This document shows, piece after piece, positions 1 to 64,000 of a stretch of 64,000 nt of DNA. The notes under the pieces are model-generated. The model worked only from the letters and a program-made list of their open reading frames with translations, was not told where the DNA came from and made no database searches. Source of the stretch: Blattabacterium cuenoti (lineage in GTDB: Bacteria > Bacteroidota > Bacteroidia > Flavobacteriales > Blattabacteriaceae); the NCBI RefSeq assembly GCF_014252015.1, contig NZ_CP059206.1:372001-436000 (forward strand). Reading direction: 5' to 3'. A program made the position numbers and the translations under genes. Numbering within the stretch: the first letter of the stretch is position 1; each line of letters starts with the position of its first letter.

Positions 1-435
1 AGATAATTTATTTTCTTTTTTAAGATATTCAATTAAGTTAACAAGAACTTCTGTGTCTGTTTTACTTTTAAAAGTAAATCCGTTCTTTAACAAAATAATT
101 TTAATAGCATAATAATTTTCTATAATTCCATTATGAATTATAATGAGTTCATTGGAATTAGAAACATGAGGATGAGCATTAATATTATCTGGAATTCCAT
201 GAGTGGCCCATCTTGTATGACCTATTCCAGTAGTCCCTATCATTTGTTTTTTACAAAAAGAAATTTTTTTTTCTAATTCATAAACCCTACCTTTAGTTTT
301 ATATAAATTATATCCATTCTCATAAAAAATAGCAATACCAGAACTATCGTATCCTCTATACTCTAATTTTTTTAATCCACTAATAATAATAGGATAAGCT
401 TCTCTATAACCTAAATAACCAATTATACCACACAT
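1..435 (-). CDS. glmS: Glutamine--fructose-6-phosphate aminotransferase, N-terminal part (cut by window edge)
   Basis: Reading leftward from the ATG at 435, 145 codons are open to the window edge, so only the glutaminase half is present. The product starts MCGIIGY, with Cys2 as the usual N-terminal nucleophile after Met removal, followed by LEYRGYDSSG and GHTRWATHG, the signature of class II glutamine amidotransferases of the GlmS type. The enzyme makes glucosamine-6-phosphate, the first committed step to peptidoglycan and LPS amino sugars, in the cytosol. It lies just downstream of the glycogen-synthase-like gene on the same strand (34 nt gap), an arrangement I recall from free-living Flavobacteriia. 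The sugar isomerase domains lie outside the window. Confidence 0.95.
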   Translation of the reverse strand, partial: MCGIIGYLGYREAYPIIISGLKKLEYRGYDSSGIAIFYENGYNLYKTKGRVYELEKKISFCKKQMIGTTGIGHTRWATHGIPDNINAHPHVSNSNELIIIHNGIIENYYAIKIILLKNGFTFKSKTDTEVLVNLIEYLKKENKLS

Positions 436-469
436 TCTAGATAAAATTAGAAGTTTTTATCTATTTTAT

Positions 470-1288
470 TTAATTTATCTGTTCTAAAACAGTTTCTTTA
501 TAAAATTGTTGATAAACGGTTTCTATTTCTTCTACAGGATAATATTTTAATACTAATAACTTAGTTATTTTTATATAATTTTCTATTTCCTCGGGGAAAA
601 AAAGATCTCCTTTTATAATAGCATCCGAGAAATACATACATAATTTTATTATATTAAAATAATTTGGATTTTCTAACAATTTTAATTTTCTAGATTTTAT
701 ACCATCTAGTTTTATTTTTTTAATAATATCTTTATTTAAAGATCCTTTGAAAGGATTATTATAAATAGATACAACAATTTTTACATTTTGATATACGGGA
801 TCATTTTTATAAAAATTTTTAATATATAAAGGGATAAAAGAACTGATCCATCCATATATATGGATAATATCAGGTTTCCAATTTAATTTTTTTACAGTTT
901 CTAAAACTCCTTTTGTAAAAAATAAAGCTCTTTCATCATTATCTTGAAAAAAAATACCATTTTCATCTTTATCTATAGCTTTCCTCTTAAAATATTCATC
1001 ATTATCTATAAAATAAACTTGCAATCTAGCATCAGGAATCGATGCCACTTTTATTAATAAAGGTTGATCTATATCGTTAATTACTAAATTCATGCCTGAT
1101 AAACGAATAACTTCATGTAATTGATGTCTTCTTTCATTGATGACTCCAAAACGAGGCATAAATATACGTACATCGTTTCCTATTGATTGCATAAATTTAG
1201 TAGCTTTCAATACAGATAGAGAAACCGGATTTTCTGAAGAAAAAGGAAATAAATCCGAAGAAACATATAATATACGTTTATCTGTCAT
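470..1288 (-). CDS. Stand-alone glycogen/starch-synthase-like N-terminal domain protein
   Basis: This 272-residue protein matches only the N-terminal Rossmann half of GT5 glycogen/starch synthases (ILYVSSDLFPF near residue 6, IFMPRFGVINERRHQLHEV about 42-60, WKPDIIHIYGW about 136-146). The C-terminal nucleotide-sugar domain of a full synthase (about 480 residues) is absent, and the KxGGL sugar-nucleotide motif expected after the first strand is not there. Flavobacteria carry a similarly short protein near glmS and panC, so this looks like a conserved family rather than a fresh truncation. A glycogen synthase activity is doubtful and the true role is unknown. The start is ATG at 1288, facing rnr divergently across a 151-nt gap. 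Confidence 0.8.
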   Translation of the reverse strand: MTDKRILYVSSDLFPFSSENPVSLSVLKATKFMQSIGNDVRIFMPRFGVINERRHQLHEVIRLSGMNLVINDIDQPLLIKVASIPDARLQVYFIDNDEYFKRKAIDKDENGIFFQDNDERALFFTKGVLETVKKLNWKPDIIHIYGWISSFIPLYIKNFYKNDPVYQNVKIVVSIYNNPFKGSLNKDIIKKIKLDGIKSRKLKLLENPNYFNIIKLCMYFSDAIIKGDLFFPEEIENYIKITKLLVLKYYPVEEIETVYQQFYKETVLEQIN

Positions 1289-1401
1289 CTTAGAGTTATT
1301 TTATTTTTATATAATAGTAAAAAAATGGATCATTGCAAATATAATAAATAATATCCTAAGTTTAATAAAAAAAAAATGATTTTTTATCTATAATCTTTAG
1401 A

Positions 1402-1431
1402 TTGTAGATTTTTTAACTCTTTATAGATATG
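1402..1431 (+). promoter_or_regulatory. Possible Bacteroidetes-type promoter for rnr
   Basis: A TTG at 1402-1404 is followed after 19 nt by TAGATATG at 1424-1431, which matches seven of eight positions of the Bacteroidetes -7 box TAnnTTTG with an acceptable spacing. The rnr ATG begins at 1440, so a transcript from this site would be almost leaderless. In such AT-rich DNA chance matches are common. Confidence 0.3.
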
Positions 1432-1439
1432 TTTTTATC

Positions 1440-3398
1440 ATGAAAAAAGAAAGAAAAACAAAAAAGAAGCATTGTAATAATTCAGCCACAGGATTTATTA
1501 ATATTACTAATCATGGATATGCATTTGTTTATATCAAGGAATTTAAAAAAGATATTTTTATTCCTAAAAATAAAACAAATAAAGCTTTAGAAGGGGATTT
1601 AGTAAAGATTAGATTTTATAATAGTAAAGGAATAAAAATGGAAGGGGAAGTACTAAAAATAATTAAAAGAAAAACTAAACAATTTATTGGAATATTAAAA
1701 TTAAACGTTCCACATTATGATAAATTTGGAAGAGTGCATAGTAATAATCTTCATGTGGATATATTAGTTCCAATACAAAAATTGGAAAAATGTTATCATA
1801 ATAATAAAGTTTTAGTTCAAATTATATCATGGCCTAAAAAGTTTAAAAATCCTTTGGGGAAAATCGTAAAAGTATTTGGAGCTTCTGGGGAATATAAAAC
1901 AGAAGTTTTTTCTTTATTAGAAGAATATGGAATATCCTATAAATTTTCCCCAAAAATGGAAAATGAAGCTAAGCAAATTTTTTATAAAGAAATTTTAGAT
2001 ATAAACTTTAGAAGAGATATGAGAAATGTTAATACTTTTACCATAGATCCTTTGGATGCTAAAGATTTTGATGATGCCTTATCTATTAGAAAATTAAGTA
2101 ATGACACTTGGGAAATAGGAGTACATATATCTGATGTTTCTCATTATATAAAAGAAGGAAGTTTATTAGATAAAGAAGCATATTCACGTGCCACATCTAT
2201 TTATTTTGTAGGAAAAGTTATACCTATGCTTCCAAAAATATTATCTAATGATCTTTGCTCTTTACAACCAAAAAAAGATAAATTAAGTTTTTCTTATATT
2301 TTTAATATAGATAGTAAAGGAAAAATATTGAAAAATTGGTTTGGAAAAACAATAATACGATCTGATAGAAAATTTACATATGATGAAGTTCAATCTATTA
2401 TAGATCAAAAAAAAGGAGACTATTATGAAGATATTTACACATTATTTTCATTTTCTAAAATATTAACTCAGAATCGATTAAAAAATGGATCTATTTATAT
2501 AGAAAAAGTGGAAGTAAGATTTCATTTAGATGAAAAAAATAATCCAATTTCTTTGTATTTGGAAAAAAATAATGATGCTCATCATTTAATTGAAGAATTT
2601 ATGTTATTAACCAATCGAAAAATTTCAGAATTTGTTAGCTTAAATTTGGATGGAAGGCTTTCTAATAAACTCTATATTTACAGAGTACATGATGAACCTG
2701 ATTATCAAAAAATTTTTTTGATAAAAAAAATAATAGAACCTTTAGGTTATTTTTTAGATTTAAAAAATTTAAAAACTTCTATTAATCATTTATTAAAACA
2801 AACTAGAGGAAAACCAGAACAAAATATGATTGAAAACTTAATTCTTCGTGCTATGAGCAAAGCTAAATATTCTATAAAAAATATAGGACATTATGGATTA
2901 TCTTTCATTCATTATAGTCATTTTACTTCTCCTATAAGAAGATATTCAGATATAATAGCTCATCGTTTGTTATATTATTATTTAACTGAAAATACAAAAG
3001 GAAAAAATAAAAATAAACTTAATCCAATAGAGTTTTATGAAAGACAATCTCAATATTGTAGTTATAAAGAACGTTTAGCTATAGATGTAGAAAGAGAATT
3101 TTTAAAATATATGCAGGTTAAATATATGAAAAAATTCATAGGAAAAGAATTTGATGGTATTATTACAGGATTTACTGATTGGAGTGTATTTATTGATTTA
3201 TTATTATTTCAAACAGAGGGTATGGTACGATTACGTGATATAGAAGAAGACTCTTATATTTTAAATTCTAATAATTACAGTATAATTGGTAAAAAAAAAA
3301 GAAAAATTTATCAAATAGGAGATAAAGTGAAAGTAAAACTTGTGGATATTAATATGGAAAAAAAACAAATTATTCTTGATTGGATAGCTAATATCTGA
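1440..3398 (+). CDS. rnr: Ribonuclease R (RNB-family 3'-5' exoribonuclease)
   Basis: The 652-residue product has cold-shock-like OB folds (about 15-150), an RNB catalytic domain with the acidic cluster DPLDAKDFDDAL near residues 202-213 (metal ligands), the HYGLSFIHYSHFTSPIRRYSD region, and a C-terminal S1 domain (about 565-650). It is a hydrolytic exoribonuclease that degrades structured RNA and takes part in RNA quality control. It is shorter than E. coli RNase R (about 813 residues), lacking the N-terminal helix-turn-helix extension and the long basic tail, as is usual in Bacteroidetes. It ends 56 nt from the convergent coaD; that gap holds one arm of a long inverted repeat. Confidence 0.95.
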   Translation: MKKERKTKKKHCNNSATGFINITNHGYAFVYIKEFKKDIFIPKNKTNKALEGDLVKIRFYNSKGIKMEGEVLKIIKRKTKQFIGILKLNVPHYDKFGRVHSNNLHVDILVPIQKLEKCYHNNKVLVQIISWPKKFKNPLGKIVKVFGASGEYKTEVFSLLEEYGISYKFSPKMENEAKQIFYKEILDINFRRDMRNVNTFTIDPLDAKDFDDALSIRKLSNDTWEIGVHISDVSHYIKEGSLLDKEAYSRATSIYFVGKVIPMLPKILSNDLCSLQPKKDKLSFSYIFNIDSKGKILKNWFGKTIIRSDRKFTYDEVQSIIDQKKGDYYEDIYTLFSFSKILTQNRLKNGSIYIEKVEVRFHLDEKNNPISLYLEKNNDAHHLIEEFMLLTNRKISEFVSLNLDGRLSNKLYIYRVHDEPDYQKIFLIKKIIEPLGYFLDLKNLKTSINHLLKQTRGKPEQNMIENLILRAMSKAKYSIKNIGHYGLSFIHYSHFTSPIRRYSDIIAHRLLYYYLTENTKGKNKNKLNPIEFYERQSQYCSYKERLAIDVEREFLKYMQVKYMKKFIGKEFDGIITGFTDWSVFIDLLLFQTEGMVRLRDIEEDSYILNSNNYSIIGKKKRKIYQIGDKVKVKLVDINMEKKQIILDWIANI

Positions 3399-3405
3399 TG
3401 AGCCT

Positions 3406-3579
3406 TTATTGAAACAATTTATCTTTTTTCTTCTTTCGAAAAATCCCATATATTTTATAATCTAACAGAAGAAGGAACAAACATGGTGTAATCTCCACCA
3501 TTTTTTATAATATCTCTTACAATATAAGAACTAATATGGGATTTTTCGAAAGAAGAAAAAAGATAAATTGTTTCAATAA
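3406..3579. repeat. Perfect 46-nt inverted repeat with 82-nt spacer
   Basis: The arm at 3406-3451 (starting TTATTGAAACAATTTATC) is the exact reverse complement of 3534-3579. The first arm fills most of the gap between the rnr stop (3398) and the coaD stop (3455-3457). The second arm lies inside coaD, coding roughly residues 116-130. RNA from either strand could fold into a 46-bp stem with an 82-nt loop. It may serve as a bidirectional terminator or be an inverted duplication of coaD sequence. Confidence 0.9.
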
Positions 3580-3925
3580 TATGTTTTTTATCTAACTCTT
3601 TATTAATGAAAAATATATTTTTTTCAAATTCAAAATCCAATTGATTTCTAATTCCTCTTAATAAAAATCTAGCTTTTTTTTTTATACAAAAAGAAATAGT
3701 TAATCCATTAAATGAATCAATTTCTATTTTTTGTGATAAACTTAAAAAAGTTTTTTTTATCCATTGTTTTCTCTTTTTAATAGAAAACATATTTTTTTTT
3801 TCAATATTTTTTCCAATAGCTATAATAATTTTATCAAATAAATTTAAAGCTCTAATAATAATATCATAATGTCCTAAAGTAATAGGATCAAAAGATCCAG
3901 GAAATACTGCTATTTTTTTATTCAT
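3455..3925 (-). CDS. coaD: Phosphopantetheine adenylyltransferase
   Basis: This 156-residue nucleotidyltransferase opens with the family signature GSFDPITLGH (residues about 10-19, including the HxGH-type TxGH) and contains RGIRNQLDFEFE and, near the end, ISSYIVRDI, the conserved ISSTxVR motif. It transfers AMP from ATP to 4'-phosphopantetheine, giving dephospho-CoA, the fourth step of CoA synthesis. Its length is normal. Codons for about residues 116-130 lie in one arm of the 46-nt inverted repeat, whose other arm sits just past the stop codon, so the mRNA 3' end is predicted to be strongly folded. It is convergent with rnr. Confidence 0.95.
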   Translation of the reverse strand: MNKKIAVFPGSFDPITLGHYDIIIRALNLFDKIIIAIGKNIEKKNMFSIKKRKQWIKKTFLSLSQKIEIDSFNGLTISFCIKKKARFLLRGIRNQLDFEFEKNIFFINKELDKKHIIETIYLFSSFEKSHISSYIVRDIIKNGGDYTMFVPSSVRL

Positions 3926-4004
3926 ATTTTAGAATATATATTTATATTTTTATCAAAATAAGAAACATAATTTATTTTTGTTTCTAAAACTTATTATATT
4001 ATTA

Positions 4005-5048
4005 ATGAACAAATCATGCTCTGATTGTTTAAATAAATGTGCAAAAAAAGAAAATATTTTAAAAAAAAAATCATGTTGCAAATTTGCATTAGATTGGTTA
4101 TCCAATATTCAATCTCCTTTTGAATATCAAAAATATGATATTGTAGAAATACAATTTAAAAAAAATAGAAAAGAATTTTTTTTGAATCAAGAAAAAATAT
4201 CTCTTGATCAAGGAGATATTGTAACAGTAGAACCTAAATATGGGAAAGGGTATGATGTAGGCATGGTTTCCTTAACTGGAGAATTGGTTAAGTTACAAAT
4301 AAGAAATCAAACTGTGAATTCAAAAACTTTTAAAAAAATATATAGAAAATCAACATATAAAGAAATAAATATTTGGAAATCTTTTAGAAATAAAGAATTA
4401 ACTACTCTTTTAGAAGCTAAAAAAATAGCTAAAAATTTAAATCTTTCTATGAAAATTTGTGATATTGAATATCAAGGTGATGGAGAAAAAGCTACTTTTT
4501 ATTATACAGCTGAAAATAGGGTTGATTTTAGAAAATTGATTAAAGAATTAGCTTTACATTTTCACATACGTATAGAAATGCGTCAAATAGGATATAGACA
4601 AGAAGCTGCGAAAATTGGTGGAATAGGTTCTTGTGGCCGAGAGCTTTGTTGTTCCACTTGGTTAAAAAATTTCAAAAGTGTGACAACTAATTCAGCAAGA
4701 TATCAACAACTTTCCATAAATATTCAAAAATTAACTGGACAATGTAGTAAATTAAAATGCTGTCTTAACTATGAATTAGATGCCTATTTAGATGCTGTAA
4801 AAGATTTTCCTGATTTTAACAGCAAAATTTACACTAAAAAAGGAATTGCTCAATGCATGAAAATTGATGTTTTTAAACAAGAAATGTGGTTTTCTTATAT
4901 AAAGAATCCCAATACATGGTTCAGAATAAAAGTAAAAAAAATTAAAGAAATTTTAGAAAAAAACAAAATAGCTCCCCCTTTGGAGGAATTATCAACTGTA
5001 AATACTATTCAAAAAACAGAATTAACATTTAAAGATTTATCTATATAA
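4005..5048 (+). CDS. ricT: PSP1-domain protein, RicT family
   Basis: I place the start at ATG 4005 (MNKSCSDCLNKC) rather than the upstream TTG at 3978. The protein of about 347 residues has an N-terminal cysteine cluster and a PSP1 core with GGIGSCGRELCCSTWL and LTGQCSKLKCCLNYELD, a cysteine pattern seen in RicT/YaaT and consistent with Fe-S binding. In Bacillus, RicT acts with RicA and RicF in RNase Y-dependent RNA maturation; the role in Bacteroidetes is not settled. It precedes the penicillin-binding protein gene by 37 nt. In free-living flavobacteria I recall the gliding gene gldH between the two; it is absent here. Confidence 0.85.
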   Translation: MNKSCSDCLNKCAKKENILKKKSCCKFALDWLSNIQSPFEYQKYDIVEIQFKKNRKEFFLNQEKISLDQGDIVTVEPKYGKGYDVGMVSLTGELVKLQIRNQTVNSKTFKKIYRKSTYKEINIWKSFRNKELTTLLEAKKIAKNLNLSMKICDIEYQGDGEKATFYYTAENRVDFRKLIKELALHFHIRIEMRQIGYRQEAAKIGGIGSCGRELCCSTWLKNFKSVTTNSARYQQLSINIQKLTGQCSKLKCCLNYELDAYLDAVKDFPDFNSKIYTKKGIAQCMKIDVFKQEMWFSYIKNPNTWFRIKVKKIKEILEKNKIAPPLEELSTVNTIQKTELTFKDLSI

Positions 5049-5085
5049 TTAACAAATTATATGATAATAAAATAATTTTTTTTGC

Positions 5086-7407
5086 GTGGATAAAAAAAGT
5101 ATAAAAATAAATTTTTATTTCCGTAGACTTATTTTTTATTTTTGGTTTTTATTTATTATAGGAATAAGTAGTGTTACTATTATTTTTTATGCGGCTTCTA
5201 AAGGTTATTTAGGAACTTTACCTAATACTGATAATATAGAAAATCCTGCCATGAAAGTAGGTTCAGAGGTATATGATTATAATGGAATATTATTAGGAAA
5301 ATTTTTTTCTGAAAATAGAACTTTAATTACTTATCAAGAACTTCCAAGGGATCTTGTAAACGCACTTCTTGCAAAAGAAGATATTCGTTTCAAATTTCAT
5401 TCTGGAATTGATGCTAAATCTTTTCTTAGAGCAATTCTTTCTTTAGGAAAAAAAGGTGGAGGAAGTACTATCTCACAACAATTAGCAAAACTTCTTTTTA
5501 CAGGAACATCTGCAAAAAATAAATTACAAAGAATCCATCAAAAACTTTTAGAATGGGTAATGGCTATTGAACTTGAAAAACGTTATACAAAAGAAGAAAT
5601 TATTACTATGTATTATAATAAATTTGATTTTTTGTATAATGCAAAAGGGATAGAAACAGCTGCTCATACTTATTTTAATAAAAAGGTTTCTGAGTTAAAT
5701 TTAGGTGAATCTGCAATATTGGTTGGAATGCTAGAAAATCCTTCTTTATATAATCCCAAAAATTATCCTGAAAGAGCAAAAAAACAAAGAAATTTAGTTT
5801 TACATCAAATGATGAAATATAATTTATTAAACATATGTAGATATAAAAAAGAAGTAGAAAAACCTATAAAAATAAATTTTAAAATACAAAAGAAAGATTT
5901 TGAATTGCTTACTTATTATGGTGAGTTTTTAAAAAAAGAAATTCAAGAAGCTTTAGATGAACATGAAGATAAAACTGGACAAAAACTTAATCTTTATTCT
6001 AGCGGATTAAAAATATATACATCTATTGATGCTAAAATGCAGGATTATGCAGAAAAAGCTGTAAAAAAACATCTCAGTCAATTACAAATTTTGTTTAATC
6101 ATTTTCAAAAAAAAAATAAAAATGCCCCATTTTTAAATATTTCTCCAGAAAAAACAAAACGAATTCTTATATCTGCAATGCATAGAACTACTCTTTACCA
6201 AGATTTAAAACAAAAGGGGTTAACAGAAAAAAAAATTACAGAAGAATTTAAAAAACCACAATTAATCAGATTATTCACTTGGAATGGTGCCAAAAAAGTA
6301 TTAATGTCTCCATGGGATTTTATTCGTTATCAAAAAAGTATTATTCAAGGTGGTATGTTGTCTGTAGAATCTTCTACTGGATTTATTAAAGCATGGGTAG
6401 GAGGGATAGATTTTAATTATTTTCAATATGATCATGTAGCAAAAACACAACGTCAAGTTGGATCTGTTTTTAAACCTATTTTATATGCTGCTGCTATTAA
6501 TGAATTACATTATAATCCTTGTACAAAAATTTCAAATGAAAAATTTCATTTAGGAAAATGGAGTCCTAGAAATTCAAATGGAAAATACGGAGGTTTTCTT
6601 ACTTTAAAAGATGGATTAGCTTTTTCAGTTAATACTATTTCTGCTCGTTTAATATCGCAAATTACTCCAGGTCCAGTTATTAATTTAGCAAAAAAAATGG
6701 GAATAGAATCTATAATTCCTGAACATCCATCTATAGCGCTTGGTTCTGCTGATCTCACTTTATATGAAATGACAGGTGCATTCAATACATTTACTAATTA
6801 TGGAATTTATGTTAGACCCTCTATTTTAGTAAAAATAGAGGATGAGAATGGAAATTTAATTAAAGAACATATAGATTTTAGTAGGAGACAAGTTTTTAGT
6901 GAAGAAATAGGGTATATTATGTTAAAATTAATGCAAGGAGTAATTAAATATGGAACGGCGAAAAGATTACAAAATTACAATTTTATAGGAGATATCGCTG
7001 GAAAAACAGGAACAACTAATGAAAACTCAGATGGATGGTTTATAGGTATGATTCCTAATTTGACTACTGGAATATGGGTAGGTTGGGAAGATAGATTTTC
7101 TCATTTTGAGAATATAAAACTAGGACAAGGTGCAAATATGGCTTTACCTATATGGGCTTATTATATGAAAAGTTTATACAAAAATATAAATTTAATTTAT
7201 CATGATAAATTATTTTTTCACAAACCTAAAAATTATCAATCTCATTGGGATCATTGCAATGAAAACCGGATTAAAGAAGAAAACATAATAAACGAAGAAA
7301 ACATAATAAATGAAGAAAACATGATAAATGAAGAAAAAAAAGAAAAAGAAATTATAGATTTTGATGGATACTTAAACTCAGAAAATAGTAATGATTATGA
7401 TAAATGA
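5086..7407 (+). CDS. mrcA: Class A penicillin-binding protein 1A (transglycosylase/transpeptidase)
   Basis: The 773-residue protein starts with GTG. It has one N-terminal membrane anchor (about 10-35), a GT51 glycosyltransferase domain (AKEDIRFKFHSG near residue 96, GGGSTISQQLAKLLF near 124) and a transpeptidase domain with the active-site motifs SVFK (about 459), SVN (about 514) and KTG (about 639). It polymerises and cross-links peptidoglycan in the periplasm. The C-terminal tail holds three exact or near-exact 18-bp repeats coding EENIIN/EENMIN, a charged extension outside the catalytic domains. The gene ends 1 nt before the preferred serA start, so the two are likely co-transcribed. Confidence 0.95.
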   Translation: MDKKSIKINFYFRRLIFYFWFLFIIGISSVTIIFYAASKGYLGTLPNTDNIENPAMKVGSEVYDYNGILLGKFFSENRTLITYQELPRDLVNALLAKEDIRFKFHSGIDAKSFLRAILSLGKKGGGSTISQQLAKLLFTGTSAKNKLQRIHQKLLEWVMAIELEKRYTKEEIITMYYNKFDFLYNAKGIETAAHTYFNKKVSELNLGESAILVGMLENPSLYNPKNYPERAKKQRNLVLHQMMKYNLLNICRYKKEVEKPIKINFKIQKKDFELLTYYGEFLKKEIQEALDEHEDKTGQKLNLYSSGLKIYTSIDAKMQDYAEKAVKKHLSQLQILFNHFQKKNKNAPFLNISPEKTKRILISAMHRTTLYQDLKQKGLTEKKITEEFKKPQLIRLFTWNGAKKVLMSPWDFIRYQKSIIQGGMLSVESSTGFIKAWVGGIDFNYFQYDHVAKTQRQVGSVFKPILYAAAINELHYNPCTKISNEKFHLGKWSPRNSNGKYGGFLTLKDGLAFSVNTISARLISQITPGPVINLAKKMGIESIIPEHPSIALGSADLTLYEMTGAFNTFTNYGIYVRPSILVKIEDENGNLIKEHIDFSRRQVFSEEIGYIMLKLMQGVIKYGTAKRLQNYNFIGDIAGKTGTTNENSDGWFIGMIPNLTTGIWVGWEDRFSHFENIKLGQGANMALPIWAYYMKSLYKNINLIYHDKLFFHKPKNYQSHWDHCNENRIKEENIINEENIINEENMINEEKKEKEIIDFDGYLNSENSNDYDK
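7276..7329 (+). repeat. Three tandem 18-bp repeats in the PBP1A tail
   Basis: Units GAAGAAAACATAATAAAC (7276-7293), the same with a final T (7294-7311) and a copy with one A-to-G change (7312-7329) encode EENIIN, EENIIN and EENMIN in frame. A degenerate Glu/Lys-rich stretch follows. This is a short in-frame minisatellite that can change copy number without breaking the gene. Confidence 0.9.
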
Positions 7408-7408
7408 A

Positions 7409-8365
7409 ATGATAAAAAAAATACTAATATTGGATAAAAATCATCCTTTTATTATATACAAACTAAAAAAAGAAGGATTTATTTGTGATGAAAATTATAA
7501 TGATTCAACAGATAAAATTAATATATCTACATATGATGGAATTATTTTAAGAAGTAGATTAAAAATAGATAAAAAGTTTCTTGAAAGAGCTATAAATTTA
7601 AAATTTATAGCTCGTATTGGATCTGGAACAGAAAATATAGATAAGGATTATGCTATAAAAAAAGGAATCACTTTGATTTCTTCTCCAGAAGGAAATAAAG
7701 ATGCAGTTGCAGAACATGCAGTAGGAATGCTTCTATGTATAATGAATTATATCATTCATTCACATCAAGAAATAACAAAGGGAAAATGGAATAGAGAAAC
7801 TAATAGGGGAATAGAAATTATGGGAAAAACAATAGGAATCATTGGATATGGAAATACAGGAAAAGCTTTTGCAAAAAAACTTTCAGGTTTTGATGCTAAA
7901 ATATTATGTTATGATATTTTACCTAAAGTAGGAGATATTTACGCAAAACAAGTGAAGATGAATACGATTTTTGAAAAATCAGATATAATCAGTTTACATG
8001 TTCCTTATACTAAAAAAACTAAAGGAATAATAAACTATAATTTTATAAAAAAATTTTTTAAACCTATTTATTTGATAAATACTTCCCGTGGTGGATGTGT
8101 AATTACAAGTCATTTAGCAGAAGCATTGAAAAATGGAAAAGTATGTGGAGCATGTTTAGATGTATTAGAATATGAAAATGTTTCCTTTAATAATATTTTT
8201 CATCATCATAACTTTTCTAAAAGTTTTCTTTATCTTATTCATTCTAATAAAGTAATATTTACCCCACATATTGCAGGATGGACCAAAGAATCTAAATACA
8301 AAATGGATAAAAAAATTGTAGAAAAAATTATTTTTTTTACTAAAAAAATAATTAAAATTAATTAG
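7409..8365 (+). CDS. serA: D-3-phosphoglycerate dehydrogenase-like 2-hydroxyacid dehydrogenase
   Basis: The 318-residue form starting MIKKILILDKNHP at 7409 is preferred over ATGs at 7391 and 7397 that overlap the PBP gene. It has the NAD-binding Rossmann motif GYGNTG (about 146-151), the catalytic Arg in LINTSRGG (about 225), the Glu region near CLDVLEYE, and the catalytic His in FTPHIAGW (about 286). It lacks the C-terminal ACT domain of long SerA proteins, so allosteric serine inhibition of that type is not expected. Substrate is inferred: 3-phosphoglycerate oxidation would supply serine to the neighbouring cysE/cysK genes. Other 2-hydroxyacids remain possible. Confidence 0.85.
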   Translation: MIKKILILDKNHPFIIYKLKKEGFICDENYNDSTDKINISTYDGIILRSRLKIDKKFLERAINLKFIARIGSGTENIDKDYAIKKGITLISSPEGNKDAVAEHAVGMLLCIMNYIIHSHQEITKGKWNRETNRGIEIMGKTIGIIGYGNTGKAFAKKLSGFDAKILCYDILPKVGDIYAKQVKMNTIFEKSDIISLHVPYTKKTKGIINYNFIKKFFKPIYLINTSRGGCVITSHLAEALKNGKVCGACLDVLEYENVSFNNIFHHHNFSKSFLYLIHSNKVIFTPHIAGWTKESKYKMDKKIVEKIIFFTKKIIKIN

Positions 8366-8381
8366 TAAAGATTAACTAATT
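8360..8381. terminator. Weak hairpin between convergent serA and cysJ
   Basis: AATTAGT (8360-8366) and ACTAATT (8375-8381) are inverted repeats around an 8-nt loop, overlapping the serA stop codon. The stem is short and A/T-only apart from one G-C pair, so function as a two-way terminator is only possible. Confidence 0.25.
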
Positions 8382-8400
8382 GGATATTTTATCATATGAA

Positions 8401-9519
8401 TCAATATACATCTTTCAAGTATCTTCCTTCTTTTTTCATTTTTTTTATGAAAAATTTTGAATCACATTTTCCTACTTTTTCTATAACACGACAAATCATT
8501 TTTTCTACATCTAAACTCATAGGAATTCTATTTCCACAAATATAAACATAGGCTCCATTTTTTATCCAATCAAAAAATTCTATTCTATTTTCCCATATTT
8601 TATTTTGTACATAAATTTTTTTTTCTTGATCTCTCGAAAAAGATAAACTGACATAATGAAGAATTCCTTTTTTTTTCCAATTTTTGATTTCTGTTTGATA
8701 TAAAAAATCTGTATTGGAGTATTGATCTCCAAAAAATAACCAATTTTTACCCGTAGCTTTTCTTGCTTCTCTTTCATATAAAAAAGAACGAAAAGGAGCT
8801 ATTCCAGTTCCAGGACCAATAAGAATTATATCTTTATTTAATTTGGGTAATTTAAAAAACGGATTTTTATAAATAAAAAAAGATAATTCATCTCCCATTT
8901 TAAGTTTAGATAAAAAATCAGAACAATGACCGTATATGGTTTCTTTATTTAATTTAAAACGATGACGAGATACTGTAATATGGATTATATTACCATGAGC
9001 TATAGGAGATGAAGATATAGAATATAGTCTAGGTTTTATGGGATCCATTATTTTTATTAGATCTTTTAGAGAATATTTATTTTTTATAGGAAATTTTTTT
9101 AAAAGATCGATAAGTTTCCATTTATGATTTAAATCAATATTTTTTTTTTCTGATAAAAAAGAGTATTTATTCAAAAAATTTTCGGATAAATAAAAAATAT
9201 TTAGATTTTTCTTAAAAAGATTAAATATCTTATTTTTTTCTTCATATTTATATTTTTTCAATTCTTCTTTCTTATTTTCTTTTATATACTCTATAAGATG
9301 ATCTACTTCATTACAAGAATTTTCAGGAAAAATACCTATAGAGTCTCCAGGAAGATACTCTATTTTATTTGGAACAAAAATTTCTATATGATGAATTTCT
9401 TTGTTAGACCCTTTTTCTTGATCATTTAAAATTATATTATTTAAAATTTTTCCATATATTCTTTGGTTTTTAATTTGATTTTTTTTTTTTTTAAAAAATT
9501 CATAATTTCCGAAAACCAT
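8401..9519 (-). CDS. cysJ: Sulfite reductase flavoprotein, C-terminal FAD/NADPH part (frame 2 of split cysJ)
   Basis: This open frame carries the ferredoxin-reductase half of CysJ: a connecting/FAD domain with RLYSISSSP and GHCSDFL, an NADPH domain with IGPGTGIAPFRSFL, the GKNWLFFGDQY segment, YICGN, and the typical aromatic end YLKDVY. It lacks the FMN (flavodoxin) domain, which lies upstream in another frame (9441-10064). The two frames meet at a run of 14 A (9479-9492 on the plus strand as T). One extra A, or two fewer, would fuse them into a protein of about 550 residues, the expected CysJ size. The nominal ATG at 9519 is probably internal, not a real start. Confidence 0.85.
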   Translation of the reverse strand: MVFGNYEFFKKKKNQIKNQRIYGKILNNIILNDQEKGSNKEIHHIEIFVPNKIEYLPGDSIGIFPENSCNEVDHLIEYIKENKKEELKKYKYEEKNKIFNLFKKNLNIFYLSENFLNKYSFLSEKKNIDLNHKWKLIDLLKKFPIKNKYSLKDLIKIMDPIKPRLYSISSSPIAHGNIIHITVSRHRFKLNKETIYGHCSDFLSKLKMGDELSFFIYKNPFFKLPKLNKDIILIGPGTGIAPFRSFLYEREARKATGKNWLFFGDQYSNTDFLYQTEIKNWKKKGILHYVSLSFSRDQEKKIYVQNKIWENRIEFFDWIKNGAYVYICGNRIPMSLDVEKMICRVIEKVGKCDSKFFIKKMKKEGRYLKDVY

Positions 9520-10064
9520 TTTTTTGCTTGGGTTTCATAATCAACGTCACATTTATGTAATGGAACTATTCTAGTCGCTCCTATATCATGTAAACGTTTA
9601 TCCACATCTTTACCTGCTTTACAAAAATAAGTATATGATCTATCTCCCAATGCTAAAACGCTGTATTTCATATTTTTTAGAAAAAGGTTTTTATTATAAT
9701 GAATAAAATCAAAAAAAGACTTTGCAGAAGATGGAGGTTCACCTTCTCCATGAGTACTCATTATAATGAAAAAATAATCTTCTTTTTCTAAATTTTGCAT
9801 AGAATATTGATCTAAACTAATTAATTTAATTTTAAATTTTTCTTTTTCAGCTTTTTGATAAATATTAAAAGCTAAATTTTTAGCATTTCCTGTTTCTGTA
9901 CCATAAACTAACGTAATTTTTTTTTCTTCCTTTTTTATAAATTCTTTTAAATTTTTTTTAGAAAGCAATAATCCAGACATATAACCACACATCCATATAA
10001 TTTCTTCTTGAGTAGATTCTTGTATTAACTTAAAAAATGTCTTGTTATTTGATTCAGATAACAT
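9441..10064 (-). CDS. cysJ: Sulfite reductase flavoprotein, N-terminal flavodoxin part (frame 1 of split cysJ)
   Basis: Starting at ATG 10064, this frame encodes a short leader and a flavodoxin domain: YGTETGNAKNLA (FMN phosphate loop, about residues 54-65), MSTHGEGEPPSSA and LALGDRSYTYFCKAG. It then runs through KKKK at the 14-A tract and stops about 14 codons later in a tail that does not belong to the family. CysJ passes electrons from NADPH through FAD and FMN to the CysI hemoprotein, which reduces sulfite to sulfide. Domain sequences on both sides of the tract look well conserved, so rescue by transcript slippage is plausible. A sequencing error or a recent loss are the alternatives. Confidence 0.85.
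   Translation of the reverse strand: MLSESNNKTFFKLIQESTQEEIIWMCGYMSGLLLSKKNLKEFIKKEEKKITLVYGTETGNAKNLAFNIYQKAEKEKFKIKLISLDQYSMQNLEKEDYFFIIMSTHGEGEPPSSAKSFFDFIHYNKNLFLKNMKYSVLALGDRSYTYFCKAGKDVDKRLHDIGATRIVPLHKCDVDYETQAKKWFSEIMNFLKKKKIKLKTKEYMEKF
9479..9492 (-). other. Poly(A)14 tract at the cysJ frameshift
   Basis: Fourteen consecutive T on the plus strand (A on the coding strand). Read in the upstream frame the tract gives TTA followed by four AAA codons and then ATC. Read in the downstream frame it gives four AAA codons and then AAT. The phase differs by one nucleotide, so the break in cysJ falls at this tract. Confidence 0.9.
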
Positions 10065-10127
10065 CTTAATTTTTTTTATAAAAACACTACTATAAAAATA
10101 AAATATTAAAAATAACTTTTTTTATTA

Positions 10128-11039
10128 TCACATAAAAAGATTATCAACAGATAAATATCTTTCTCCAGTATCATAATTAAACGTTAATATTATAGATTTT
10201 TTTGAAAATTTAGATAATTGTTTTTCTATAGCAGATAATGAAGCCCCAGTAGATATTCCAACAAGAATTCCTTCTTTTTTTGCCGTTTTTTTAACATAAG
10301 AAAAAGCTTCTTCTTTAGATACCAAAAAAGAGCCATCTAATATTTTTACATTTAAAATAGATGGGATAAAACCTGCACCTAATCCTTGTAAAGCATGAGA
10401 ATTTGGTGTTCCTCCAAATATAACTGGAGATTCTATAGGTTCCACAGAAAATATTTTTATATTTGGAAACTTATCTTTTAATACTTCTCCTATTCCAGTA
10501 ATATGACCCCCCGTTCCTACTCCTGTAATGAAATAATCTATCCCCTTAGGAAAAGCATCTATAATTTCTTTTGCAGTTGTATTTTTATGTATATTGGGAT
10601 TTGAAATATTATCAAATTGTTTAGGCATCCAGGAATTTGGAATAGTATCTATTAATTCTTCTGCTTTTTTAATTGCTCCTTTCATTCCATCTTCTCTTGG
10701 AGTAAGAACAAATTTTGCTCCAAAAATAGAAAATAATTTTCTTCTTTCAATACTCATAGACTCTGGCATAACTAAAATAAGACGATAACCTTTTACAGAG
10801 CAAACTATTGCCAATCCTATTCCTGTATTTCCCGAAGTAGGTTCTATGATAATATCACCTTTGTGAATAATTTCTTTTTTTTCTGCATCTTCTATCATAG
10901 ATAAAGCTATTCTATCTTTTATGCTTCCTCCAGGGTTATTTCTTTCCAGTTTTATCCATACTTGATGATTAGGAAATAATCTTTTAAGATGAACATGAGG
11001 TGTATTTCCTATAGTTTTTAAAATACTATCAACTTTCAT
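10128..11039 (-). CDS. cysK: Cysteine synthase (O-acetylserine sulfhydrylase)
   Basis: The 303-residue PLP enzyme has the lysine that binds PLP in PGGSIKDR (Lys41), the phosphate/substrate loop TSGNTGIG (about 67-74), GTGGHITG (about 174-181) and a late serine-rich segment [10 protein letters not shown]. It converts O-acetylserine and sulfide to cysteine. It lies 10 nt downstream of cysE, which makes the O-acetylserine, and upstream of cysJ, part of the sulfide source, so the three form a cysteine operon. Length and motifs are normal for CysK; CysM-like use of other sulfur donors cannot be excluded. Confidence 0.95.
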
Positions 11040-11049
11040 TTTTATTTTT

Positions 11050-11874
11050 TTATATCATAAAATTAATGGGATCAGGAAAAGGACTATTATTTCTCATTTT
11101 TATTTCACTTTTTTGATAGACTATAGAAAAAGGAGGTACACTTTTTGTAACCCAAACATTACCTCCTAGCACACTATCATGACCTATTATAGTTTCTCCT
11201 CCTAGAACAGTAGCTCCAGCATAAATTGTAACTTGATTTTCTATTGTAGGATGACGTTTTATATTTGCTAATTTTTTATCTACATAAATAGCCCCTAAAG
11301 TAACTCCTTGATATATTTTAACTTTATCTCCTATTTTGGTACTAGATCCTATAACTATTCCTGTTCCATGATCGATAGCAAAAGCTTTTCCTATTTCTGC
11401 AGATGCATGAATATCCACTCCAGTTTTACTATGTGCATATTCTGTAATCAATCTTGGAATAATCGGAATTTTTTGAATCCATAATTGATGTGCTATTCTA
11501 TATAATGCAGTGGCAAAGAACCCAGGATAAGAAAGGAAAATTTCTTCTATAACTGTTGCTGCGGGATCCGATTTAAGTATTGCATTAGCATCTATTATCA
11601 AAGTTTTATAAATATTAGGTACTTCTTTGAAAAAAATTCGAGTAAAATTATCAGAATCTTTTTCATTTATATTCAATTCAATGAAAATTTCGTATAAAAG
11701 TTTTTGTAAATTTTCATAATTTTTTTTAAAAAGAATTGCATCATCTAAAATATTTTGATCGGGAGTAAATAAAGTATGAAATAATTTTTTAACAAAATCT
11801 TCAGATTTTTTTTTATCAGGAAAAATATTTTTATTTCTATTATTTTCAAATATGGTTATTAAAAAATCTAACAT
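11050..11874 (-). CDS. cysE: Serine O-acetyltransferase
   Basis: The product acetylates serine with acetyl-CoA, the first step to cysteine. I use ATG 11874 ([11 protein letters not shown]), since the longer frame starts with TTG at 11904 and would code a poly-lysine leader from a 13-A run. The N-terminal half is helical (SATase_N-like); from about residue 170 a left-handed beta-helix of hexapeptide repeats follows, with [14 protein letters not shown] and [10 protein letters not shown] around the catalytic His. The protein ends [15 protein letters not shown], a tail ending in Ile as in enzymes that bind CysK. It is the first gene of cysE-cysK-cysJ. Confidence 0.93.
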
Positions 11875-12323
11875 GTATTTTTTTTTTTTTGATTTTATTA
11901 ACAAGATATTAGAGTAGTTTTATTTCATCTTATAAACTTTAAATATCATTTTATAAATATTTATATAGAATACAGAACCTAATGATTCAAATATGGAAAA
12001 TATCCCGCATCTAAATAAAATATTTTTATGATGAAATTAAATATACGATTTAAAAATAGTAGAATACACTACTTTTTTTTCTAGAAAGAAAATAATTCTT
12101 AATTTTTCTACCACAGATACAGAAGTAAATTTAATTTTTTTTTAAAATCAGACATACATTTTTTTTCGTTCCCATGTTAAGAAGAAAAAAAATACTTCGA
12201 ATTATTCAAACTCAAAGGAAGATTAATACCTAATACAACTAATATTAATATAATAATTACGCAAATATAAGAATTTCTTTTTTCTAAAAAAACATGTTAT
12301 ATTATAATAAATTTTTCGATTTT
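11875..12323. other. Longest gene-free stretch, possibly holding an eroded gene
   Basis: This 449-bp gap lies between the divergent cysE and icd genes and must hold both promoters, though I cannot point to convincing ones. It is unusually long for this window. On the minus strand, 12177-12293 is open for 38 codons with a hydrophobic run (CVIIILILVVLGI) but no in-frame start. An ATG at 12294-12296 would join that frame if the following 7-T run had one more T. Further homopolymers (9 T at about 12135, 8 A at about 12185) break other short frames. I see no RNA gene. Confidence 0.5.
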
Positions 12324-13553
12324 ATGAAAAAAATTAAAGTCAACAATCCTATAGTAGAAATAGATGGAGATGAAATGGCAAGAGTTATATGGAAATATAT
12401 TAAAAAATATTTTATTATACCTTATTTAGATATAAAAATCATTTATTTTGACTTAGGAATAGAAAATAGAAATATAACAAATGATAAAATAACTGTAGAA
12501 GCTGCTTATGCTATAAAAAAATATAATGTAGGAATTAAATGCGCGACAATCACACCAGATGAAAATAGAGTGAAAGAATTTTATCTCAAAAAAATGTGGA
12601 AATCTCCAAATGGAACTATTCGAAATATTATTAACGGAACTGTTTTCAGAGAACCTATTATAGTAAAAAATATTTATCGTTCGATTAAAAATTGGAAAAA
12701 CCCCATATGTATAGCTCGACATGCTTATGCTGACCAATACCAAGCTACAGATTTTATTGTCAAAGGAAAAGGAAAATTATACATCTCTTTTATACCAGAT
12801 GACAATAAAAAAAATAAACCAATAAAATTTGAAATTTATCATTTTATGGACCCTGGTATTGCTATGGGAATGTATAATACTGATAAGTCGATCTATGGAT
12901 TTGCTCGTTCTTGTTTTAATTATTCTATATATAAAAAATGGCCTCTTTTCTTATCTACCAAAAATACTATTTTAAAAGCATATGATGGAAGATTCAAAAA
13001 TATATTTCAAGAAATATATAATAATGAATTCAAATCAAAATTCGAAAATTTACAAATTACTTATGAACATCGTTTAATTGATGATATGATAGCAAAAGCT
13101 ATTAAATCAAATGGAAAATTTATATGGGCCTGTAAAAATTATGATGGAGATGTCCTATCAGATTGTATAGCGCAAGGATTTGGTTCACTAGGAATGATGA
13201 CATCTGTTTTGCTTACTCCAGACGGAAAGACTTTGGAATCTGAAGCCGCTCATGGAACGATAACAAGACATTATAGATTATATCAAAAAGGGAAAGAAAC
13301 ATCAACCAATCCTATCGCTTCTATTTTTTCTTGGACTCGTGGGCTGAAACATAGAGCTATTCTAGATAAAAATATAGATTTAAAGTTTTTTTCGGAAAAA
13401 ATGGAAAAAGCATGTATAGATTTTATAGAATCTGGAAAAATGACTAAAGACTTAGTTCAACAGTCCAATGAAAAAAATAAGTACCTAAGTACTAAAACTT
13501 TTCTTAAAGAACTCAAAATATTTTTTGATAAAAAAATGAATAAAAAAATATAA
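12324..13553 (+). CDS. icd: NADP-dependent isocitrate dehydrogenase (eukaryote-like dimeric type)
   Basis: I start at ATG 12324 ([18 protein letters not shown]), typical for the family, rather than the ATG at 12294. The 409-residue protein has [16 protein letters not shown], the substrate-binding [18 protein letters not shown] (about 84-101), [16 protein letters not shown] (metal ligands) and [11 protein letters not shown] (NADP-binding region). It converts isocitrate to 2-oxoglutarate with NADPH formation, feeding glutamate synthesis and possibly supplying NADPH for sulfite reduction. It ends 7 nt from the convergent menE. The type is the homodimeric NADP enzyme common in Bacteroidetes and eukaryotes, not the E. 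coli Icd type. Confidence 0.93.
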
Positions 13554-13560
13554 AATATAT

Positions 13561-14646
13561 TTAGATTTTTAGTTTTTTTATAATTTCTTTTCTATTGAAT
13601 TTTTCAAATAAACTTTTTGTAAAAAAAGGAATAAAAAAAATATTTTTTGGTTTATAAAATTTCTTTTTTTTACTAAAAATGTTATCAGGAAAATGTAATG
13701 AAAAAGGATTTCCTTCAATAATCAATATTATTTTTTCTCCTAAAATATTATCTGGAATTGAAGATATAAAAAATCGTTTTTCACAAGGAATAAAAGAACT
13801 AATTTCTTTTTCTATTAACTCAGGAATAATTTTAATTCCTCCACTATTAATGACATTATCATATCTACCTATCCAAATAAATGTATTTTTAGATATCATA
13901 TCAACAATATCATTTGTTTGTACAAATGAATTCCTACAACATGTACACGTACATGAAAAAAAAATTCTCAAGCAATTCCTATTATCTACACTCAAAGTGA
14001 CATCTTGAAATGATTTATAAAAGGTTGATTTATTTGATCCATTAATTTTTTTTATAGCTATATGACCTAAAGTTTCTGTCATTCCATAAGTAGAATAACA
14101 AATTGTTGAAATATTTTGCAATTTTTTTTCCAAAAAATTTGAAATAGAATATCCTCCTATTAAAACAATTTTAATATATTTTAAATATTTTAAACTGAAA
14201 AAAACTTGTAATGGAACCATTGATGTAATATCAAAATATTCTTTAATATTTTTTAAAGGATTAGATGATGGAGGAATACAGTATATTTTCCATTTAAAAA
14301 TGATAGCACGTACTAAAAACATTTTAGCAGCTATAAAATCTGGAGATAAACATAATAAACCTCTAATTCCTTTTTTTTTAAGTTTTAAAAATTCTACAGT
14401 TTTTATAGCTCTTTTATACATATGTTTTTTACATAAAAAAATATTTTTAGGTCTTCCTGTAGTTCCAGAAGTAAAAGATAAAATAGGTTTATTATCATAC
14501 CAATTTTCTAAAAATGACAAAATAGCTTTTTTCCAATAAAAATCTTTCTTTTGAAGAAAATTAGAATAAAAAGAGGGGAATGTTTTTTTAGAAGAAAAAT
14601 CTATCCACATTTTTTTTGATTTATTAATAATGTTTTTATTTTCCAT
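13561..14646 (-). CDS. menE: o-Succinylbenzoate--CoA ligase
   Basis: This 361-residue AMP-forming ligase activates o-succinylbenzoate to its CoA ester in menaquinone synthesis. It shows the adenylate signature SFTSGTTGRPKNI (about 58-70), YSTYGMTET (about 186-194) and a late IGRYDNVINSGGIKI. It is shorter than the usual 500-residue enzymes but matches the compact MenE of flavobacteria. Its ATG at 14646 overlaps the end of menC by 46 nt; an ATG at 14610 would reduce the overlap to 10 nt but remove residues that seem to align with the family N-terminus. It is the last gene of menB-menA-hydrolase-menC-menE. Confidence 0.9.
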   Translation of the reverse strand: MENKNIINKSKKMWIDFSSKKTFPSFYSNFLQKKDFYWKKAILSFLENWYDNKPILSFTSGTTGRPKNIFLCKKHMYKRAIKTVEFLKLKKKGIRGLLCLSPDFIAAKMFLVRAIIFKWKIYCIPPSSNPLKNIKEYFDITSMVPLQVFFSLKYLKYIKIVLIGGYSISNFLEKKLQNISTICYSTYGMTETLGHIAIKKINGSNKSTFYKSFQDVTLSVDNRNCLRIFFSCTCTCCRNSFVQTNDIVDMISKNTFIWIGRYDNVINSGGIKIIPELIEKEISSFIPCEKRFFISSIPDNILGEKIILIIEGNPFSLHFPDNIFSKKKKFYKPKNIFFIPFFTKSLFEKFNRKEIIKKLKI

Positions 14647-15707
14647 TTTATGAATGGGTTATACCAAATAAAACCCTTTTTAATTTCTAAAGGAGAAATC
14701 CAATTATTTGCATATAAAATTCCTGTATTTAATCCATGTGTATTAAAATTTTTATTATTATATTTTTTTTGCATTTGGAAAGTCCATTGAGCTATTGCAT
14801 TGATACCAATATTACTTTCTAAAGAAGAACTAATATACCATTTTATTTTTCTTTTATTAGCTTCTAATATCCATTCTTCAGATCTATAAAATCCCCCATT
14901 TACACTAGGTTTCAATATAATATATTTAGGTTTAATAATATCTAATAATTTTTTTTTTTCCTCTAATACGTTAACATTTGCTAATTCTTCGTCTAATGCT
15001 ATAGGTAATTTTGATTTTTCACATATCTTTGACATATCTTTCCAATTTCCAGATGATATAGGTTGTTCTATTAGATCAATTATATTTAAATCATAAAATT
15101 TATTTAAATAATATAAAGTTTCTTGAACATCTTTAAAACAGCCATTTGCATCTATACGTATTTTAATAAATGGATATATCTTTTTTATTTTACTCATAAT
15201 AATAAATTGAAGATCAATCAATCTTGTGTTGATCTTCATTTTTATATATAAAAAACCTTTGTTTATTTGGTTTTTCATTTCTTTCATTGCATATTTTATA
15301 TTATTAAATGAATTCAACCACATTAAACTATTTATAGAAATGCCTTTTTTTCCATAAGTGAATTCAGAATCGTACAATATAGGAAATTGATTATTTAAAC
15401 TTAAAAAAGCTTGTTCTAATCCAAATAGAATAGATGAATATGAAATGTATTTGTAATAATAAGAAATTTCTGTTTTTTTGAAAATATAAATTTTATTAAG
15501 AAGATTTTTTAGTTCTATTTCAAATTTTTTTAAATTTTTCAATGCTAATTGATCCAATATTGGATTGCATTCTCCTATTCCTATTTTGTTTCTTTTTATC
15601 AGGATAATAAACCATATAGTATTTTTTATAAATGTTTTATTGGAGTTAAATATTTCTTTTTTAAAAAAAAATGTTCGTTTTTTCAAAAAACAATTAATTT
15701 CTTTCAT
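14601..15707 (-). CDS. menC: o-Succinylbenzoate synthase
   Basis: A 368-residue enolase-superfamily enzyme with the muconate-lactonizing barrel: the lysine motif YIKMKIN (about 154-160), RIDANGCF (about 184-191), the metal-binding LIEQPI and ALDEEL, and KPSVNGGF with the second catalytic Lys. It dehydrates SHCHC to o-succinylbenzoate. Its 3' end overlaps menE by 46 nt and it starts 4 nt after the hydrolase gene stops, so translational coupling is likely. The N-terminal capping domain is lysine-rich and divergent, as often in endosymbiont proteins. Confidence 0.9.
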   Translation of the reverse strand: MKEINCFLKKRTFFFKKEIFNSNKTFIKNTIWFIILIKRNKIGIGECNPILDQLALKNLKKFEIELKNLLNKIYIFKKTEISYYYKYISYSSILFGLEQAFLSLNNQFPILYDSEFTYGKKGISINSLMWLNSFNNIKYAMKEMKNQINKGFLYIKMKINTRLIDLQFIIMSKIKKIYPFIKIRIDANGCFKDVQETLYYLNKFYDLNIIDLIEQPISSGNWKDMSKICEKSKLPIALDEELANVNVLEEKKKLLDIIKPKYIILKPSVNGGFYRSEEWILEANKRKIKWYISSSLESNIGINAIAQWTFQMQKKYNNKNFNTHGLNTGILYANNWISPLEIKKGFIWYNPFIKWKIKTLLINQKKCG

Positions 15708-15710
15708 TTA

Positions 15711-16397
15711 TTAAATACAAATAGTTTTTCCCTTTTCTAATAAAATTAATTCTTTTCCTTTTTTAAAAAATCTTTTTTGTGCTTGTTCTTTATCAATTCT
15801 GATATCTTCAAAAGTATCATAATGAACCCCTAATATTTTTTCGGATTTTAAAAAATCCGAAGCTATTATAGCCTCTTCTACGTCCATTGTATATTTTCCA
15901 CCTATTGGTAAAATAGAAAGTTTCAACTTTCCAAAAGTGGGGATAAGATTCATTTCATATATTACAGAAGTATCTCCTGATATATATATATTTCCTTCAT
16001 CTGTATGTAAGAGAAAACCTCCTGGATTTCCTCCATAAGTTCCATCGTTAAAAACACTAGAATGGGCAGCCCAAATATATTTTAATTTTCCGAAAGGAAA
16101 AGATATAAAAGAGCCATAGTTAATTCCACATGTTTTTATCCCTTTTTTATTAAAATAATTAGATATTTCATAATTAGAAATTACTAAAATATTATTATAC
16201 TTACGTGTAAGTAATTCTACATCACATACATGATCATAATGCGCATGAGTCAATAAAATATAATCTATTTTTTTAAATAATTTGAAAACATTTTCATTCC
16301 TAAAAATAGGATTTTCAGATAAAAAAGGATCTATTAATAAATATTTTTCATGTACTTTTAACATGCATGTACTATGTGAAAAAAAAGTAACTTTCAT
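15711..16397 (-). CDS. Metallo-beta-lactamase-fold hydrolase (UPF0173-like) in the men cluster
   Basis: The 228-residue protein has the metal-binding motif THAHYDHVCD (about 50-59), an N-terminal FFSHSTCMLK, DGTYGGNPGGF, YISGDTSV and a late GVHYDTFEDI; these fit the UPF0173 family of predicted metal-dependent hydrolases. It sits between menA and menC with gaps of 9 and 3 nt. Since the menaquinone route still needs a thioesterase to release 1,4-dihydroxy-2-naphthoate from its CoA ester, that role is tempting, but the fold alone does not prove it. Its retention inside a reduced men operon supports a link to the pathway. Confidence 0.85.
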   Translation of the reverse strand: MKVTFFSHSTCMLKVHEKYLLIDPFLSENPIFRNENVFKLFKKIDYILLTHAHYDHVCDVELLTRKYNNILVISNYEISNYFNKKGIKTCGINYGSFISFPFGKLKYIWAAHSSVFNDGTYGGNPGGFLLHTDEGNIYISGDTSVIYEMNLIPTFGKLKLSILPIGGKYTMDVEEAIIASDFLKSEKILGVHYDTFEDIRIDKEQAQKRFFKKGKELILLEKGKTICI

Positions 16398-16406
16398 AAG
16401 ATTAAT

Positions 16407-17306
16407 TTAAAAACTAATTCCTATACTAAATCCATATAAAAAAGTAAGTATAACTAATTTTTTCAATTCATAATTGAACAATTCTTTTTCTTTTATATTA
16501 ATTATATTTTTTATATGTAATATTAAGAATATAACAAAAAATATAAAAAAAAACCATTGATAAACGGTTTTTTGGTTTAAAAAAATAAAATATCCACCTA
16601 AAAATATTGAATTCAATACAATAAATATATGATATAATTTTGCATATTTAATACCTAACCATACAGCCATGGTATATTTTCCATTTTCATAATCGTTATC
16701 TATATCTCTCATATTATTAATATTCAAAACTCCTACGTTTAAAAATCCTATAGATAAAGAAAGAAAAAACATATCTGTACATAAAGTATGTGTATACAAG
16801 AAATAACTTCCTTCTACCGAGAGAATTCCAAAAAAAATTATAACACATAAATCACCTATTCCTGCTATATATCCATAAGGATAACGTCCGATAGAATATT
16901 TTATTGAACAGTATATACATATAAAAATTCCTATAAAATATATAAAAAAAATAAAAACATTTTCCCATAAAATAGTATTACAAAGTAATAGAAATCCTGA
17001 AAAAAAAGATAATACAGAAAATATATAGATCGCTTTTTTCATTTCTGATAAAGAAATAAAACCACATTGAATTGTTCTTTTAGGACCTATTCGTTTAAAA
17101 TTATCTACTCCTGTTATACTATCTCCATAATCATTTGAAAAATTAGCCAATATTTGTAATAATAATGCAGTGATAATACATAAAACATAAGAAGTAAAAC
17201 TAACATTTGTTCTTGATTTAGATATAAGAAAACTTGAACTTATACCAGAAAAAGATAAAGGTAAAGTATGAATACGAGCTGCATAAATCCAATATTTTAA
17301 TTTCAT
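16407..17306 (-). CDS. menA: 1,4-Dihydroxy-2-naphthoate polyprenyltransferase
   Basis: This 299-residue UbiA-family membrane protein has about eight hydrophobic segments and the prenyl-diphosphate-binding aspartate motif [17 protein letters not shown] (about 55-71), with a second acidic motif [16 protein letters not shown] (about 197-212). It attaches the isoprenoid tail to DHNA in the inner membrane, giving demethylmenaquinone. The ATG overlaps the menB stop by 4 nt (ATGA), a sign of translational coupling. Together with menB, menC and menE it shows that menaquinone is the respiratory quinone of this organism. Confidence 0.93.
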
Positions 17307-18127
17307 AAAAATTTAGGAAATTTTTTAAAATTTGGAGATCTTTTTTCCAAAAAAGCTCTTTTCCCTTCTTTAGATTCTTCCATTAAATAATACATTAAAG
17401 TAGCATCTCCTGCTAATTGCATTAATCCATGTTGTCCATCTAATTCAGCATTTAAACTACGTTTTATCATTCTTAAAGACATAGGACTTCTTTTTTGTAT
17501 AATCTTACACCATTCTATGGTTTTTTTTTCCAATTCATTTTTTTCTACAACTTTATTAATCAATCCCATAGACAAAGCTTCTTTAGCCGTATATTCTTTA
17601 CATAAAAACCACATTTCTCGTGTTTTTTTTTGTCCAATATGACGAGCCAAATATGAACATCCAAATCCACCATCAAAAGAACCTACTTTTGGTCCTACTT
17701 GACTGAAAATAGCATTATCAGAAGCTATTGTTAAATCACAAACGACATGTAAAACATGGCCTCCTCCTACTGCATAACCATTAACCATAGCTATAACTGG
17801 TTTAGGTAATTCTCTTATTCTTTTATAAAAATCTAAAATATTTAATCTTGGGATTCCATCTTTTCCTAAATATCCACCTAAACCTCTTGTAGTCTGGTCT
17901 CCTCCAGAACAAAAAGATTTATTTCCTGATCCAGTTATGATTAAGACATCAATATCAACTCTATTACTACATATGTTTATAGCATCTATCATTTCATTAA
18001 CTGTTTCTACACGAAATGCATTATGACACCATGGTCTATTAATCTCTATTTTAGAAATGCCTTCTCCAAAAAGAAATAATATATCTTCATATTTCTTAAT
18101 CGGGGTCCAATTTATAGTATAATTCAT
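17303..18127 (-). CDS. menB: 1,4-Dihydroxy-2-naphthoyl-CoA synthase
   Basis: The 274-residue crotonase-fold enzyme carries [10 protein letters not shown] (about 30-39), the FCSGGDQ loop (about 72-78), [13 protein letters not shown] (oxyanion hole, about 114-126) and the late KKFPKFL tail seen in MenB. It cyclises o-succinylbenzoyl-CoA to DHNA-CoA. It is the first gene of the men operon and is separated by 54 nt from the divergent unknown membrane protein gene, so the operon promoter should lie between 18128 and 18181. Confidence 0.95.
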
Positions 18128-18181
18128 AATAAAAAAATTAAAAATTGATGTTTATTTTTACAAAATAGATTTCATCATGTT

Positions 18182-18592
18182 ATGTATCGTAATATGTTAT
18201 CAGTATCAACTGGAATTGTGATAAGTATTGTAGAAATATTTTTTTCTATTAAATTTTTGAAAAAATGGTTTACAAAAATACAATTTATTCCATTAAAAAA
18301 ATTTAAGTACATTTTGATTGAAGCTCCTACTGAATTTTTTATAATTCTAATTTTTTTTTATGCTTTTAGCGGTTTATTAGGAGGAATTGTAACTGCTTTT
18401 TTTGCAAAAAATGCAAAAAAAGCTTATGCTATATTAACGGGTTTTATTTTATTTCTTATAACATTATTTCACATGTTTTTTTATCCATTTCCATTATGGT
18501 TCAAGATAATAATACTTCCTATTTTTTTTCCTTTTTCATATATAGGAGGAAATTTTATAGAATTCTTACAAAGAAAAAAGTGGATAAATTAA
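18182..18592 (+). CDS. Unknown small integral membrane protein
   Basis: I do not recognise this 136-residue protein with certainty. Hydrophobic stretches at about 8-25, 50-75, 83-102 and 104-123 suggest four membrane segments. The loop after segment two is lysine-rich (AKNAKKAY), and a glycine-rich SGLLGGIVTAFFA lies within segment two. The start is ATG 18182, in the gap facing menB. Its 3' end overlaps the convergent nhaD by 27 nt. A clean frame and ordinary base composition in a reduced genome argue that it is a real gene; it resembles uncharacterised flavobacterial membrane proteins only in general form. Confidence 0.7.
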   Translation: MYRNMLSVSTGIVISIVEIFFSIKFLKKWFTKIQFIPLKKFKYILIEAPTEFFIILIFFYAFSGLLGGIVTAFFAKNAKKAYAILTGFILFLITLFHMFFYPFPLWFKIIILPIFFPFSYIGGNFIEFLQRKKWIN

Positions 18593-19831
18593 TAAATAAA
18601 GAAATCCAGATATATATCCTATTAAAGCAATCCAACTAATTTTTTTGAAATACCAAAAAAAATCTATTTTTTCCATGCTCATAGCTGCTACGCCTGCAGC
18701 CGATCCTATAAGAAAAATACTCCCACCTGTTCCAGAAGCATAAGCTATAAAATGCCATAAATCATGATTTATTGGATAAGAAAACATAGCTATAGTAGCT
18801 GCTACTAAAGGAACGTTATCCATAATAGAAGAAATTAATCCAAATAAGAAAGTTGTAATCTTCCATGTATAAACATTTTCATTTATCCAGTGAGATAAAT
18901 TATATAACTTTCCCAGAGATTCTAAAGAAGAAACTGAAAGTAAAATTCCTAAGAAGAATAAAATACTAGATAAATCTACTTTTTTAAAAATATCATATAA
19001 AATAAATTGAGACTTATATTTTTGGGATACTATAAAAAGTATAACAGCCAAAGAAAACATCATAGCCATATACGGTGGTATTCCTATAATAGTTTTTAAA
19101 ACTGGAACAAGTAACATTAAAAATAAACCTATTTTTAACATAAAAAAACCTCTGTTTATATGATCTTTTGAGAGACCACTTTTTTTTATTTGAATATATC
19201 CATTAAAAATAGGTATGTAAGAAGCTATTAAAGTAGAAATAACCATACATAATATAGATGGAATGAATATTTTTTTTATAAGATGAATTGTAGTTACTTT
19301 ATTGGAAATCCATAACATAGTTGTAGTAATATCACCTATTGGAGACCAGACTCCTCCCGCATTAGCAGATATAATTACTAATCCTAAATAATATAAACGA
19401 TCCTTATAATTATAAACTGTTTTTCTTAAAAGAGAAATTAAAACCATAGTAGCAGTAAGATTATCTATTATGGCAGATAATAAAAAAGAAACTATACTTA
19501 TAATCCATAAAAATCTACGTTTTGTATTTGTATAAAATAATTCTTTTAAAGCTTCAAAACCTGAGTATTTTTCAATAATAGCAATAATAGACATAGCTCC
19601 AATAAGAAAAAAAATAATTTCAGAAGCTTTTCCTAGATGGAATAATAATAAATATTTAGGATCTTTTTTCGGAATTAAATGTTGATCTAATTCATAGACA
19701 GGAAGATTGAAAAATATAATTAATGACCAACAAATAATAGCCATTAAAATAGATGGAATGACTTTATTTACAGAAATAAAATTTTCAAGAGTAATTAATA
19801 AATATCCCAAGATAAAAATAAAAATTACCAT
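18566..19831 (-). CDS. nhaD: Na+/H+ antiporter, NhaD type
   Basis: The 421-residue, strongly hydrophobic protein shows about eleven or twelve predicted segments and NhaD-type motifs: SAIIDNLTATMVLISLLRK (about 115-133), ISANAGGVWSPIGDITTTMLW (about 153-173), and SSIMDNVPLVAATIA with the conserved Asp-Asn pair in the second half. It exchanges Na+ for protons across the inner membrane, giving salt and pH balance. A late FIAYASGTGGSIFLIGSAAG segment also matches the family. The last 27 nt overlap the end of the convergent unknown membrane gene. It is 42 nt downstream of eno's stop on the same strand. Confidence 0.88.
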   Translation of the reverse strand: MVIFIFILGYLLITLENFISVNKVIPSILMAIICWSLIIFFNLPVYELDQHLIPKKDPKYLLLFHLGKASEIIFFLIGAMSIIAIIEKYSGFEALKELFYTNTKRRFLWIISIVSFLLSAIIDNLTATMVLISLLRKTVYNYKDRLYYLGLVIISANAGGVWSPIGDITTTMLWISNKVTTIHLIKKIFIPSILCMVISTLIASYIPIFNGYIQIKKSGLSKDHINRGFFMLKIGLFLMLLVPVLKTIIGIPPYMAMMFSLAVILFIVSQKYKSQFILYDIFKKVDLSSILFFLGILLSVSSLESLGKLYNLSHWINENVYTWKITTFLFGLISSIMDNVPLVAATIAMFSYPINHDLWHFIAYASGTGGSIFLIGSAAGVAAMSMEKIDFFWYFKKISWIALIGYISGFLYLLIYPLFSL

Positions 19832-19872
19832 TGATTTTTATGTTGCTCTGTTTTATCTATATTATTGAATTT

Positions 19873-21162
19873 TTAATTCCATTTTGAATAAAAAGAATAT
19901 TTTCCAAGTGCATTTTCAATACGTAATAATTGATTATATTTTGAAGTTCGTTCAGAGCGACATAAAGAACCTGTTTTTATTTGTTCTATATTAAATGCTA
20001 CAGAAAGATCCGCTATAAAAGAATCTTCAGTATCTCCAGAACGATGAGAAATAATATTTTGATATTTATTTTTTTTAGCTAAATTAATTGTCTCAATTGT
20101 TTCTGTTAGTGTTCCTACTTGATTGATTTTAATTAAAATAGAATTAGCTACTTTTTTTTCGATTCCTTCATTTAATTTATCTACTTGTGTAACAAAAAGA
20201 TCATCTCCAACTAATTGTATTTTATCTCCTATTTCATGAGTTAATAATTTCCATCCTTCCCAATCATTTTCATCCATTCCATCTTCAATAGATATAATTG
20301 GATATTTTTTAACTAAATAGGACAAATAATGAACATGTTCTTCTCTTGATTTTGTTAAATTTTTTATCTTTTTTTCCGATTTTTCAAATTTAGAATAATT
20401 ATATTCATTATTTTGATAAAATTCAGATGCGGCACAATCTATAGCTAGAGCTATTTGATCATAAGGTTCATAATTTGCCATATATATAGCTTCTAATATA
20501 TGATTTAAAACTTCTTCAACTCCATTAAAATTAGGCGAAAAACCTCCCTCGTCTCCTACACTTGTAGAGAATCCTTTTTTATCTAAAAGATTTTTCAGTT
20601 GATAAAATACTTTATGTCCCATTTGAAGAGCTTCTCTAAATGTGTTTGCTTTAATAGGAACTATCATAAATTCTTGAAAAACAATAGAATTATTTGAATG
20701 TTTTCCTCCATTTACAATATTTATTAAAGGAATAGGAAGTCCACAAGTATAAATTCCTCCTATATATTTATATAGAGGTATATTTAATTCATTACAAGCT
20801 GCTTTTGCAACAGCCAAAGATATACCTAAAATAGCATTAGATCCTAACCTTTTTTTATTTATAGTTCCATCTAACTCTAACATGAGTTGATCAATGCAAA
20901 TTTGATCCAAAACAGATTTTCCAATTAATTCAGGAGCAATAATATCATTAACATTTTGAACTGCTTTTAATACACTTTTTCCAAAAAAAATATTTTCTTT
21001 ATTATCACGTAATTCAAAAGCTTCATTTTTTCCTTTTGATGCTCCAGATGGAACAGAAGCACGTCCTAATATATTATTTTCTGTTATTACATCTACTTCT
21101 ACAGTAGGATTTCCTCTAGAATCCAATATTTGTCTAGCTTGAATAATTTTAATTTTGCTCAT
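19873..21162 (-). CDS. eno: Enolase
   Basis: The 429-residue glycolytic enzyme (2-phosphoglycerate to phosphoenolpyruvate) has [16 protein letters not shown] at the N-terminus, [11 protein letters not shown] (about 204-214), [22 protein letters not shown] (metal-binding Asp), the catalytic Lys in LIKINQVG and [15 protein letters not shown] near the C-terminus. Its ATG lies inside the end of rplQ (14-nt overlap), so it is joined to the ribosomal block. Flavobacteria often have carA between rplQ and eno; it is absent here. Confidence 0.97.
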
Positions 21163-21595
21163 TACTCTCTTTTTTTATTTTTTTCCTGCTACGTCTTACT
21201 TTTACAGGTTTTTTTATTCTTTTAGAAATATAAATTTCATTAAAATCTACTAACTCTATGAAAGAAAGAGGAGCTTGATCTCCAAAACGAAATCCAGTTT
21301 TTATTATTCTAGTATATCCACCAGGACGTTCACGAATTTTTTCAAAAATATCCTTGAATAATTCTGAAACCGCTGTTTTATCTCTTAAATATGAAAAAAT
21401 ATTTCTCCTGGAGTGGATTGTATTGATTTTTGATTTTGTAATGATAGGTTCAATATATTTTCTCAAAGCTTTAGCTTTAGCTAAAGTAGTAAAAATTTTT
21501 TTCTTTTTTATAAGAGAAGATGCCATATTGGAAAGAAGAGATTTGCGATGTCCATATTTCCTTCCTAAATGATTATTTTTATTTCTATGATTCAT
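21149..21595 (-). CDS. rplQ: 50S ribosomal protein L17
   Basis: Start chosen at ATG 21595 ([18 protein letters not shown]), 3 nt inside a frame that opens with TTG. The 148-residue protein shows the L17 pattern [31 protein letters not shown] and [18 protein letters not shown]17 lies near the exit tunnel of the large subunit. The C-terminal tail is Lys/Arg-rich ([13 protein letters not shown]), as usual in Bacteroidetes. It follows rpoA by 17 nt and overlaps eno by 14 nt. Confidence 0.95.
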
Positions 21596-21612
21596 CAATA
21601 AAATAGCTTAAT

Positions 21613-22614
21613 CTATGATTCTTTCAACAATTTATATTCTTCTATATTCATTCCAAAATACAATCCTTTTTCCTTCATCTTGCTCTCCAGTTCATCTAAA
21701 GATTTTTTACCAAAATTCCTCATTTTCAACATATTATGTCTATTACAATTAACTAAATCTGCTATAGTAGTTATAGCTGCTGATTTTAAGCAATTTTTTG
21801 TACGAACAGATAGATCCATATCACTCAATTTGGATTTTAATAATGTTCGCATTCTAATAAATTCTTCATTATATTTCTTATTTTTATTAGTTTCTTTTTG
21901 TTTCTTTTCTCCTATTTTTTCATAAGAGAATATAGAAAAATATTGAATTAGTATTTTTGAAGCTTCCATTAAAGCTAATTTTGGACAAATAGATCCATCT
22001 GTTTGAATTTCTAATGAAAGATTTTCAAAATCAGTTTTCTGTCCTACACGACAATTTTCTATTGTATATTTTACATTTTTAATAGGAGTATAAATAGAAT
22101 CTATAGGTATAGTCCCAATTAAGTCATTCCCATTTTTTTTGTTTTCTTCTGCAGGAACATAACCTCTTCCCTCTTCAATCGTAAAACTTATTTCTAAAGG
22201 TGTTAATTCATCTTTATTACAAATAATTAAATCATCGTTTAAAATTTGAAATCCAGAAATAAATTTATTTAAAATTTTTCCTGTGACTAGTTTCCCATGA
22301 TTTATATAAGCATTTACTGTTTCTTGACAAGTTCCTGGTACTTTTTGTTTAAAACGAATTTTCTTAAAATTTAAAATGATTTCAGTAACATCCTCAACTA
22401 CTCCTTTTATAGTCGAAAATTCATATTTAACTCCCTTTATTCTAATAGAAGTAACAGAGAATCCTTTTAAAGATCCTAATAAAACTCTTCTTAACGCATT
22501 TCCTAATGTAATTCCATATCCAGGTTCTAAAGGTTTTAAATGAAAAACACCATTATTATCCGAAAATTCGGATATTGCAATTCTATCGGGTTTTACAAAA
22601 TCCAGAATAGCCAT
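21613..22614 (-). CDS. rpoA: RNA polymerase alpha subunit
   Basis: The 333-residue subunit has the N-terminal dimerisation domain (PLEPGYGITLGNALRRVLLGS about 27-47, GVVEDVTEIILN) and a complete C-terminal domain (CLKSAAITTIADLVNC and MRNFGKKSLDELESKM, about 262-310) able to contact UP elements and activators. Keeping the alpha CTD fits retention of some regulated transcription. It lies between rpsD and rplQ in the usual alpha-operon position. Confidence 0.97.
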   Translation of the reverse strand: MAILDFVKPDRIAISEFSDNNGVFHLKPLEPGYGITLGNALRRVLLGSLKGFSVTSIRIKGVKYEFSTIKGVVEDVTEIILNFKKIRFKQKVPGTCQETVNAYINHGKLVTGKILNKFISGFQILNDDLIICNKDELTPLEISFTIEEGRGYVPAEENKKNGNDLIGTIPIDSIYTPIKNVKYTIENCRVGQKTDFENLSLEIQTDGSICPKLALMEASKILIQYFSIFSYEKIGEKKQKETNKNKKYNEEFIRMRTLLKSKLSDMDLSVRTKNCLKSAAITTIADLVNCNRHNMLKMRNFGKKSLDELESKMKEKGLYFGMNIEEYKLLKES

Positions 22615-22634
22615 ATAATTAATTTACTACTATT

Positions 22635-23243
22635 TTATTTTGAATATAATTCAACAATTAATTGTTCTTTAATATTTTCAGGTATTTGTGTTCTTTTTGG
22701 CATCATTCTAAATATACCAAACATATTTCTCTCATCCAAAATTAACCATTCTACCAATGGGCCTGTTTTTTTATGTATAGAATTTAATATTACAGGATGT
22801 TTTTTAGATTTTTCTTTTACTTCTATTTTATCTCCCGGTTTTAATCTAAAAGATGGAATGTTTACCATTTTATTATTAACAATAATATGTCTATGAGAAA
22901 CAATTTGACGAGCAGAAGATCTAGATGGAGCAAATTTTAATCTAAAAACTATGTTATCCAAACGACTTTCACATGCTTGTAATAATAACTCTCCAGTTAT
23001 TCCTTTTTTTCTTGCAGCTTCAAAAAATAAACCCTCAAATTGTCGTTCTAATATTCCATAAGTATATCTTGCTTTTTGTTTTTCTATTAGCTGAATAAAA
23101 TATTCCGAACGTTTTCCTCTACGACGATTGCTTCCATGCTGACCAGATGGATATTTTCTTCTTTCAAAATATTTGTCTTCTCCATAAATGCATTCTCCAA
23201 ATCTTCTAGAAATTTTAGTTTTAGGTCCTATATATTTTGCCAT
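22635..23243 (-). CDS. rpsD: 30S ribosomal protein S4
   Basis: The 202-residue protein begins [17 protein letters not shown] and has the S4 RNA-binding domain ([29 protein letters not shown] about 91-119). S4 nucleates 30S assembly and, in E. coli, represses the alpha operon. The N-terminal region lacks the four-cysteine zinc site of C-plus S4 proteins. It follows rpsK by 27 nt. Confidence 0.97.
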
Positions 23244-23270
23244 AATTTTTTGATATGATAAAAATAAATA

Positions 23271-23657
23271 TCAAACTCTTCTTCTTTTAGGAGGACGACA
23301 ACCATTATGTGGTAATGGAGTAATATCTTTTATCATCGTTACTACTATTCCAGAATTACTTAATGCTCGTATAGCTGCATCTCTTCCTGCTCCAGGTCCT
23401 TTTACTTTTACTTCCACTTTTTTTATTCCAGCATTGAGTCCTTCTTTTGCTACATTTTCCGCTACTATTTGAGCTGCATACGGTGTATTTTTTTTAGATC
23501 CTTTAAAATTCATTTTTCCAGCGGAAGACCATGCTACAACATCTCCTTTTTTATTTGTTAAGGTGATAATAATATTATTAAAAGTAGCTTGAATATGTGC
23601 TTCTCCAACAGAATCTACAACTACTGATTTTTTTTTACCCAATGATGATTTTACCAT
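23271..23657 (-). CDS. rpsK: 30S ribosomal protein S11
   Basis: 128 residues. [42 protein letters not shown] and the terminal PPKRRRV are diagnostic of S11, a platform protein of the 30S subunit near the mRNA exit. It is separated from rpsM by 3 nt. Confidence 0.97.
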
Positions 23658-23660
23658 ATT

Positions 23661-24041
23661 TTATTTTGTAACTTTTTTCTTGTTCGCTACAGTTTTTTTT
23701 CTTCCTTTTCTGGTTCTACAATTATTTTTTGTTTTTTGTCCTCTCAATGGTAAACCTTTTCTATGTCTGGTTCCTATATAACAACCTATATCCATCAATC
23801 GTTTAATATTGAATTGTATTTCAGATCTTAATTCTCCTTCAATTTTAACATAATCAGATATATACTTTCTAATTTTACTAATATCATCATCAGACCAATT
23901 TTCTACTTTTTTATTTTCATTTATTCCGACGTAACAAAGTATTTTTTTTGATAAACTTTTACCAATTCCATATAAATAAGTAAGTGCAACAACACCTCTT
24001 TTAGATCTTGGAAGATCTACACCTGAAATTCTTGCAGACAT
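23661..24041 (-). CDS. rpsM: 30S ribosomal protein S13
   Basis: 126 residues. [26 protein letters not shown] at the start, [15 protein letters not shown] and the C-terminal [12 protein letters not shown], which reaches the P-site tRNA, identify S13. It forms head contacts with the large subunit. It lies 9 nt downstream of rpmJ. Confidence 0.97.
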
Positions 24042-24050
24042 AAAATATAT

Positions 24051-24167
24051 TTAACCCTGTTTTTGTTTAAATCTAGGATTTTTTTTATTAATAATACGAA
24101 GACGTCCTTTTCTACTAACAATTTTACAATTTTCAGTTCTTTTTTTCAAAGATGCTTTTACTTTCAT
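24051..24167 (-). CDS. rpmJ: 50S ribosomal protein L36
   Basis: A 38-codon frame from ATG 24167 encodes [15 protein letters not shown]...GRLRI...NPRFKQKQG, clearly L36. Only one of the zinc-binding cysteines of the C-plus form is left, so it is the zinc-free type usual in flavobacteria. It sits between infA and rpsM with gaps of 12 and 9 nt. Confidence 0.95.
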
Positions 24168-24179
24168 AAAAAATTTGAT

Positions 24180-24395
24180 TTAATATCTATAAGTTATTCT
24201 TCCTCTTTCTAAATCATAAGAGGACATTTCTAATCTAACTTTATCTCCTGGTAATATTTTTATATAATGCATTCTCATTTTTCCTGATATATGAGCTTTA
24301 ACAATGCATCCATTTTCTAATTGAACACGAAACATTGCATTTGGTGATGAATCAATAATCGTACCATCAACTTCAATATGCTTTTGTTTAGCCAT
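24180..24395 (-). CDS. infA: Translation initiation factor IF-1
   Basis: The 71-residue OB-fold protein ([52 protein letters not shown]) is IF-1, which blocks the A site during 30S initiation. It lies between secY and rpmJ as in most Bacteroidetes. The gap to secY is 65 nt, large for this block. Confidence 0.97.
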
Positions 24396-24460
24396 ATACT
24401 AATTATATAATTTATTATTCATTTACACAACACATATAACATAATATACATAAAAAATTA

Positions 24461-25843
24461 TTATCTAGTATATCTGCTACTGCGATACTTCATCATCATT
24501 AATCCATCGTAGTGATAATTTAACAAATATATATTTACTTGTTGTGAAATATCCAAAATTACTCCTACTACAATTAATAATGAAGTACCTCCATAAAATA
24601 ACGCAAAATTCTGAGTAAAACCCATACGATAAACAATAGAAGGGAGTATAGCTATTATTGCTAGTAGAACCGCTCCAGGTAATGTTATCCTTGATAAAAT
24701 ATGATCTATATATTCAGCAGTTTCTTTTCCAGGTTTAATTCTTGGAATATGTCCTCCATTTCTTTTTAAATCATCAGCCATTTGATTTACTGGAATAGCA
24801 ATAGCTGTATAAAAAAAAGTAAAAACTATAACTAATATAAAAATAGTAAAATTATACCAAAATCCATAAATGTTTTGAAATATATGAAAAAAATTTTTAA
24901 TTTTTATGTTTTTTACATAATCAGAGAAAGTCAGTGGAAATAACATTATAGCTTGTGAAAATATAATAGGCATGACACCAGCTGCAGTCATTTTTAATGG
25001 AATATATTGATGTTTTTTATGAATTAATTGAGAATCTAATCCTAAGGATCTATAATGAGAAACATATTGTACTGGGATTTTCCTAATAGCTTGAATAATT
25101 ATTACAGAGAATAAAATAACTAACAACCACAATAAAAATTCAAAAAATAAGACAATCAAACCACCATTACCTGTTTCTAATTTGCTAAAAATTTCTTTAG
25201 TTATAGCATCTGGAAAACGTGCTATGATTCCAGACATAATGATTAAAGAAATTCCATTACCTATTCCTTTGTCTGTTATTTTATCACCTAACCACATAGT
25301 AAACAAAGTTCCAGAAGTTAAAATCATTATTCCTATAATCCAAAATATACTTTTTCCCTGAAAACTATTTAAATCAATTAAATAAGCAGCTTTAGAAGAA
25401 GAAAAAGGAATAAACTGTTGAGTTAAAGAAATTAGATATACAGGAGCTTGAATTAAACATATTCCTACAGTTAACCATCTGGTTATAAAACTAATTTGCC
25501 TTCTTCCGCTTTCTCCATCCCTTTGTAATCTTTGCAAATAAGGAATAATTATACACATTAGTTGTATTATAATAGATGCGGAAATGTAAGGCATTATACC
25601 CAAAGCTAAAACAGATGCACGATTAAAAGCTCCTCCTGTAAAAGAGGATAAAATTTGCATTAATCCTTTAGATCCTGAATTAAATTTCTCTATAAAATCT
25701 CGAATCCCTAAAGGATTAATACCTGGAATAGGGATATAAGCACCAAAACGATATATTAACAATAAAGATAAAGTAATTGTTATTTTTTTTCGCAATTCTT
25801 TTACATTCCAAATTTTATAAAAAGTTATTATAAAATTATTCAT
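24461..25843 (-). CDS. secY: Protein translocase subunit SecY
   Basis: The 460-residue protein has ten expected membrane helices. Family motifs: RFGAYIPIPGI (about 31-41), ASVLALGIMPYISASIIIQL (about 76-95), QRDGESGRRQI, GIGNGISLIIMSGI and ADDLKRNGGHIPRIKPGKET. SecY forms the channel for export and membrane insertion, working with SecE/G, SecA and YidC. It is 13 nt from the rplO stop, in the classical spc order. Confidence 0.97.
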   Translation of the reverse strand: MNNFIITFYKIWNVKELRKKITITLSLLLIYRFGAYIPIPGINPLGIRDFIEKFNSGSKGLMQILSSFTGGAFNRASVLALGIMPYISASIIIQLMCIIIPYLQRLQRDGESGRRQISFITRWLTVGICLIQAPVYLISLTQQFIPFSSSKAAYLIDLNSFQGKSIFWIIGIMILTSGTLFTMWLGDKITDKGIGNGISLIIMSGIIARFPDAITKEIFSKLETGNGGLIVLFFEFLLWLLVILFSVIIIQAIRKIPVQYVSHYRSLGLDSQLIHKKHQYIPLKMTAAGVMPIIFSQAIMLFPLTFSDYVKNIKIKNFFHIFQNIYGFWYNFTIFILVIVFTFFYTAIAIPVNQMADDLKRNGGHIPRIKPGKETAEYIDHILSRITLPGAVLLAIIAILPSIVYRMGFTQNFALFYGGTSLLIVVGVILDISQQVNIYLLNYHYDGLMMMKYRSSRYTR

Positions 25844-25856
25844 GACAATTATTTAT

Positions 25857-26345
25857 TCATATAAATATTGCTTCCCCACCTATTTTTTTTATAGAAGATA
25901 ATGCTTTTTTACTAAATTTATATGCATATATCTTCAGTGGAATATGAAGTTCTCCTCTCCCTAAGATTTTTATAAAATCATTTTTTCTAGCTAAATTGTT
26001 TTTCAAAAAAAATTTATTATCGACAACATAGTTTTCTTTTTCTTGTCTTTCACTAATTTTAGTGAAATGATTTTGAATCGTATCTAAATTAATTATAATA
26101 ATATTTTTTCTTAAAGTTTTACTTTTAAATCCAAATTTAGGTATTCTTCTTTGAAGAGGCATTTGCCCTCCTTCAAATCCTTTTTTTTTAGAAAAACCAG
26201 ATCTAGATTTTGCTCCTTTATGTCCTCTACCACAAGTTCCTCCTTTTCCTGAACCTTGTCCTCTTCCTAATCTTAATTTTTCTTTTTTAGATCCATTATT
26301 TGGACGTAAACAATTAATGTTAATATTTGAATAACTTTCATCCAT
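25857..26345 (-). CDS. rplO: 50S ribosomal protein L15
   Basis: 162 residues, with the glycine-rich [19 protein letters not shown] and [14 protein letters not shown] motifs of L15. The N-terminus carries roughly eight extra residues (MDESYSNI) compared with the common MxLHxLKP start. Its ATG overlaps the rpsE stop by 8 nt. rpmD (L30), which normally lies between rpsE and rplO, is absent. Confidence 0.96.
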
Positions 26346-26847
26346 TATATACTTTTTTTATAGTAATTCCTCTTTGTTTTGCTATAATGTAAACATCTCT
26401 CATATTGCTTAAAGCTTTTATAGTAGCTTTTATAACATTATGATGATTAGAAGAACCTTTAGATTTAGATAAAACATTTCTCAGACCTGCAGCTTCAAGA
26501 ACAGCTCTTATAGGTCCACCAGCAATTATTCCTGTTCCATCAGAAGCTGGTTTAACAAGAACATGTGCTCCTCCATATTTAGCTTCTTGTTCATGAGGAA
26601 TAGTCCCATTGAAAATACATACTTTACAAAGATTTCTTTTCGCTTGTTCTCCTGCTTTATGAATAGCATCAGGAGCTTCTTTAGATTTTCCAAAACCATA
26701 ACCTACTATTCCGTTTTCATTTCCTTTAATAACAATAGCACTAAAACTGAAATATCTTCTTCCTTTAGTAACTTTACATACTCTTGTCACACCAACCAAT
26801 TTTTCTTTTAATTCTAATCCTGTATATTTTATTTTTTTTTCAGACAT
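26338..26847 (-). CDS. rpsE: 30S ribosomal protein S5
   Basis: 169 residues. [59 protein letters not shown] and [15 protein letters not shown] identify S5, which affects decoding accuracy and mRNA entry. It directly overlaps rplO. Confidence 0.97.
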
Positions 26848-26854
26848 ACTTTAC

Positions 26855-27178
26855 TTAAAATTCTAATCCTACTTCTCTAATTCCTTCAGCTAAAGATTTT
26901 ACTCTACCATGATATAAATATTTTCCTTTATCAAATACTAATTTTTTTATTTTCAATTTTTTTGCTCTGTTTCCTAATAATTTACCAACTTCATTAGCCA
27001 ATTCTGTTTTATTTTTTTTATATTTTTGTAATTCTTTATCTTTTGAAGAAGATGAAACTAAAGTTTTTCTAGATAAATCATCTATTATTTGTGCATATAT
27101 TTCTTTATTACTTCTAAAAACAGAAATTCTAGGTTTCTTTGGATCTCCAAAAATTTTTTTTGATTTTTTATTTTTCAT
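26855..27178 (-). CDS. rplR: 50S ribosomal protein L18
   Basis: 107 residues. [19 protein letters not shown] and the end [19 protein letters not shown] define L18, the 5S rRNA-binding protein. Only about 15 residues precede PRISVF, against about 27 in typical flavobacterial homologues, so the basic N-terminal arm is shortened. It lies between rplF and rpsE. Confidence 0.95.
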
Positions 27179-27190
27179 CTTTTAAATTAT

Positions 27191-27736
27191 TTAAGCAGAT
27201 TTTCCTGCTTTTTTTCTAACTTCTTCTCCTAAATATCTTATTCCTTTTCCTTTATAAGGTTCTGGAACTCTAAAAGACCTAATTTTAGCTGCTATTAGAC
27301 CTAATAGTTGTTTATCATAAGATTTTAAGATAATAATAGGATTTCTTCCTTTTTCAGATTGTATCTCTATATTAATTTCTTCAGGAAGTTGTATCATAAT
27401 ATTATGAGAGAAACCTAAATTCAAGTCTAAAATTTTTTCATTATAAAAAGCTCTGTATCCAACTCCTACTAACTCTAATTTTTTTTCAAATCCTTTTGTA
27501 ACACCTGTAATCATATTTTTAATTAAAATATAATATAATCCATGTAAAGACCTAGATTTTTTATCTTCTTGATTTCTAATAATTGATAAATGATTTTCAT
27601 TTAAATTAAATTGAAATCCTTTTGAAATTTTTTGAATCAAATTTCCTAAAGGTCCTTTGACTAAAATTTCGTTATTAATAATTTTTATACTTACATCTTT
27701 AGGAATGAAAATAGGTTTTTTTGCAATTCTAGACAT
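27191..27736 (-). CDS. rplF: 50S ribosomal protein L6
   Basis: 181 residues. MSRIAKKPIFIPKDV at the start, GVTKGFEKKLELVGVGYRA (about 79-97) and the C-terminal PEPYKGKGIRYLGEEVRKKAGKSA are the L6 signatures. L6 sits near the factor-binding centre of the 50S subunit. Length is normal. Confidence 0.97.
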   Translation of the reverse strand: MSRIAKKPIFIPKDVSIKIINNEILVKGPLGNLIQKISKGFQFNLNENHLSIIRNQEDKKSRSLHGLYYILIKNMITGVTKGFEKKLELVGVGYRAFYNEKILDLNLGFSHNIMIQLPEEINIEIQSEKGRNPIIILKSYDKQLLGLIAAKIRSFRVPEPYKGKGIRYLGEEVRKKAGKSA

Positions 27737-27751
27737 TTTTTAATCATTTTA

Positions 27752-28129
27752 TTAAAAAACATAACATAATATTTCCCCTCCTATTTTCCTATTTCTTGCT
27801 TGTTTATCTGTGATAATTCCATGAGAAGTCGAAATTATAGCAATTCCTAATCCATTTAATACTCTAGGAATATTCTTATGCTTACAATATTTTCTTAACC
27901 CCGGTTTACTAATTCTAATTATTTTTTGAATAACAGAAGTTTTTTTCTTATAATATTTCAAAGCTATTTTAATTACTTTTTTTTCTATTTTATAATCTAA
28001 AATATATCCATTTTCTAATAAAACACGGACAATTTCTTTTTTCATTTTAGTAAATGAAACTTCAAGAATTTTATGTTTCGCTAAACTAGCATTTCGAATT
28101 CTAGTTAAGAAGTCAGCTATTATATCCAT
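27752..28129 (-). CDS. rpsH: 30S ribosomal protein S8
   Basis: I use ATG 28129 ([14 protein letters not shown]), 125 residues, instead of the TTG at 28153 that opens the longer frame and overlaps rpsN. The C-terminal [31 protein letters not shown] is the S8 fold's conserved end. S8 binds central 16S rRNA and in E. coli represses the spc operon. Confidence 0.95.
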
Positions 28130-28146
28130 AAAAATTTTTTGTATAG

Positions 28147-28416
28147 TTACCAACTAGCCTTTTTTACTCCAGGAATAAGACCTTGAGAAACTAAACTTCT
28201 AAAAACAATACGAGATACTCCAAATTGCCGCATATATCCCCTGCACCTACCAGTGATAGAACATCTATTTCTTAAACGAACGGGAGATGCATCTCTAGGC
28301 AATTTTTGCAATAATTCATAATTTCCAGATTTTTTCAAAATTTTTCTTTTATTTGCATATTTTAAAACCATTCTTTCTCTTTTTCTTTGCCTTGCTTTAA
28401 CAGATTCTTTAGCCAT
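28147..28416 (-). CDS. rpsN: 30S ribosomal protein S14
   Basis: Starting at ATG 28416 ([16 protein letters not shown]), 89 residues; the longer frame uses a far-upstream start inside rplE. It is the zinc-free long S14: [33 protein letters not shown] and a terminal GVKKASW. It overlaps rplE by 8 nt. Confidence 0.95.
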
Positions 28417-28969
28417 TTTTATTTTTTTTAAAAGGTAATCCAAATAAAGATAAAAGAATTTTGGCCTCCTCATTTTTTTTTGTAGAAGTAACAAATGTAA
28501 TATTCATACCCATATTTTTCTTAATTTTATCAATATTTATTTCAGGATAAATCACTTGCTCTATAATACCCATATTATAATTTCCATGACCATCAAAACT
28601 ACTTTCTTTTACTCCATTAAAATCTCTTACTCTTGGTAAAGAGATCACAATAAGTCTTTCCAAAAATTCGTACATTCTTATTCTCCTTAAAGTAACTTTA
28701 ACTCCTATAGGCATTCCTTTTCTCAGTTTAAATCCTGATTCATCATGTTTAGAATAACATAAAATAGCTTTTTGTCCTGTAATATCTGTTATTTCATTGA
28801 TAGAATAATCTATTATTTTTTTATCTAAAATAGAAGAGCCTATTCCCTGATGAATTACTATTTTTTTTAGTTTTGGAACTTTCATAATAGAACTATATCC
28901 GAATTTTTCCATTAAATTAGGAACTATTTTTTCTTTATAAAGTTTTTGTAATCTAGATTGATAAATCAT
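28409..28969 (-). CDS. rplE: 50S ribosomal protein L5
   Basis: 186 residues with [36 protein letters not shown] and [12 protein letters not shown]5 binds 5S rRNA and the P-site tRNA through the B1b bridge. The ATG lies 8 nt after the stop of a shortened rplX. Confidence 0.97.
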
Positions 28970-28977
28970 TTACATTT

Positions 28978-29199
28978 TTATTTAATTTTTATCATATTAG
29001 ATAGATGTATAGGGGCTTCTTTTTCTATAATTCCACCTTTTGGATTTTTTGGAGTTCCTTTAGTATGTCTTTTTATTATATTTACTCCACGTACAATAGC
29101 TTTATTTTTTTTAGGAAAAATTTTCATGATTATTCCTTCAATTCCTTTATGATTTCCTGATAAAATTAATACTCTATCTTCTTTTTTTATTTTTGTCAT
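28978..29199 (-). CDS. rplX: 50S ribosomal protein L24 (C-terminally short)
   Basis: 73 residues with a complete KOW motif (KEDRVLILSGNHKGIEGIIMK about 6-26) and the GVNIIKRHTKGTPKNPKGGI segment, so it is L24. Most homologues are about 100 residues; this one stops (TAA at 28978-28980) right after HLSNMIKIK, losing about 30 C-terminal residues. There is no frame-restoring continuation, since rplE starts 8 nt later. L24 starts 50S assembly, a role carried by the KOW part. Confidence 0.92.
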   Translation of the reverse strand: MTKIKKEDRVLILSGNHKGIEGIIMKIFPKKNKAIVRGVNIIKRHTKGTPKNPKGGIIEKEAPIHLSNMIKIK

Positions 29200-29214
29200 A
29201 TCATAAAATATTTT

Positions 29215-29586
29215 TTATAAAACTTCTTGTGCTAAAGAAATAATTTTCATATATTCTTTTTCTCTTAATTCTCTTGCTACTGGTCCAAAAACTCTTGTTC
29301 CCATTATTTCTCCAGAAGTATTAATTAATACGCAAGCATTATCATCAAAACTAATATAAGATCCATCTTTTCTTCTGGTTCTATTTTTCGTTCTAATCAC
29401 TACAGCTTTACAAACTTGCCCCTTTTTAACTGTACTTCCTCCAGGAACAGCTATTTTTACAGTAACTACTATTGTATCTCCCAATGAAGCATATCTCTTT
29501 TTAGTACCTCCTAAAACTCTAATAATTAAAACTTCTTTTGCTCCTGTATTATCTGATACTTTACATCTAGATTCTTGCTGTAACAT
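29215..29586 (-). CDS. rplN: 50S ribosomal protein L14
   Basis: 123 residues beginning [19 protein letters not shown], with GDTIVVTVK and the terminal [21 protein letters not shown]14 forms intersubunit bridges, and RsfS (encoded at 48123-48443 here) binds it to silence ribosomes. Its ATG overlaps the rpsQ stop by one base. Confidence 0.97.
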
Positions 29587-29870
29587 TATCCATTATATTT
29601 TTCTAATACACTAACTAATCTCCAACATTTTTTCTTACTTACAGGACGTATTTCCATAATCTTTACTCTATCTCCATTTTTTGATATATTTTTTTCATCA
29701 TGAACCATATATTTTTTATTTTTCTTGATACTTTTTCCATAATATTTATGTTTCACTTTCTTGATTTCAGATACAATAATAGTCTTGTCCATTTTATCAC
29801 TTACTACTACTCCTTGTCTTTGTTTACGAATATTTCGAGTTTTCTTTACAGGTTTATATTCTTTTATCAT
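29586..29870 (-). CDS. rpsQ: 30S ribosomal protein S17
   Basis: 94 residues. [29 protein letters not shown] and the [15 protein letters not shown] end identify S17, an early 16S rRNA binder. The start overlaps the rpmC stop by 17 nt. Confidence 0.96.
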
Positions 29871-30054
29871 TTATCTTTTTATTATATTCAGTTTTCAATC
29901 TAGCAATTCTTCTCCTAAGAAATCTAATTTTCATAGGATTTTTTATGATTTTAATATGATGATTAAATTTTATATTATGGTAATCTTTTTGATCTTTATC
30001 AATTTGTTTTATCAAATCATGAATTGATAAATTTTTTATATCTAAATTATTCAT
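29854..30054 (-). CDS. rpmC: 50S ribosomal protein L29
   Basis: 66 residues, a helical hairpin starting [18 protein letters not shown] and holding [23 protein letters not shown]29 sits at the exit tunnel near the SRP and trigger-factor docking site. It overlaps rplP by 4 nt and rpsQ by 17 nt. Confidence 0.95.
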
Positions 30055-30470
30055 AATTTTATTTCATTAGAAGAAATAAATTTCATTTTTATAGGAAGTT
30101 TTTGAGCTGCTAACCTTAATGCTTCCTTAGCTACATTCATCTCTACTCCATCTATTTCAAATAAAATTCTACCAGGTTTTACTACAGAAACCCAAAATTC
30201 AACAGGACCTTTTCCTTTTCCCATACGTACTTCTTGTGGTTTTCTTGTAGCAGGTTTATCAGGAAAAATATTAATCCATAATTTTCCTTCTCTTTTCATG
30301 TATCTTGTAGCAGCGATTCTTGCAGCTTCTAACTGTCTAGAAGTAATCCAAGCTCCTTCTAAAGCTTTAATACCATATAATCCTCTAGAAAGAAGAAATC
30401 CTTTTTTGGCTTTTCCACGAATTCTTCCTTTTTGTTTTTTTTTATATTTTGTTTTTTTCGGTTGTAACAT
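30051..30470 (-). CDS. rplP: 50S ribosomal protein L16
   Basis: 139 residues. [54 protein letters not shown] and [11 protein letters not shown] are typical of L16, which helps position tRNA acceptor ends. The ATGA overlap with rpmC suggests coupled translation. Confidence 0.97.
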
Positions 30471-30497
30471 ATAATAAAAAAAATAATCTTAATAAAT

Positions 30498-31202
30498 TTA
30501 TTTATTCTTTTTTCTATTAAAATAATGGGATTTATGACTTCTTTGTTTTCTTTGAATCCCCAATAATGGAGATAATTCTCTTTTTCCGTATATCTCTCCT
30601 TTCATTATCCATACTTTAATTCCTATACTACCATAAACTGTATGAGCTACTGCCATATGATAATCTACATCAGCGCGAAAAGTTCCAAGAGAAATTCTTC
30701 CTTCTTTATATGTTTCACATCTTGCCATCTCTGATCCATTAAGTCTACCAGAAATTTGAATTCTTATACCTTGAGCATTCATTCTGATAGCAGAAAGAAT
30801 AGATAATTTAATTACTTTTTTATAAGAAATACGATTTTCTAATTGTCTAACTAATCCTTTAGCTACTAATGGAGCATCTAATTCAGGACGTTTGACTTCA
30901 AAAATATTAATCTGAACTTCTTTTTTAGTAAGTTTTTTTAACTCTTTTCTTATTGTATCTACTTCATCTCCTCTTTTTCCTATAACCAGAGCCGGTCTTG
31001 ACGTTTTAATAGTAATTGTTATAAATTTTAATGTTCTTTCTATAAAAATACGAGAAACTATTCCCTTCGGAAGTCTAGCTTCTATATATCTTCTTACTTT
31101 AAAATCTTCTTGTATTCTATCTTTATAATTATTACACCAACTAGATTGCCATCCTGTTATAATACCAAGACGATTAACAATCGGATTTGTTTTTTGTCCC
31201 AT
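30498..31202 (-). CDS. rpsC: 30S ribosomal protein S3
   Basis: 234 residues with [15 protein letters not shown], the KH-domain motif [16 protein letters not shown] (about 71-86), and [31 protein letters not shown]3 lines the mRNA entry channel. It lies between rplV and rplP. Confidence 0.97.
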
Positions 31203-31208
31203 AAAAAA

Positions 31209-31589
31209 TTACATTTCTTTTTTTTTATCTAAAAAAATTATAATATTGCTTGATCTTTTTCTTATTCTATGTCCTCTTCCTTGAGGAACAGGACGTAATC
31301 TTTTTAAGGTTTTCCCTTGATTCACTCTAACTTCTTTTATGTATAAAAATTCTTTTTTTTCAGATTTTTCAGAATATAATTGATCATATTTATTTTTCCA
31401 GTTAGATAATAAAGAAAGAAGTAACTTTTTGAAAACAAAAGAAATTCTTTTTTTTCTACTATAAGTTAATATATCTAAAGCGCTATATATTTCCTTATTT
31501 CTAATTAAATTTGCTATCAATCTCATTTTTCTAGGAGAATTTCTTATTCCATTCAAAGAAGCTGAAACCATATTAGTTTCCTGTTTCAT
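31209..31589 (-). CDS. rplV: 50S ribosomal protein L22
   Basis: 126 residues. ASLNGIRNSPRKMRLIANLIRN at the start and RRPVP-type loop residues LRPVPQGRGHRIRKRSS at the end mark L22, whose beta hairpin lines the exit tunnel. The middle is lysine-rich and divergent. Confidence 0.95.
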   Translation of the reverse strand: MKQETNMVSASLNGIRNSPRKMRLIANLIRNKEIYSALDILTYSRKKRISFVFKKLLLSLLSNWKNKYDQLYSEKSEKKEFLYIKEVRVNQGKTLKRLRPVPQGRGHRIRKRSSNIIIFLDKKKEM

Positions 31590-31595
31590 ATATTC

Positions 31596-31880
31596 CTAAT
31601 TTTTTATTTTCAATTTGCTCTTAGAACCAGCATGTCCTCTAAAAACACGAGTAGGAGCAAATTCTCCAAGTTTATGGCCAATCATATTTTCTGTTATATA
31701 TACATTTATAAATTGTTTTCCATTATGAACAGCAAAAGTTTGACCTACAAAATCAGGTAAAATAGTGGAAGGTCTAGACCAGGTTTTAATTACAATTTTT
31801 TTATCTGATTTAATATTATTTAATACTTTTTTATATAATGTTTGAGAAACATATGGTCCTTTTTTTAAAGATCTTGCCAT
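31596..31880 (-). CDS. rpsS: 30S ribosomal protein S19
   Basis: 94 residues. [41 protein letters not shown] and [18 protein letters not shown] identify S19, a head protein near the A-site finger. It lies 12 nt after rplB. Confidence 0.97.
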
Positions 31881-31892
31881 GATTATAAAATT

Positions 31893-32717
31893 TTACTTTT
31901 TTCTTCTTTGCAAAATATATTTATCAGAATGTCGCTTTTTAGAACGAGTTCTAAATCCTTTAGAAGGTTTTCCTTTTCTATCTCTAGGAATACCACCAGA
32001 AGCTTTTCCTTCTCCTCCTCCCATAGGGTGATCTACAGGATTCATAGCGACTCCTCGTGTTCTAGGTCTTCTTCCTAAATGTCTTTTTTTTCCTGCTTTT
32101 CCATATGTCTCTAATTGATGATCAGGATTAGAAACAATTCCAATTGTAGCCATACAAGTAACGATTATCATTCTAATTTCTCCAGAAGGAAATTTAATCG
32201 TAGCGTATTTTTCATCTTTTGCAAACAATTGAGCAAAAGACCCTGCACTTCTTGCTATTTTAGCCCCCTGTCCTGGTTTCATTTCTATACAAGAAATATT
32301 GGTTCCCAAAGGGATATCACTTAAAAAAGTAGAATTTCCTATATCAAAAGGTATATTTTTTCCAGAAATTACTTCTTGTCCTATTTTAAATCCTTCCATT
32401 GTTACAATATATCTTTTTTCTCCATCCTTATAATGAAGTAAAGAAATAAAAGATGATCGATTAGGATCATATTCTATAGATTTTATAATAGCAGGAATTC
32501 CAAATTTTCTTCTTTTAAAATCTATTATTCTATATCTTCTTTTATGTCCACCTCCAAAATAACGCATGGTCATACGACCTACATTATTTCTTCCTCCAGA
32601 TTTACACTTTCCTTTTACCAAAGTTTTTTCAGAGTTATAAGTTGTAAGTTGATCAAAACAATTTACAATTCTAAAACGTTGACCAGGTGTTATGGGTTTT
32701 AATCTTTTTATTGACAT
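31893..32717 (-). CDS. rplB: 50S ribosomal protein L2
   Basis: 274 residues. [39 protein letters not shown] and the peptidyl-transferase-proximal [17 protein letters not shown] (about 222-238, including the conserved His) are diagnostic. The ATG overlaps the rplW stop by one base. Confidence 0.97.
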
Positions 32718-33007
32718 TAAGTTTCTTTTTTATTTAAAAAATCAATTTTTTGATTTTCGTAAAATTGAACAATAACTTTTTTTAGTTTATTAGTTTTTCC
32801 ATAAATAAATCCTTTTTTAGTATATTTAGATTTATTTTTTCTAGGACAAATTATGGTTCTTATATTTTTTATAGAAAAACCAAATAACTCCTTAATTTTT
32901 TTTTTAAGAAGAATTTTATCACAATTTATATTCACAGAAAAAATGTAACAATTATATTTTTCTATTTTGTAAAATTTTTCTGTAATAAAAGGTTTTATTA
33001 AAATCAT
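32717..33007 (-). CDS. rplW: 50S ribosomal protein L23
   Basis: 96 residues. [25 protein letters not shown] and [14 protein letters not shown]...[12 protein letters not shown] match L23 in order. L23 docks SRP and trigger factor at the exit tunnel; the SRP RNA is encoded at about 52.9 kb. The sequence is divergent and Lys/Ile-rich. Confidence 0.92.
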
Positions 33008-33008
33008 A

Positions 33009-33638
33009 TTATATGGACAAAAATTTATAAATTTGATTTATGGAATTTTCAGAAAAAATAATATATGTAAAATTCATTAACGAAAAAGAATCTAATTCAT
33101 TAATACTTAATAGTTTAAATTTTTTTAAATTTCTAGAAGATAAATATAAATTTTTATCTTTTTCTCCGGTTATCATTAACGATTTTTGATTCGACAATTG
33201 TAATGATTTTAATAAATTTAAAATAAATTTGGTTTTTGGAACATTTAATTTAATATCTTCTATAATTAGAACTTTGTTTTGTATTAATTTTTGCTCGATA
33301 AGAAATTTTCTGACTATATTTTTAATACGTTTATTTAATTTAAAAAAATATTTTTTTGGCTTAGGACCAAAAACTCTTCCTCCTCCTCTGAAAATAGGAT
33401 TTTTTATATTGCCTTTTCTAGAACCACCTGTTCCCTTTTGTCTATGTAATTTTCTAGTACTTCCAGAAAGTTCTCCTCTTTCTTTAGTTTTATGAGTTCC
33501 TTGACGTTGAGCTGATAAATATCTTTTTATTTCTAAATATACAGAATGATTATAAGATTTTTTGTAAAAAGTCTTATCATGAAATTCTATTTTTTTATCA
33601 GTATAATTTCCTTTAATATCTATGATTTTTAATTCCAT
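33009..33638 (-). CDS. rplD: 50S ribosomal protein L4
   Basis: 209 residues. [33 protein letters not shown] and [13 protein letters not shown] (about 50-100) form the tunnel-reaching loop of L4. The C-terminal half is AT-drifted but keeps the fold's length. It overlaps rplC by 10 nt. In E. coli L4 also controls the S10 operon; no evidence of that here. Confidence 0.95.
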
Positions 33639-34261
33639 TCTTTTTTTTGAATCATTAAATATGAATTTTTATTTCCTGGAACAGATCCTTTTAAGATTAT
33701 TAGATTTTGATCAAAATCAATTTTCAATATTTTTAAATTTTTAATGGTTACATTTTTTTTTCCCATTTTTCCAGCCATTTTTTTTCCTTTAAATACACGT
33801 GATGGATCAGATCCAGCTCCTATTGATCCTGGAGCTCTTAAACGATTATGTTGTCCATGAGTTCTTTCTCCTACTCCTGAAAAATTATGTCTTTTTATTA
33901 CACCTTGAAACCCTTTTCCTTTAGAAATTCCTTTTATATTGACTAATTCTCCTTCTTTAAAAAGATCTATTTTAATTAAATCTCCTAAAACTAAATCAGA
34001 AACTTTATTCATTTTAAATTCAAACAATTTTTTTTTCGGAGATAATCCTGCTTTTTTAAAATGGTTGAATAAAGATTTGTTAGTTTTTTTTATTTTTTTC
34101 TCATCTACACCTAATTGAATAGAAGAATAACCATCATTTTTTATTGTTTTTATCTGAACTATGTAACAAGGACCAACTTGTATAATTGTACACGGAATGT
34201 TTTCTCCATTTTCTAGAAAAATACTAGTCATTCCTATATTTTTTCCTATTAATCCAGGCAT
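33629..34261 (-). CDS. rplC: 50S ribosomal protein L3
   Basis: 210 residues. [50 protein letters not shown] and [14 protein letters not shown] identify L3, an early assembly protein near the peptidyl-transferase centre. It follows rpsJ by 3 nt. Confidence 0.97.
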
Positions 34262-34264
34262 ATT

Positions 34265-34570
34265 TTATACTTTTATCTCAGCTTCTACTCCGCTAGGCAA
34301 TTCCAATTTCATCAACGCATCTACTGTTTTAGATGAAGCATTATGAATTTGTAAAAGTCTTTTATGAGTAGGAAGAAAAAACTGTTCTCTTGATTTTTTA
34401 TTTACATGAGGAGAACGTAATACTGTAAATATTTTTTTTTCAGTAGGCAAAGGAACTGGTCCGTTCAATACCACTCCAGTGGGAAGCACCGAATTTACAA
34501 TTCTTTCGGCCGATTTATCTAATAAATTATAATCATAAGATTTTAATTTAATTTTTATATCATGACCCAT
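34265..34570 (-). CDS. rpsJ: 30S ribosomal protein S10
   Basis: 101 residues. [49 protein letters not shown] and the [22 protein letters not shown] end identify S10 (NusE), also part of antitermination complexes. It directly follows fusA, the flavobacterial joining of str and S10 clusters without tuf between. Confidence 0.97.
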
Positions 34571-34591
34571 AGTATATTAATTTTTCTACTA

Positions 34592-36706
34592 TTATTTCTT
34601 TATTTTTTTATTTCGATTTTGATTGCCCATAATTATATTATCTATTACATTTTCAGGAACAGTGTTATAATGAGAAAATTCCATAACAGAAGTCCCTCTT
34701 CCAGAAGAAAGAGTTCGTAATACTGTAACATATCCAAACATTTCTGACAATGGAACTAAAGCTTGAACTACTTTTACATTATTTTTATTATTCATATTTT
34801 GTACTATTCCTCTTCTACGATTTAAATCTCCTATTATATCTCCCATATTTTCTTCTGGAATTAAAATTTCCAATTTCATAATCGGTTCTAATAAAACAGG
34901 TTTTGCTTTTTTTGCTGCTTCTCTGAACCCTAATTTTCCAGCTAATTCAAAAGAAAGTTGATCAGAATCAACGGAATGATAAGATCCATCTAAAATGGTA
35001 ACCTTAGCGCTATCTATTTCATATCCAGATAAAGGTCCATTTTTCATCATTTCTCTAAAACCTTTTTCTATAGAAGGTATATATTCTTTCGGAATGTTTC
35101 CACCTTTTATTTTATTAATAAAAACTAAACCGGATTTACCTATATTTCCGGGTTCTAATCTGAACAATATATCTGCATATTTTCCTCTTCCTCCTGTTTG
35201 TTTTTTGTAAATTTCTCTGTGTTCCACTAAATCAGTTAAAGCTTCTTTATATTCTACTTGAGGTTTTCCTTGATTTACTTCAACTTTAAATTCACGTTTC
35301 ATCCTATCTACAATAATTTCTAAATGAAGTTCTCCCATACCGGAAATGATGGTTTGACCTGTATAAGTATCTGTCCTAACTTGAAAAGTTGGATCTTCTT
35401 CCATTAGCTTTGCCAAAGCTAGACTCATTTTATCTATATCTGATTTATATTTAGGTTCTATAGCTAAACCAATTACTGGATCAGGAAATAATATTTTTTC
35501 TAATAAAATTGGATATTTTTCATCACATAAAGTATCACCTGTTTTAATATCTTTAAAACCGACTACAGCTGCTATATCTCCAGCTCCAATCTTATTTACA
35601 GGATTTTGTTTATTTGCATGCATTTGATATATCCTAGAAATACGTTCTTTATTTCCTGATCTAGCATTAAAACTATAGGATCCTGATTCTATTTTTCCAG
35701 AATAAACTCTAAAAAAAGCTAAACGACCAACAAAAGGATCAGTGGAAATTTTAAAAGCCAGTGCAGAAAAAGGTTCATTTTCACTAGGTTTTCTTTTTTC
35801 TTTTTTTTGATTAATAGGATTAATTCCCACTATATCCTTTACCTCGAGAGGAGAAGGTAAATATCTACATATAGCATCTAAAATAGCTTGAACTCCTTTA
35901 TTTTTAAAAGAAGAACCACACAAAATAGGAATAACTTTCATTTTAATTGTATTTTCTCGTAAAGAAAAAATAATATCCTCTTGTGATATAGAAGAATAAT
36001 TTCCGTATAAAAATTTTTCCATTATTATATCATCATATTCGGATAATGTTTCAAGAAGTTGATTTTTATAATCATAAACCATATTTCTCATATTTTCTGG
36101 AATAGGAATTTTTTTATATGTCATTCCATAATTTTTTTCATCCCATATAATCGCTTGATTTTCTATCAAATCTATGACTCCTTTAAAATCATCCCCAATT
36201 CCAATAGGAATTTGCAGAGGAACAGAATTAGCCCCTAAAATCTTTTGTATTTGAGAACAAACGTTAAAAAAATCTGAACCTTGTCGATCCATTTTATTTA
36301 CAAAAGCTATTCTAGGAATCCCATATTTATCTGCTTGTCTCCATACAGTTTCAGATTGAGGTTCCACTCCATCTACAGCACTAAATAAAACTACCATACC
36401 GTCCAATACCCTCATAGATCTTTCTACTTCAACAGTAAAATCCACATGTCCTGGAGTATCTATAATATTAATTTGATATTTACTCTTATTATATATCCAT
36501 TCGCAACATGTAGCTGCAGAAGTAATAGTTATTCCACGCTCTTGTTCTTGTTGCATCCAATCCATAGTAGCCGCTCCATCATGAACTTCACCGATTTTAT
36601 GATTAATACCTGTATAAAACAAAATTCTTTCTGTAGTGGTAGTTTTTCCTGCATCAATATGTGCTGCTATTCCAATGTTTCTTGTATATTTTAAATCTTT
36701 TTCCAT
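34592..36706 (-). CDS. fusA: Elongation factor G
   Basis: 704-residue translocase GTPase. G1 [14 protein letters not shown] (about 15-28), switch [13 protein letters not shown]3 [22 protein letters not shown]4 NKMDRQGSD; domains II-V follow, ending with RRRGIVQNM and the [18 protein letters not shown] segment. It moves tRNA-mRNA through the ribosome and helps recycling with RRF. The gene lies between rpsG and rpsJ. Confidence 0.98.
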
Positions 36707-36717
36707 AAATAAAATAA

Positions 36718-37194
36718 CTAAAATCTAAAATGAGAAAATGCTTTATTAGCTTCTGCCATTTTATGAATATTTTCTTTCCTTTTCACAGCTTCGCCTTGTT
36801 CTTTAAAAGCTTCCCAAATTTCATATGCTAATTTGTTTGCCATTGTTTTTTCATTTCTAATAGAAGCACAGGAAATTAATAATTTCATCGCTTTTGTAAT
36901 TTTACTATTAGAAGAAATAGGTACAGGAACTTGAATATTAGATCCACCCATACGGCGACTTCTAACCTCTACATGAGGCATGACGTTTTTTAATCCTTCT
37001 TTCCATATTTCCAATGCAGACTTTATTTCTTTTTCCTTGATCGTATCAATTTTTTTCATAGCATTATAAAAAATATTATAAGCTATATTTTTCTTTCCAT
37101 TTTTCATTAAATGATTAACAAAACGTGTGACAAGAGGATCATGAAATTTAGGATCAGGAAAATATACTTTTTCTTTCTTTTTAATTTTTCTCAT
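36718..37194 (-). CDS. rpsG: 30S ribosomal protein S7
   Basis: 158 residues. [46 protein letters not shown] and the tail [15 protein letters not shown] are S7 signatures. S7 organises the 30S head and contacts E-site tRNA. It is in str order between rpsL and fusA. Confidence 0.97.
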
Positions 37195-37201
37195 TAATAG
37201 T

Positions 37202-37579
37202 TTAATCTTTTTTGACTATTTTAGCTCCATACTTACTTCTACTTTTTTTTCTTCCATTGACTCCAGCCGTATCTCTAGCTCCTCGTACTACTTTATATTT
37301 CACACCTGGTAAATCTTTGACTCTACCTCCTTTGACTAATACTATTGAATGTTCTTGAAGATTATGGCCTTCTCCCGTAATATAACTAATTACTTCTCTT
37401 CCGTTTGTAAAACGAACACGAGCTACTTTTCGCATAGCGGAATTAGGTTTTTTTGGTGTGGTAGTATAAACTCTAGTACATACTCCTCTTTTTTGAGGAC
37501 AAAATTCTAATGCTATAGATTTCCGTTTTTTAGAAACAGAAGTACGACCTTTTCTAATTAACTGCTGTATAGTAGGCAT
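37202..37579 (-). CDS. rpsL: 30S ribosomal protein S12
   Basis: 125 residues. [46 protein letters not shown] and [17 protein letters not shown] identify S12. The lysines linked to streptomycin binding ([16 protein letters not shown]) are present. A 77-nt gap separates it from map upstream, where the promoter of the ribosomal block most likely lies. Confidence 0.97.
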
Positions 37580-37656
37580 ATCCTATATTTAAAATGCAAA
37601 TTATGCTATTTAATAATAAATTACAAAACTTAATAATTAAAAAAAACTAATCAATA

Positions 37657-38484
37657 TTAAAAATTATCAAGGTGTATTTTTTTATTTTGAAAAGAATTTT
37701 CTTCTAATGATTTAATATTAAGTTCTTTATAAATATAACGAAAAGTTGAAAGTAAACAAGGAAAACCGTCTACAATAGCTACATTATGTTCATAATGAGC
37801 TGAATTTTTTTTATCTAGGGTGGTTACCGTCCATCCATCTTTATGGAAACAAATTTGAGATGAACCAATATTTACCATTGGTTCTATAGAAAGAACCAAC
37901 CCTTCTTTTAATTTAAGACCTTTTCCTTTTTTTCCAAAATTTGGTATTTGAGGATCCTCATGCATATTTTTTCCCAGCCCATGACCCACAAGGTCTTTTA
38001 CTACATTATAACCATTTTTTTCAATAAAAGATTGAATTGAATATCCGATATCTCCAATCTTATTTCCATATTTACAATTGGATATTCCAATATAAAGAGA
38101 TTTTTTAGAACAATTTAAAAATTCTTTTGTTTGATAAGAAACACTTCCAACTTCAAAAGTATATGCATGTTCTCCATAAAATCCATTCATATAAACTCCA
38201 CAATCTATAGATAATATATCTCCATCAGATAAAGGATCTAGATTAGGAATTCCATGTACAACTTGGTGATTTGGAGAAACACACAAAGTATTTGGAAAAT
38301 CATATAATCCTAAAAAGGCAGGTTTACCTCCATGATCACGAATAAAAGATTCTGCAAGTTTATCTAAATAAAGTGTATTAATTCCTGGTTTTATTTCTTT
38401 AGCTAACATTCCTAATGTTTTAGAAGCTAAAAAAGCACTTTTTTTGATTAAAATTATTTCTTCTATAGTCTTCAATTGTATCAA
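37657..38484 (-). CDS. map: Methionine aminopeptidase type I
   Basis: The product removes N-terminal Met. Metal ligands are visible in LSIDCGVYMNGFYGE (Asp pair), GHGLGKNMHEDPQIPNFG (His, about 170-187), and EPMVNIG and a late HYEHNVAI (Glu). The homologous N-terminus MxxKTxEEI matches a TTG start at 38484, and no in-frame ATG precedes it, so TTG is preferred. The 275-residue form has a C-terminal extension of about 20 residues (KELNIKSLEENSFQNKK). It follows gpmI by 7 nt. Confidence 0.94.
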   Translation of the reverse strand: MIQLKTIEEIILIKKSAFLASKTLGMLAKEIKPGINTLYLDKLAESFIRDHGGKPAFLGLYDFPNTLCVSPNHQVVHGIPNLDPLSDGDILSIDCGVYMNGFYGEHAYTFEVGSVSYQTKEFLNCSKKSLYIGISNCKYGNKIGDIGYSIQSFIEKNGYNVVKDLVGHGLGKNMHEDPQIPNFGKKGKGLKLKEGLVLSIEPMVNIGSSQICFHKDGWTVTTLDKKNSAHYEHNVAIVDGFPCLLSTFRYIYKELNIKSLEENSFQNKKIHLDNF

Positions 38485-38491
38485 AATGCAA

Positions 38492-40036
38492 TTATTTTTT
38501 GTTTATTATAATAGAAGTTCCATTCATAATTTTAGGAATAGGTAATCCCATTAATTGTAAAATAGTGGGAGCTACATCTGACAAAACTCCCTTATTTTTC
38601 AAAAAAATATCTTGTTTTTTTATATCTCTATTTAAAATAATAAAAGGAACTAAAGATGTAGTATGAGCAGTATGAGGAGTTCCGTCTATATTGATCATAC
38701 AATCGGCATTTCCATGATCCCCTACAATAATAACTGTATATGAATTTTTTATAGCTTCTTCAGAACAATATTTCGCACATTTATCAACAAATTCACATGC
38801 TTTTATTGTTTCTTTCATTTTACCAGTATGTCCAACCATGTCTGGATTTGCAAAATTTAGACAAATAAAATCTGATTGTTTTCTTTTTAGTTCAGGAATA
38901 ATTTTTTTTACAATATTTTCTGCGCTCATTTCAGGTTTTAAATCATAAGTAGGAACTTTAGGAGATTTACATAAAATTCTTATTTCTCGATTAAAAGGTG
39001 TCTCTCTTCCCCCCGAGAAAAAAAAAGTTACATGTGGATATTTTTCTGTTTCAGCTATACGTATTTGTTGTTTTCCTTCTTTTTCTAAAATTTCACCTAA
39101 AGTATCTGATAAATATTCTTTTTTAAAAAGAACATGAACTCCCTTATATTTAGGATTAAAACAAGTCATAGTTATATAATAAGATAAGTCTAATTTTTTC
39201 ATTTCTGAAAAAGGGGTATTGTATCCTATTAAAAGCTCTGTAATCTGCCTCGAACGATCAGGACGAAAGTTAAAACAAAAAACAACATCTCCATTTTTAA
39301 TTTTTGAAATAGGAACTTCATTTTCATCAACAATTACTAAAGGAGATAAAAATTCATCTGTTACTCCTTTATTATAAAATTCTTCTATAGACGAAATTAT
39401 GTTTTTAGTATAAATTCCTTTTGAATTAACCATTACATCATATGCTTTTTTAGTTCTTTCCCATTTTTGATCACGATCCATAGAATAATATCTTCCAATA
39501 ACAGAGCATAATGTTCCAACATATTGTTTAGTTACATTTAAAAGTTCTTTTATATAAAAAATACTTCTTTTTGGAGAAGAATCTCTTCCATCTGTAAAAA
39601 CATGTATAAAAACATCTTTTATTTTTTTTTTATAAGCTATTTTAAGCAAATAAAAAAGATGATTCATATGTGAATGAACTCCACCATCAGATAATAATCC
39701 AATAAAATGAATTCTTTTTTTAGAAATAAAAACTTCATTAAAAAGAACATCTACTTTTTCTCTAAATGAATTATTTTTTATGGAAATATTAATTTTCTCT
39801 AAACTTTGAGGTACTTTACGTCCAGATCCTAAATTAATATGACCTACTTCCGAGTTTCCCATTTGTCCTTTAGGTAATCCAACATGATATCCTGATGCTT
39901 CTAATTTACTAGAAGGATAATTTTTATAGCAAAAATTAATAAATGGAGTATTAGCTTGTTCTATTGCAGAAAAATAATAATTTTGTGAAGTAGTAAGGCC
40001 CCAACCGTCCAAAATTATTAACATTAATCTTTTCAT
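38492..40036 (-). CDS. gpmI: 2,3-Bisphosphoglycerate-independent phosphoglycerate mutase
   Basis: 514 residues. The N-terminal LIILDGWG metal site, the phosphoserine nucleophile in MGNSEVGHINLGSGR (Ser62), FTDGRDSSPKRS, GRYYSMDRD, FRPDRSRQI, and the C-terminal NFANPDMVGHTG and VGDHGNADCM metal ligands match the Mn-dependent iPGM. It interconverts 3- and 2-phosphoglycerate, feeding eno downstream in the window. Length is full. Confidence 0.97.
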   Translation of the reverse strand: MKRLMLIILDGWGLTTSQNYYFSAIEQANTPFINFCYKNYPSSKLEASGYHVGLPKGQMGNSEVGHINLGSGRKVPQSLEKINISIKNNSFREKVDVLFNEVFISKKRIHFIGLLSDGGVHSHMNHLFYLLKIAYKKKIKDVFIHVFTDGRDSSPKRSIFYIKELLNVTKQYVGTLCSVIGRYYSMDRDQKWERTKKAYDVMVNSKGIYTKNIISSIEEFYNKGVTDEFLSPLVIVDENEVPISKIKNGDVVFCFNFRPDRSRQITELLIGYNTPFSEMKKLDLSYYITMTCFNPKYKGVHVLFKKEYLSDTLGEILEKEGKQQIRIAETEKYPHVTFFFSGGRETPFNREIRILCKSPKVPTYDLKPEMSAENIVKKIIPELKRKQSDFICLNFANPDMVGHTGKMKETIKACEFVDKCAKYCSEEAIKNSYTVIIVGDHGNADCMINIDGTPHTAHTTSLVPFIILNRDIKKQDIFLKNKGVLSDVAPTILQLMGLPIPKIMNGTSIIINKK

Positions 40037-40049
40037 TTAATTTCAAAAA

Positions 40050-40865
40050 TTAAATACTTACTCTTTTAAAAATATTTATTTTCAAATTTTTGTCATATTT
40101 ATCTAAATATTCTTGAATAGTTATATTAGTATTTTTTATAAACTTTTGATTAAGAAGAGTATTTTCTGAAATAAACTTTTTAATTTTTCCTTGAATTATT
40201 TTTTTTATGACAGAATCAGGCTTATTTTCCTTTTTAACTTGATCTTTAATAATTTCAATTTCTTCGTTTATTAATAGACTGGGAATTTCTTTTTCATCAA
40301 TAGCTATAGGATTCATAGCAGCTACATGCATTGCTATATCCTTAGCTATAGACATATTTATTTTAGTAGAAAAACCAACTAATGTTGCAATCTTATTAGT
40401 ATTATGAGTATAATTTATTACAAATGGAGAATTGATTTTTTCAAAAATTTTTAATTCCAATTTTTCTCCTACAACTCCCATTTTATTTACAATCATTTCT
40501 TGTATACTATCATATTCATTATATGAACTAGATAAAAAATCGATTTTATTATTAAAAAGTAAAGATTGCTTCGAAAGTATAGATAAAAAACCTAAAAACT
40601 CAGATCCTTTGGATAAAAAATCCGTTTCACAACTAATTCCTATAATAGTTCCACAAGAATAGTTGAAATTAACAGAAGCAATAAGAGCTCCATCTTTCAT
40701 TTTAAAATGAGAACGATTAATTGCTATTTTTTCTCCTTTTTTTCTCAAAATATGAATAGCTTGATCAATATTTCCATTGGAATGCATCAATGCTTCTTTA
40801 CAATCCATAATTCCAATTCCTGTCATTTTTCTAAGTTTATTAATTTTATGTAGAGGGATTTTCAT
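40050..40865 (-). CDS. tsf: Elongation factor Ts
   Basis: 271 residues. INKLRKMTGIGIMDCKEALMHSNGNIDQAI (UBA-like domain, about 9-38), CETDFLSKGSEF (about 79-90; the TDF motif that inserts into EF-Tu) and HVAAMNPIAI identify the EF-Tu nucleotide exchange factor. It lies 6 nt after rpsB, the near-universal pairing. Confidence 0.97.
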   Translation of the reverse strand: MKIPLHKINKLRKMTGIGIMDCKEALMHSNGNIDQAIHILRKKGEKIAINRSHFKMKDGALIASVNFNYSCGTIIGISCETDFLSKGSEFLGFLSILSKQSLLFNNKIDFLSSSYNEYDSIQEMIVNKMGVVGEKLELKIFEKINSPFVINYTHNTNKIATLVGFSTKINMSIAKDIAMHVAAMNPIAIDEKEIPSLLINEEIEIIKDQVKKENKPDSVIKKIIQGKIKKFISENTLLNQKFIKNTNITIQEYLDKYDKNLKINIFKRVSI

Positions 40866-40871
40866 AAATTT

Positions 40872-41582
40872 TTATTTATTTTTATCTTCACGTTCATTTC
40901 TATTAATAGAAGTTCCATGTTGAATTGCTTCTGTCACAAATTTCAAAATAATATCTATGGATTTAGAAGAATCATCATTAGAAGGTATAGGATATTGAAT
41001 ATCATTAGGATTTGTATTTGTATCTACCATAGCAAAGGTAGGTATTTTTAGTTTTTTAGCTTCAGTTAAAGCTATTTTTTCCTTATTTGGATCCACCAAA
41101 AAAATACCGCTTGGTATGTGATTCATATTTGAAATACTTCCTAAATTTTTATATAATTTTGCATATAGTCTATCAATTAGTAATCTTTCTTTTTTAGATA
41201 AAGTATCGAAAGTCCCATTTTTTTTCATTTTTTCTATATTATTCATTTTTTTTACGGACTTACGAATTGTTGTAAAATTCGTGAGTAATCCTCCTAACCA
41301 TCTTTCTGTTATGCAAGGCATATTTACACTTTTTGCATAATGATAAACTTTTTCTCTAGCTTGAGCCTTTGTTCCTACTAATAGAATTTTTTTTCCAGTT
41401 ATTGCAATTTTTTTTAATTCATTACAGGCTTCTTCCAATTTTGAAATTGTTTTTGCTAAATCTATAATATGAATTCCTCCTTTTTTCATAAAAATAAAAG
41501 GACGCATATTTGGGTTCCATTTTCTTGCAATATGTCCAAAATGAACCCCAGCTTTCAATAAATCTTGAGTATTGATTTTCAT
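40872..41582 (-). CDS. rpsB: 30S ribosomal protein S2
   Basis: 236 residues. DLLKAGVHFGHIARKWNPNMRPFIF, GTKAQAREKVYHYA, ERWLGGLLTNF and FAMVDTNTNPNDIQYPIPSNDD are S2 motifs. Its length is typical. It is in the rplM-rpsI-rpsB-tsf cluster common in Bacteroidetes. Confidence 0.97.
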   Translation of the reverse strand: MKINTQDLLKAGVHFGHIARKWNPNMRPFIFMKKGGIHIIDLAKTISKLEEACNELKKIAITGKKILLVGTKAQAREKVYHYAKSVNMPCITERWLGGLLTNFTTIRKSVKKMNNIEKMKKNGTFDTLSKKERLLIDRLYAKLYKNLGSISNMNHIPSGIFLVDPNKEKIALTEAKKLKIPTFAMVDTNTNPNDIQYPIPSNDDSSKSIDIILKFVTEAIQHGTSINRNEREDKNK

Positions 41583-41605
41583 TATATTTTCCTAATTTAA
41601 TTTTT

Positions 41606-41983
41606 CTAACGTTTTGAAAATTGATACTTTTTTCTAGCTTTTTTTTGACCAAATTTTTTTCTTTCCACTTCTCTAGAATCACGAGTTAATAATCCTTCAG
41701 CTTTTAACTTTTTTCTGTTTTTTATATCATATTTACAAAGCGCACGAGATATAGCGAGACGAATTGCTTCAGCTTGACCGTTAAATCCACCTCCAAAAAC
41801 TTTTATATTGATATCAAATTCATCTAACTTTTCTATTATATCAATAGGATACAATATTTTATGATGAATATATTTTGGAAAATATTGATTTAATTTTTTA
41901 GAATTAATAGTTATTGATCCATTTCCTAATTTTAAATATATCCGAGCTAAAGATCTTTTTCTTCTTCCTATGGTATGTATCAT
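41606..41983 (-). CDS. rpsI: 30S ribosomal protein S9
   Basis: 125 residues. TIGRRKRSLARIYLKLGNG, GGGFNGQAEAIRLAISRAL and the terminal KKARKKYQFSKR, whose Arg tail touches P-site tRNA, identify S9. Its ATG overlaps the rplM stop by 4 nt. Confidence 0.97.
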   Translation of the reverse strand: MIHTIGRRKRSLARIYLKLGNGSITINSKKLNQYFPKYIHHKILYPIDIIEKLDEFDINIKVFGGGFNGQAEAIRLAISRALCKYDIKNRKKLKAEGLLTRDSREVERKKFGQKKARKKYQFSKR

Positions 41984-42438
41984 AATTTGTTTAGTTTTAA
42001 TAAACTAGGGTTCTGAGCTTTATGTTTGTGTTCAGATTCTGGATACACATGTAAATTTTTAAATATTGAACGCCCCAAACGATTTTTAGGTAGCATTCCT
42101 TTGACTGATTTATATATTATATTTCTTGAATCTTTATTGAATAAATTTTTAATAGAAATTATTTTCTGACCACCTGGATAACCGGTATAATGGATATATT
42201 TTTTATCATTACATTTTTTTCCAGTAAGTTTAATTTTATTAGAATTAATAACGATGACATGATCTCCGCAATTTATATGTGAAGAAAAAAAAGGTTTATG
42301 TTTTCCCATTATAATACAAGCAATTTTAGTAGATAATCTACCCAAAATTTGATTAGTTGCATCTATTATTATCCATGATTTTGATTTTACTACGTAATCT
42401 TTTTTAGCTGAAATAGTTTTTAAACTCAAAGAGTCCAT
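41980..42438 (-). CDS. rplM: 50S ribosomal protein L13
   Basis: I start at ATG 42438 (MDSLSLKTISAKK), which matches Bacteroidetes L13, rather than 42501, giving 152 residues. ATNQILGRLSTKIACIIMGK, NCGDHVIVINSNKIKLTGKK and YTGYPGGQK are diagnostic. It heads the rplM-rpsI-rpsB-tsf-gpmI-map series, divergent from dnaK. Confidence 0.95.
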   Translation of the reverse strand: MDSLSLKTISAKKDYVVKSKSWIIIDATNQILGRLSTKIACIIMGKHKPFFSSHINCGDHVIVINSNKIKLTGKKCNDKKYIHYTGYPGGQKIISIKNLFNKDSRNIIYKSVKGMLPKNRLGRSIFKNLHVYPESEHKHKAQNPSLLKLNKL

Positions 42439-42577
42439 ATTATTTGATTTTGGAATCAATATAAGAAATTTTAAAATTTTTAATGAATGACTTTTTGTCA
42501 TAAAAAAAATTTTTTATAAAAGCTTTTTATTGTCATACTTCCTATTCCCTTTATTTATAAAGGTTTTATTTCCATTA

Positions 42578-42593
42578 TGGCATAATGATTGGA
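42578..42593 (+). promoter_or_regulatory. Sigma-54-like promoter before dnaK
   Basis: TGGCAT (42578-42583), 5 nt, then TTGGA (42589-42593). The consensus is TGGCAC-N5-TTGCA, so spacing is exact (12 nt from first GG to the -12 pair) but the -12 element reads GG instead of GC. Initiation would fall around 42604, about 30 nt before the dnaK ATG. A sigma-54 activator gene begins at 63592 in this window. Confidence 0.35.
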
Positions 42594-42635
42594 GTGCTAT
42601 TGAGTGAAATTAATATATGAAAAAACGTAATAAAA

Positions 42636-44534
42636 ATGAGTAAAATTATAGGTATTGATTTAGGAACAACAAATTCTTGTGTTGCCGTTATGGAAATAAA
42701 TGATCCTGTTGTTATTCCTAATTCAGAAGGAAAAAGAACAACTCCGTCTATAGTAGCTTTTGTAGAAGGAGGAGAAAGAAAAATAGGAGATCCTGCTAAA
42801 AGACAAGCAGTAACTAATCCGCAAAAAACTATTTTTTCTATCAAACGATTTATGGGAAGAATGTATTCAGAAGTAACTGAAGAATTGAAACATGTTCCTT
42901 ATAAAGTTATAAAAGGAGGGAATAATACTCCTCGTGTTGATATAGAAAAAAGATTATACGCTCCCCAAGAAATATCTGCAATGATTTTACAAAAAATGAA
43001 AAAAACAGCTGAAGATTATCTGGGAGAAGAAGTGACTAGAGCTGTAATTACAGTTCCTGCTTATTTTAATGATGCACAAAGACAAGCAACTAAAGAAGCT
43101 GGAGAAATAGCTGGATTGAAAGTAGAGAGAATTATAAATGAACCTACCGCGGCTGCTTTAGCTTATGGTTTAGATAAAAGTAATCAAAACAAAAAAATAG
43201 TTGTGTATGATTTGGGAGGAGGAACTTTTGATGTTTCTATCCTGGAATTAGGAGATGGTGTTTTTGAGGTTCTATCCACTAATGGTGATACCCATTTAGG
43301 AGGGGATGATTTTGATCAAGTTATTATTAATTATTTAGCAGATGAATTTAAATTCAAAGAAGGATTAGATTTAAGAAAGGATCCTATGGCTTTACAACGT
43401 TTGAAAGAAGCGTCTGAAAAAGCTAAAATAGAACTATCTTCCTCAAATCAAACAGAAATAAATCTTCCTTATATTACAGCAACAGAATCAGGTCCAAAAC
43501 ATTTAGTTTTAACTCTAATTCGGTCAAAATTTGAACAATTGTCAGAAAAGTTGATACAACGTTCTATTAACCCTTGTTCTAAAGCATTGGAAGATGCAAA
43601 TTTAACAACTAAAGATATAGATGAGGTAATTTTAGTAGGAGGCTCTACTCGTATACCAAAAGTGCAAGAAGAAGTGGAAAAATTTTTTGGAAAAAAACCA
43701 TCTAAAGGAGTTAATCCAGATGAAGTCGTAGCTATTGGAGCAGCGATACAAGGCGGAGTATTAACAGGAGATGTACAAAATGTATTGTTATTAGATGTTA
43801 CTCCTTTATCTTTAGGAATTGAAACTTTAGGAGGAGTTTTTACCAAACTTATTGAATCTAATACAACAATTCCTACTAAAAAATCAGAAACTTTTTCTAC
43901 AGCATCTGATAATCAATCGGCTGTAACTATACGTGTAGGACAAGGGGAAAGGCCGATGTTCAATGATAATAAAGAAATAGGGAGGTTTGATTTAGTAGAT
44001 ATACCTCCAGCACCTAGAGGTATCCCACAAATAGAAGTAACTTTTGATATAGATGCTAATGGAATTCTTCATGTTTCTGCAAAAGATAAAGGAACAGGAA
44101 AAGAACAATCTATACGTATTGAAACCTCTTCAGGTTTAAATCAAGAAGAAATAGAAAAAATGAAAAAAGAAGCAAAAGAAAATGCTCAAAAAGATGATAA
44201 AATAAAAAAAGAAATTGAAAAATTAAATGCTGCAGATAATCAGATTTTCCAATCTGAAAAGCAATTGAAAGATTACGGAAATAAATTGTCTGAAAATAAT
44301 AAAAAAAATATAGAAGATTCTTTAGATAAATTAAAAAAAGCTCATTCTAACAAAGACTTCACTTCTATTGATAATTATATGAAAAAATTGGAAGAAGCTT
44401 GGACTAATGCTTCTCAAGAAATTTATACAGGGGATACAAACAAAAATAACCCATCAAATAATAAAGAAAATGAAGAAAAAAGTAGTAAAGGAAATGAAAA
44501 TGTACAAGATGTAGATTATGAAGAAGTAAAATAA
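42636..44534 (+). CDS. dnaK: Chaperone DnaK (Hsp70)
   Basis: 632 residues. ATPase domain with [15 protein letters not shown] (about 5-19), [28 protein letters not shown]; the interdomain linker region [17 protein letters not shown]; a substrate-binding domain and a helical lid ending [10 protein letters not shown] (the EEVD-like bacterial tail). It folds nascent and stressed proteins with DnaJ and GrpE, which are not next to it here. Such chaperones are usually highly expressed in endosymbionts. A sigma-54-like element lies upstream. Confidence 0.98.
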
Positions 44535-44556
44535 AAAAGTTGAGAAAGGGAGTCTA

Positions 44557-45234
44557 TTATAATGGAATAATAGAAATTTTAGTTTCTCCTCCAGTAACTT
44601 TTTCTCCCTTTTTCACTAAAATTATAGAGTTTAGTGGTAAGAATACATCTACTCTAGATCCAAATTTAATAAATCCAAATTCATCTCCTTTTTTTACTAT
44701 GGAATTTTTTTTTGCATAAATAATAATACGTCTAGCTAAAAAACCAGCTATTTGTCGAAATAATATTTTTTTTCCTTTATTTGTTTCTACTACTGTTGTA
44801 GTATGCTCATTTTGTAATGATGATTTAGGAAGAAAAGCTATGATATATTTTCCAGTATGATATTTTACATAAATAATTTTTCCAGAAACAGGGAATCTAT
44901 TAACATGGACATTAAAAGGAGACATAAAAATGGAAATACATATGCAATTTCTATTTAAAAATTCGTTTTCAAAAATTTTTTTTATATCTAAAATTTTCCC
45001 ATCAGCAGGAGAAATGACTATTTCTTTATTATTATTGTAATTGTTTTCATAAATTTCATAAAAATTTCTTTTTGGATTTCTAAAAAAGAAAACTAAAAAA
45101 AGATAAAATATAATAAAACAAACTGATAAAAAAATACAAATTAATCTAGATAATAAAAAGAAAAAAATAATTATCAATAATAGTATTATTATCAATGAGT
45201 ACCCTAAAAATGGAATTCCTTCTTTATGAATCAT
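44557..45234 (-). CDS. psd: Phosphatidylserine decarboxylase (short type)
   Basis: 225 residues, with two N-terminal membrane segments (about 8-50, very Ile/Leu-rich) and a C-terminal decarboxylase core. VISPADGKI (about 76-84), FMSPFNVHVNRFPVSG (about 103-118), and FGSRVDVFLP match the Psd-A family of archaeal/Bacteroidetes type, whose pyruvoyl group arises at a GS site (FIKFGSRVD). It makes phosphatidylethanolamine. It follows cdsA, its upstream pathway partner, by 44 nt and converges on dnaK across 22 nt. Confidence 0.92.
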   Translation of the reverse strand: MIHKEGIPFLGYSLIIILLLIIIFFFLLSRLICIFLSVCFIIFYLFLVFFFRNPKRNFYEIYENNYNNNKEIVISPADGKILDIKKIFENEFLNRNCICISIFMSPFNVHVNRFPVSGKIIYVKYHTGKYIIAFLPKSSLQNEHTTTVVETNKGKKILFRQIAGFLARRIIIYAKKNSIVKKGDEFGFIKFGSRVDVFLPLNSIILVKKGEKVTGGETKISIIPL

Positions 45235-45278
45235 GATTATAAAATTTTATAAATAAATCATGAATATTTTTTATGATT

Positions 45279-46100
45279 TTATTTTCTAAATAAAATAAGA
45301 CTAGTAACTATAGTAGCTATAATAGGAATAACAAAAATAAAACTATCTAATCTATCTAAAAATCCACCATGTCCAGGAAGCCAAATTCCTGAATTTTTTA
45401 CACTATAAGATCTTTTAATACTAGATTCTACAAGATCTCCAATAGTAGAAAAAATAGGAACAGTAAGAGATAAAATAAACCAATATTTTTTTCCCCATAT
45501 TTTGTACAATAAGAACCCTAACATTAAGCAAAAAAATAAACCTCCAACAACTCCTTCTATTGATTTTTTAGGAGAAATAGATGTAGCTATTTTTCTTTTT
45601 CCCCATTTTTTTCCTATTAAATAGGATAAAGAATCATTTGTCCATATTAAGATAAATACACCTAAAATTAATTGTTTTCCATTATACCTGTATATATAAG
45701 ATGCTAAATAAAATGGAAGAGTAATATACATTAATCCAAAAATGAGATTACTAATTTGTTCTATTTTTTCTTTTCTAGAATGTTTTTTAGAAAATAATTG
45801 AATAACAAGAAAAATTATAGAATAAGGAATAAAACAAATTATATATGGAATTAATCCTTTTTCTTTTTCTATAAAAAGGTCCATAAGAATAGAAAATAAA
45901 AAAAATAAAGAAGTAATTTTAATTAAAATTGTATTTGTTTTTAATATTAATAAAAATTCGAATAAACAAAAAAAAGATAATATCATCATTACTATTCTAA
46001 AAGTTTTTTCCCCTTTTTCAATAGAAAAAATGATTGAAATAACATAAATTAAACCAGTAAAAAATCTTATTAGAAAGTCTAAATCTTTCTTTTTTTTCAT
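45279..46100 (-). CDS. cdsA: Phosphatidate cytidylyltransferase
   Basis: Start at ATG 46100 (MKKKKDLDFLIRF); the longer frame would overlap ftsH by 23 nt. The 273-residue multispanning protein has the CDP-diglyceride synthase signature SISPKKSIEGVVGG followed by GDLVESSIKRSYSVKNSGIWLPGHGGFLDRLDS (about 218-250, with conserved acidic and Lys/Asp residues). It makes CDP-diacylglycerol for PE and other phospholipids. It lies between ftsH and psd; a LUD-domain gene often found between ftsH and cdsA in flavobacteria is absent. Confidence 0.93.
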   Translation of the reverse strand: MKKKKDLDFLIRFFTGLIYVISIIFSIEKGEKTFRIVMMILSFFCLFEFLLILKTNTILIKITSLFFLFSILMDLFIEKEKGLIPYIICFIPYSIIFLVIQLFSKKHSRKEKIEQISNLIFGLMYITLPFYLASYIYRYNGKQLILGVFILIWTNDSLSYLIGKKWGKRKIATSISPKKSIEGVVGGLFFCLMLGFLLYKIWGKKYWFILSLTVPIFSTIGDLVESSIKRSYSVKNSGIWLPGHGGFLDRLDSFIFVIPIIATIVTSLILFRK

Positions 46101-46128
46101 TACATGAAATAAATAAAAATAATAAATC

Positions 46129-48084
46129 TCAAGGAGAAGATATGTTTCCAACAGAACTTAACATATCACCAATTTCATCAGGATAAGGTCTTTCTCCAAA
46201 AATTTTTTTCAAATCTTCTCTAAAGATAACCTCTTTTTCTAATAATTCATTGGCTAATATGGATAATTTTTTTTCATTATTTTTTAATATTTTTTTAGCT
46301 CTTTGATATTGCTCTGTTATAATTTTAGATATTTCTTCATCTATAATTTGAGCTGTTTTTTCACTATAAGGTTTGGAAAAAGAAAATTCGTTTTGTCCTG
46401 TAGAATCATAATAAGAAACATTTCCAATTTTTTCATTCAATCCAAAAATAGCTACCATTGATTGAGCTTGTTTAGTTACTCTTTCTAAATCATTCAATGC
46501 TCCAGTAGAAATACTACTAAAAATTATTTCTTCAGCAGACCTTCCCGCTAACAATGCACATATTTCATCTTTCATTTGTTCTGGTGTCGTTAATTGTCTT
46601 TCCTCTGGTAAATACCATGCGGATCCCAAAGATCTTCCTCTTGGAACTATAGTTACTTTGACTAAAGGAGCTGCATGTTCTAATAACCAACTAATTGTAG
46701 CATGTCCAGCTTCATGATAAGCAATTCGTTTTTTTTCATTTGGTTTTATAATTTTGTTCTTTTTTTCTAAACCTCCAATAATACGATCTATTGCATCAAG
46801 AAAATCTTGATTTTCTATTTGAGATCTATCTTTTCTTGCAGCAATAAGTGCAGATTCATTACAAACATTGGCGATATCTGCTCCACTAAATCCTGGAGTT
46901 TGTCTAGATAAAAAATCTATATCTACATTATTAGATAATATTAATTTTTTGAGATGAACACGAAATATCTCTTTTCTTTCATTTAATTCAGGTGGATCCA
47001 CTAATATAGTACGATCGAAACGTCCAGGACGAAGTAAAGCTTTATCTAAAATATCAGATCTATTGGTAGCGGCTAATACAATTACATTAGTGTGAGTTCC
47101 AAATCCATCCATTTCTGTTAAAAGTTGATTTAAAGTATTTTCTCTTTCATCATTTGCTCCAGCTATACTACTTTTTCCACGAGCTCTTCCTATAGCATCT
47201 ATTTCATCAATAAATATTATACACGGAGATTTTTCTTTAGCTTTTTCAAATAAATCTCTTACCCTAGATGCCCCCACACCTACAAACATTTCTACAAAAT
47301 CAGATCCTGATAAAGAAAAAAATGGAACTTTTGCCTCTCCAGCTACAGCTTTTGCTAGTAAAGTTTTTCCTGTCCCTGGTGGCCCTATCAATAAAGCTCC
47401 TTTAGGGATTTTTCCTCCAAGTTTAGTATATTTTTGAGGACTTTTTAAAAATTCCACGATTTCTTGAACTTCTTCTTTAGCACCTTCTAAACCAGCCACA
47501 TCTTTAAATGTTATTTTTACATTATCGTTTTCGTCAAATAATTTTGCCCTAGATTTTCCTATATTAAATATTTGACTTCCAGGTCCTCCACTAGTAGATC
47601 CTATTCTTCTAAATAAAAAGATCCAAAAAATGATTAATAATATAAAAAATATACCATAGTCAAAGAAAAATTTGGTAATGGTATATTCTTGTTGATTTTT
47701 AAAATCAATAATAGTATTTAAATCGTATTTTTTTTTATACTCTTCAAATTTTTTTTGAAAAAATTGCAAATCTCCTATTTCAAATTCATATTGCAATGGT
47801 TGAGAGATAAACCTTTTTTCATTTTCATTATTTTTAATACTATTTTGAGTAGGATTATCATCATTAAGAAATTCTTTTTTAAGATAAACATATACTATTT
47901 CTTTATGTTTTACTATAATTTTCTGAACTTTTCCTCTCGATAAAATATCAAAAAAAGTATCCTGATCTATTTTTCTTGGATTAGAAAAAGAAGATTTAAA
48001 AAAAAATATTCCTAAAAGTATAGCAAATATGACTGCATATACCCAAAAAAAGTTATTTTTACTTTTTATTTTTTTATCTATCAT
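46129..48084 (-). CDS. ftsH: ATP-dependent zinc metalloprotease FtsH
   Basis: 651 residues: two N-terminal membrane helices (about 10-30 and 130-150) around a periplasmic region, an AAA domain with Walker [18 protein letters not shown] (about 233) and [10 protein letters not shown], the second-region-of-homology arginines [20 protein letters not shown], and the zinc site HEAGH (about 454-458). It degrades damaged membrane proteins and short-lived cytosolic ones. It follows rsfS by 38 nt, a flavobacterial arrangement. Confidence 0.97.
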
Positions 48085-48122
48085 ATAGGTTTATCCATTA
48101 AATAAAAACCTGAATTATATTT

Positions 48123-48443
48123 TTATAAATTTGAATTCCAAAGATCTTCTATATCATAATATAATCTTAGCTTTTTTTGAAAAATATGAACAACAATAGA
48201 AATATAATCAACTAAAATCCATTCTCTATTTTTCAATCCTTCTACATGCCAAGGTTTTTTCTGTAATTTTTCAATTGTAATTCTTTCTATAGATTGAAAA
48301 ATAGCATACACTTGATTATGAGAAGATCCATTACAAATAACAAAATAATCACAAATAAAGTTTTTTCTATTTTTAAAATTTATAACAGATATATCCTTCC
48401 CTTTAACCATTTGAATCCCTTCTATGATTTGATCTAATAACAA
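48123..48443 (-). CDS. rsfS: Ribosomal silencing factor RsfS
   Basis: 106 residues; GKDISVINFKNRKNFICDYFVICNG, KKPWHVEGL and EWILVDYISIVVHIFQKKLRLYYDIEDLW are RsfS signatures. It binds L14 and blocks subunit joining when nutrients are low. The frame opens with TTG (48443) with no ATG near the expected N-terminus, so the start is uncertain; homologues extend roughly ten residues further. The 125-nt gap to birA should hold divergent promoters. Confidence 0.92.
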   Translation of the reverse strand: MLLDQIIEGIQMVKGKDISVINFKNRKNFICDYFVICNGSSHNQVYAIFQSIERITIEKLQKKPWHVEGLKNREWILVDYISIVVHIFQKKLRLYYDIEDLWNSNL

Positions 48444-48568
48444 AACAAAAATTATTTATTAATAAAATAAGTAAATATTTCTTTTATTAAATTTATTTCA
48501 AAAAACAAAAATAAGGTTTTCGTTTTAAAGAAGTTAAATTTTCCAATATAAAATATTTATAAAACATT

Positions 48569-49336
48569 TTGAAAAAATTTATTTGGCCTATAAATCTAAT
48601 TATATTAAATGAAATTGATTCTACCAATCTGTATGCTAAAAAATATATTCATTACAATAAATATAATTGGATAGTCATTTGGACAATGAATCAAACTAAA
48701 GGAATAGGGATGAATAAAAATTCATGGTATACAGAAAAAAAAAGGGATTTGACTTTTAGTATTGTTTTTAGACCTATTAATACTTTATATATAAAAAAAA
48801 TATATATCATAAATATTATTATAAGCAATGCTATGCATAAATTTTTGTCTGAATATTATAATAAAAAAAATAAAGAACAAATTTGGATTAAATGGCCTAA
48901 TGATATAATCATAAATAATAAAAAAGTAAGTGGAATTTTAATAGAAAATAGTTTTTTTTTAAAAAAAGTTCATACTATTATTGTTGGTATAGGTTTAAAT
49001 GTTTATCAAAAACAATTAAAAGAAGGATGGAATGCTTCTTCTTTAGAAAAGATTTTTAATATAAACTTTGATTTAGATTACCTTCTTCATAATATTATAT
49101 ATTTCATACAAAAAGAGTATCTCATTTTTACAAAAAATGGAGAAAAATTCATACGAGAATATTATATAGATCATTTATATTTAAAAGATATAATCTCTCT
49201 TTTTTATATTTATAAAACAAAAAATTATATTGTTGGAATAATACGATCTATAACAGATCAAGGATTTTTGGTAATTGAATTTAATAATAGATTACATTTT
49301 TTTTATCATAAAGAAATAAAATTTCTTATTATATAA
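48569..49336 (+). CDS. birA: Biotin--[acetyl-CoA-carboxylase] ligase
   Basis: 255 residues starting at TTG (48569), with no upstream in-frame ATG. LNEIDSTNLYAKKY, the catalytic-lysine motif IKWPNDIIINNKKVSGILIE (about 109-128) and GIGLNV identify the biotin protein ligase core. The biotinyl-AMP loop, normally G-(R/Q)-G-(R/Q)-x-G, reads KGIGMNKNSW and has lost its second conserved basic/Gly pattern. No N-terminal DNA-binding domain, so no repressor role. The last codons lie in the first copy of a 46-bp tandem duplication shared with yidC. Confidence 0.9.
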   Translation: MKKFIWPINLIILNEIDSTNLYAKKYIHYNKYNWIVIWTMNQTKGIGMNKNSWYTEKKRDLTFSIVFRPINTLYIKKIYIINIIISNAMHKFLSEYYNKKNKEQIWIKWPNDIIINNKKVSGILIENSFFLKKVHTIIVGIGLNVYQKQLKEGWNASSLEKIFNINFDLDYLLHNIIYFIQKEYLIFTKNGEKFIREYYIDHLYLKDIISLFYIYKTKNYIVGIIRSITDQGFLVIEFNNRLHFFYHKEIKFLII

Positions 49337-49399
49337 TATTGTTATTCTTTTTAATAAAGAAATAAAATTTCTTATTATATAATATTGTTATTCTTTTTA
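49308..49399. repeat. Perfect 46-bp tandem duplication at the birA/yidC 3' ends
   Basis: 49308-49353 and 49354-49399 are identical (ATAAAGAAATAAAATTTCTT... to ...TTCTTTTTA). The first copy contains the birA stop (49334-49336); the second contains the yidC stop (49375-49377). Each copy could serve either gene, so before duplication the two convergent genes would have overlapped by about 8 bp. Confidence 0.95.
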
Positions 49400-51162
49400 T
49401 TTGTGATTTTTTTTATCATACTTTTCCAATAATTACGTTTTATAACTTTTTTTTCTTGAATTTTTATAAAAATTTTTTTTTCATCCAACATCAATTCTTT
49501 GATAAAAAAGAAAAATCCAATATTAATTATATTAGATATAAAATAATATAGCGATAAAGCAGATGCATAACTATTTATAAATAAAAGCATCACAATAGGC
49601 ATTAAATATAATAAAAAGTTCATATCGGGAATAGAAGAACTACTATCATTTTGAGAAAAATCTTTTCTTCCGTTACTGCTCAATTTTGTATAAATTAACA
49701 ATGCTAAAGAATACAATAAAGTAAGTAAACTAACATGATTTCCATAAAAAGGAATAAAAAAAGGTAATTTCAAAATTGAATCATATGAGGTAAGATCTTC
49801 TACCCATAAAAAAGATTTTCCTCTCAAATTGATTATAGTAGGAAAAAATTTAAATAAAGAATAAAAAATAGGAATCTGAAATAATGTAGAGATACATCCA
49901 GACATTGGATTAATCCCCGCATTATGATATAACTCCATTATAGCTCTTTGTTTTTTGAAAACATTTTCTCTATATTTTTGATTTAACTTATCTATTTCCG
50001 GACGAATCAATTTCATCATGGCGCTTAATTTATATTGTTTGTAAGTAATTGGTGATAATATAAGTTTTACAACTACAGTCATTAAAATAATAATAACTCC
50101 ATAATTTAAATTTGTTTTCTCCAAAAATTGAAAAATTATTAAGAAAAAATATTTGTTGATCCATTTAAGAAAACCCCATCCAAATGGAATAATATTTTCA
50201 AATCCATTTTTATATTTTTTTAATAAATTTAAGTCTAAAGGACCAAAATAAAAACGAAAAGAAAAATGAAATTCCTCATTTTGAACCGTATTTATAAATG
50301 TTTGTAATTGAATTCTTTTCAAAGAAGATCCTGTAGAAAAATTTTCAGATCTAATGATAACATTTTTTAATATTTTTTCTGGAATAAATATAAAAGAAAA
50401 AAATTGTTGTTTATGAGCTATCCAATTTGTTTCAAAAATATTTTTATCTTCTGTTTTTTTCTCAGATAAATATTTTACATAAAAGGATTTATTTCTATTG
50501 TCATTAGGAATAGAATAATACACTTGAGTATAAGAATTTTCCCAATCTCTATCCTTTTCCAAAGACAAAATTTGATGTTCTAAATTTAGATAAGTTCCTT
50601 TCAGAAAAGGAAAAAAATTTTTAGTTTGAATAGAAAAACCAACATCATACTGATTTTTTTCTCCTATTGTATATATATAGTCTAAAAATCCTTTTCCATA
50701 AGGATTTTTAGCTCTCATAATAAGAGTATTAATTCCTAATTTTTTATTTTTATCTAATAAAAAAGGTTTAAAATGTAAAGTATTTGTATCAATATTTAAT
50801 CCTTTCTGGTTAAAAAAAGATAATTTATATCGAAAACTAGAATCTTTTATTAAATAAAGACTTTTAGCATGATATGATGATAAAGAATCATAGGCTTTGT
50901 ATTTCTTTAAAAGAACTTCATGAATTTCCCCTCCTAAACTAGATATCTTAAGTCTTAAAACATTATTTTCTAATAAAAAAAAATCATTTTTTTTTCTTTT
51001 TTCTGTAAAAAAAGTATTCTTTTTTAGGATAAATTTTTGATGGTTAAAATTTAATTTTTTGGAATTTTCATTATTATTATTAAAATAAGTAAAAATTGTT
51101 AAAACAAATAATATAAGAATTAATCCTATTATATAGCTGTAATCTAAACTTTTATCCTTCAT
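49375..51162 (-). CDS. yidC: Membrane protein insertase YidC
   Basis: I start at ATG 51162 (MKDKSLDYSYIIG), since the longer frame begins with TTG. The 595-residue protein has an N-terminal anchor, a large periplasmic beta-sandwich domain, and the conserved core from about residue 335: NYGVIIILMTVVVKLILSPIT, the positively charged cytosolic loop, GINPMSGCISTLFQIPIFYSLFKFF and a late NIINIGFFFFIKE. It inserts and folds inner-membrane proteins with SecY. The gene's 5' end overlaps pyrG by 11 nt; its 3' codons lie in the tandem duplication. Confidence 0.94.
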   Translation of the reverse strand: MKDKSLDYSYIIGLILILFVLTIFTYFNNNNENSKKLNFNHQKFILKKNTFFTEKRKKNDFFLLENNVLRLKISSLGGEIHEVLLKKYKAYDSLSSYHAKSLYLIKDSSFRYKLSFFNQKGLNIDTNTLHFKPFLLDKNKKLGINTLIMRAKNPYGKGFLDYIYTIGEKNQYDVGFSIQTKNFFPFLKGTYLNLEHQILSLEKDRDWENSYTQVYYSIPNDNRNKSFYVKYLSEKKTEDKNIFETNWIAHKQQFFSFIFIPEKILKNVIIRSENFSTGSSLKRIQLQTFINTVQNEEFHFSFRFYFGPLDLNLLKKYKNGFENIIPFGWGFLKWINKYFFLIIFQFLEKTNLNYGVIIILMTVVVKLILSPITYKQYKLSAMMKLIRPEIDKLNQKYRENVFKKQRAIMELYHNAGINPMSGCISTLFQIPIFYSLFKFFPTIINLRGKSFLWVEDLTSYDSILKLPFFIPFYGNHVSLLTLLYSLALLIYTKLSSNGRKDFSQNDSSSSIPDMNFLLYLMPIVMLLFINSYASALSLYYFISNIINIGFFFFIKELMLDEKKIFIKIQEKKVIKRNYWKSMIKKITNKKNNNII

Positions 51163-52774
51163 AAGAATTATGAGAATCTGTAGATACTTGTACAAAAGTA
51201 GTAAATAAAGGATGAGGATTAGTTACTGTACTCTGATACTCTGGATGATATTGAACACCTAGGAAAAAAATATGATCTTCTAACTCTAATGCTTCTACTA
51301 AACCTGTATCTGGATTGGTTCCAACTATTTTCATACCAGCTTCGGAAAAATATTCTAAATAATTATTGTTAAATTCATATCGATGACGGTGTCTTTCAAA
51401 AATTTCTTTTTTTCCTCCATAAATAGAAAATATTTTAGATCCTTCTACAAGAGTACATTTCCAATTTCCTAAACGCATTGTTCCTCCTGTGTGAGTTAAT
51501 TTTTTTTGTTTCTCCATTAAACTTATTACTGGATGAGATGTATTAGGATTCGTTTCACAGCTTTCTGCCTTTTTTAATCCTAATACATTTCTAGCAAATT
51601 CTATGACAGCAATTTGCATTCCCAGACATATTCCAAAATATGGAATTTTATTTTCTCTTGCATATTTTGCTGCTAATATTTTTCCTTCTATCCCTCTATT
51701 TCCAAATCCTGGAGCAACTAAAATTCCTGAAATTCCTTTAAAATATTCTTTTATATTTTTTTCTTTTATCATTTCTGAATAAATCCATTTTATATTAACA
51801 TAAGTTTCATTTTCTGTTCCTGCATGAATTAAAGCCTCTGTAATTGATTTGTAAGAATCATGTAAAGAAACATATTTTCCAACTAACGCTATTTTCGTTT
51901 CATGTTTTGGATTTTTATATTTTTTAATAAAAATTTTCCATTTTTTTAAATCTGGAGTAATAAGAGTAGATAAATTCAAATGATTTAAGACCACTTCATC
52001 AAAATTTTGCAAATATAATAAATAAGGTATTTCATATATAATTTTAGTATCTATTGATTCAATAACATGTTTTTGTTTCACATTACAAAACAAGGCTAAT
52101 TTTTTTCTAATACTATCGGATATATGTTTTTCTGTCCTGCAGACTATAATATCTGCTTGTATTCCATTTTCCATTAGATTTCTAACGGAATGCTGTGTTG
52201 GTTTTGTTTTAATTTCTCCAGTAACTGTAATATGTGGAAGTAATGTCAAATGAATAACCAATCCATTAAACTTTCCTAATTCCCATTTTAGCTGACGGAC
52301 TGATTCAACATAAGGTAAACTTTCTATATCTCCTACAGTTCCTCCTATTTCAGTAATGATAATATCATAATTATTGGATTCTCCAAGTACTTTTATTCGT
52401 CTTTTAATCTCATTAGTAATATGAGGAATAACTTGGACTGTTTTTCCTAAATAGTTTCCTTTTCTTTCATTATCTATCACAGTTTTATATATTAAACCTG
52501 ATGTTACGTTATTTTTTTTGGTTGTAGGTTGATTTAAAAATCGTTCATAATGTCCTAAATCTAAATCAGTCTCAGCTCCATCTTTAGTAACAAAACATTC
52601 TCCATGTTCATAAGGATTTAAAGTTCCTGGATCTATATTAAAATAAGGATCCAATTTTAATATTGAAATCTTATATCCTCTTGCTTTTAACAACATCCCT
52701 AATGAAGCAGATACAATTCCTTTTCCCAAAGAAGAGGTAACTCCTCCTGTAACAAAAATATATTTTGTTTCCAT
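51152..52774 (-). CDS. pyrG: CTP synthase
   Basis: 540 residues. Synthetase domain: FVTGGVTSSLGKGIVSASLG (about 7-26), DPYFNIDPGTLNPYEHGECFVTKDGAETDLDLGHYERF. Glutaminase domain: FGNRGIEGK, the nucleophile in CLGMQIAV (Cys about 382), and YHPEYQS with catalytic His-Glu. It aminates UTP to CTP, the only route to CTP de novo. It overlaps yidC slightly and is preceded by the SRP RNA gene on the other strand. Confidence 0.98.
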   Translation of the reverse strand: METKYIFVTGGVTSSLGKGIVSASLGMLLKARGYKISILKLDPYFNIDPGTLNPYEHGECFVTKDGAETDLDLGHYERFLNQPTTKKNNVTSGLIYKTVIDNERKGNYLGKTVQVIPHITNEIKRRIKVLGESNNYDIIITEIGGTVGDIESLPYVESVRQLKWELGKFNGLVIHLTLLPHITVTGEIKTKPTQHSVRNLMENGIQADIIVCRTEKHISDSIRKKLALFCNVKQKHVIESIDTKIIYEIPYLLYLQNFDEVVLNHLNLSTLITPDLKKWKIFIKKYKNPKHETKIALVGKYVSLHDSYKSITEALIHAGTENETYVNIKWIYSEMIKEKNIKEYFKGISGILVAPGFGNRGIEGKILAAKYARENKIPYFGICLGMQIAVIEFARNVLGLKKAESCETNPNTSHPVISLMEKQKKLTHTGGTMRLGNWKCTLVEGSKIFSIYGGKKEIFERHRHRYEFNNNYLEYFSEAGMKIVGTNPDTGLVEALELEDHIFFLGVQYHPEYQSTVTNPHPLFTTFVQVSTDSHNSYEG

Positions 52775-52882
52775 TAAAATAAAAATAAAACGAAAAAATT
52801 AAACAGGTTCTAATCTTTTTAAAAAAAAATTAATGATAAAAAATAAAAATTTATAATTTTTTTTTATATATTTACCAAACTT

Positions 52883-52982
52883 GGAGCAAGTCCTACACAA
52901 TCAGCTCCCTATAAATCCTCCAGGGTGGGAACACAGCAAAGGAAATTAGGTAGTAGCGATGTGATGTAGTCAAGCTTGCTCC
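52883..52982 (+). ncRNA. ffs: Signal recognition particle 4.5S RNA (small bacterial type)
   Basis: The ends GGAGCAAG (52883-52890) and CTTGCTCC (52975-52982) pair exactly, followed by TTTTA as a terminator-like run. In the apical part, CCAGGGTGGGAACACAGCAAAGG has a GGAA tetraloop flanked by the asymmetric/symmetric loop elements (CAGG...AGCA) that bind Ffh. Size is about 100 nt. It guides ribosomes making membrane proteins to FtsY and SecY. No protein frame covers it, and base composition is clearly less AT-rich than its flanks. Confidence 0.92.
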
Positions 52983-53031
52983 TTTTATATTATATTAAAT
53001 ATAATAGAAAAAATAAAAAGAACGGGATTTT

Positions 53032-54225
53032 ATGGAAGATTTGTTAAAATGTAATTTCTGTGGAAAAAACAAAAATGAAATTACTTTTCTCATATCGGGA
53101 ATCAACGGACACATTTGTAATTATTGTATAGAAAAAATTTATTCTATAGTTCAAAAAAAATTTTTGATCAAAAAAAACAATAATAAATTTATAAAAATTC
53201 AAAAACCTAAAGAAATAAAATTTTTTTTAGATAAATATGTTGTAGGACAAAATGAAGCAAAAAAAATTATATCCGTAGCTGTTTATAATCATTACAAACG
53301 TATTCAAGAGCAACATAAACATAAAAATGAAAATATAGAAATAGAAAAATCCAATGTATTATTAATTGGAGAGACTGGAACAGGAAAAACTTTATTAGCA
53401 AAAAGTATATCCAACTTTTTAAAAGTTCCCTTCACTATAGCTGATGCAACTACTCTAACTGAAGCAGGATATGTGGGTGAAGATGTAGAATCTATTTTAA
53501 CAAAATTGTTACAATCTGTAAATTATGATATAGAATCTGCTGAAAAAGGAATTGTATTTCTGGATGAAATAGATAAAATTTCTAGAAAAAGCAATAATCC
53601 TTCTATTACCAGAGATGTATCTGGTGAAGGTGTACAACAAGCATTACTTAAAATATTAGAAGGATCCGTTATTAATGTTCCTCCACAAGGAGGAAGAAAA
53701 CATCCAGATCAAAAAATGATACAAATCAATACTGAAAATATATTATTTATAGCTGGAGGGACTTTTGATGGTATAGAAAAAATCATTTCCGATAGAATAG
53801 AACAAATGTCTATAGGTTTTATTACTAAAAATAAAAAAAATTATGAAAAAGATTATATGAAAAATCTTCTTGCTAAAGATTTAAAAAAATTTGGATTGAT
53901 TCCTGAAATCATAGGAAGATTTCCTATCATTACTTATTTAAATCCATTAAATAAAAATATGCTAAAAAAAATTTTAGTAGAACCAAAAAATGCTTTAATA
54001 AAACAATATAAAAAACTATTTGATATGGATAATATATCTTTAAATATCACAGATGAAGCGTTAGATGTTATAGTAGATAAAACCTTTGAATTAGGTCTAG
54101 GAGCAAGAGGGTTACGAATGTTTTGTGAAAAAATATTTCTAGATTACATATTTGATATAGAAAATATTCAACCCATATTAAATATAGATCAAAATATTGT
54201 GAAACAAAAACTTTTTTATTCTTAA
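53032..54225 (+). CDS. clpX: ATP-dependent Clp protease ATP-binding subunit ClpX
   Basis: 397 residues: an N-terminal four-cysteine zinc domain (CNFCGK...CNYC, about 8-33), Walker [16 protein letters not shown] (about 109-123), [24 protein letters not shown] (Walker B), [13 protein letters not shown] pore region and [14 protein letters not shown] sensor-2. It unfolds substrates for ClpP, which is not in the window. Its stop abuts the stop of convergent obg with no spacer. Confidence 0.97.
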
Positions 54226-55215
54226 TTATTCTTTAATTAGTTTCCACAATTTTTTTATTAATTCTGATAATCCTTCTTTTGTAAAAGAAGAAATAAAAAT
54301 AATATTTTCTTTTAATTTAAAAAAAAGTTCTTTTATTTTCTTTTTATTTTCACTATTTATTAAATCCGATTTAGAAACCGCTAATAAACGTTTTTTATTT
54401 AAAAGATTTGGATTAAATTTTTTCAATTCATTTAAGAGAATGAAATATTCTTTTTTTTTATTTTTCGTATCTGAAGAAATTAAAAATAATAAAACAGAAT
54501 TTCGTTCTACATGTCTTAAAAAAAAATGTCCTAAACCTTTTCCTTCAGATGCTTTTTCTATGATTCCAGGAATATCAGCTACTAAAAAAGAATTGTAATC
54601 TTCTATTTTTACTACTCCTATATGTGGAGTTTTAGTTGTGAAAGCAAAATTTCCTATTTTAGGTCTGGCTTTTGTAATTACAGAAAGTAAAGTAGATTTT
54701 CCGGTATTAGGAAAACCTATAAATCCTATATCTGCTAGAATTTTTAATTCTAGAAAAATCCAGATCCCTTTTGTTTTAATTCCTGGTTGTGCATAATTAG
54801 GAGATTGATAAACCGAATTTTTAAAAAAAGCATTTCCTTTCCCTCCTTTCCCTCCTTTAAATAAAATTTTTTTCTCAAGATTTTTGGTTATTTCCATTAT
54901 TATATTTTTTTTTTCATCTTTTACTACAGTTCCTATGGGGACCTCTATTAATAAATCTTTTCCATTTGCTCCAGTTAGATTATTTTTTTTTCCTGAAAAA
55001 CCGGCCTGAGCTATCCAATGTTTATGATATCTTAAATGTAAAAAAGTATGAATATGGGAATTACCCATAACAATAATATCTCCACCCTTTCCTCCTGTTC
55101 CTCCATCAGGTCTTCCTCTAATTATATGTCTATCTCTATAAAAATGAATATATCCAGTTCCTCCATCTCCACTTTTACAAAAAATTTTTATAAAGTCAAC
55201 AAAACAGTTTTCCAT
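54226..55215 (-). CDS. obg: GTPase Obg (CgtA)
   Basis: 329 residues. Glycine-rich Obg domain (GDGGTGYIHFYRDRH, RPDGGTGGKGGDI, GGKGGKGNAFF; about 1-158) and a G domain with GFPNTGKSTLLSVIT (about 164-178), DIPGIIEKASEGKGLGH, and SKSDL. It assists large-subunit assembly. The C-terminal OCT domain of longer Obg proteins is missing, as in many Bacteroidetes. It is followed by adk upstream on the same strand (22 nt). Confidence 0.96.
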   Translation of the reverse strand: MENCFVDFIKIFCKSGDGGTGYIHFYRDRHIIRGRPDGGTGGKGGDIIVMGNSHIHTFLHLRYHKHWIAQAGFSGKKNNLTGANGKDLLIEVPIGTVVKDEKKNIIMEITKNLEKKILFKGGKGGKGNAFFKNSVYQSPNYAQPGIKTKGIWIFLELKILADIGFIGFPNTGKSTLLSVITKARPKIGNFAFTTKTPHIGVVKIEDYNSFLVADIPGIIEKASEGKGLGHFFLRHVERNSVLLFLISSDTKNKKKEYFILLNELKKFNPNLLNKKRLLAVSKSDLINSENKKKIKELFFKLKENIIFISSFTKEGLSELIKKLWKLIKE

Positions 55216-55237
55216 AAACTTAATATGATATGTTATT

Positions 55238-55819
55238 TTAATATAATAGATTTATAATATTCTTTTCTATAAAAATAGAAATTTTATCTACAGATAAAGA
55301 GGCGTTTAATCTTATTATATTATCTTTATATTTATGATTATTCCATATCATAGAAGTTTCTTCATCGTATTCTTTTATCCTCCTTTGAACCGTAATTATA
55401 TCCGTATCATCATCACGGTGACTAGTTCTTCCTCTTTTTAGCAATCTATTTATTATCAAATTTTTTTGAATAAAAAAATAGAAAATTATGTTTATTTTTC
55501 CTAAGCAAAATTTTGTTAATACTTCCTCTAAAGAATAAATTTGATTTATAGTTCTTGGATATCCATCATAAATAATTCCTCTAGCTTTAAAATGTTTTTG
55601 AATTTCTGTATTTAACATATTTGTAGTAATGAAATCAGGAACTAATATTCCTTTATTAATATAACAACTTGCTAATTTTCCTAAATTAGTTTTTCTTTTC
55701 ATATGATCTCTAAATATCACTCCAGTAGATAGGTGTATGAAGCCAAATTTATTTGATATGATTTTAGCTTGAGTTCCTTTTCCACAACCCGGTGGTCCAA
55801 ACAATATAATATGTATCAT
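55238..55819 (-). CDS. adk: Adenylate kinase
   Basis: Start chosen at ATG 55819 (MIHIILFGPPGCGKGTQA); the longer frame adds an implausible leader. The 193-residue enzyme has the P-loop GPPGCGKGTQ (about 7-16), HLSTGVIFRDHM, a short lid segment with RGRTSHRDDD, and DGYPRTINQ. It balances AMP, ADP and ATP. The zinc-type long lid is absent (short form). Confidence 0.96.
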   Translation of the reverse strand: MIHIILFGPPGCGKGTQAKIISNKFGFIHLSTGVIFRDHMKRKTNLGKLASCYINKGILVPDFITTNMLNTEIQKHFKARGIIYDGYPRTINQIYSLEEVLTKFCLGKINIIFYFFIQKNLIINRLLKRGRTSHRDDDTDIITVQRRIKEYDEETSMIWNNHKYKDNIIRLNASLSVDKISIFIEKNIINLLY

Positions 55820-55945
55820 TAAACAATAAAAATTATGAATTTCATGCAAAAAGAATATAAAAAAAGAAGTTTTTATCATACTGATTACACAAAACAATAT
55901 ATGTGTGGAAATATAGAAGATGTATGTTTCTTAACTTATATAAAG

Positions 55946-57343
55946 TTACAAATGAATTGCTTTACTATAAGCATTAGCTATAGATTCTATAATAGATTCG
56001 CTTAATGAAGGATGTGGATGGATACTCCCTAAAATCTCATAACTAGTTGCTTCTAATTTTCTAGCAACTACTACTTCTGAAATTAAATCTGTAACATGAT
56101 TTCCTATCATATGACATCCTAACCATTCATCATATTTATCATCAAAAATTACTTTTACAAAACCATCAGTATTTTCATCAGATATAGCACGACCTAGAGC
56201 ACTAAAAGGAAATTTGGAAACTTTTATTTGAAACCCTTTTTCTTTGGATTCTTTTTCTGTATAACCTACTGAAGCTATTTCAGGAAGAGAATAAACACAT
56301 TTTGGAACATTATTGTAGTCTATTTTTTGGCAATTTAAACCTTTTATGTTTTCAACGCAATTTATTGCCTCATATGACGCAACATGAGCTAAAGAAGGTG
56401 TATTAATTACGTCTCCGATAGCATAATATCCATCTATATTCGTACGATAATTTTCATCTACAACTATAAATCCTTTTTCAGTTTGAATCCCAATCTCATC
56501 TAATCCAATATATTTGGTATTGGGAACAATACCCATAGCATATAATATAGTATCTGCTTTCAATACAACATTTTCCAATGGCGTTTTAATATCAACAATA
56601 AATTCATTACTTTCATTATTACGAGTAATTTTATTTATGCTAGAAGATATATAATTTTTAATTCCTATTTTATCAAAAGTATATTTTAAATAATCGGATA
56701 TATCATCATCTCCACTAGGAAATAACTTAGAACATATCTCTATAATGATTACTTCTATTCCCATAGAATGATAAAAATAAGCAAATTCTAATCCTATAGA
56801 ACCAGAGCCTATAATTACCATTTTTTTCGGTAATGAAGACAATGATAAAGCTTCCTTATATGTTATAATTTTTTTTTTATCATGTCCAAATTTTGGATCA
56901 ATTTTAGGAATTGCTCCAGTGGCAATAATAATATGTGAAGCTGAATATTCTCCTACGCTTTTTTCATTCTTAAAAATTTCTATTTTTTTTCTTTTTTTTA
57001 ATTGTGCATTTCCATAAAAAACATGGATTCCATTTTTTTTCATTAAAAATGAAACTCCTTTTTTTATTTGATCTACAATTTTTCTACTTTTAGAAAGAAT
57101 TTTAGGATAATTTATTTCAATGTCTTCATTTTTTATTCCGAATAATTCCCCATTTTTTTTTATAGACTGTAAGATTTTTGCACTATTTAAAAGTGATTTT
57201 GTAGGAATACAGCCCCAATTTAAGCATATCCCTCCAATAGACTCTTTTTCTATTACAGCTGTTTTCATACCAAGTTGTGCTGCACGTATGGAAGCCACAT
57301 AACCTCCAGGTCCACTTCCTAAAATAATAACATCGAAATGCAT
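55946..57343 (-). CDS. lpdA: Dihydrolipoyl dehydrogenase
   Basis: 465 residues. FAD motif GSGPGGYVASI, redox disulfide GGICLNWGC (Cys40/Cys45), NAD motif IGSGSIGLEFAY (about 180), YAIGDVIN, and the C-terminal HPHPSLSES active-site His-Glu pair. It is the E3 subunit of pyruvate and 2-oxoglutarate dehydrogenase complexes and possibly of glycine cleavage. The E1/E2 genes are not in the window. Confidence 0.96.
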   Translation of the reverse strand: MHFDVIILGSGPGGYVASIRAAQLGMKTAVIEKESIGGICLNWGCIPTKSLLNSAKILQSIKKNGELFGIKNEDIEINYPKILSKSRKIVDQIKKGVSFLMKKNGIHVFYGNAQLKKRKKIEIFKNEKSVGEYSASHIIIATGAIPKIDPKFGHDKKKIITYKEALSLSSLPKKMVIIGSGSIGLEFAYFYHSMGIEVIIIEICSKLFPSGDDDISDYLKYTFDKIGIKNYISSSINKITRNNESNEFIVDIKTPLENVVLKADTILYAMGIVPNTKYIGLDEIGIQTEKGFIVVDENYRTNIDGYYAIGDVINTPSLAHVASYEAINCVENIKGLNCQKIDYNNVPKCVYSLPEIASVGYTEKESKEKGFQIKVSKFPFSALGRAISDENTDGFVKVIFDDKYDEWLGCHMIGNHVTDLISEVVVARKLEATSYEILGSIHPHPSLSESIIESIANAYSKAIHL

Positions 57344-57445
57344 AAGTGTAATATAAATAAAAGATTTAAATTTACAGATTTTTCTATACTAATTATAAAA
57401 GAAAAAAACAAACAAAAGTTCTTTTTATTTATTGTACAAATATTA

Positions 57446-57453
57446 TAAATTTG
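57446..57453 (+). promoter_or_regulatory. Perfect Bacteroidetes -7 box before the transaldolase gene
   Basis: TAAATTTG matches TAnnTTTG exactly, 21 nt before the ATG at 57474. The nearest upstream TTG (57432-57434) is only 11 nt away, too close for a normal -33 element, so the site is half-supported. Confidence 0.3.
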
Positions 57454-57473
57454 TTTATATAATAAAAACAATT

Positions 57474-58136
57474 ATGAAATTTTTTATAGACACAGCTAAT
57501 TTAAAAGAAATTGATGAGGCTAGATCATTAGGTGTGTTGGATGGTGTAACAACAAATCCATCTTTAATATCAAAAGAATCAGTTTCTAATAAAAAAGAAA
57601 TTCATCAACATTATATATCCATATGCAAACGGTTAAAAAATAATGAAAATGTGAGTGCTGAAGTTATCAGTACTAATTATACTGACATGATTCAAGAGGG
57701 GGAAGAACTTGCTTTTCTTCATCCCAAAATTGTAGTAAAAATCCCTATGATAAAAGACGGAATCAAAGCTATTAAATATTTTTATAACAAAAAAATTAAA
57801 ACTAATTGCACCCTTATTTTTTCTACAGGACAAGCTCTTTTAGCGGCTAAAGCTGGAGCTAGTTACGTTTCTCCATTTATTGGAAGATTAGATGATGTAT
57901 CTTATAATGGATTAAATTTAATACGAGAAATAAAAAATGTATATGAAAATTATGATATTAAGACGAAAATATTAGCTGCTTCTATACGACATTCTTTACA
58001 TATCATAGAATGTTCTAAAATTGGTGTGTATGCTGTCACTTCTCCTATAAATGTTATTTATTCTTTATTAAATCATCCATTAACTGATATAGGATTAGAA
58101 AAATTTATAAAAGATTTTAATAAGAAAATTAAATAA
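57474..58136 (+). CDS. tal: Transaldolase (small TalC/FSA-type)
   Basis: Start at ATG 57474 (MKFFIDTANLKEI), 220 residues. DGVTTNPSLI (about 24-33), the Schiff-base lysine in VVKIPM (about 85), NCTLIFSTGQALLAAKAGASYVSPFIGRLDD and TSPINVIYSL are typical of the short TalC family. It moves dihydroxyacetone units between sugar phosphates, linking glycolysis to pentose phosphates; F6P aldolase activity is an alternative. Its stop abuts the convergent rpoZ stop (0 nt). Confidence 0.92.
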   Translation: MKFFIDTANLKEIDEARSLGVLDGVTTNPSLISKESVSNKKEIHQHYISICKRLKNNENVSAEVISTNYTDMIQEGEELAFLHPKIVVKIPMIKDGIKAIKYFYNKKIKTNCTLIFSTGQALLAAKAGASYVSPFIGRLDDVSYNGLNLIREIKNVYENYDIKTKILAASIRHSLHIIECSKIGVYAVTSPINVIYSLLNHPLTDIGLEKFIKDFNKKIK

Positions 58137-58448
58137 TTATATTTTTATTTTTTCGTTTAATAAATATTGAATAGAAATAGATGTAGATTTTGGCAATTTT
58201 TCATAAAATTTTGATAATTCGATTTGTTCTTTATTTTCAAAAATTTCTTCCAAATTATTTTTGTTTATAATATTAAATTCTTCTAATTTCACATCTAAAT
58301 CTTCTTTAATTTTATCGTTAATTTTTTTACATATTTTTTCTAATATGCATATAGTTTCATATATATTTTTACCTGATTTTTTTTCTAACTGAACTCGATC
58401 TATAGTTTCCGTGTTTATTGGAGCGTTTATATTTTTAAAAAAATTCAT
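58137..58448 (-). CDS. rpoZ: RNA polymerase omega subunit, Bacteroidetes type
   Basis: 103 residues. The order IN-apintet-IDR...GKNIYETICILEK...DLDVKLEEFN...EEIFENKEQIELSKFYEKLPK matches the diverged RpoZ proteins annotated beside BamD in flavobacteria. Omega helps fold the beta-prime subunit. It lies 6 nt after bamD. Not recognisable by the canonical omega motif alone, so the call rests on length, position and the ENKEQIE...SKFYEKLPK block. Confidence 0.85.
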   Translation of the reverse strand: MNFFKNINAPINTETIDRVQLEKKSGKNIYETICILEKICKKINDKIKEDLDVKLEEFNIINKNNLEEIFENKEQIELSKFYEKLPKSTSISIQYLLNEKIKI

Positions 58449-58454
58449 AAAAAG

Positions 58455-58982
58455 TTATAATTTTTTATATAAAACTTTTAATTTTTTTGCATTAGAAGAA
58501 TACGAAAAATTTTTCATGTATTCATTATATGATTTTACAAAATCTTTTTTTCTAGAAAGTTGATATTGAGATACACAAATTTTATACATAATTTTCTCTT
58601 TAAAACGGCTTTCTGGAAAGTCAGTAATAAGATCTTGAAAGTAAATCAAAGAAGCTTGAAATCTACGCATCAAAAAATATGAATTGGCTATGTAATAATT
58701 CTTTTTTTCTATTTTTTCCAATAAATTATTAAGCAATCTATAAGCTTCTTTAATTTTTGAACTATCAGGATATTTTTCAATAAACTGATTTAAATTATTA
58801 ATTGCAATGTCAGTTTTTGTTTGATCTAAATCAAAGTTTAGAGATGAAAGGGAATGACGTTTTCCCTTATAAAATAAAGCCTCTTCTTCTGAGAAAACGG
58901 ATTGTTTTTCTGGTAATATAAAACATCCTTCAAAAAGAAAACTAGTAAATAATACGGTTATTATAAAAAGTAACCTAACCAC
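58455..58982 (-). CDS. bamD: Outer-membrane assembly lipoprotein BamD
   Basis: I favour GTG at 58982: it gives a clean signal peptide (VRLLFIITVLFTSFLF) ending in the lipobox FEGC, then a mature TPR protein. The longer frame starts with TTG 59030 inside ferritin. TPR-like stretches include AINNLNQFIEKYPDSSKIKEA, IANSYFLMRRFQASLIYFQDLITDFPES and ICVSQYQLSRKKDF. BamD works with BamA to fold outer-membrane beta-barrels. It is shorter than E. coli BamD (about 175 against 245) and lacks the last repeats. It overlaps the ferritin gene by 8 nt. Confidence 0.85.
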   Translation of the reverse strand: MVRLLFIITVLFTSFLFEGCFILPEKQSVFSEEEALFYKGKRHSLSSLNFDLDQTKTDIAINNLNQFIEKYPDSSKIKEAYRLLNNLLEKIEKKNYYIANSYFLMRRFQASLIYFQDLITDFPESRFKEKIMYKICVSQYQLSRKKDFVKSYNEYMKNFSYSSNAKKLKVLYKKL

Positions 58983-59490
58983 AATTACAATTTTTATTTT
59001 TTTTATGAAAAGTTTTGATATCTTTATCAAATAAATACAATCCTCCTTTATCTTCTCCTATTAAATCTATTTTGTCTAAAATCATTTTACTTAAAGCTTC
59101 TTCTTCTATTTGTTCTTTAATATACCACTGCAAAAAATTATATGTAAAATAATCTTTCTCTTGCAAAGAGATTTCTACTAAAAAATTTATCTCCTTAGAG
59201 ATTTCTTTTTCATGTTCAAATAGGTTTTTAAATAGTTCTTTAAGAGAAATATATGTTATATTATGAATTGATATTTTGTTTAAAATAACATTCCCACCTC
59301 TTTTATTAATGTACCTAATTAACTTTAACATATGTATTCTTTCTTCATTAGAATGATCATATAAAAACTCACATATACCCTCATAACCTTTTTTTTCAAC
59401 CCAAGATGCCATAGATAAATATAATTGAGAAGATTCTGATTCTCTATTTAACTGTTTTACTAACTCTGTTTGTATTTTTTCACTGAGCAT
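58975..59490 (-). CDS. ftn: Non-heme ferritin
   Basis: 171 residues, a four-helix ferritin: LNRESESSQLYLSMASWVEKKGYEGICEFLYDHSNEERIHM holds the ferroxidase Glu/His ligands (about 17-57), with QWYIKEQIEEEALS (about 125-138) as the second helix pair. It stores iron in the cytosol and detoxifies ferrous iron. The tail KNKNCNCG ends in two cysteines, uncommon in ferritins. It lies between dapA and bamD and overlaps the latter by 8 nt. Confidence 0.93.
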   Translation of the reverse strand: MLSEKIQTELVKQLNRESESSQLYLSMASWVEKKGYEGICEFLYDHSNEERIHMLKLIRYINKRGGNVILNKISIHNITYISLKELFKNLFEHEKEISKEINFLVEISLQEKDYFTYNFLQWYIKEQIEEEALSKMILDKIDLIGEDKGGLYLFDKDIKTFHKKNKNCNCG

Positions 59491-59503
59491 ATTTTTATTA
59501 TGA

Positions 59504-60385
59504 TTATTTAATTTTATTTAGTGAATGTAACATCTTTTCTCTTAAAGATGGAGTTCCAATTAATAAAGGTAACCTTACATATGGATCACATATTCCTATT
59601 ATACTTAAAAATGTTTTGATTCCTGTAGGATTTCCTTCCTCATAAATAAGATCTATTATTTCAATAATATTATAAAAAATAGAAAAAGCTTTTTTTATAT
59701 TATTTTTTCTTGCTAAGGATATCATATCAGAAATCTGATTAGGAAAACCTTGAGCTATTACAGAAATTACACCTTCTCCTCCTCCTAATACAACGGGTAA
59801 AGTAATAAAATCATCCCCTGATATCAGGTTAAAATATTCTGGTTTATGTTGCAATATTTTATAAGATTGTAAAACATTTCCAGAAGCCTCTTTTATTCCT
59901 ATTATATTTTTGAAATCAAAAGCTAAACGTAAAACAGTATCCGGCATAATATTAGATCCTGTTCTTTTGGGAACATTATAAAGGATTATATCTGCTTCTG
60001 TACAATTTACAATTGATTTAAAATGTTGATATATTCCTTCTTGAGAAGGTCTATTATAATAAGGGGATACTGAAAGAATAGCATAAAAATCCGATAAGTT
60101 TTTTATGCTATTTATTTTTTTTACAATATCTTTCGTATTATTTCCTCCTATTCCTAATATTAAAGGAAGTTGTTTATAGTTAGCACTCTGAATGCATTTT
60201 ACGACATCATGTTTCTCTTCCTCTTTTAAGGTTGCTGTTTCCGCTGTTGTCCCCAATGCAACTAGATAATCAACATTATTATCCGTAACATATTTTACAA
60301 GTTTTTCAAGTCCATTAAAATCAATATATCCATTTCTTTTAAAAGGAGTAACCAACGCTACACCTGTTCCATATAATTTTTTCAT
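59504..60385 (-). CDS. dapA: 4-Hydroxy-tetrahydrodipicolinate synthase
   Basis: 293 residues. GTTAETATL (about 45-53), YYNRPSQEGIYQHF, YNVPKRTG (Tyr136), GIKEASG (Schiff-base Lys165) and SGDDF identify DapA. It condenses pyruvate with aspartate semialdehyde, entering lysine and diaminopimelate synthesis, which fits active peptidoglycan assembly by PBP1A. It starts divergently upstream of nothing on its own strand; the 122-nt gap beyond it leads to the RRM gene. Confidence 0.95.
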   Translation of the reverse strand: MKKLYGTGVALVTPFKRNGYIDFNGLEKLVKYVTDNNVDYLVALGTTAETATLKEEEKHDVVKCIQSANYKQLPLILGIGGNNTKDIVKKINSIKNLSDFYAILSVSPYYNRPSQEGIYQHFKSIVNCTEADIILYNVPKRTGSNIMPDTVLRLAFDFKNIIGIKEASGNVLQSYKILQHKPEYFNLISGDDFITLPVVLGGGEGVISVIAQGFPNQISDMISLARKNNIKKAFSIFYNIIEIIDLIYEEGNPTGIKTFLSIIGICDPYVRLPLLIGTPSLREKMLHSLNKIK

Positions 60386-60507
60386 AAATTCGTTTACTAC
60401 ATTTTATATATGATAAATATTATTTTTTTTCATGTTTATATATATTTCATCATTTTTGCAAAAAAAAAAACAGATGTAAGCGCACATAAATTCGGAATTA
60501 TTTATAA

Positions 60508-60780
60508 TTAATAATCTTTTCTTGCTCTTGGTCTAGCTGCAGATACAATAATGTTTCTTCCCATGAACTCTGTTCCATTTAATTTTTCTATAGCTTGTTT
60601 AGCATTTTCTTCATTAGACATCTCTATGAATCCAAATCCTTTACTTCTTTTACTTGATGTAGTTTCGTCAAAAATTATCTTGACATGAGTAACCTCTCCT
60701 ATAGACTCAAAATATTTTCTTAATTCTTGTTCTGTCATATCATAAGATAAATTACCTACGTATAGTTTCGTATTGTCCAT
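60508..60780 (-). CDS. RRM-type RNA-binding protein
   Basis: Start at ATG 60780 (MDNTKLYVGNLSYDMTEQEL), 90 residues. A single RRM: RNP2 LYVGNLS (about 6-12), RNP1 KGFGFIEM (about 44-51), IEKLNGTEFMGRNIIVSAARPR, then a short basic tail. Such small glycine-poor RRM proteins are common in Bacteroidetes and cyanobacteria, where they may act as RNA chaperones; targets are unknown. The longer frame up to 60843 adds an unlikely hydrophobic leader. Confidence 0.92.
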   Translation of the reverse strand: MDNTKLYVGNLSYDMTEQELRKYFESIGEVTHVKIIFDETTSSKRSKGFGFIEMSNEENAKQAIEKLNGTEFMGRNIIVSAARPRARKDY

Positions 60781-60982
60781 ATTAAAAATAAATTGTTTTA
60801 AAAGCAAATTTAGAGAAATATTTCTTCTAAAAAAGAAAAACATATTACTTAAACTAAAAGCAGTTTAAATAAATAATGAATTCTTTTATTATTGTAAACA
60901 AGTTAAAAAAAACTTGGAAAAATTTTCCAATTTTTTGTATTAAATTACAAAATTTTTTTAATTCTCATAAAGAACACCTTTA

Positions 60983-62155
60983 ATGAATAATTTTTCTATT
61001 ATATCATCATTATTGGATAATGATTTTTATAAATTTACAATGCAAAATGCCATTATTAAATTATTTCCATTAGCAAAAGCTAAATATGAATTTATAAATA
61101 GAGGTAAACACACTTTTCCTAAAAACTTTGCTCACATTTTGAAAGAAAACTTAAATAAAATGGCTTATTTAAAACTATCAAGTGCAGAAAGAATTTATTT
61201 AGAAAAAAATTGTCCTTATTTAGATTCTTCTTATTTAGATTTTCTAAAAAAATACCAATATAATCCAAAAGAAGTAAACATTTTTCAAAAAGGAGAAAAT
61301 ATACAAATGCAGATAGAAGGATTATGGAGTAGTACTATATTATGGGAAGTACCTCTCATGGCTATTATATCCGAATTATATTATAAATTAACAGGAGCGA
61401 AAAAAATATCAGAAAAAAAAATAACAAGTATAACAAAAGAAAAATTAAAAGAATATAAAAAATTACATGTTAAGATTGGAGAATATGGAACAAGAAGAAG
61501 ATTTTCTTATAAAGTACACAAACTGGTATTAAAAACATTAAAAGAAGAAGGAGAGCCTTTTTTTATAGGAAGCAGTAATGTTCATCTTTCTCATATATTT
61601 TCTATAAAACCAATAGGAACTCAAGGACATGAATGGATAATGTTTCATGCTGCAAAATATGGATTTAACATAGCAGATCGTATAGCTATGGAAAACTGGC
61701 TTAATATTTATCGAGGTAATTTAGAAATAGCTTTATCTGATACATATACTACACCCATCTTTTTAAAAAATTTTAATAAAAAACTTTCAAATATTTTTAA
61801 AGGTATAAGACATGATAGTGGAGATCCTATTTTTTTTGCTAAAGAGGCTATAAAACATTATAAAAAATTTAAAATAAATCCTATAAGAAAAAAAATTATA
61901 TTTTCTGATAATCTTGATCCATATAAAGTCGCTTATATTTCTTCTTTTTGTAAAAATAAAATAAATGCTTGTTTCGGAATCGGAACTAATTTCACTAATG
62001 ATGTAGGTTTTCCTTCTATGAACATAGTTATAAAAATGGTAAAAGCCTTTCCCAAAAAAAAATGGATATCAGTGGTAAAACTTTCTAATGTTAAAGAAAA
62101 ATCTACTGGAAAAAAAAATATGATTCTTTTAGCAAAAAAAATCCTTCACATATAA
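60983..62155 (+). CDS. pncB: Nicotinate phosphoribosyltransferase
   Basis: 390 residues. LLDNDFYKFTMQNAI (about 8-22), YEFINRGKHTFP, the phosphorylated-His region SSNVHLSHIFSIKPIGTQGHEW (about 197-218), DTYTTPIFLKNF, GIRHDSGDP and GIGTNFTNDVG match PncB. It makes nicotinate mononucleotide from nicotinate, an NAD salvage step that implies uptake of the vitamin from the host. A 139-nt gap separates it from the previous, divergent RRM gene. Confidence 0.95.
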   Translation: MNNFSIISSLLDNDFYKFTMQNAIIKLFPLAKAKYEFINRGKHTFPKNFAHILKENLNKMAYLKLSSAERIYLEKNCPYLDSSYLDFLKKYQYNPKEVNIFQKGENIQMQIEGLWSSTILWEVPLMAIISELYYKLTGAKKISEKKITSITKEKLKEYKKLHVKIGEYGTRRRFSYKVHKLVLKTLKEEGEPFFIGSSNVHLSHIFSIKPIGTQGHEWIMFHAAKYGFNIADRIAMENWLNIYRGNLEIALSDTYTTPIFLKNFNKKLSNIFKGIRHDSGDPIFFAKEAIKHYKKFKINPIRKKIIFSDNLDPYKVAYISSFCKNKINACFGIGTNFTNDVGFPSMNIVIKMVKAFPKKKWISVVKLSNVKEKSTGKKNMILLAKKILHI

Positions 62156-62230
62156 AAGATAATTTTATTCATGACATAATGACATTTTATATTTTTATTG
62201 TATATATATGTATATGTAAAAAATACAAAT

Positions 62231-63580
62231 ATGAAAAAAAAAATTTTTTATATTGAAAATTATGGTTGTCAAATGAACATATCAGATAGTGATCTTATTA
62301 CTTCTATTTTATTAAATAATGGTTTTATTTTATCTGAAAACTTAGATCAAGCAAACATAATTTTATTAAATTCTTGTTCTATTCGAGAAAAAGCAGAATT
62401 AACTTTAAAAAAAAAATTGGAACAATTAAAATTTTTAAAAAAAAATAAAAAAATTTTGATTGGAATTATAGGATGTTTTTCAACAATAATCAAAAATTTC
62501 TTTTTACAAGAAAAAATGGTAGATTTTTTTGTAAATCCTGATTCTTATAGAGAAATACCTAATTTTATTTATTATTCTATAAAGGGAAAACAGTATTATC
62601 ATACTCCTAACAAAAATGAAACTTATTCGGATATTAGTTTTGCAAAAACAAAACAAAATAATAATAAAATAACAACTTTTTTAAGCATAACAAGAGGTTG
62701 CAATAATATGTGTACATTTTGTATCGTTCCTTTTACTAGAGGAAGAGAAAGAAGTAGTGATCCATATTCCATAATTAAGGAATCTAAACATTTATATCAG
62801 AATGGATATAAAGAAATAACTCTATTAGGACAAAATGTAGATTCTTATCTATGGAAAGAAGAAAAAGAAAGTATGATACAAAATAGAGAAAATATTGTAG
62901 ATTTTTCCAAACTTTTAGATCTCTTAGCTCAAGAAATTCCCCTGATGAGAATTAGATTTTCTACATCTAATCCTCATGATATGTCCAGTAAGGTATTAGA
63001 AGTTATTTCTAAACATGAAAATATATGTAAACACATACATTTACCTGTTCAATCTGGTAGCAACAAAATATTAAAATTAATGAACAGAAAATATACACGA
63101 GAAAAATATCTTTTTCTGATTAGAAAAATTAGAAATATTATACCTAATTGTTCTATATCTCATGATATTATGACTGGATTTTGTAATGAAAATGAAAAAG
63201 ATCATCAAGAAACTATAAGTTTAATGAATGAAATTAAATATAATTATGGATATATGTTTTCTTATTCACCTAGACCTGGAACTTATGCATATAGAAAATT
63301 AGAAGATAATGTTCCTAAACATATAAAAAAAAGACGATTAAAAGAAATTATTGATTTACAAATCAAACATTCATTTTATAGAATGCAAGAGCATTTGGGA
63401 AATGTAGAAGAAGTATTAATTGAGGGTGAATCAAAAAAAAATAAACAATATTGGTACGGAAGAAATACACAAAATCTAATTGTAGTTTTTCCTAAAAAAA
63501 GCCTAAATATAGGAGATTTAGCTAATGTAGAAATAATAGATACCACATCTGCAACTTTAATAGGAAGAATTTGTAAATAA
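62231..63580 (+). CDS. miaB: tRNA-2-methylthio-N6-dimethylallyladenosine synthase MiaB
   Basis: Start at ATG 62231 (MKKKIFYIENYGCQMN), 449 residues. UPF0004 domain with cysteines in NYGCQMN, NSCSIREKAE and GCF; radical-SAM cluster motif CNNMCTFCIVPFTRGRERS (about 157-175); GQNVDSY, HLPVQSGSNKIL; and a C-terminal TRAM domain (about 380-445). It thiomethylates A37 of tRNAs reading U-starting codons. It is 11 nt before the sigma-54 activator. Confidence 0.96.
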   Translation: MKKKIFYIENYGCQMNISDSDLITSILLNNGFILSENLDQANIILLNSCSIREKAELTLKKKLEQLKFLKKNKKILIGIIGCFSTIIKNFFLQEKMVDFFVNPDSYREIPNFIYYSIKGKQYYHTPNKNETYSDISFAKTKQNNNKITTFLSITRGCNNMCTFCIVPFTRGRERSSDPYSIIKESKHLYQNGYKEITLLGQNVDSYLWKEEKESMIQNRENIVDFSKLLDLLAQEIPLMRIRFSTSNPHDMSSKVLEVISKHENICKHIHLPVQSGSNKILKLMNRKYTREKYLFLIRKIRNIIPNCSISHDIMTGFCNENEKDHQETISLMNEIKYNYGYMFSYSPRPGTYAYRKLEDNVPKHIKKRRLKEIIDLQIKHSFYRMQEHLGNVEEVLIEGESKKNKQYWYGRNTQNLIVVFPKKSLNIGDLANVEIIDTTSATLIGRICK

Positions 63581-63591
63581 TGTAAAAAAAC

Positions 63592-64000
63592 ATGGAATCC
63601 GTTTCTATCCAAAATATAAAACAAAAGTTTGGGATCATTGGATATGATTATGCTTTGCATAGAGCCTTAGAAAAGGCTATACAAGTTGCTCCTACTGATA
63701 TTTCTGTGCTAGTTCTTGGAGAAAGCGGAGTAGGAAAAGAATTTATACCAAAAATTATTCATCAATATTCTTCTAGAAAACATCATGCTTATATTGCCGT
63801 AAATTGTGGAGCTATTCCAGAAGGAACAATTGATAGTGAACTTTTTGGACACGAAAAGGGGTCTTTTACAGGAGCCACAAGCATGCGGAAAGGATATTTT
63901 GAAGGTTCTAATGGAGGAACTATTTTTTTAGATGAAGTAGGAGAACTTCCTTTAACTACACAAGTACGTCTTCTTAGAATATTGGAGTCTGGAGAATTTA
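63592..64000 (+). CDS. Sigma-54 interaction-domain activator, N-terminal part (cut by window edge)
   Basis: From ATG 63592, 136 codons are open to the window end. The AAA+ domain starts almost at once: Walker A GESGVGKE (about 43-50), VNCGAIPEG, the sigma-54 contact loop GSFTGA (about 90-95, Ser for the usual Ala), and Walker B GGTIFLDEVGE (about 108-118). There is no receiver, GAF or PAS domain, so it resembles PspF-like activators without a sensory module. It would remodel RNA polymerase-sigma-54; a HTH domain may follow outside the window. In flavobacteria this gene also follows miaB. Confidence 0.92.
   Translation, partial: MESVSIQNIKQKFGIIGYDYALHRALEKAIQVAPTDISVLVLGESGVGKEFIPKIIHQYSSRKHHAYIAVNCGAIPEGTIDSELFGHEKGSFTGATSMRKGYFEGSNGGTIFLDEVGELPLTTQVRLLRILESGEF

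Follow-up and report, generated by a model that had tools for sequence, protein, structure and literature searches.

In the Blattabacterium genome examined here (G000), cysJ is split by a frame break at a run of 14 A, and the sulfite reductase that its product would classically serve is gone. On balance, we favor the view that cysJ is a live gene that carries a frame break, has been orphaned from sulfite reductase and serves some other electron-transfer job, its full-length product probably arising by slippage or frameshifting. We posit that this lineage long since gave up the CysI hemoprotein, its siroheme and the earlier sulfate steps, and that CysJ, the one member of its family that the cell has for carrying electrons from NADPH to flavin (FAD, then FMN), would have been retained and would deliver them to a different acceptor. 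One A would then have been lost from the DNA within a hypervariable linker tract. Full-length CysJ would probably still be made, at reduced yield, either through insertion of an extra A into some transcripts by RNA polymerase or through ribosomes slipping back by one base; the FAD/NADPH (FNR) half may also be translated alone, from its ATG at 9519.

The frame break in cysJ

The window, a 64,000-nucleotide stretch, spans positions 372001 to 436000 of the single contig of G000 (G000:C1), a genome of 629,662 bases that is 99.8% complete. The features that bear on the argument, in window coordinates, are as follows.

10064 to 9441, minus strand: flavodoxin (FMN) half of cysJ, 207 aa; ATG at 10064, stop at 9443-9441; PF00258 (E 9e-34); TIGR01931 profile positions 7-212
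9519 to 8401, minus strand: FAD/NADPH (FNR) half of cysJ, 372 aa; own ATG at 9519, stop at 8403-8401; PF00667 and PF00175; TIGR01931 profile positions 226-597
9441 to 9519, minus strand: 79-nt overlap of the two cysJ frames, inside which the frame change must fall
9479 to 9492, minus strand: A14 tract, site of the -1 frame change (T14 on the plus strand, A on either flank)
10128 to 11039, minus strand: cysK, directly upstream of cysJ on the same strand; control gene for the codon models
11050 to 11904, minus strand: cysE (serine acetyltransferase), upstream of cysK
8366 to 8400, no strand: 35-bp gap between the stops of the convergent serA-like gene and cysJ; CysI-bearing relatives (e.g., G018) have cysI there

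The original prediction, that two cysJ frames meet at 14 A and fall one A short of a protein of about 550 residues, is borne out by the sequence and its open reading frames: the tract lies at 9479-9492, the joined frame has 554 codons, and the interval it named, 9441-9519, is exactly the overlap of the flavodoxin and FNR reading frames. Since the FNR half reads in the -1 frame with respect to the flavodoxin half, the two would be joined by one additional A or two fewer A in the mRNA, or by a -1 ribosomal shift, and the tract holds three in-phase A_AAA_AAA heptamers of the slippery kind known from -1 frameshifting. The FNR frame also has its own ATG, 24 residues ahead of the domain, with an A-rich leader (CAAGCAAAAAA upstream of 9519).

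Both halves are open and map to consecutive parts of the CysJ profile TIGR01931 (E 4e-54 and 3e-97), as befits a CysJ-family protein, although the curated cut-off of 668 bits is reached neither by either half alone nor by the full-length relative P0001 (525 bits). The motifs were predicted to be intact on both sides, and the alignment agrees, the RLYS-type motif, GTGIAPF and the C-terminal KDVY of the FNR half showing little or no variation across 16 aligned sequences. Beyond the tract, the G000 gene shows no further stops or indels, and its omega resembles that of intact sisters, which sets it apart from a pseudogene; a single indel in a long homopolymer within an otherwise intact gene is what a slippage-rescued frameshift looks like. 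A contig search with the CysJ alignment returned one Blattabacterium (strain ALLACbim), the rest being distant CysJ proteins, and a contig search with the FNR half alone as query returned no relatives.

The A14 run is in itself unremarkable at 25% GC: A12 occurs five times in the window against a shuffled mean of 4.6, and runs of at least 12 A are neither rarer nor commoner than shuffling predicts. Within the window no coding sequence has a longer A run; the second-longest run, an A13 at 11878-11890, lies just ahead of the cysE ATG, and among 73 conserved window genes compared with relatives cysJ is the only one clearly split by a frame change. Candidate breaks in the genes at 28409-28969 and 38492-40036 were discarded, their apparent stops being differences ahead of the start codon. 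An 18-bp tandem repeat of 3.7 copies makes up the C-terminal tail of the PBP1A-like gene (window 7272-7337); the corresponding place in G044 (L108:1967-2638) holds a perfect 30-bp repeat of 22 copies. In 14 sister genomes that also lack CysI, the longest A run of the cysJ linker ranges from 9 to 15 (mostly 11-15), with the frame intact. The comparison with related strains that the original prediction proposed thus shows a break private to G000 among 49 genomes, beside sisters that carry A13 to A15 in frame; the cysJ break is not an inherited one, as a long-rescued frameshift might be.

Loss of sulfite reduction

Among 49 Blattabacterium genomes, G000 included, we surveyed profiles for CysI (PF01077), CysH/CysD (PF01507) and siroheme synthase (TIGR01469). 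In G000 there was no PF01077 match, no PF01507 match and no TIGR01469 match; CysJ therefore cannot feed a sulfite reductase, and sulfite reduction does not continue. The expectation that it would persist at a lowered yield of CysJ falls with these three absences. Across the genus, PF01077 is found in 9 of 49 genomes, as eight intact CysI genes and one pseudogene (G011), and TIGR01469 exceeds its cut-off in exactly the eight genomes with intact CysI. Strong CysH/CysD matches come mainly from CysI-bearing genomes, elsewhere PF01507 gives weak matches that lie in other long open reading frames, and G040 retains CysH/CysD remnants with stops. In the CysI-bearing G018, cysI lies directly behind cysJ, whereas in G000 cysJ and the convergent serA-like gene are a mere 35 bp apart.

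Pathway loss in other Blattabacterium strains has been reported before (PMC6039017), and the paper on strain Pam describes the loss of cysN, cysD and cysI, with cysH and cysJ left as isolated genes (PMC3287516). G011 is a case of the pathway caught mid-decay: stops and a deletion mark its cysI (L120) as a fresh pseudogene, its siroheme synthase is gone, and both changes stand beside a split cysJ. Decay elsewhere in the pathway had been named in advance as a sign that cysJ is a true pseudogene. The decay is there, in the loss of CysI, CysH/CysD and siroheme synthase, but the pseudogene does not follow from it, because cysJ is kept and selected without the pathway in 40 of 49 genomes.

Retention of CysJ and selection on its two halves

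All 49 genomes have a cysJ homologue. CysJ is the sole Flavodoxin_1 (PF00258) protein in 41 of them, the remaining eight having none, and the sole FNR-type NAD_binding_1 (PF00175) protein in every one. The gene is full-length and in one frame in 37 genomes; in three more (G000 at A14, G011 at A10, G002 at A11) it splits at the linker while each half stays open. Seven genomes (G008, G015, G021, G043, G044, G047, G058) have an FNR-only gene, in which the flavodoxin part is deleted and a new ATG follows soon after cysK; G054 is FNR-only with an additional A10 break inside the FNR half, and in G040 the flavodoxin half is broken within its N-terminal part. The flavodoxin half has been lost in eight genomes, as against a single genome with a broken FNR half. 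On a tree built from cysK, the FNR half and serA, strongly supported branches require at least three changes to the FNR-only state, and the linker was split on three independent occasions; several lineages (at least three) manage with the FNR half alone. The clade of G000 comprises 15 genomes, all lacking CysI, 14 of which have CysJ in one frame.

Selection was estimated with a purpose-written codon-model script, pairwise and on a tree of the G000 clade plus two outgroups, all without CysI. Clade omega was 0.108 for the flavodoxin half and 0.093 for the FNR half, beside 0.085 for serA and 0.040 for cysK; a smaller run gave the same outline as the full one. On the G000 branch, omega was 0.052 for the flavodoxin and 0.113 for the FNR half, with omega=1 rejected for both (LR 49.8 and 18.9), values that are whole-branch averages and cannot date the break. 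Purifying selection thus acts on both sides of it, as is the case in slippage-rescued genes, although a very recent break would look alike. FNR-only branches gave 0.154 (G008 and G058; LR 54) and 0.125 (G043/G047; LR 84). In G002, the FNR half has no ATG, GTG or TTG before residue 57, yet its omega is 0.114 (LR 21). These values and the rejection of omega=1 indicate that both halves are maintained without CysI, and that the FNR half is maintained without the flavodoxin half as well.

Poly(A) breaks elsewhere in the genus

The survey for frame breaks covered about 64-71 kb in each of ten genomes and 198 kb in each of four. All five cysJ breaks sit on A runs and are each one A short, and every poly(A) frame break found in the genus survey is -1. 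An A10 break in birA is common to the sister genomes G018, G011 and G042 (L257, L258, L267), and the intact sister G059 has A11; birA is also broken in G006 (A10) and G057 (A12) and a second time in G042 (A12). G016 has breaks in argH (A7), trpF (A10) and a 108-aa open reading frame (A10), argH and trpF being intact on both sides; menC is broken at A10 in both G016 and G049, each one A short and with both sides intact (G016/G049 regions L121-L124, L280-L289, L233-L236). In G018, ruvX is broken near the gene end (A13), and in G054 miaB has a -1 break at A14. The G054 miaB region (L213-L216) contains a tandem duplication of ~100 bp that holds A13/A14 runs. In 198 kb of G000 surveyed outside the window, the only frame break called lies at about 246,175 (~246.2 kb, L277), where relatives have an open reading frame of ~142 aa and G000 has a +1 shift at a poly(T)10; it was set aside as a poly(A) case on account of its tract.

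That all breaks run in the one-A-short direction is by itself no proof of rescue, because contraction bias in replication or undercalled homopolymers would give the same. The inherited birA break carries more weight. Across G018, G011 and G042, birA has an omega of 0.23 (LR versus 1 of 49.8), with an LR of 4.0 for the 27 codons before the break alone, and since the break is shared by descent, rescue can be tested better on birA than on cysJ. This inherited and selected break, together with the start-less but selected FNR half of G002, favors rescue at the level of expression, and slippage rescue of the G000 cysJ is plausible from its sequence. The precedent invoked in the original prediction is sound: in Buchnera and Blochmannia, RNA work has established slippage at poly(A) tracts, with 12-50% corrected transcripts (PMC5009743, PMC3017870). 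A literature search from which subscription journals were mostly absent returned no report on the rescue of poly(A) breaks in Blattabacterium.

Weighing the alternatives

The break could be real and unbridged, with the FNR half made from ATG 9519 sufficing and the flavodoxin half free to decay as it has elsewhere. The seven intact FNR-only genes with a new ATG after cysK, the FNR omega of 0.13-0.15 where tested, and the ATG and A-rich leader ahead of the G000 FNR domain all suit this account; we nevertheless regard it as unlikely, because the G000 flavodoxin half is intact and evolves with a branch omega (0.052) below that of its clade (0.108), and because the FNR half of G002 is without a usable start. 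Equally doubtful in our view is an undercall in sequencing or assembly, the true tract being 15 A and cysJ intact. No coding A run in the window exceeds the tract in length, and each poly(A) break found is short by one A, the outcome expected of undercalls; against this, sister genomes read A13 to A15 in frame at the same tract, intact open reading frames across the surveyed 1.35 Mb contain about 308 A runs of at least 10, and the recurrence of the birA break in three sister genomes is better explained by descent.

That cysJ became purposeless with the loss of CysI and is now simply breaking up, an ordinary pseudogene, is strongly disfavored. The disappearance of CysI, CysH/CysD and siroheme synthase and the pairing of a split cysJ with a fresh cysI pseudogene in G011 would fit such decay, but universal retention, an omega of ~0.1 in clades without CysI and the lopsided loss of the flavodoxin rather than the FNR half speak against it. 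We give next to no credence to slippage that keeps sulfite reduction going at a lower yield: the slippage-prone tract and the intact halves would allow for it, but the enzymes are missing from G000. Genes located outside the assembled DNA would be the one exception; in CysI-bearing relatives these genes are chromosomal and adjoin cysJ. The original interpretation was thus half right, in that cysJ is not decaying, the tract is of a slip-prone kind and inherited, selected breaks of this type exist in birA; its error lay with sulfite reduction. Our preferred reading therefore remains a live, frame-broken cysJ that works for a partner other than CysI.

What CysJ may do

The presence of cysJ in all genomes, its standing as the sole Flavodoxin_1 and FNR-type protein, purifying selection without CysI and the selected FNR-only genes together lead us to conclude that CysJ, and its NADPH-binding half in particular, is kept for a job other than sulfite reduction, with some other electron acceptor. 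Because the FNR half alone suffices in several lineages, this acceptor need not be reached via FMN. As a guess that we offer with considerable reserve, the acceptor may be free flavin or ferric iron, a role that would extend to maintaining the radical of class I ribonucleotide reductase; the link to ribonucleotide reductase draws on knowledge of E. coli and on an elimination that left out TrxR-like and nitroreductase-type reductases. The E. coli sulfite reductase flavoprotein is said, in work attributed to Coves (1993) and Eschenbrenner (1995) and cited in PMC13188885 and PMC3509625, to be a flavin reductase that activates ribonucleotide reductase by way of radical formation.

Two acceptors were dropped. 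IspH was found in 0 of 49 genomes, which removes the IspG/IspH pair, and no 2Fe-2S ferredoxin was found, the single weak Fer2 match per genome falling in an open reading frame of about 255 aa, a size that suggests SdhB. NrdB is present in every assembly that contains the plasmid contig: it lies on a small plasmid-like second contig in G007, G010, G013, G040 and G059-G063 (all nine two-contig assemblies with a match); in G005, G049 and G050 it is chromosomal. The G000 assembly is without a plasmid, and we did not take the 37 assemblies without a match as cases of NrdB loss, the plasmid being probably missing from them, given a small contig in nine and the chromosome in three.

A wider reading, which we hold only tentatively, would join these observations: the genus may keep CysJ because its NADPH-binding half has become the one reductase of the FNR type in the cell, serial loss of the flavodoxin half would convert a diflavin into a single-flavin reductase, and one-A-short genes (cysJ, birA, miaB, argH, trpF, menC) would be tolerated, expression making up the missing base in a single direction. 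The survival of cysJ in every genome, its selection and the loss of its flavodoxin half point to a redox function beyond sulfite reduction in a minimal cell, and the natural truncation series of the gene offers a means to find that role. The poly(A) breaks, with birA inherited and selected, would extend broken-frame rescue from gammaproteobacterial symbionts to Bacteroidota; if rescue is true, genes now listed as Blattabacterium pseudogenes, essential ones among them, may be expressed.

Comparison with known systems

As in Blattabacterium strain Pam, cysJ has been kept in G000 after the loss of cysI, cysN and cysD (PMC3287516). The one metabolic model of these symbionts that we consulted treats the leftover cysJ as an isolated relic; the strain Pam paper sets cysH and cysJ down as isolated and removes the reaction, and a term search of it turned up no mention of genus-wide retention, selection or flavodoxin shedding (PMC3287516). 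With the flavoprotein CysJ of E. coli NADPH-sulfite reductase (TIGR01931; 1ddg, 6efv) the G000 protein shares domain order, FAD/NADPH motifs, the C-terminal KDVY and consecutive profile matches; unlike the E. coli protein, it exists without CysI or siroheme and has a short linker, and its flavodoxin half is dispensable in several lineages. The same E. coli flavoprotein, reportedly a flavin reductase for ribonucleotide reductase (Coves 1993), would provide a precedent for a side activity that needs no CysI, here a candidate only. The closest parallels to the break itself are the slippage cases of Buchnera and Blochmannia (Tamas 2008; Wernegreen 2010; B. vafer, PMC3017870). Although Blattabacterium belongs to the Bacteroidota, every poly(A) break found in it is one A short and the classical partner of cysJ is gone, it shares with them the setting of an AT-rich insect endosymbiont in which a single indel in a long poly(A) interrupts a gene that is otherwise intact and under selection.
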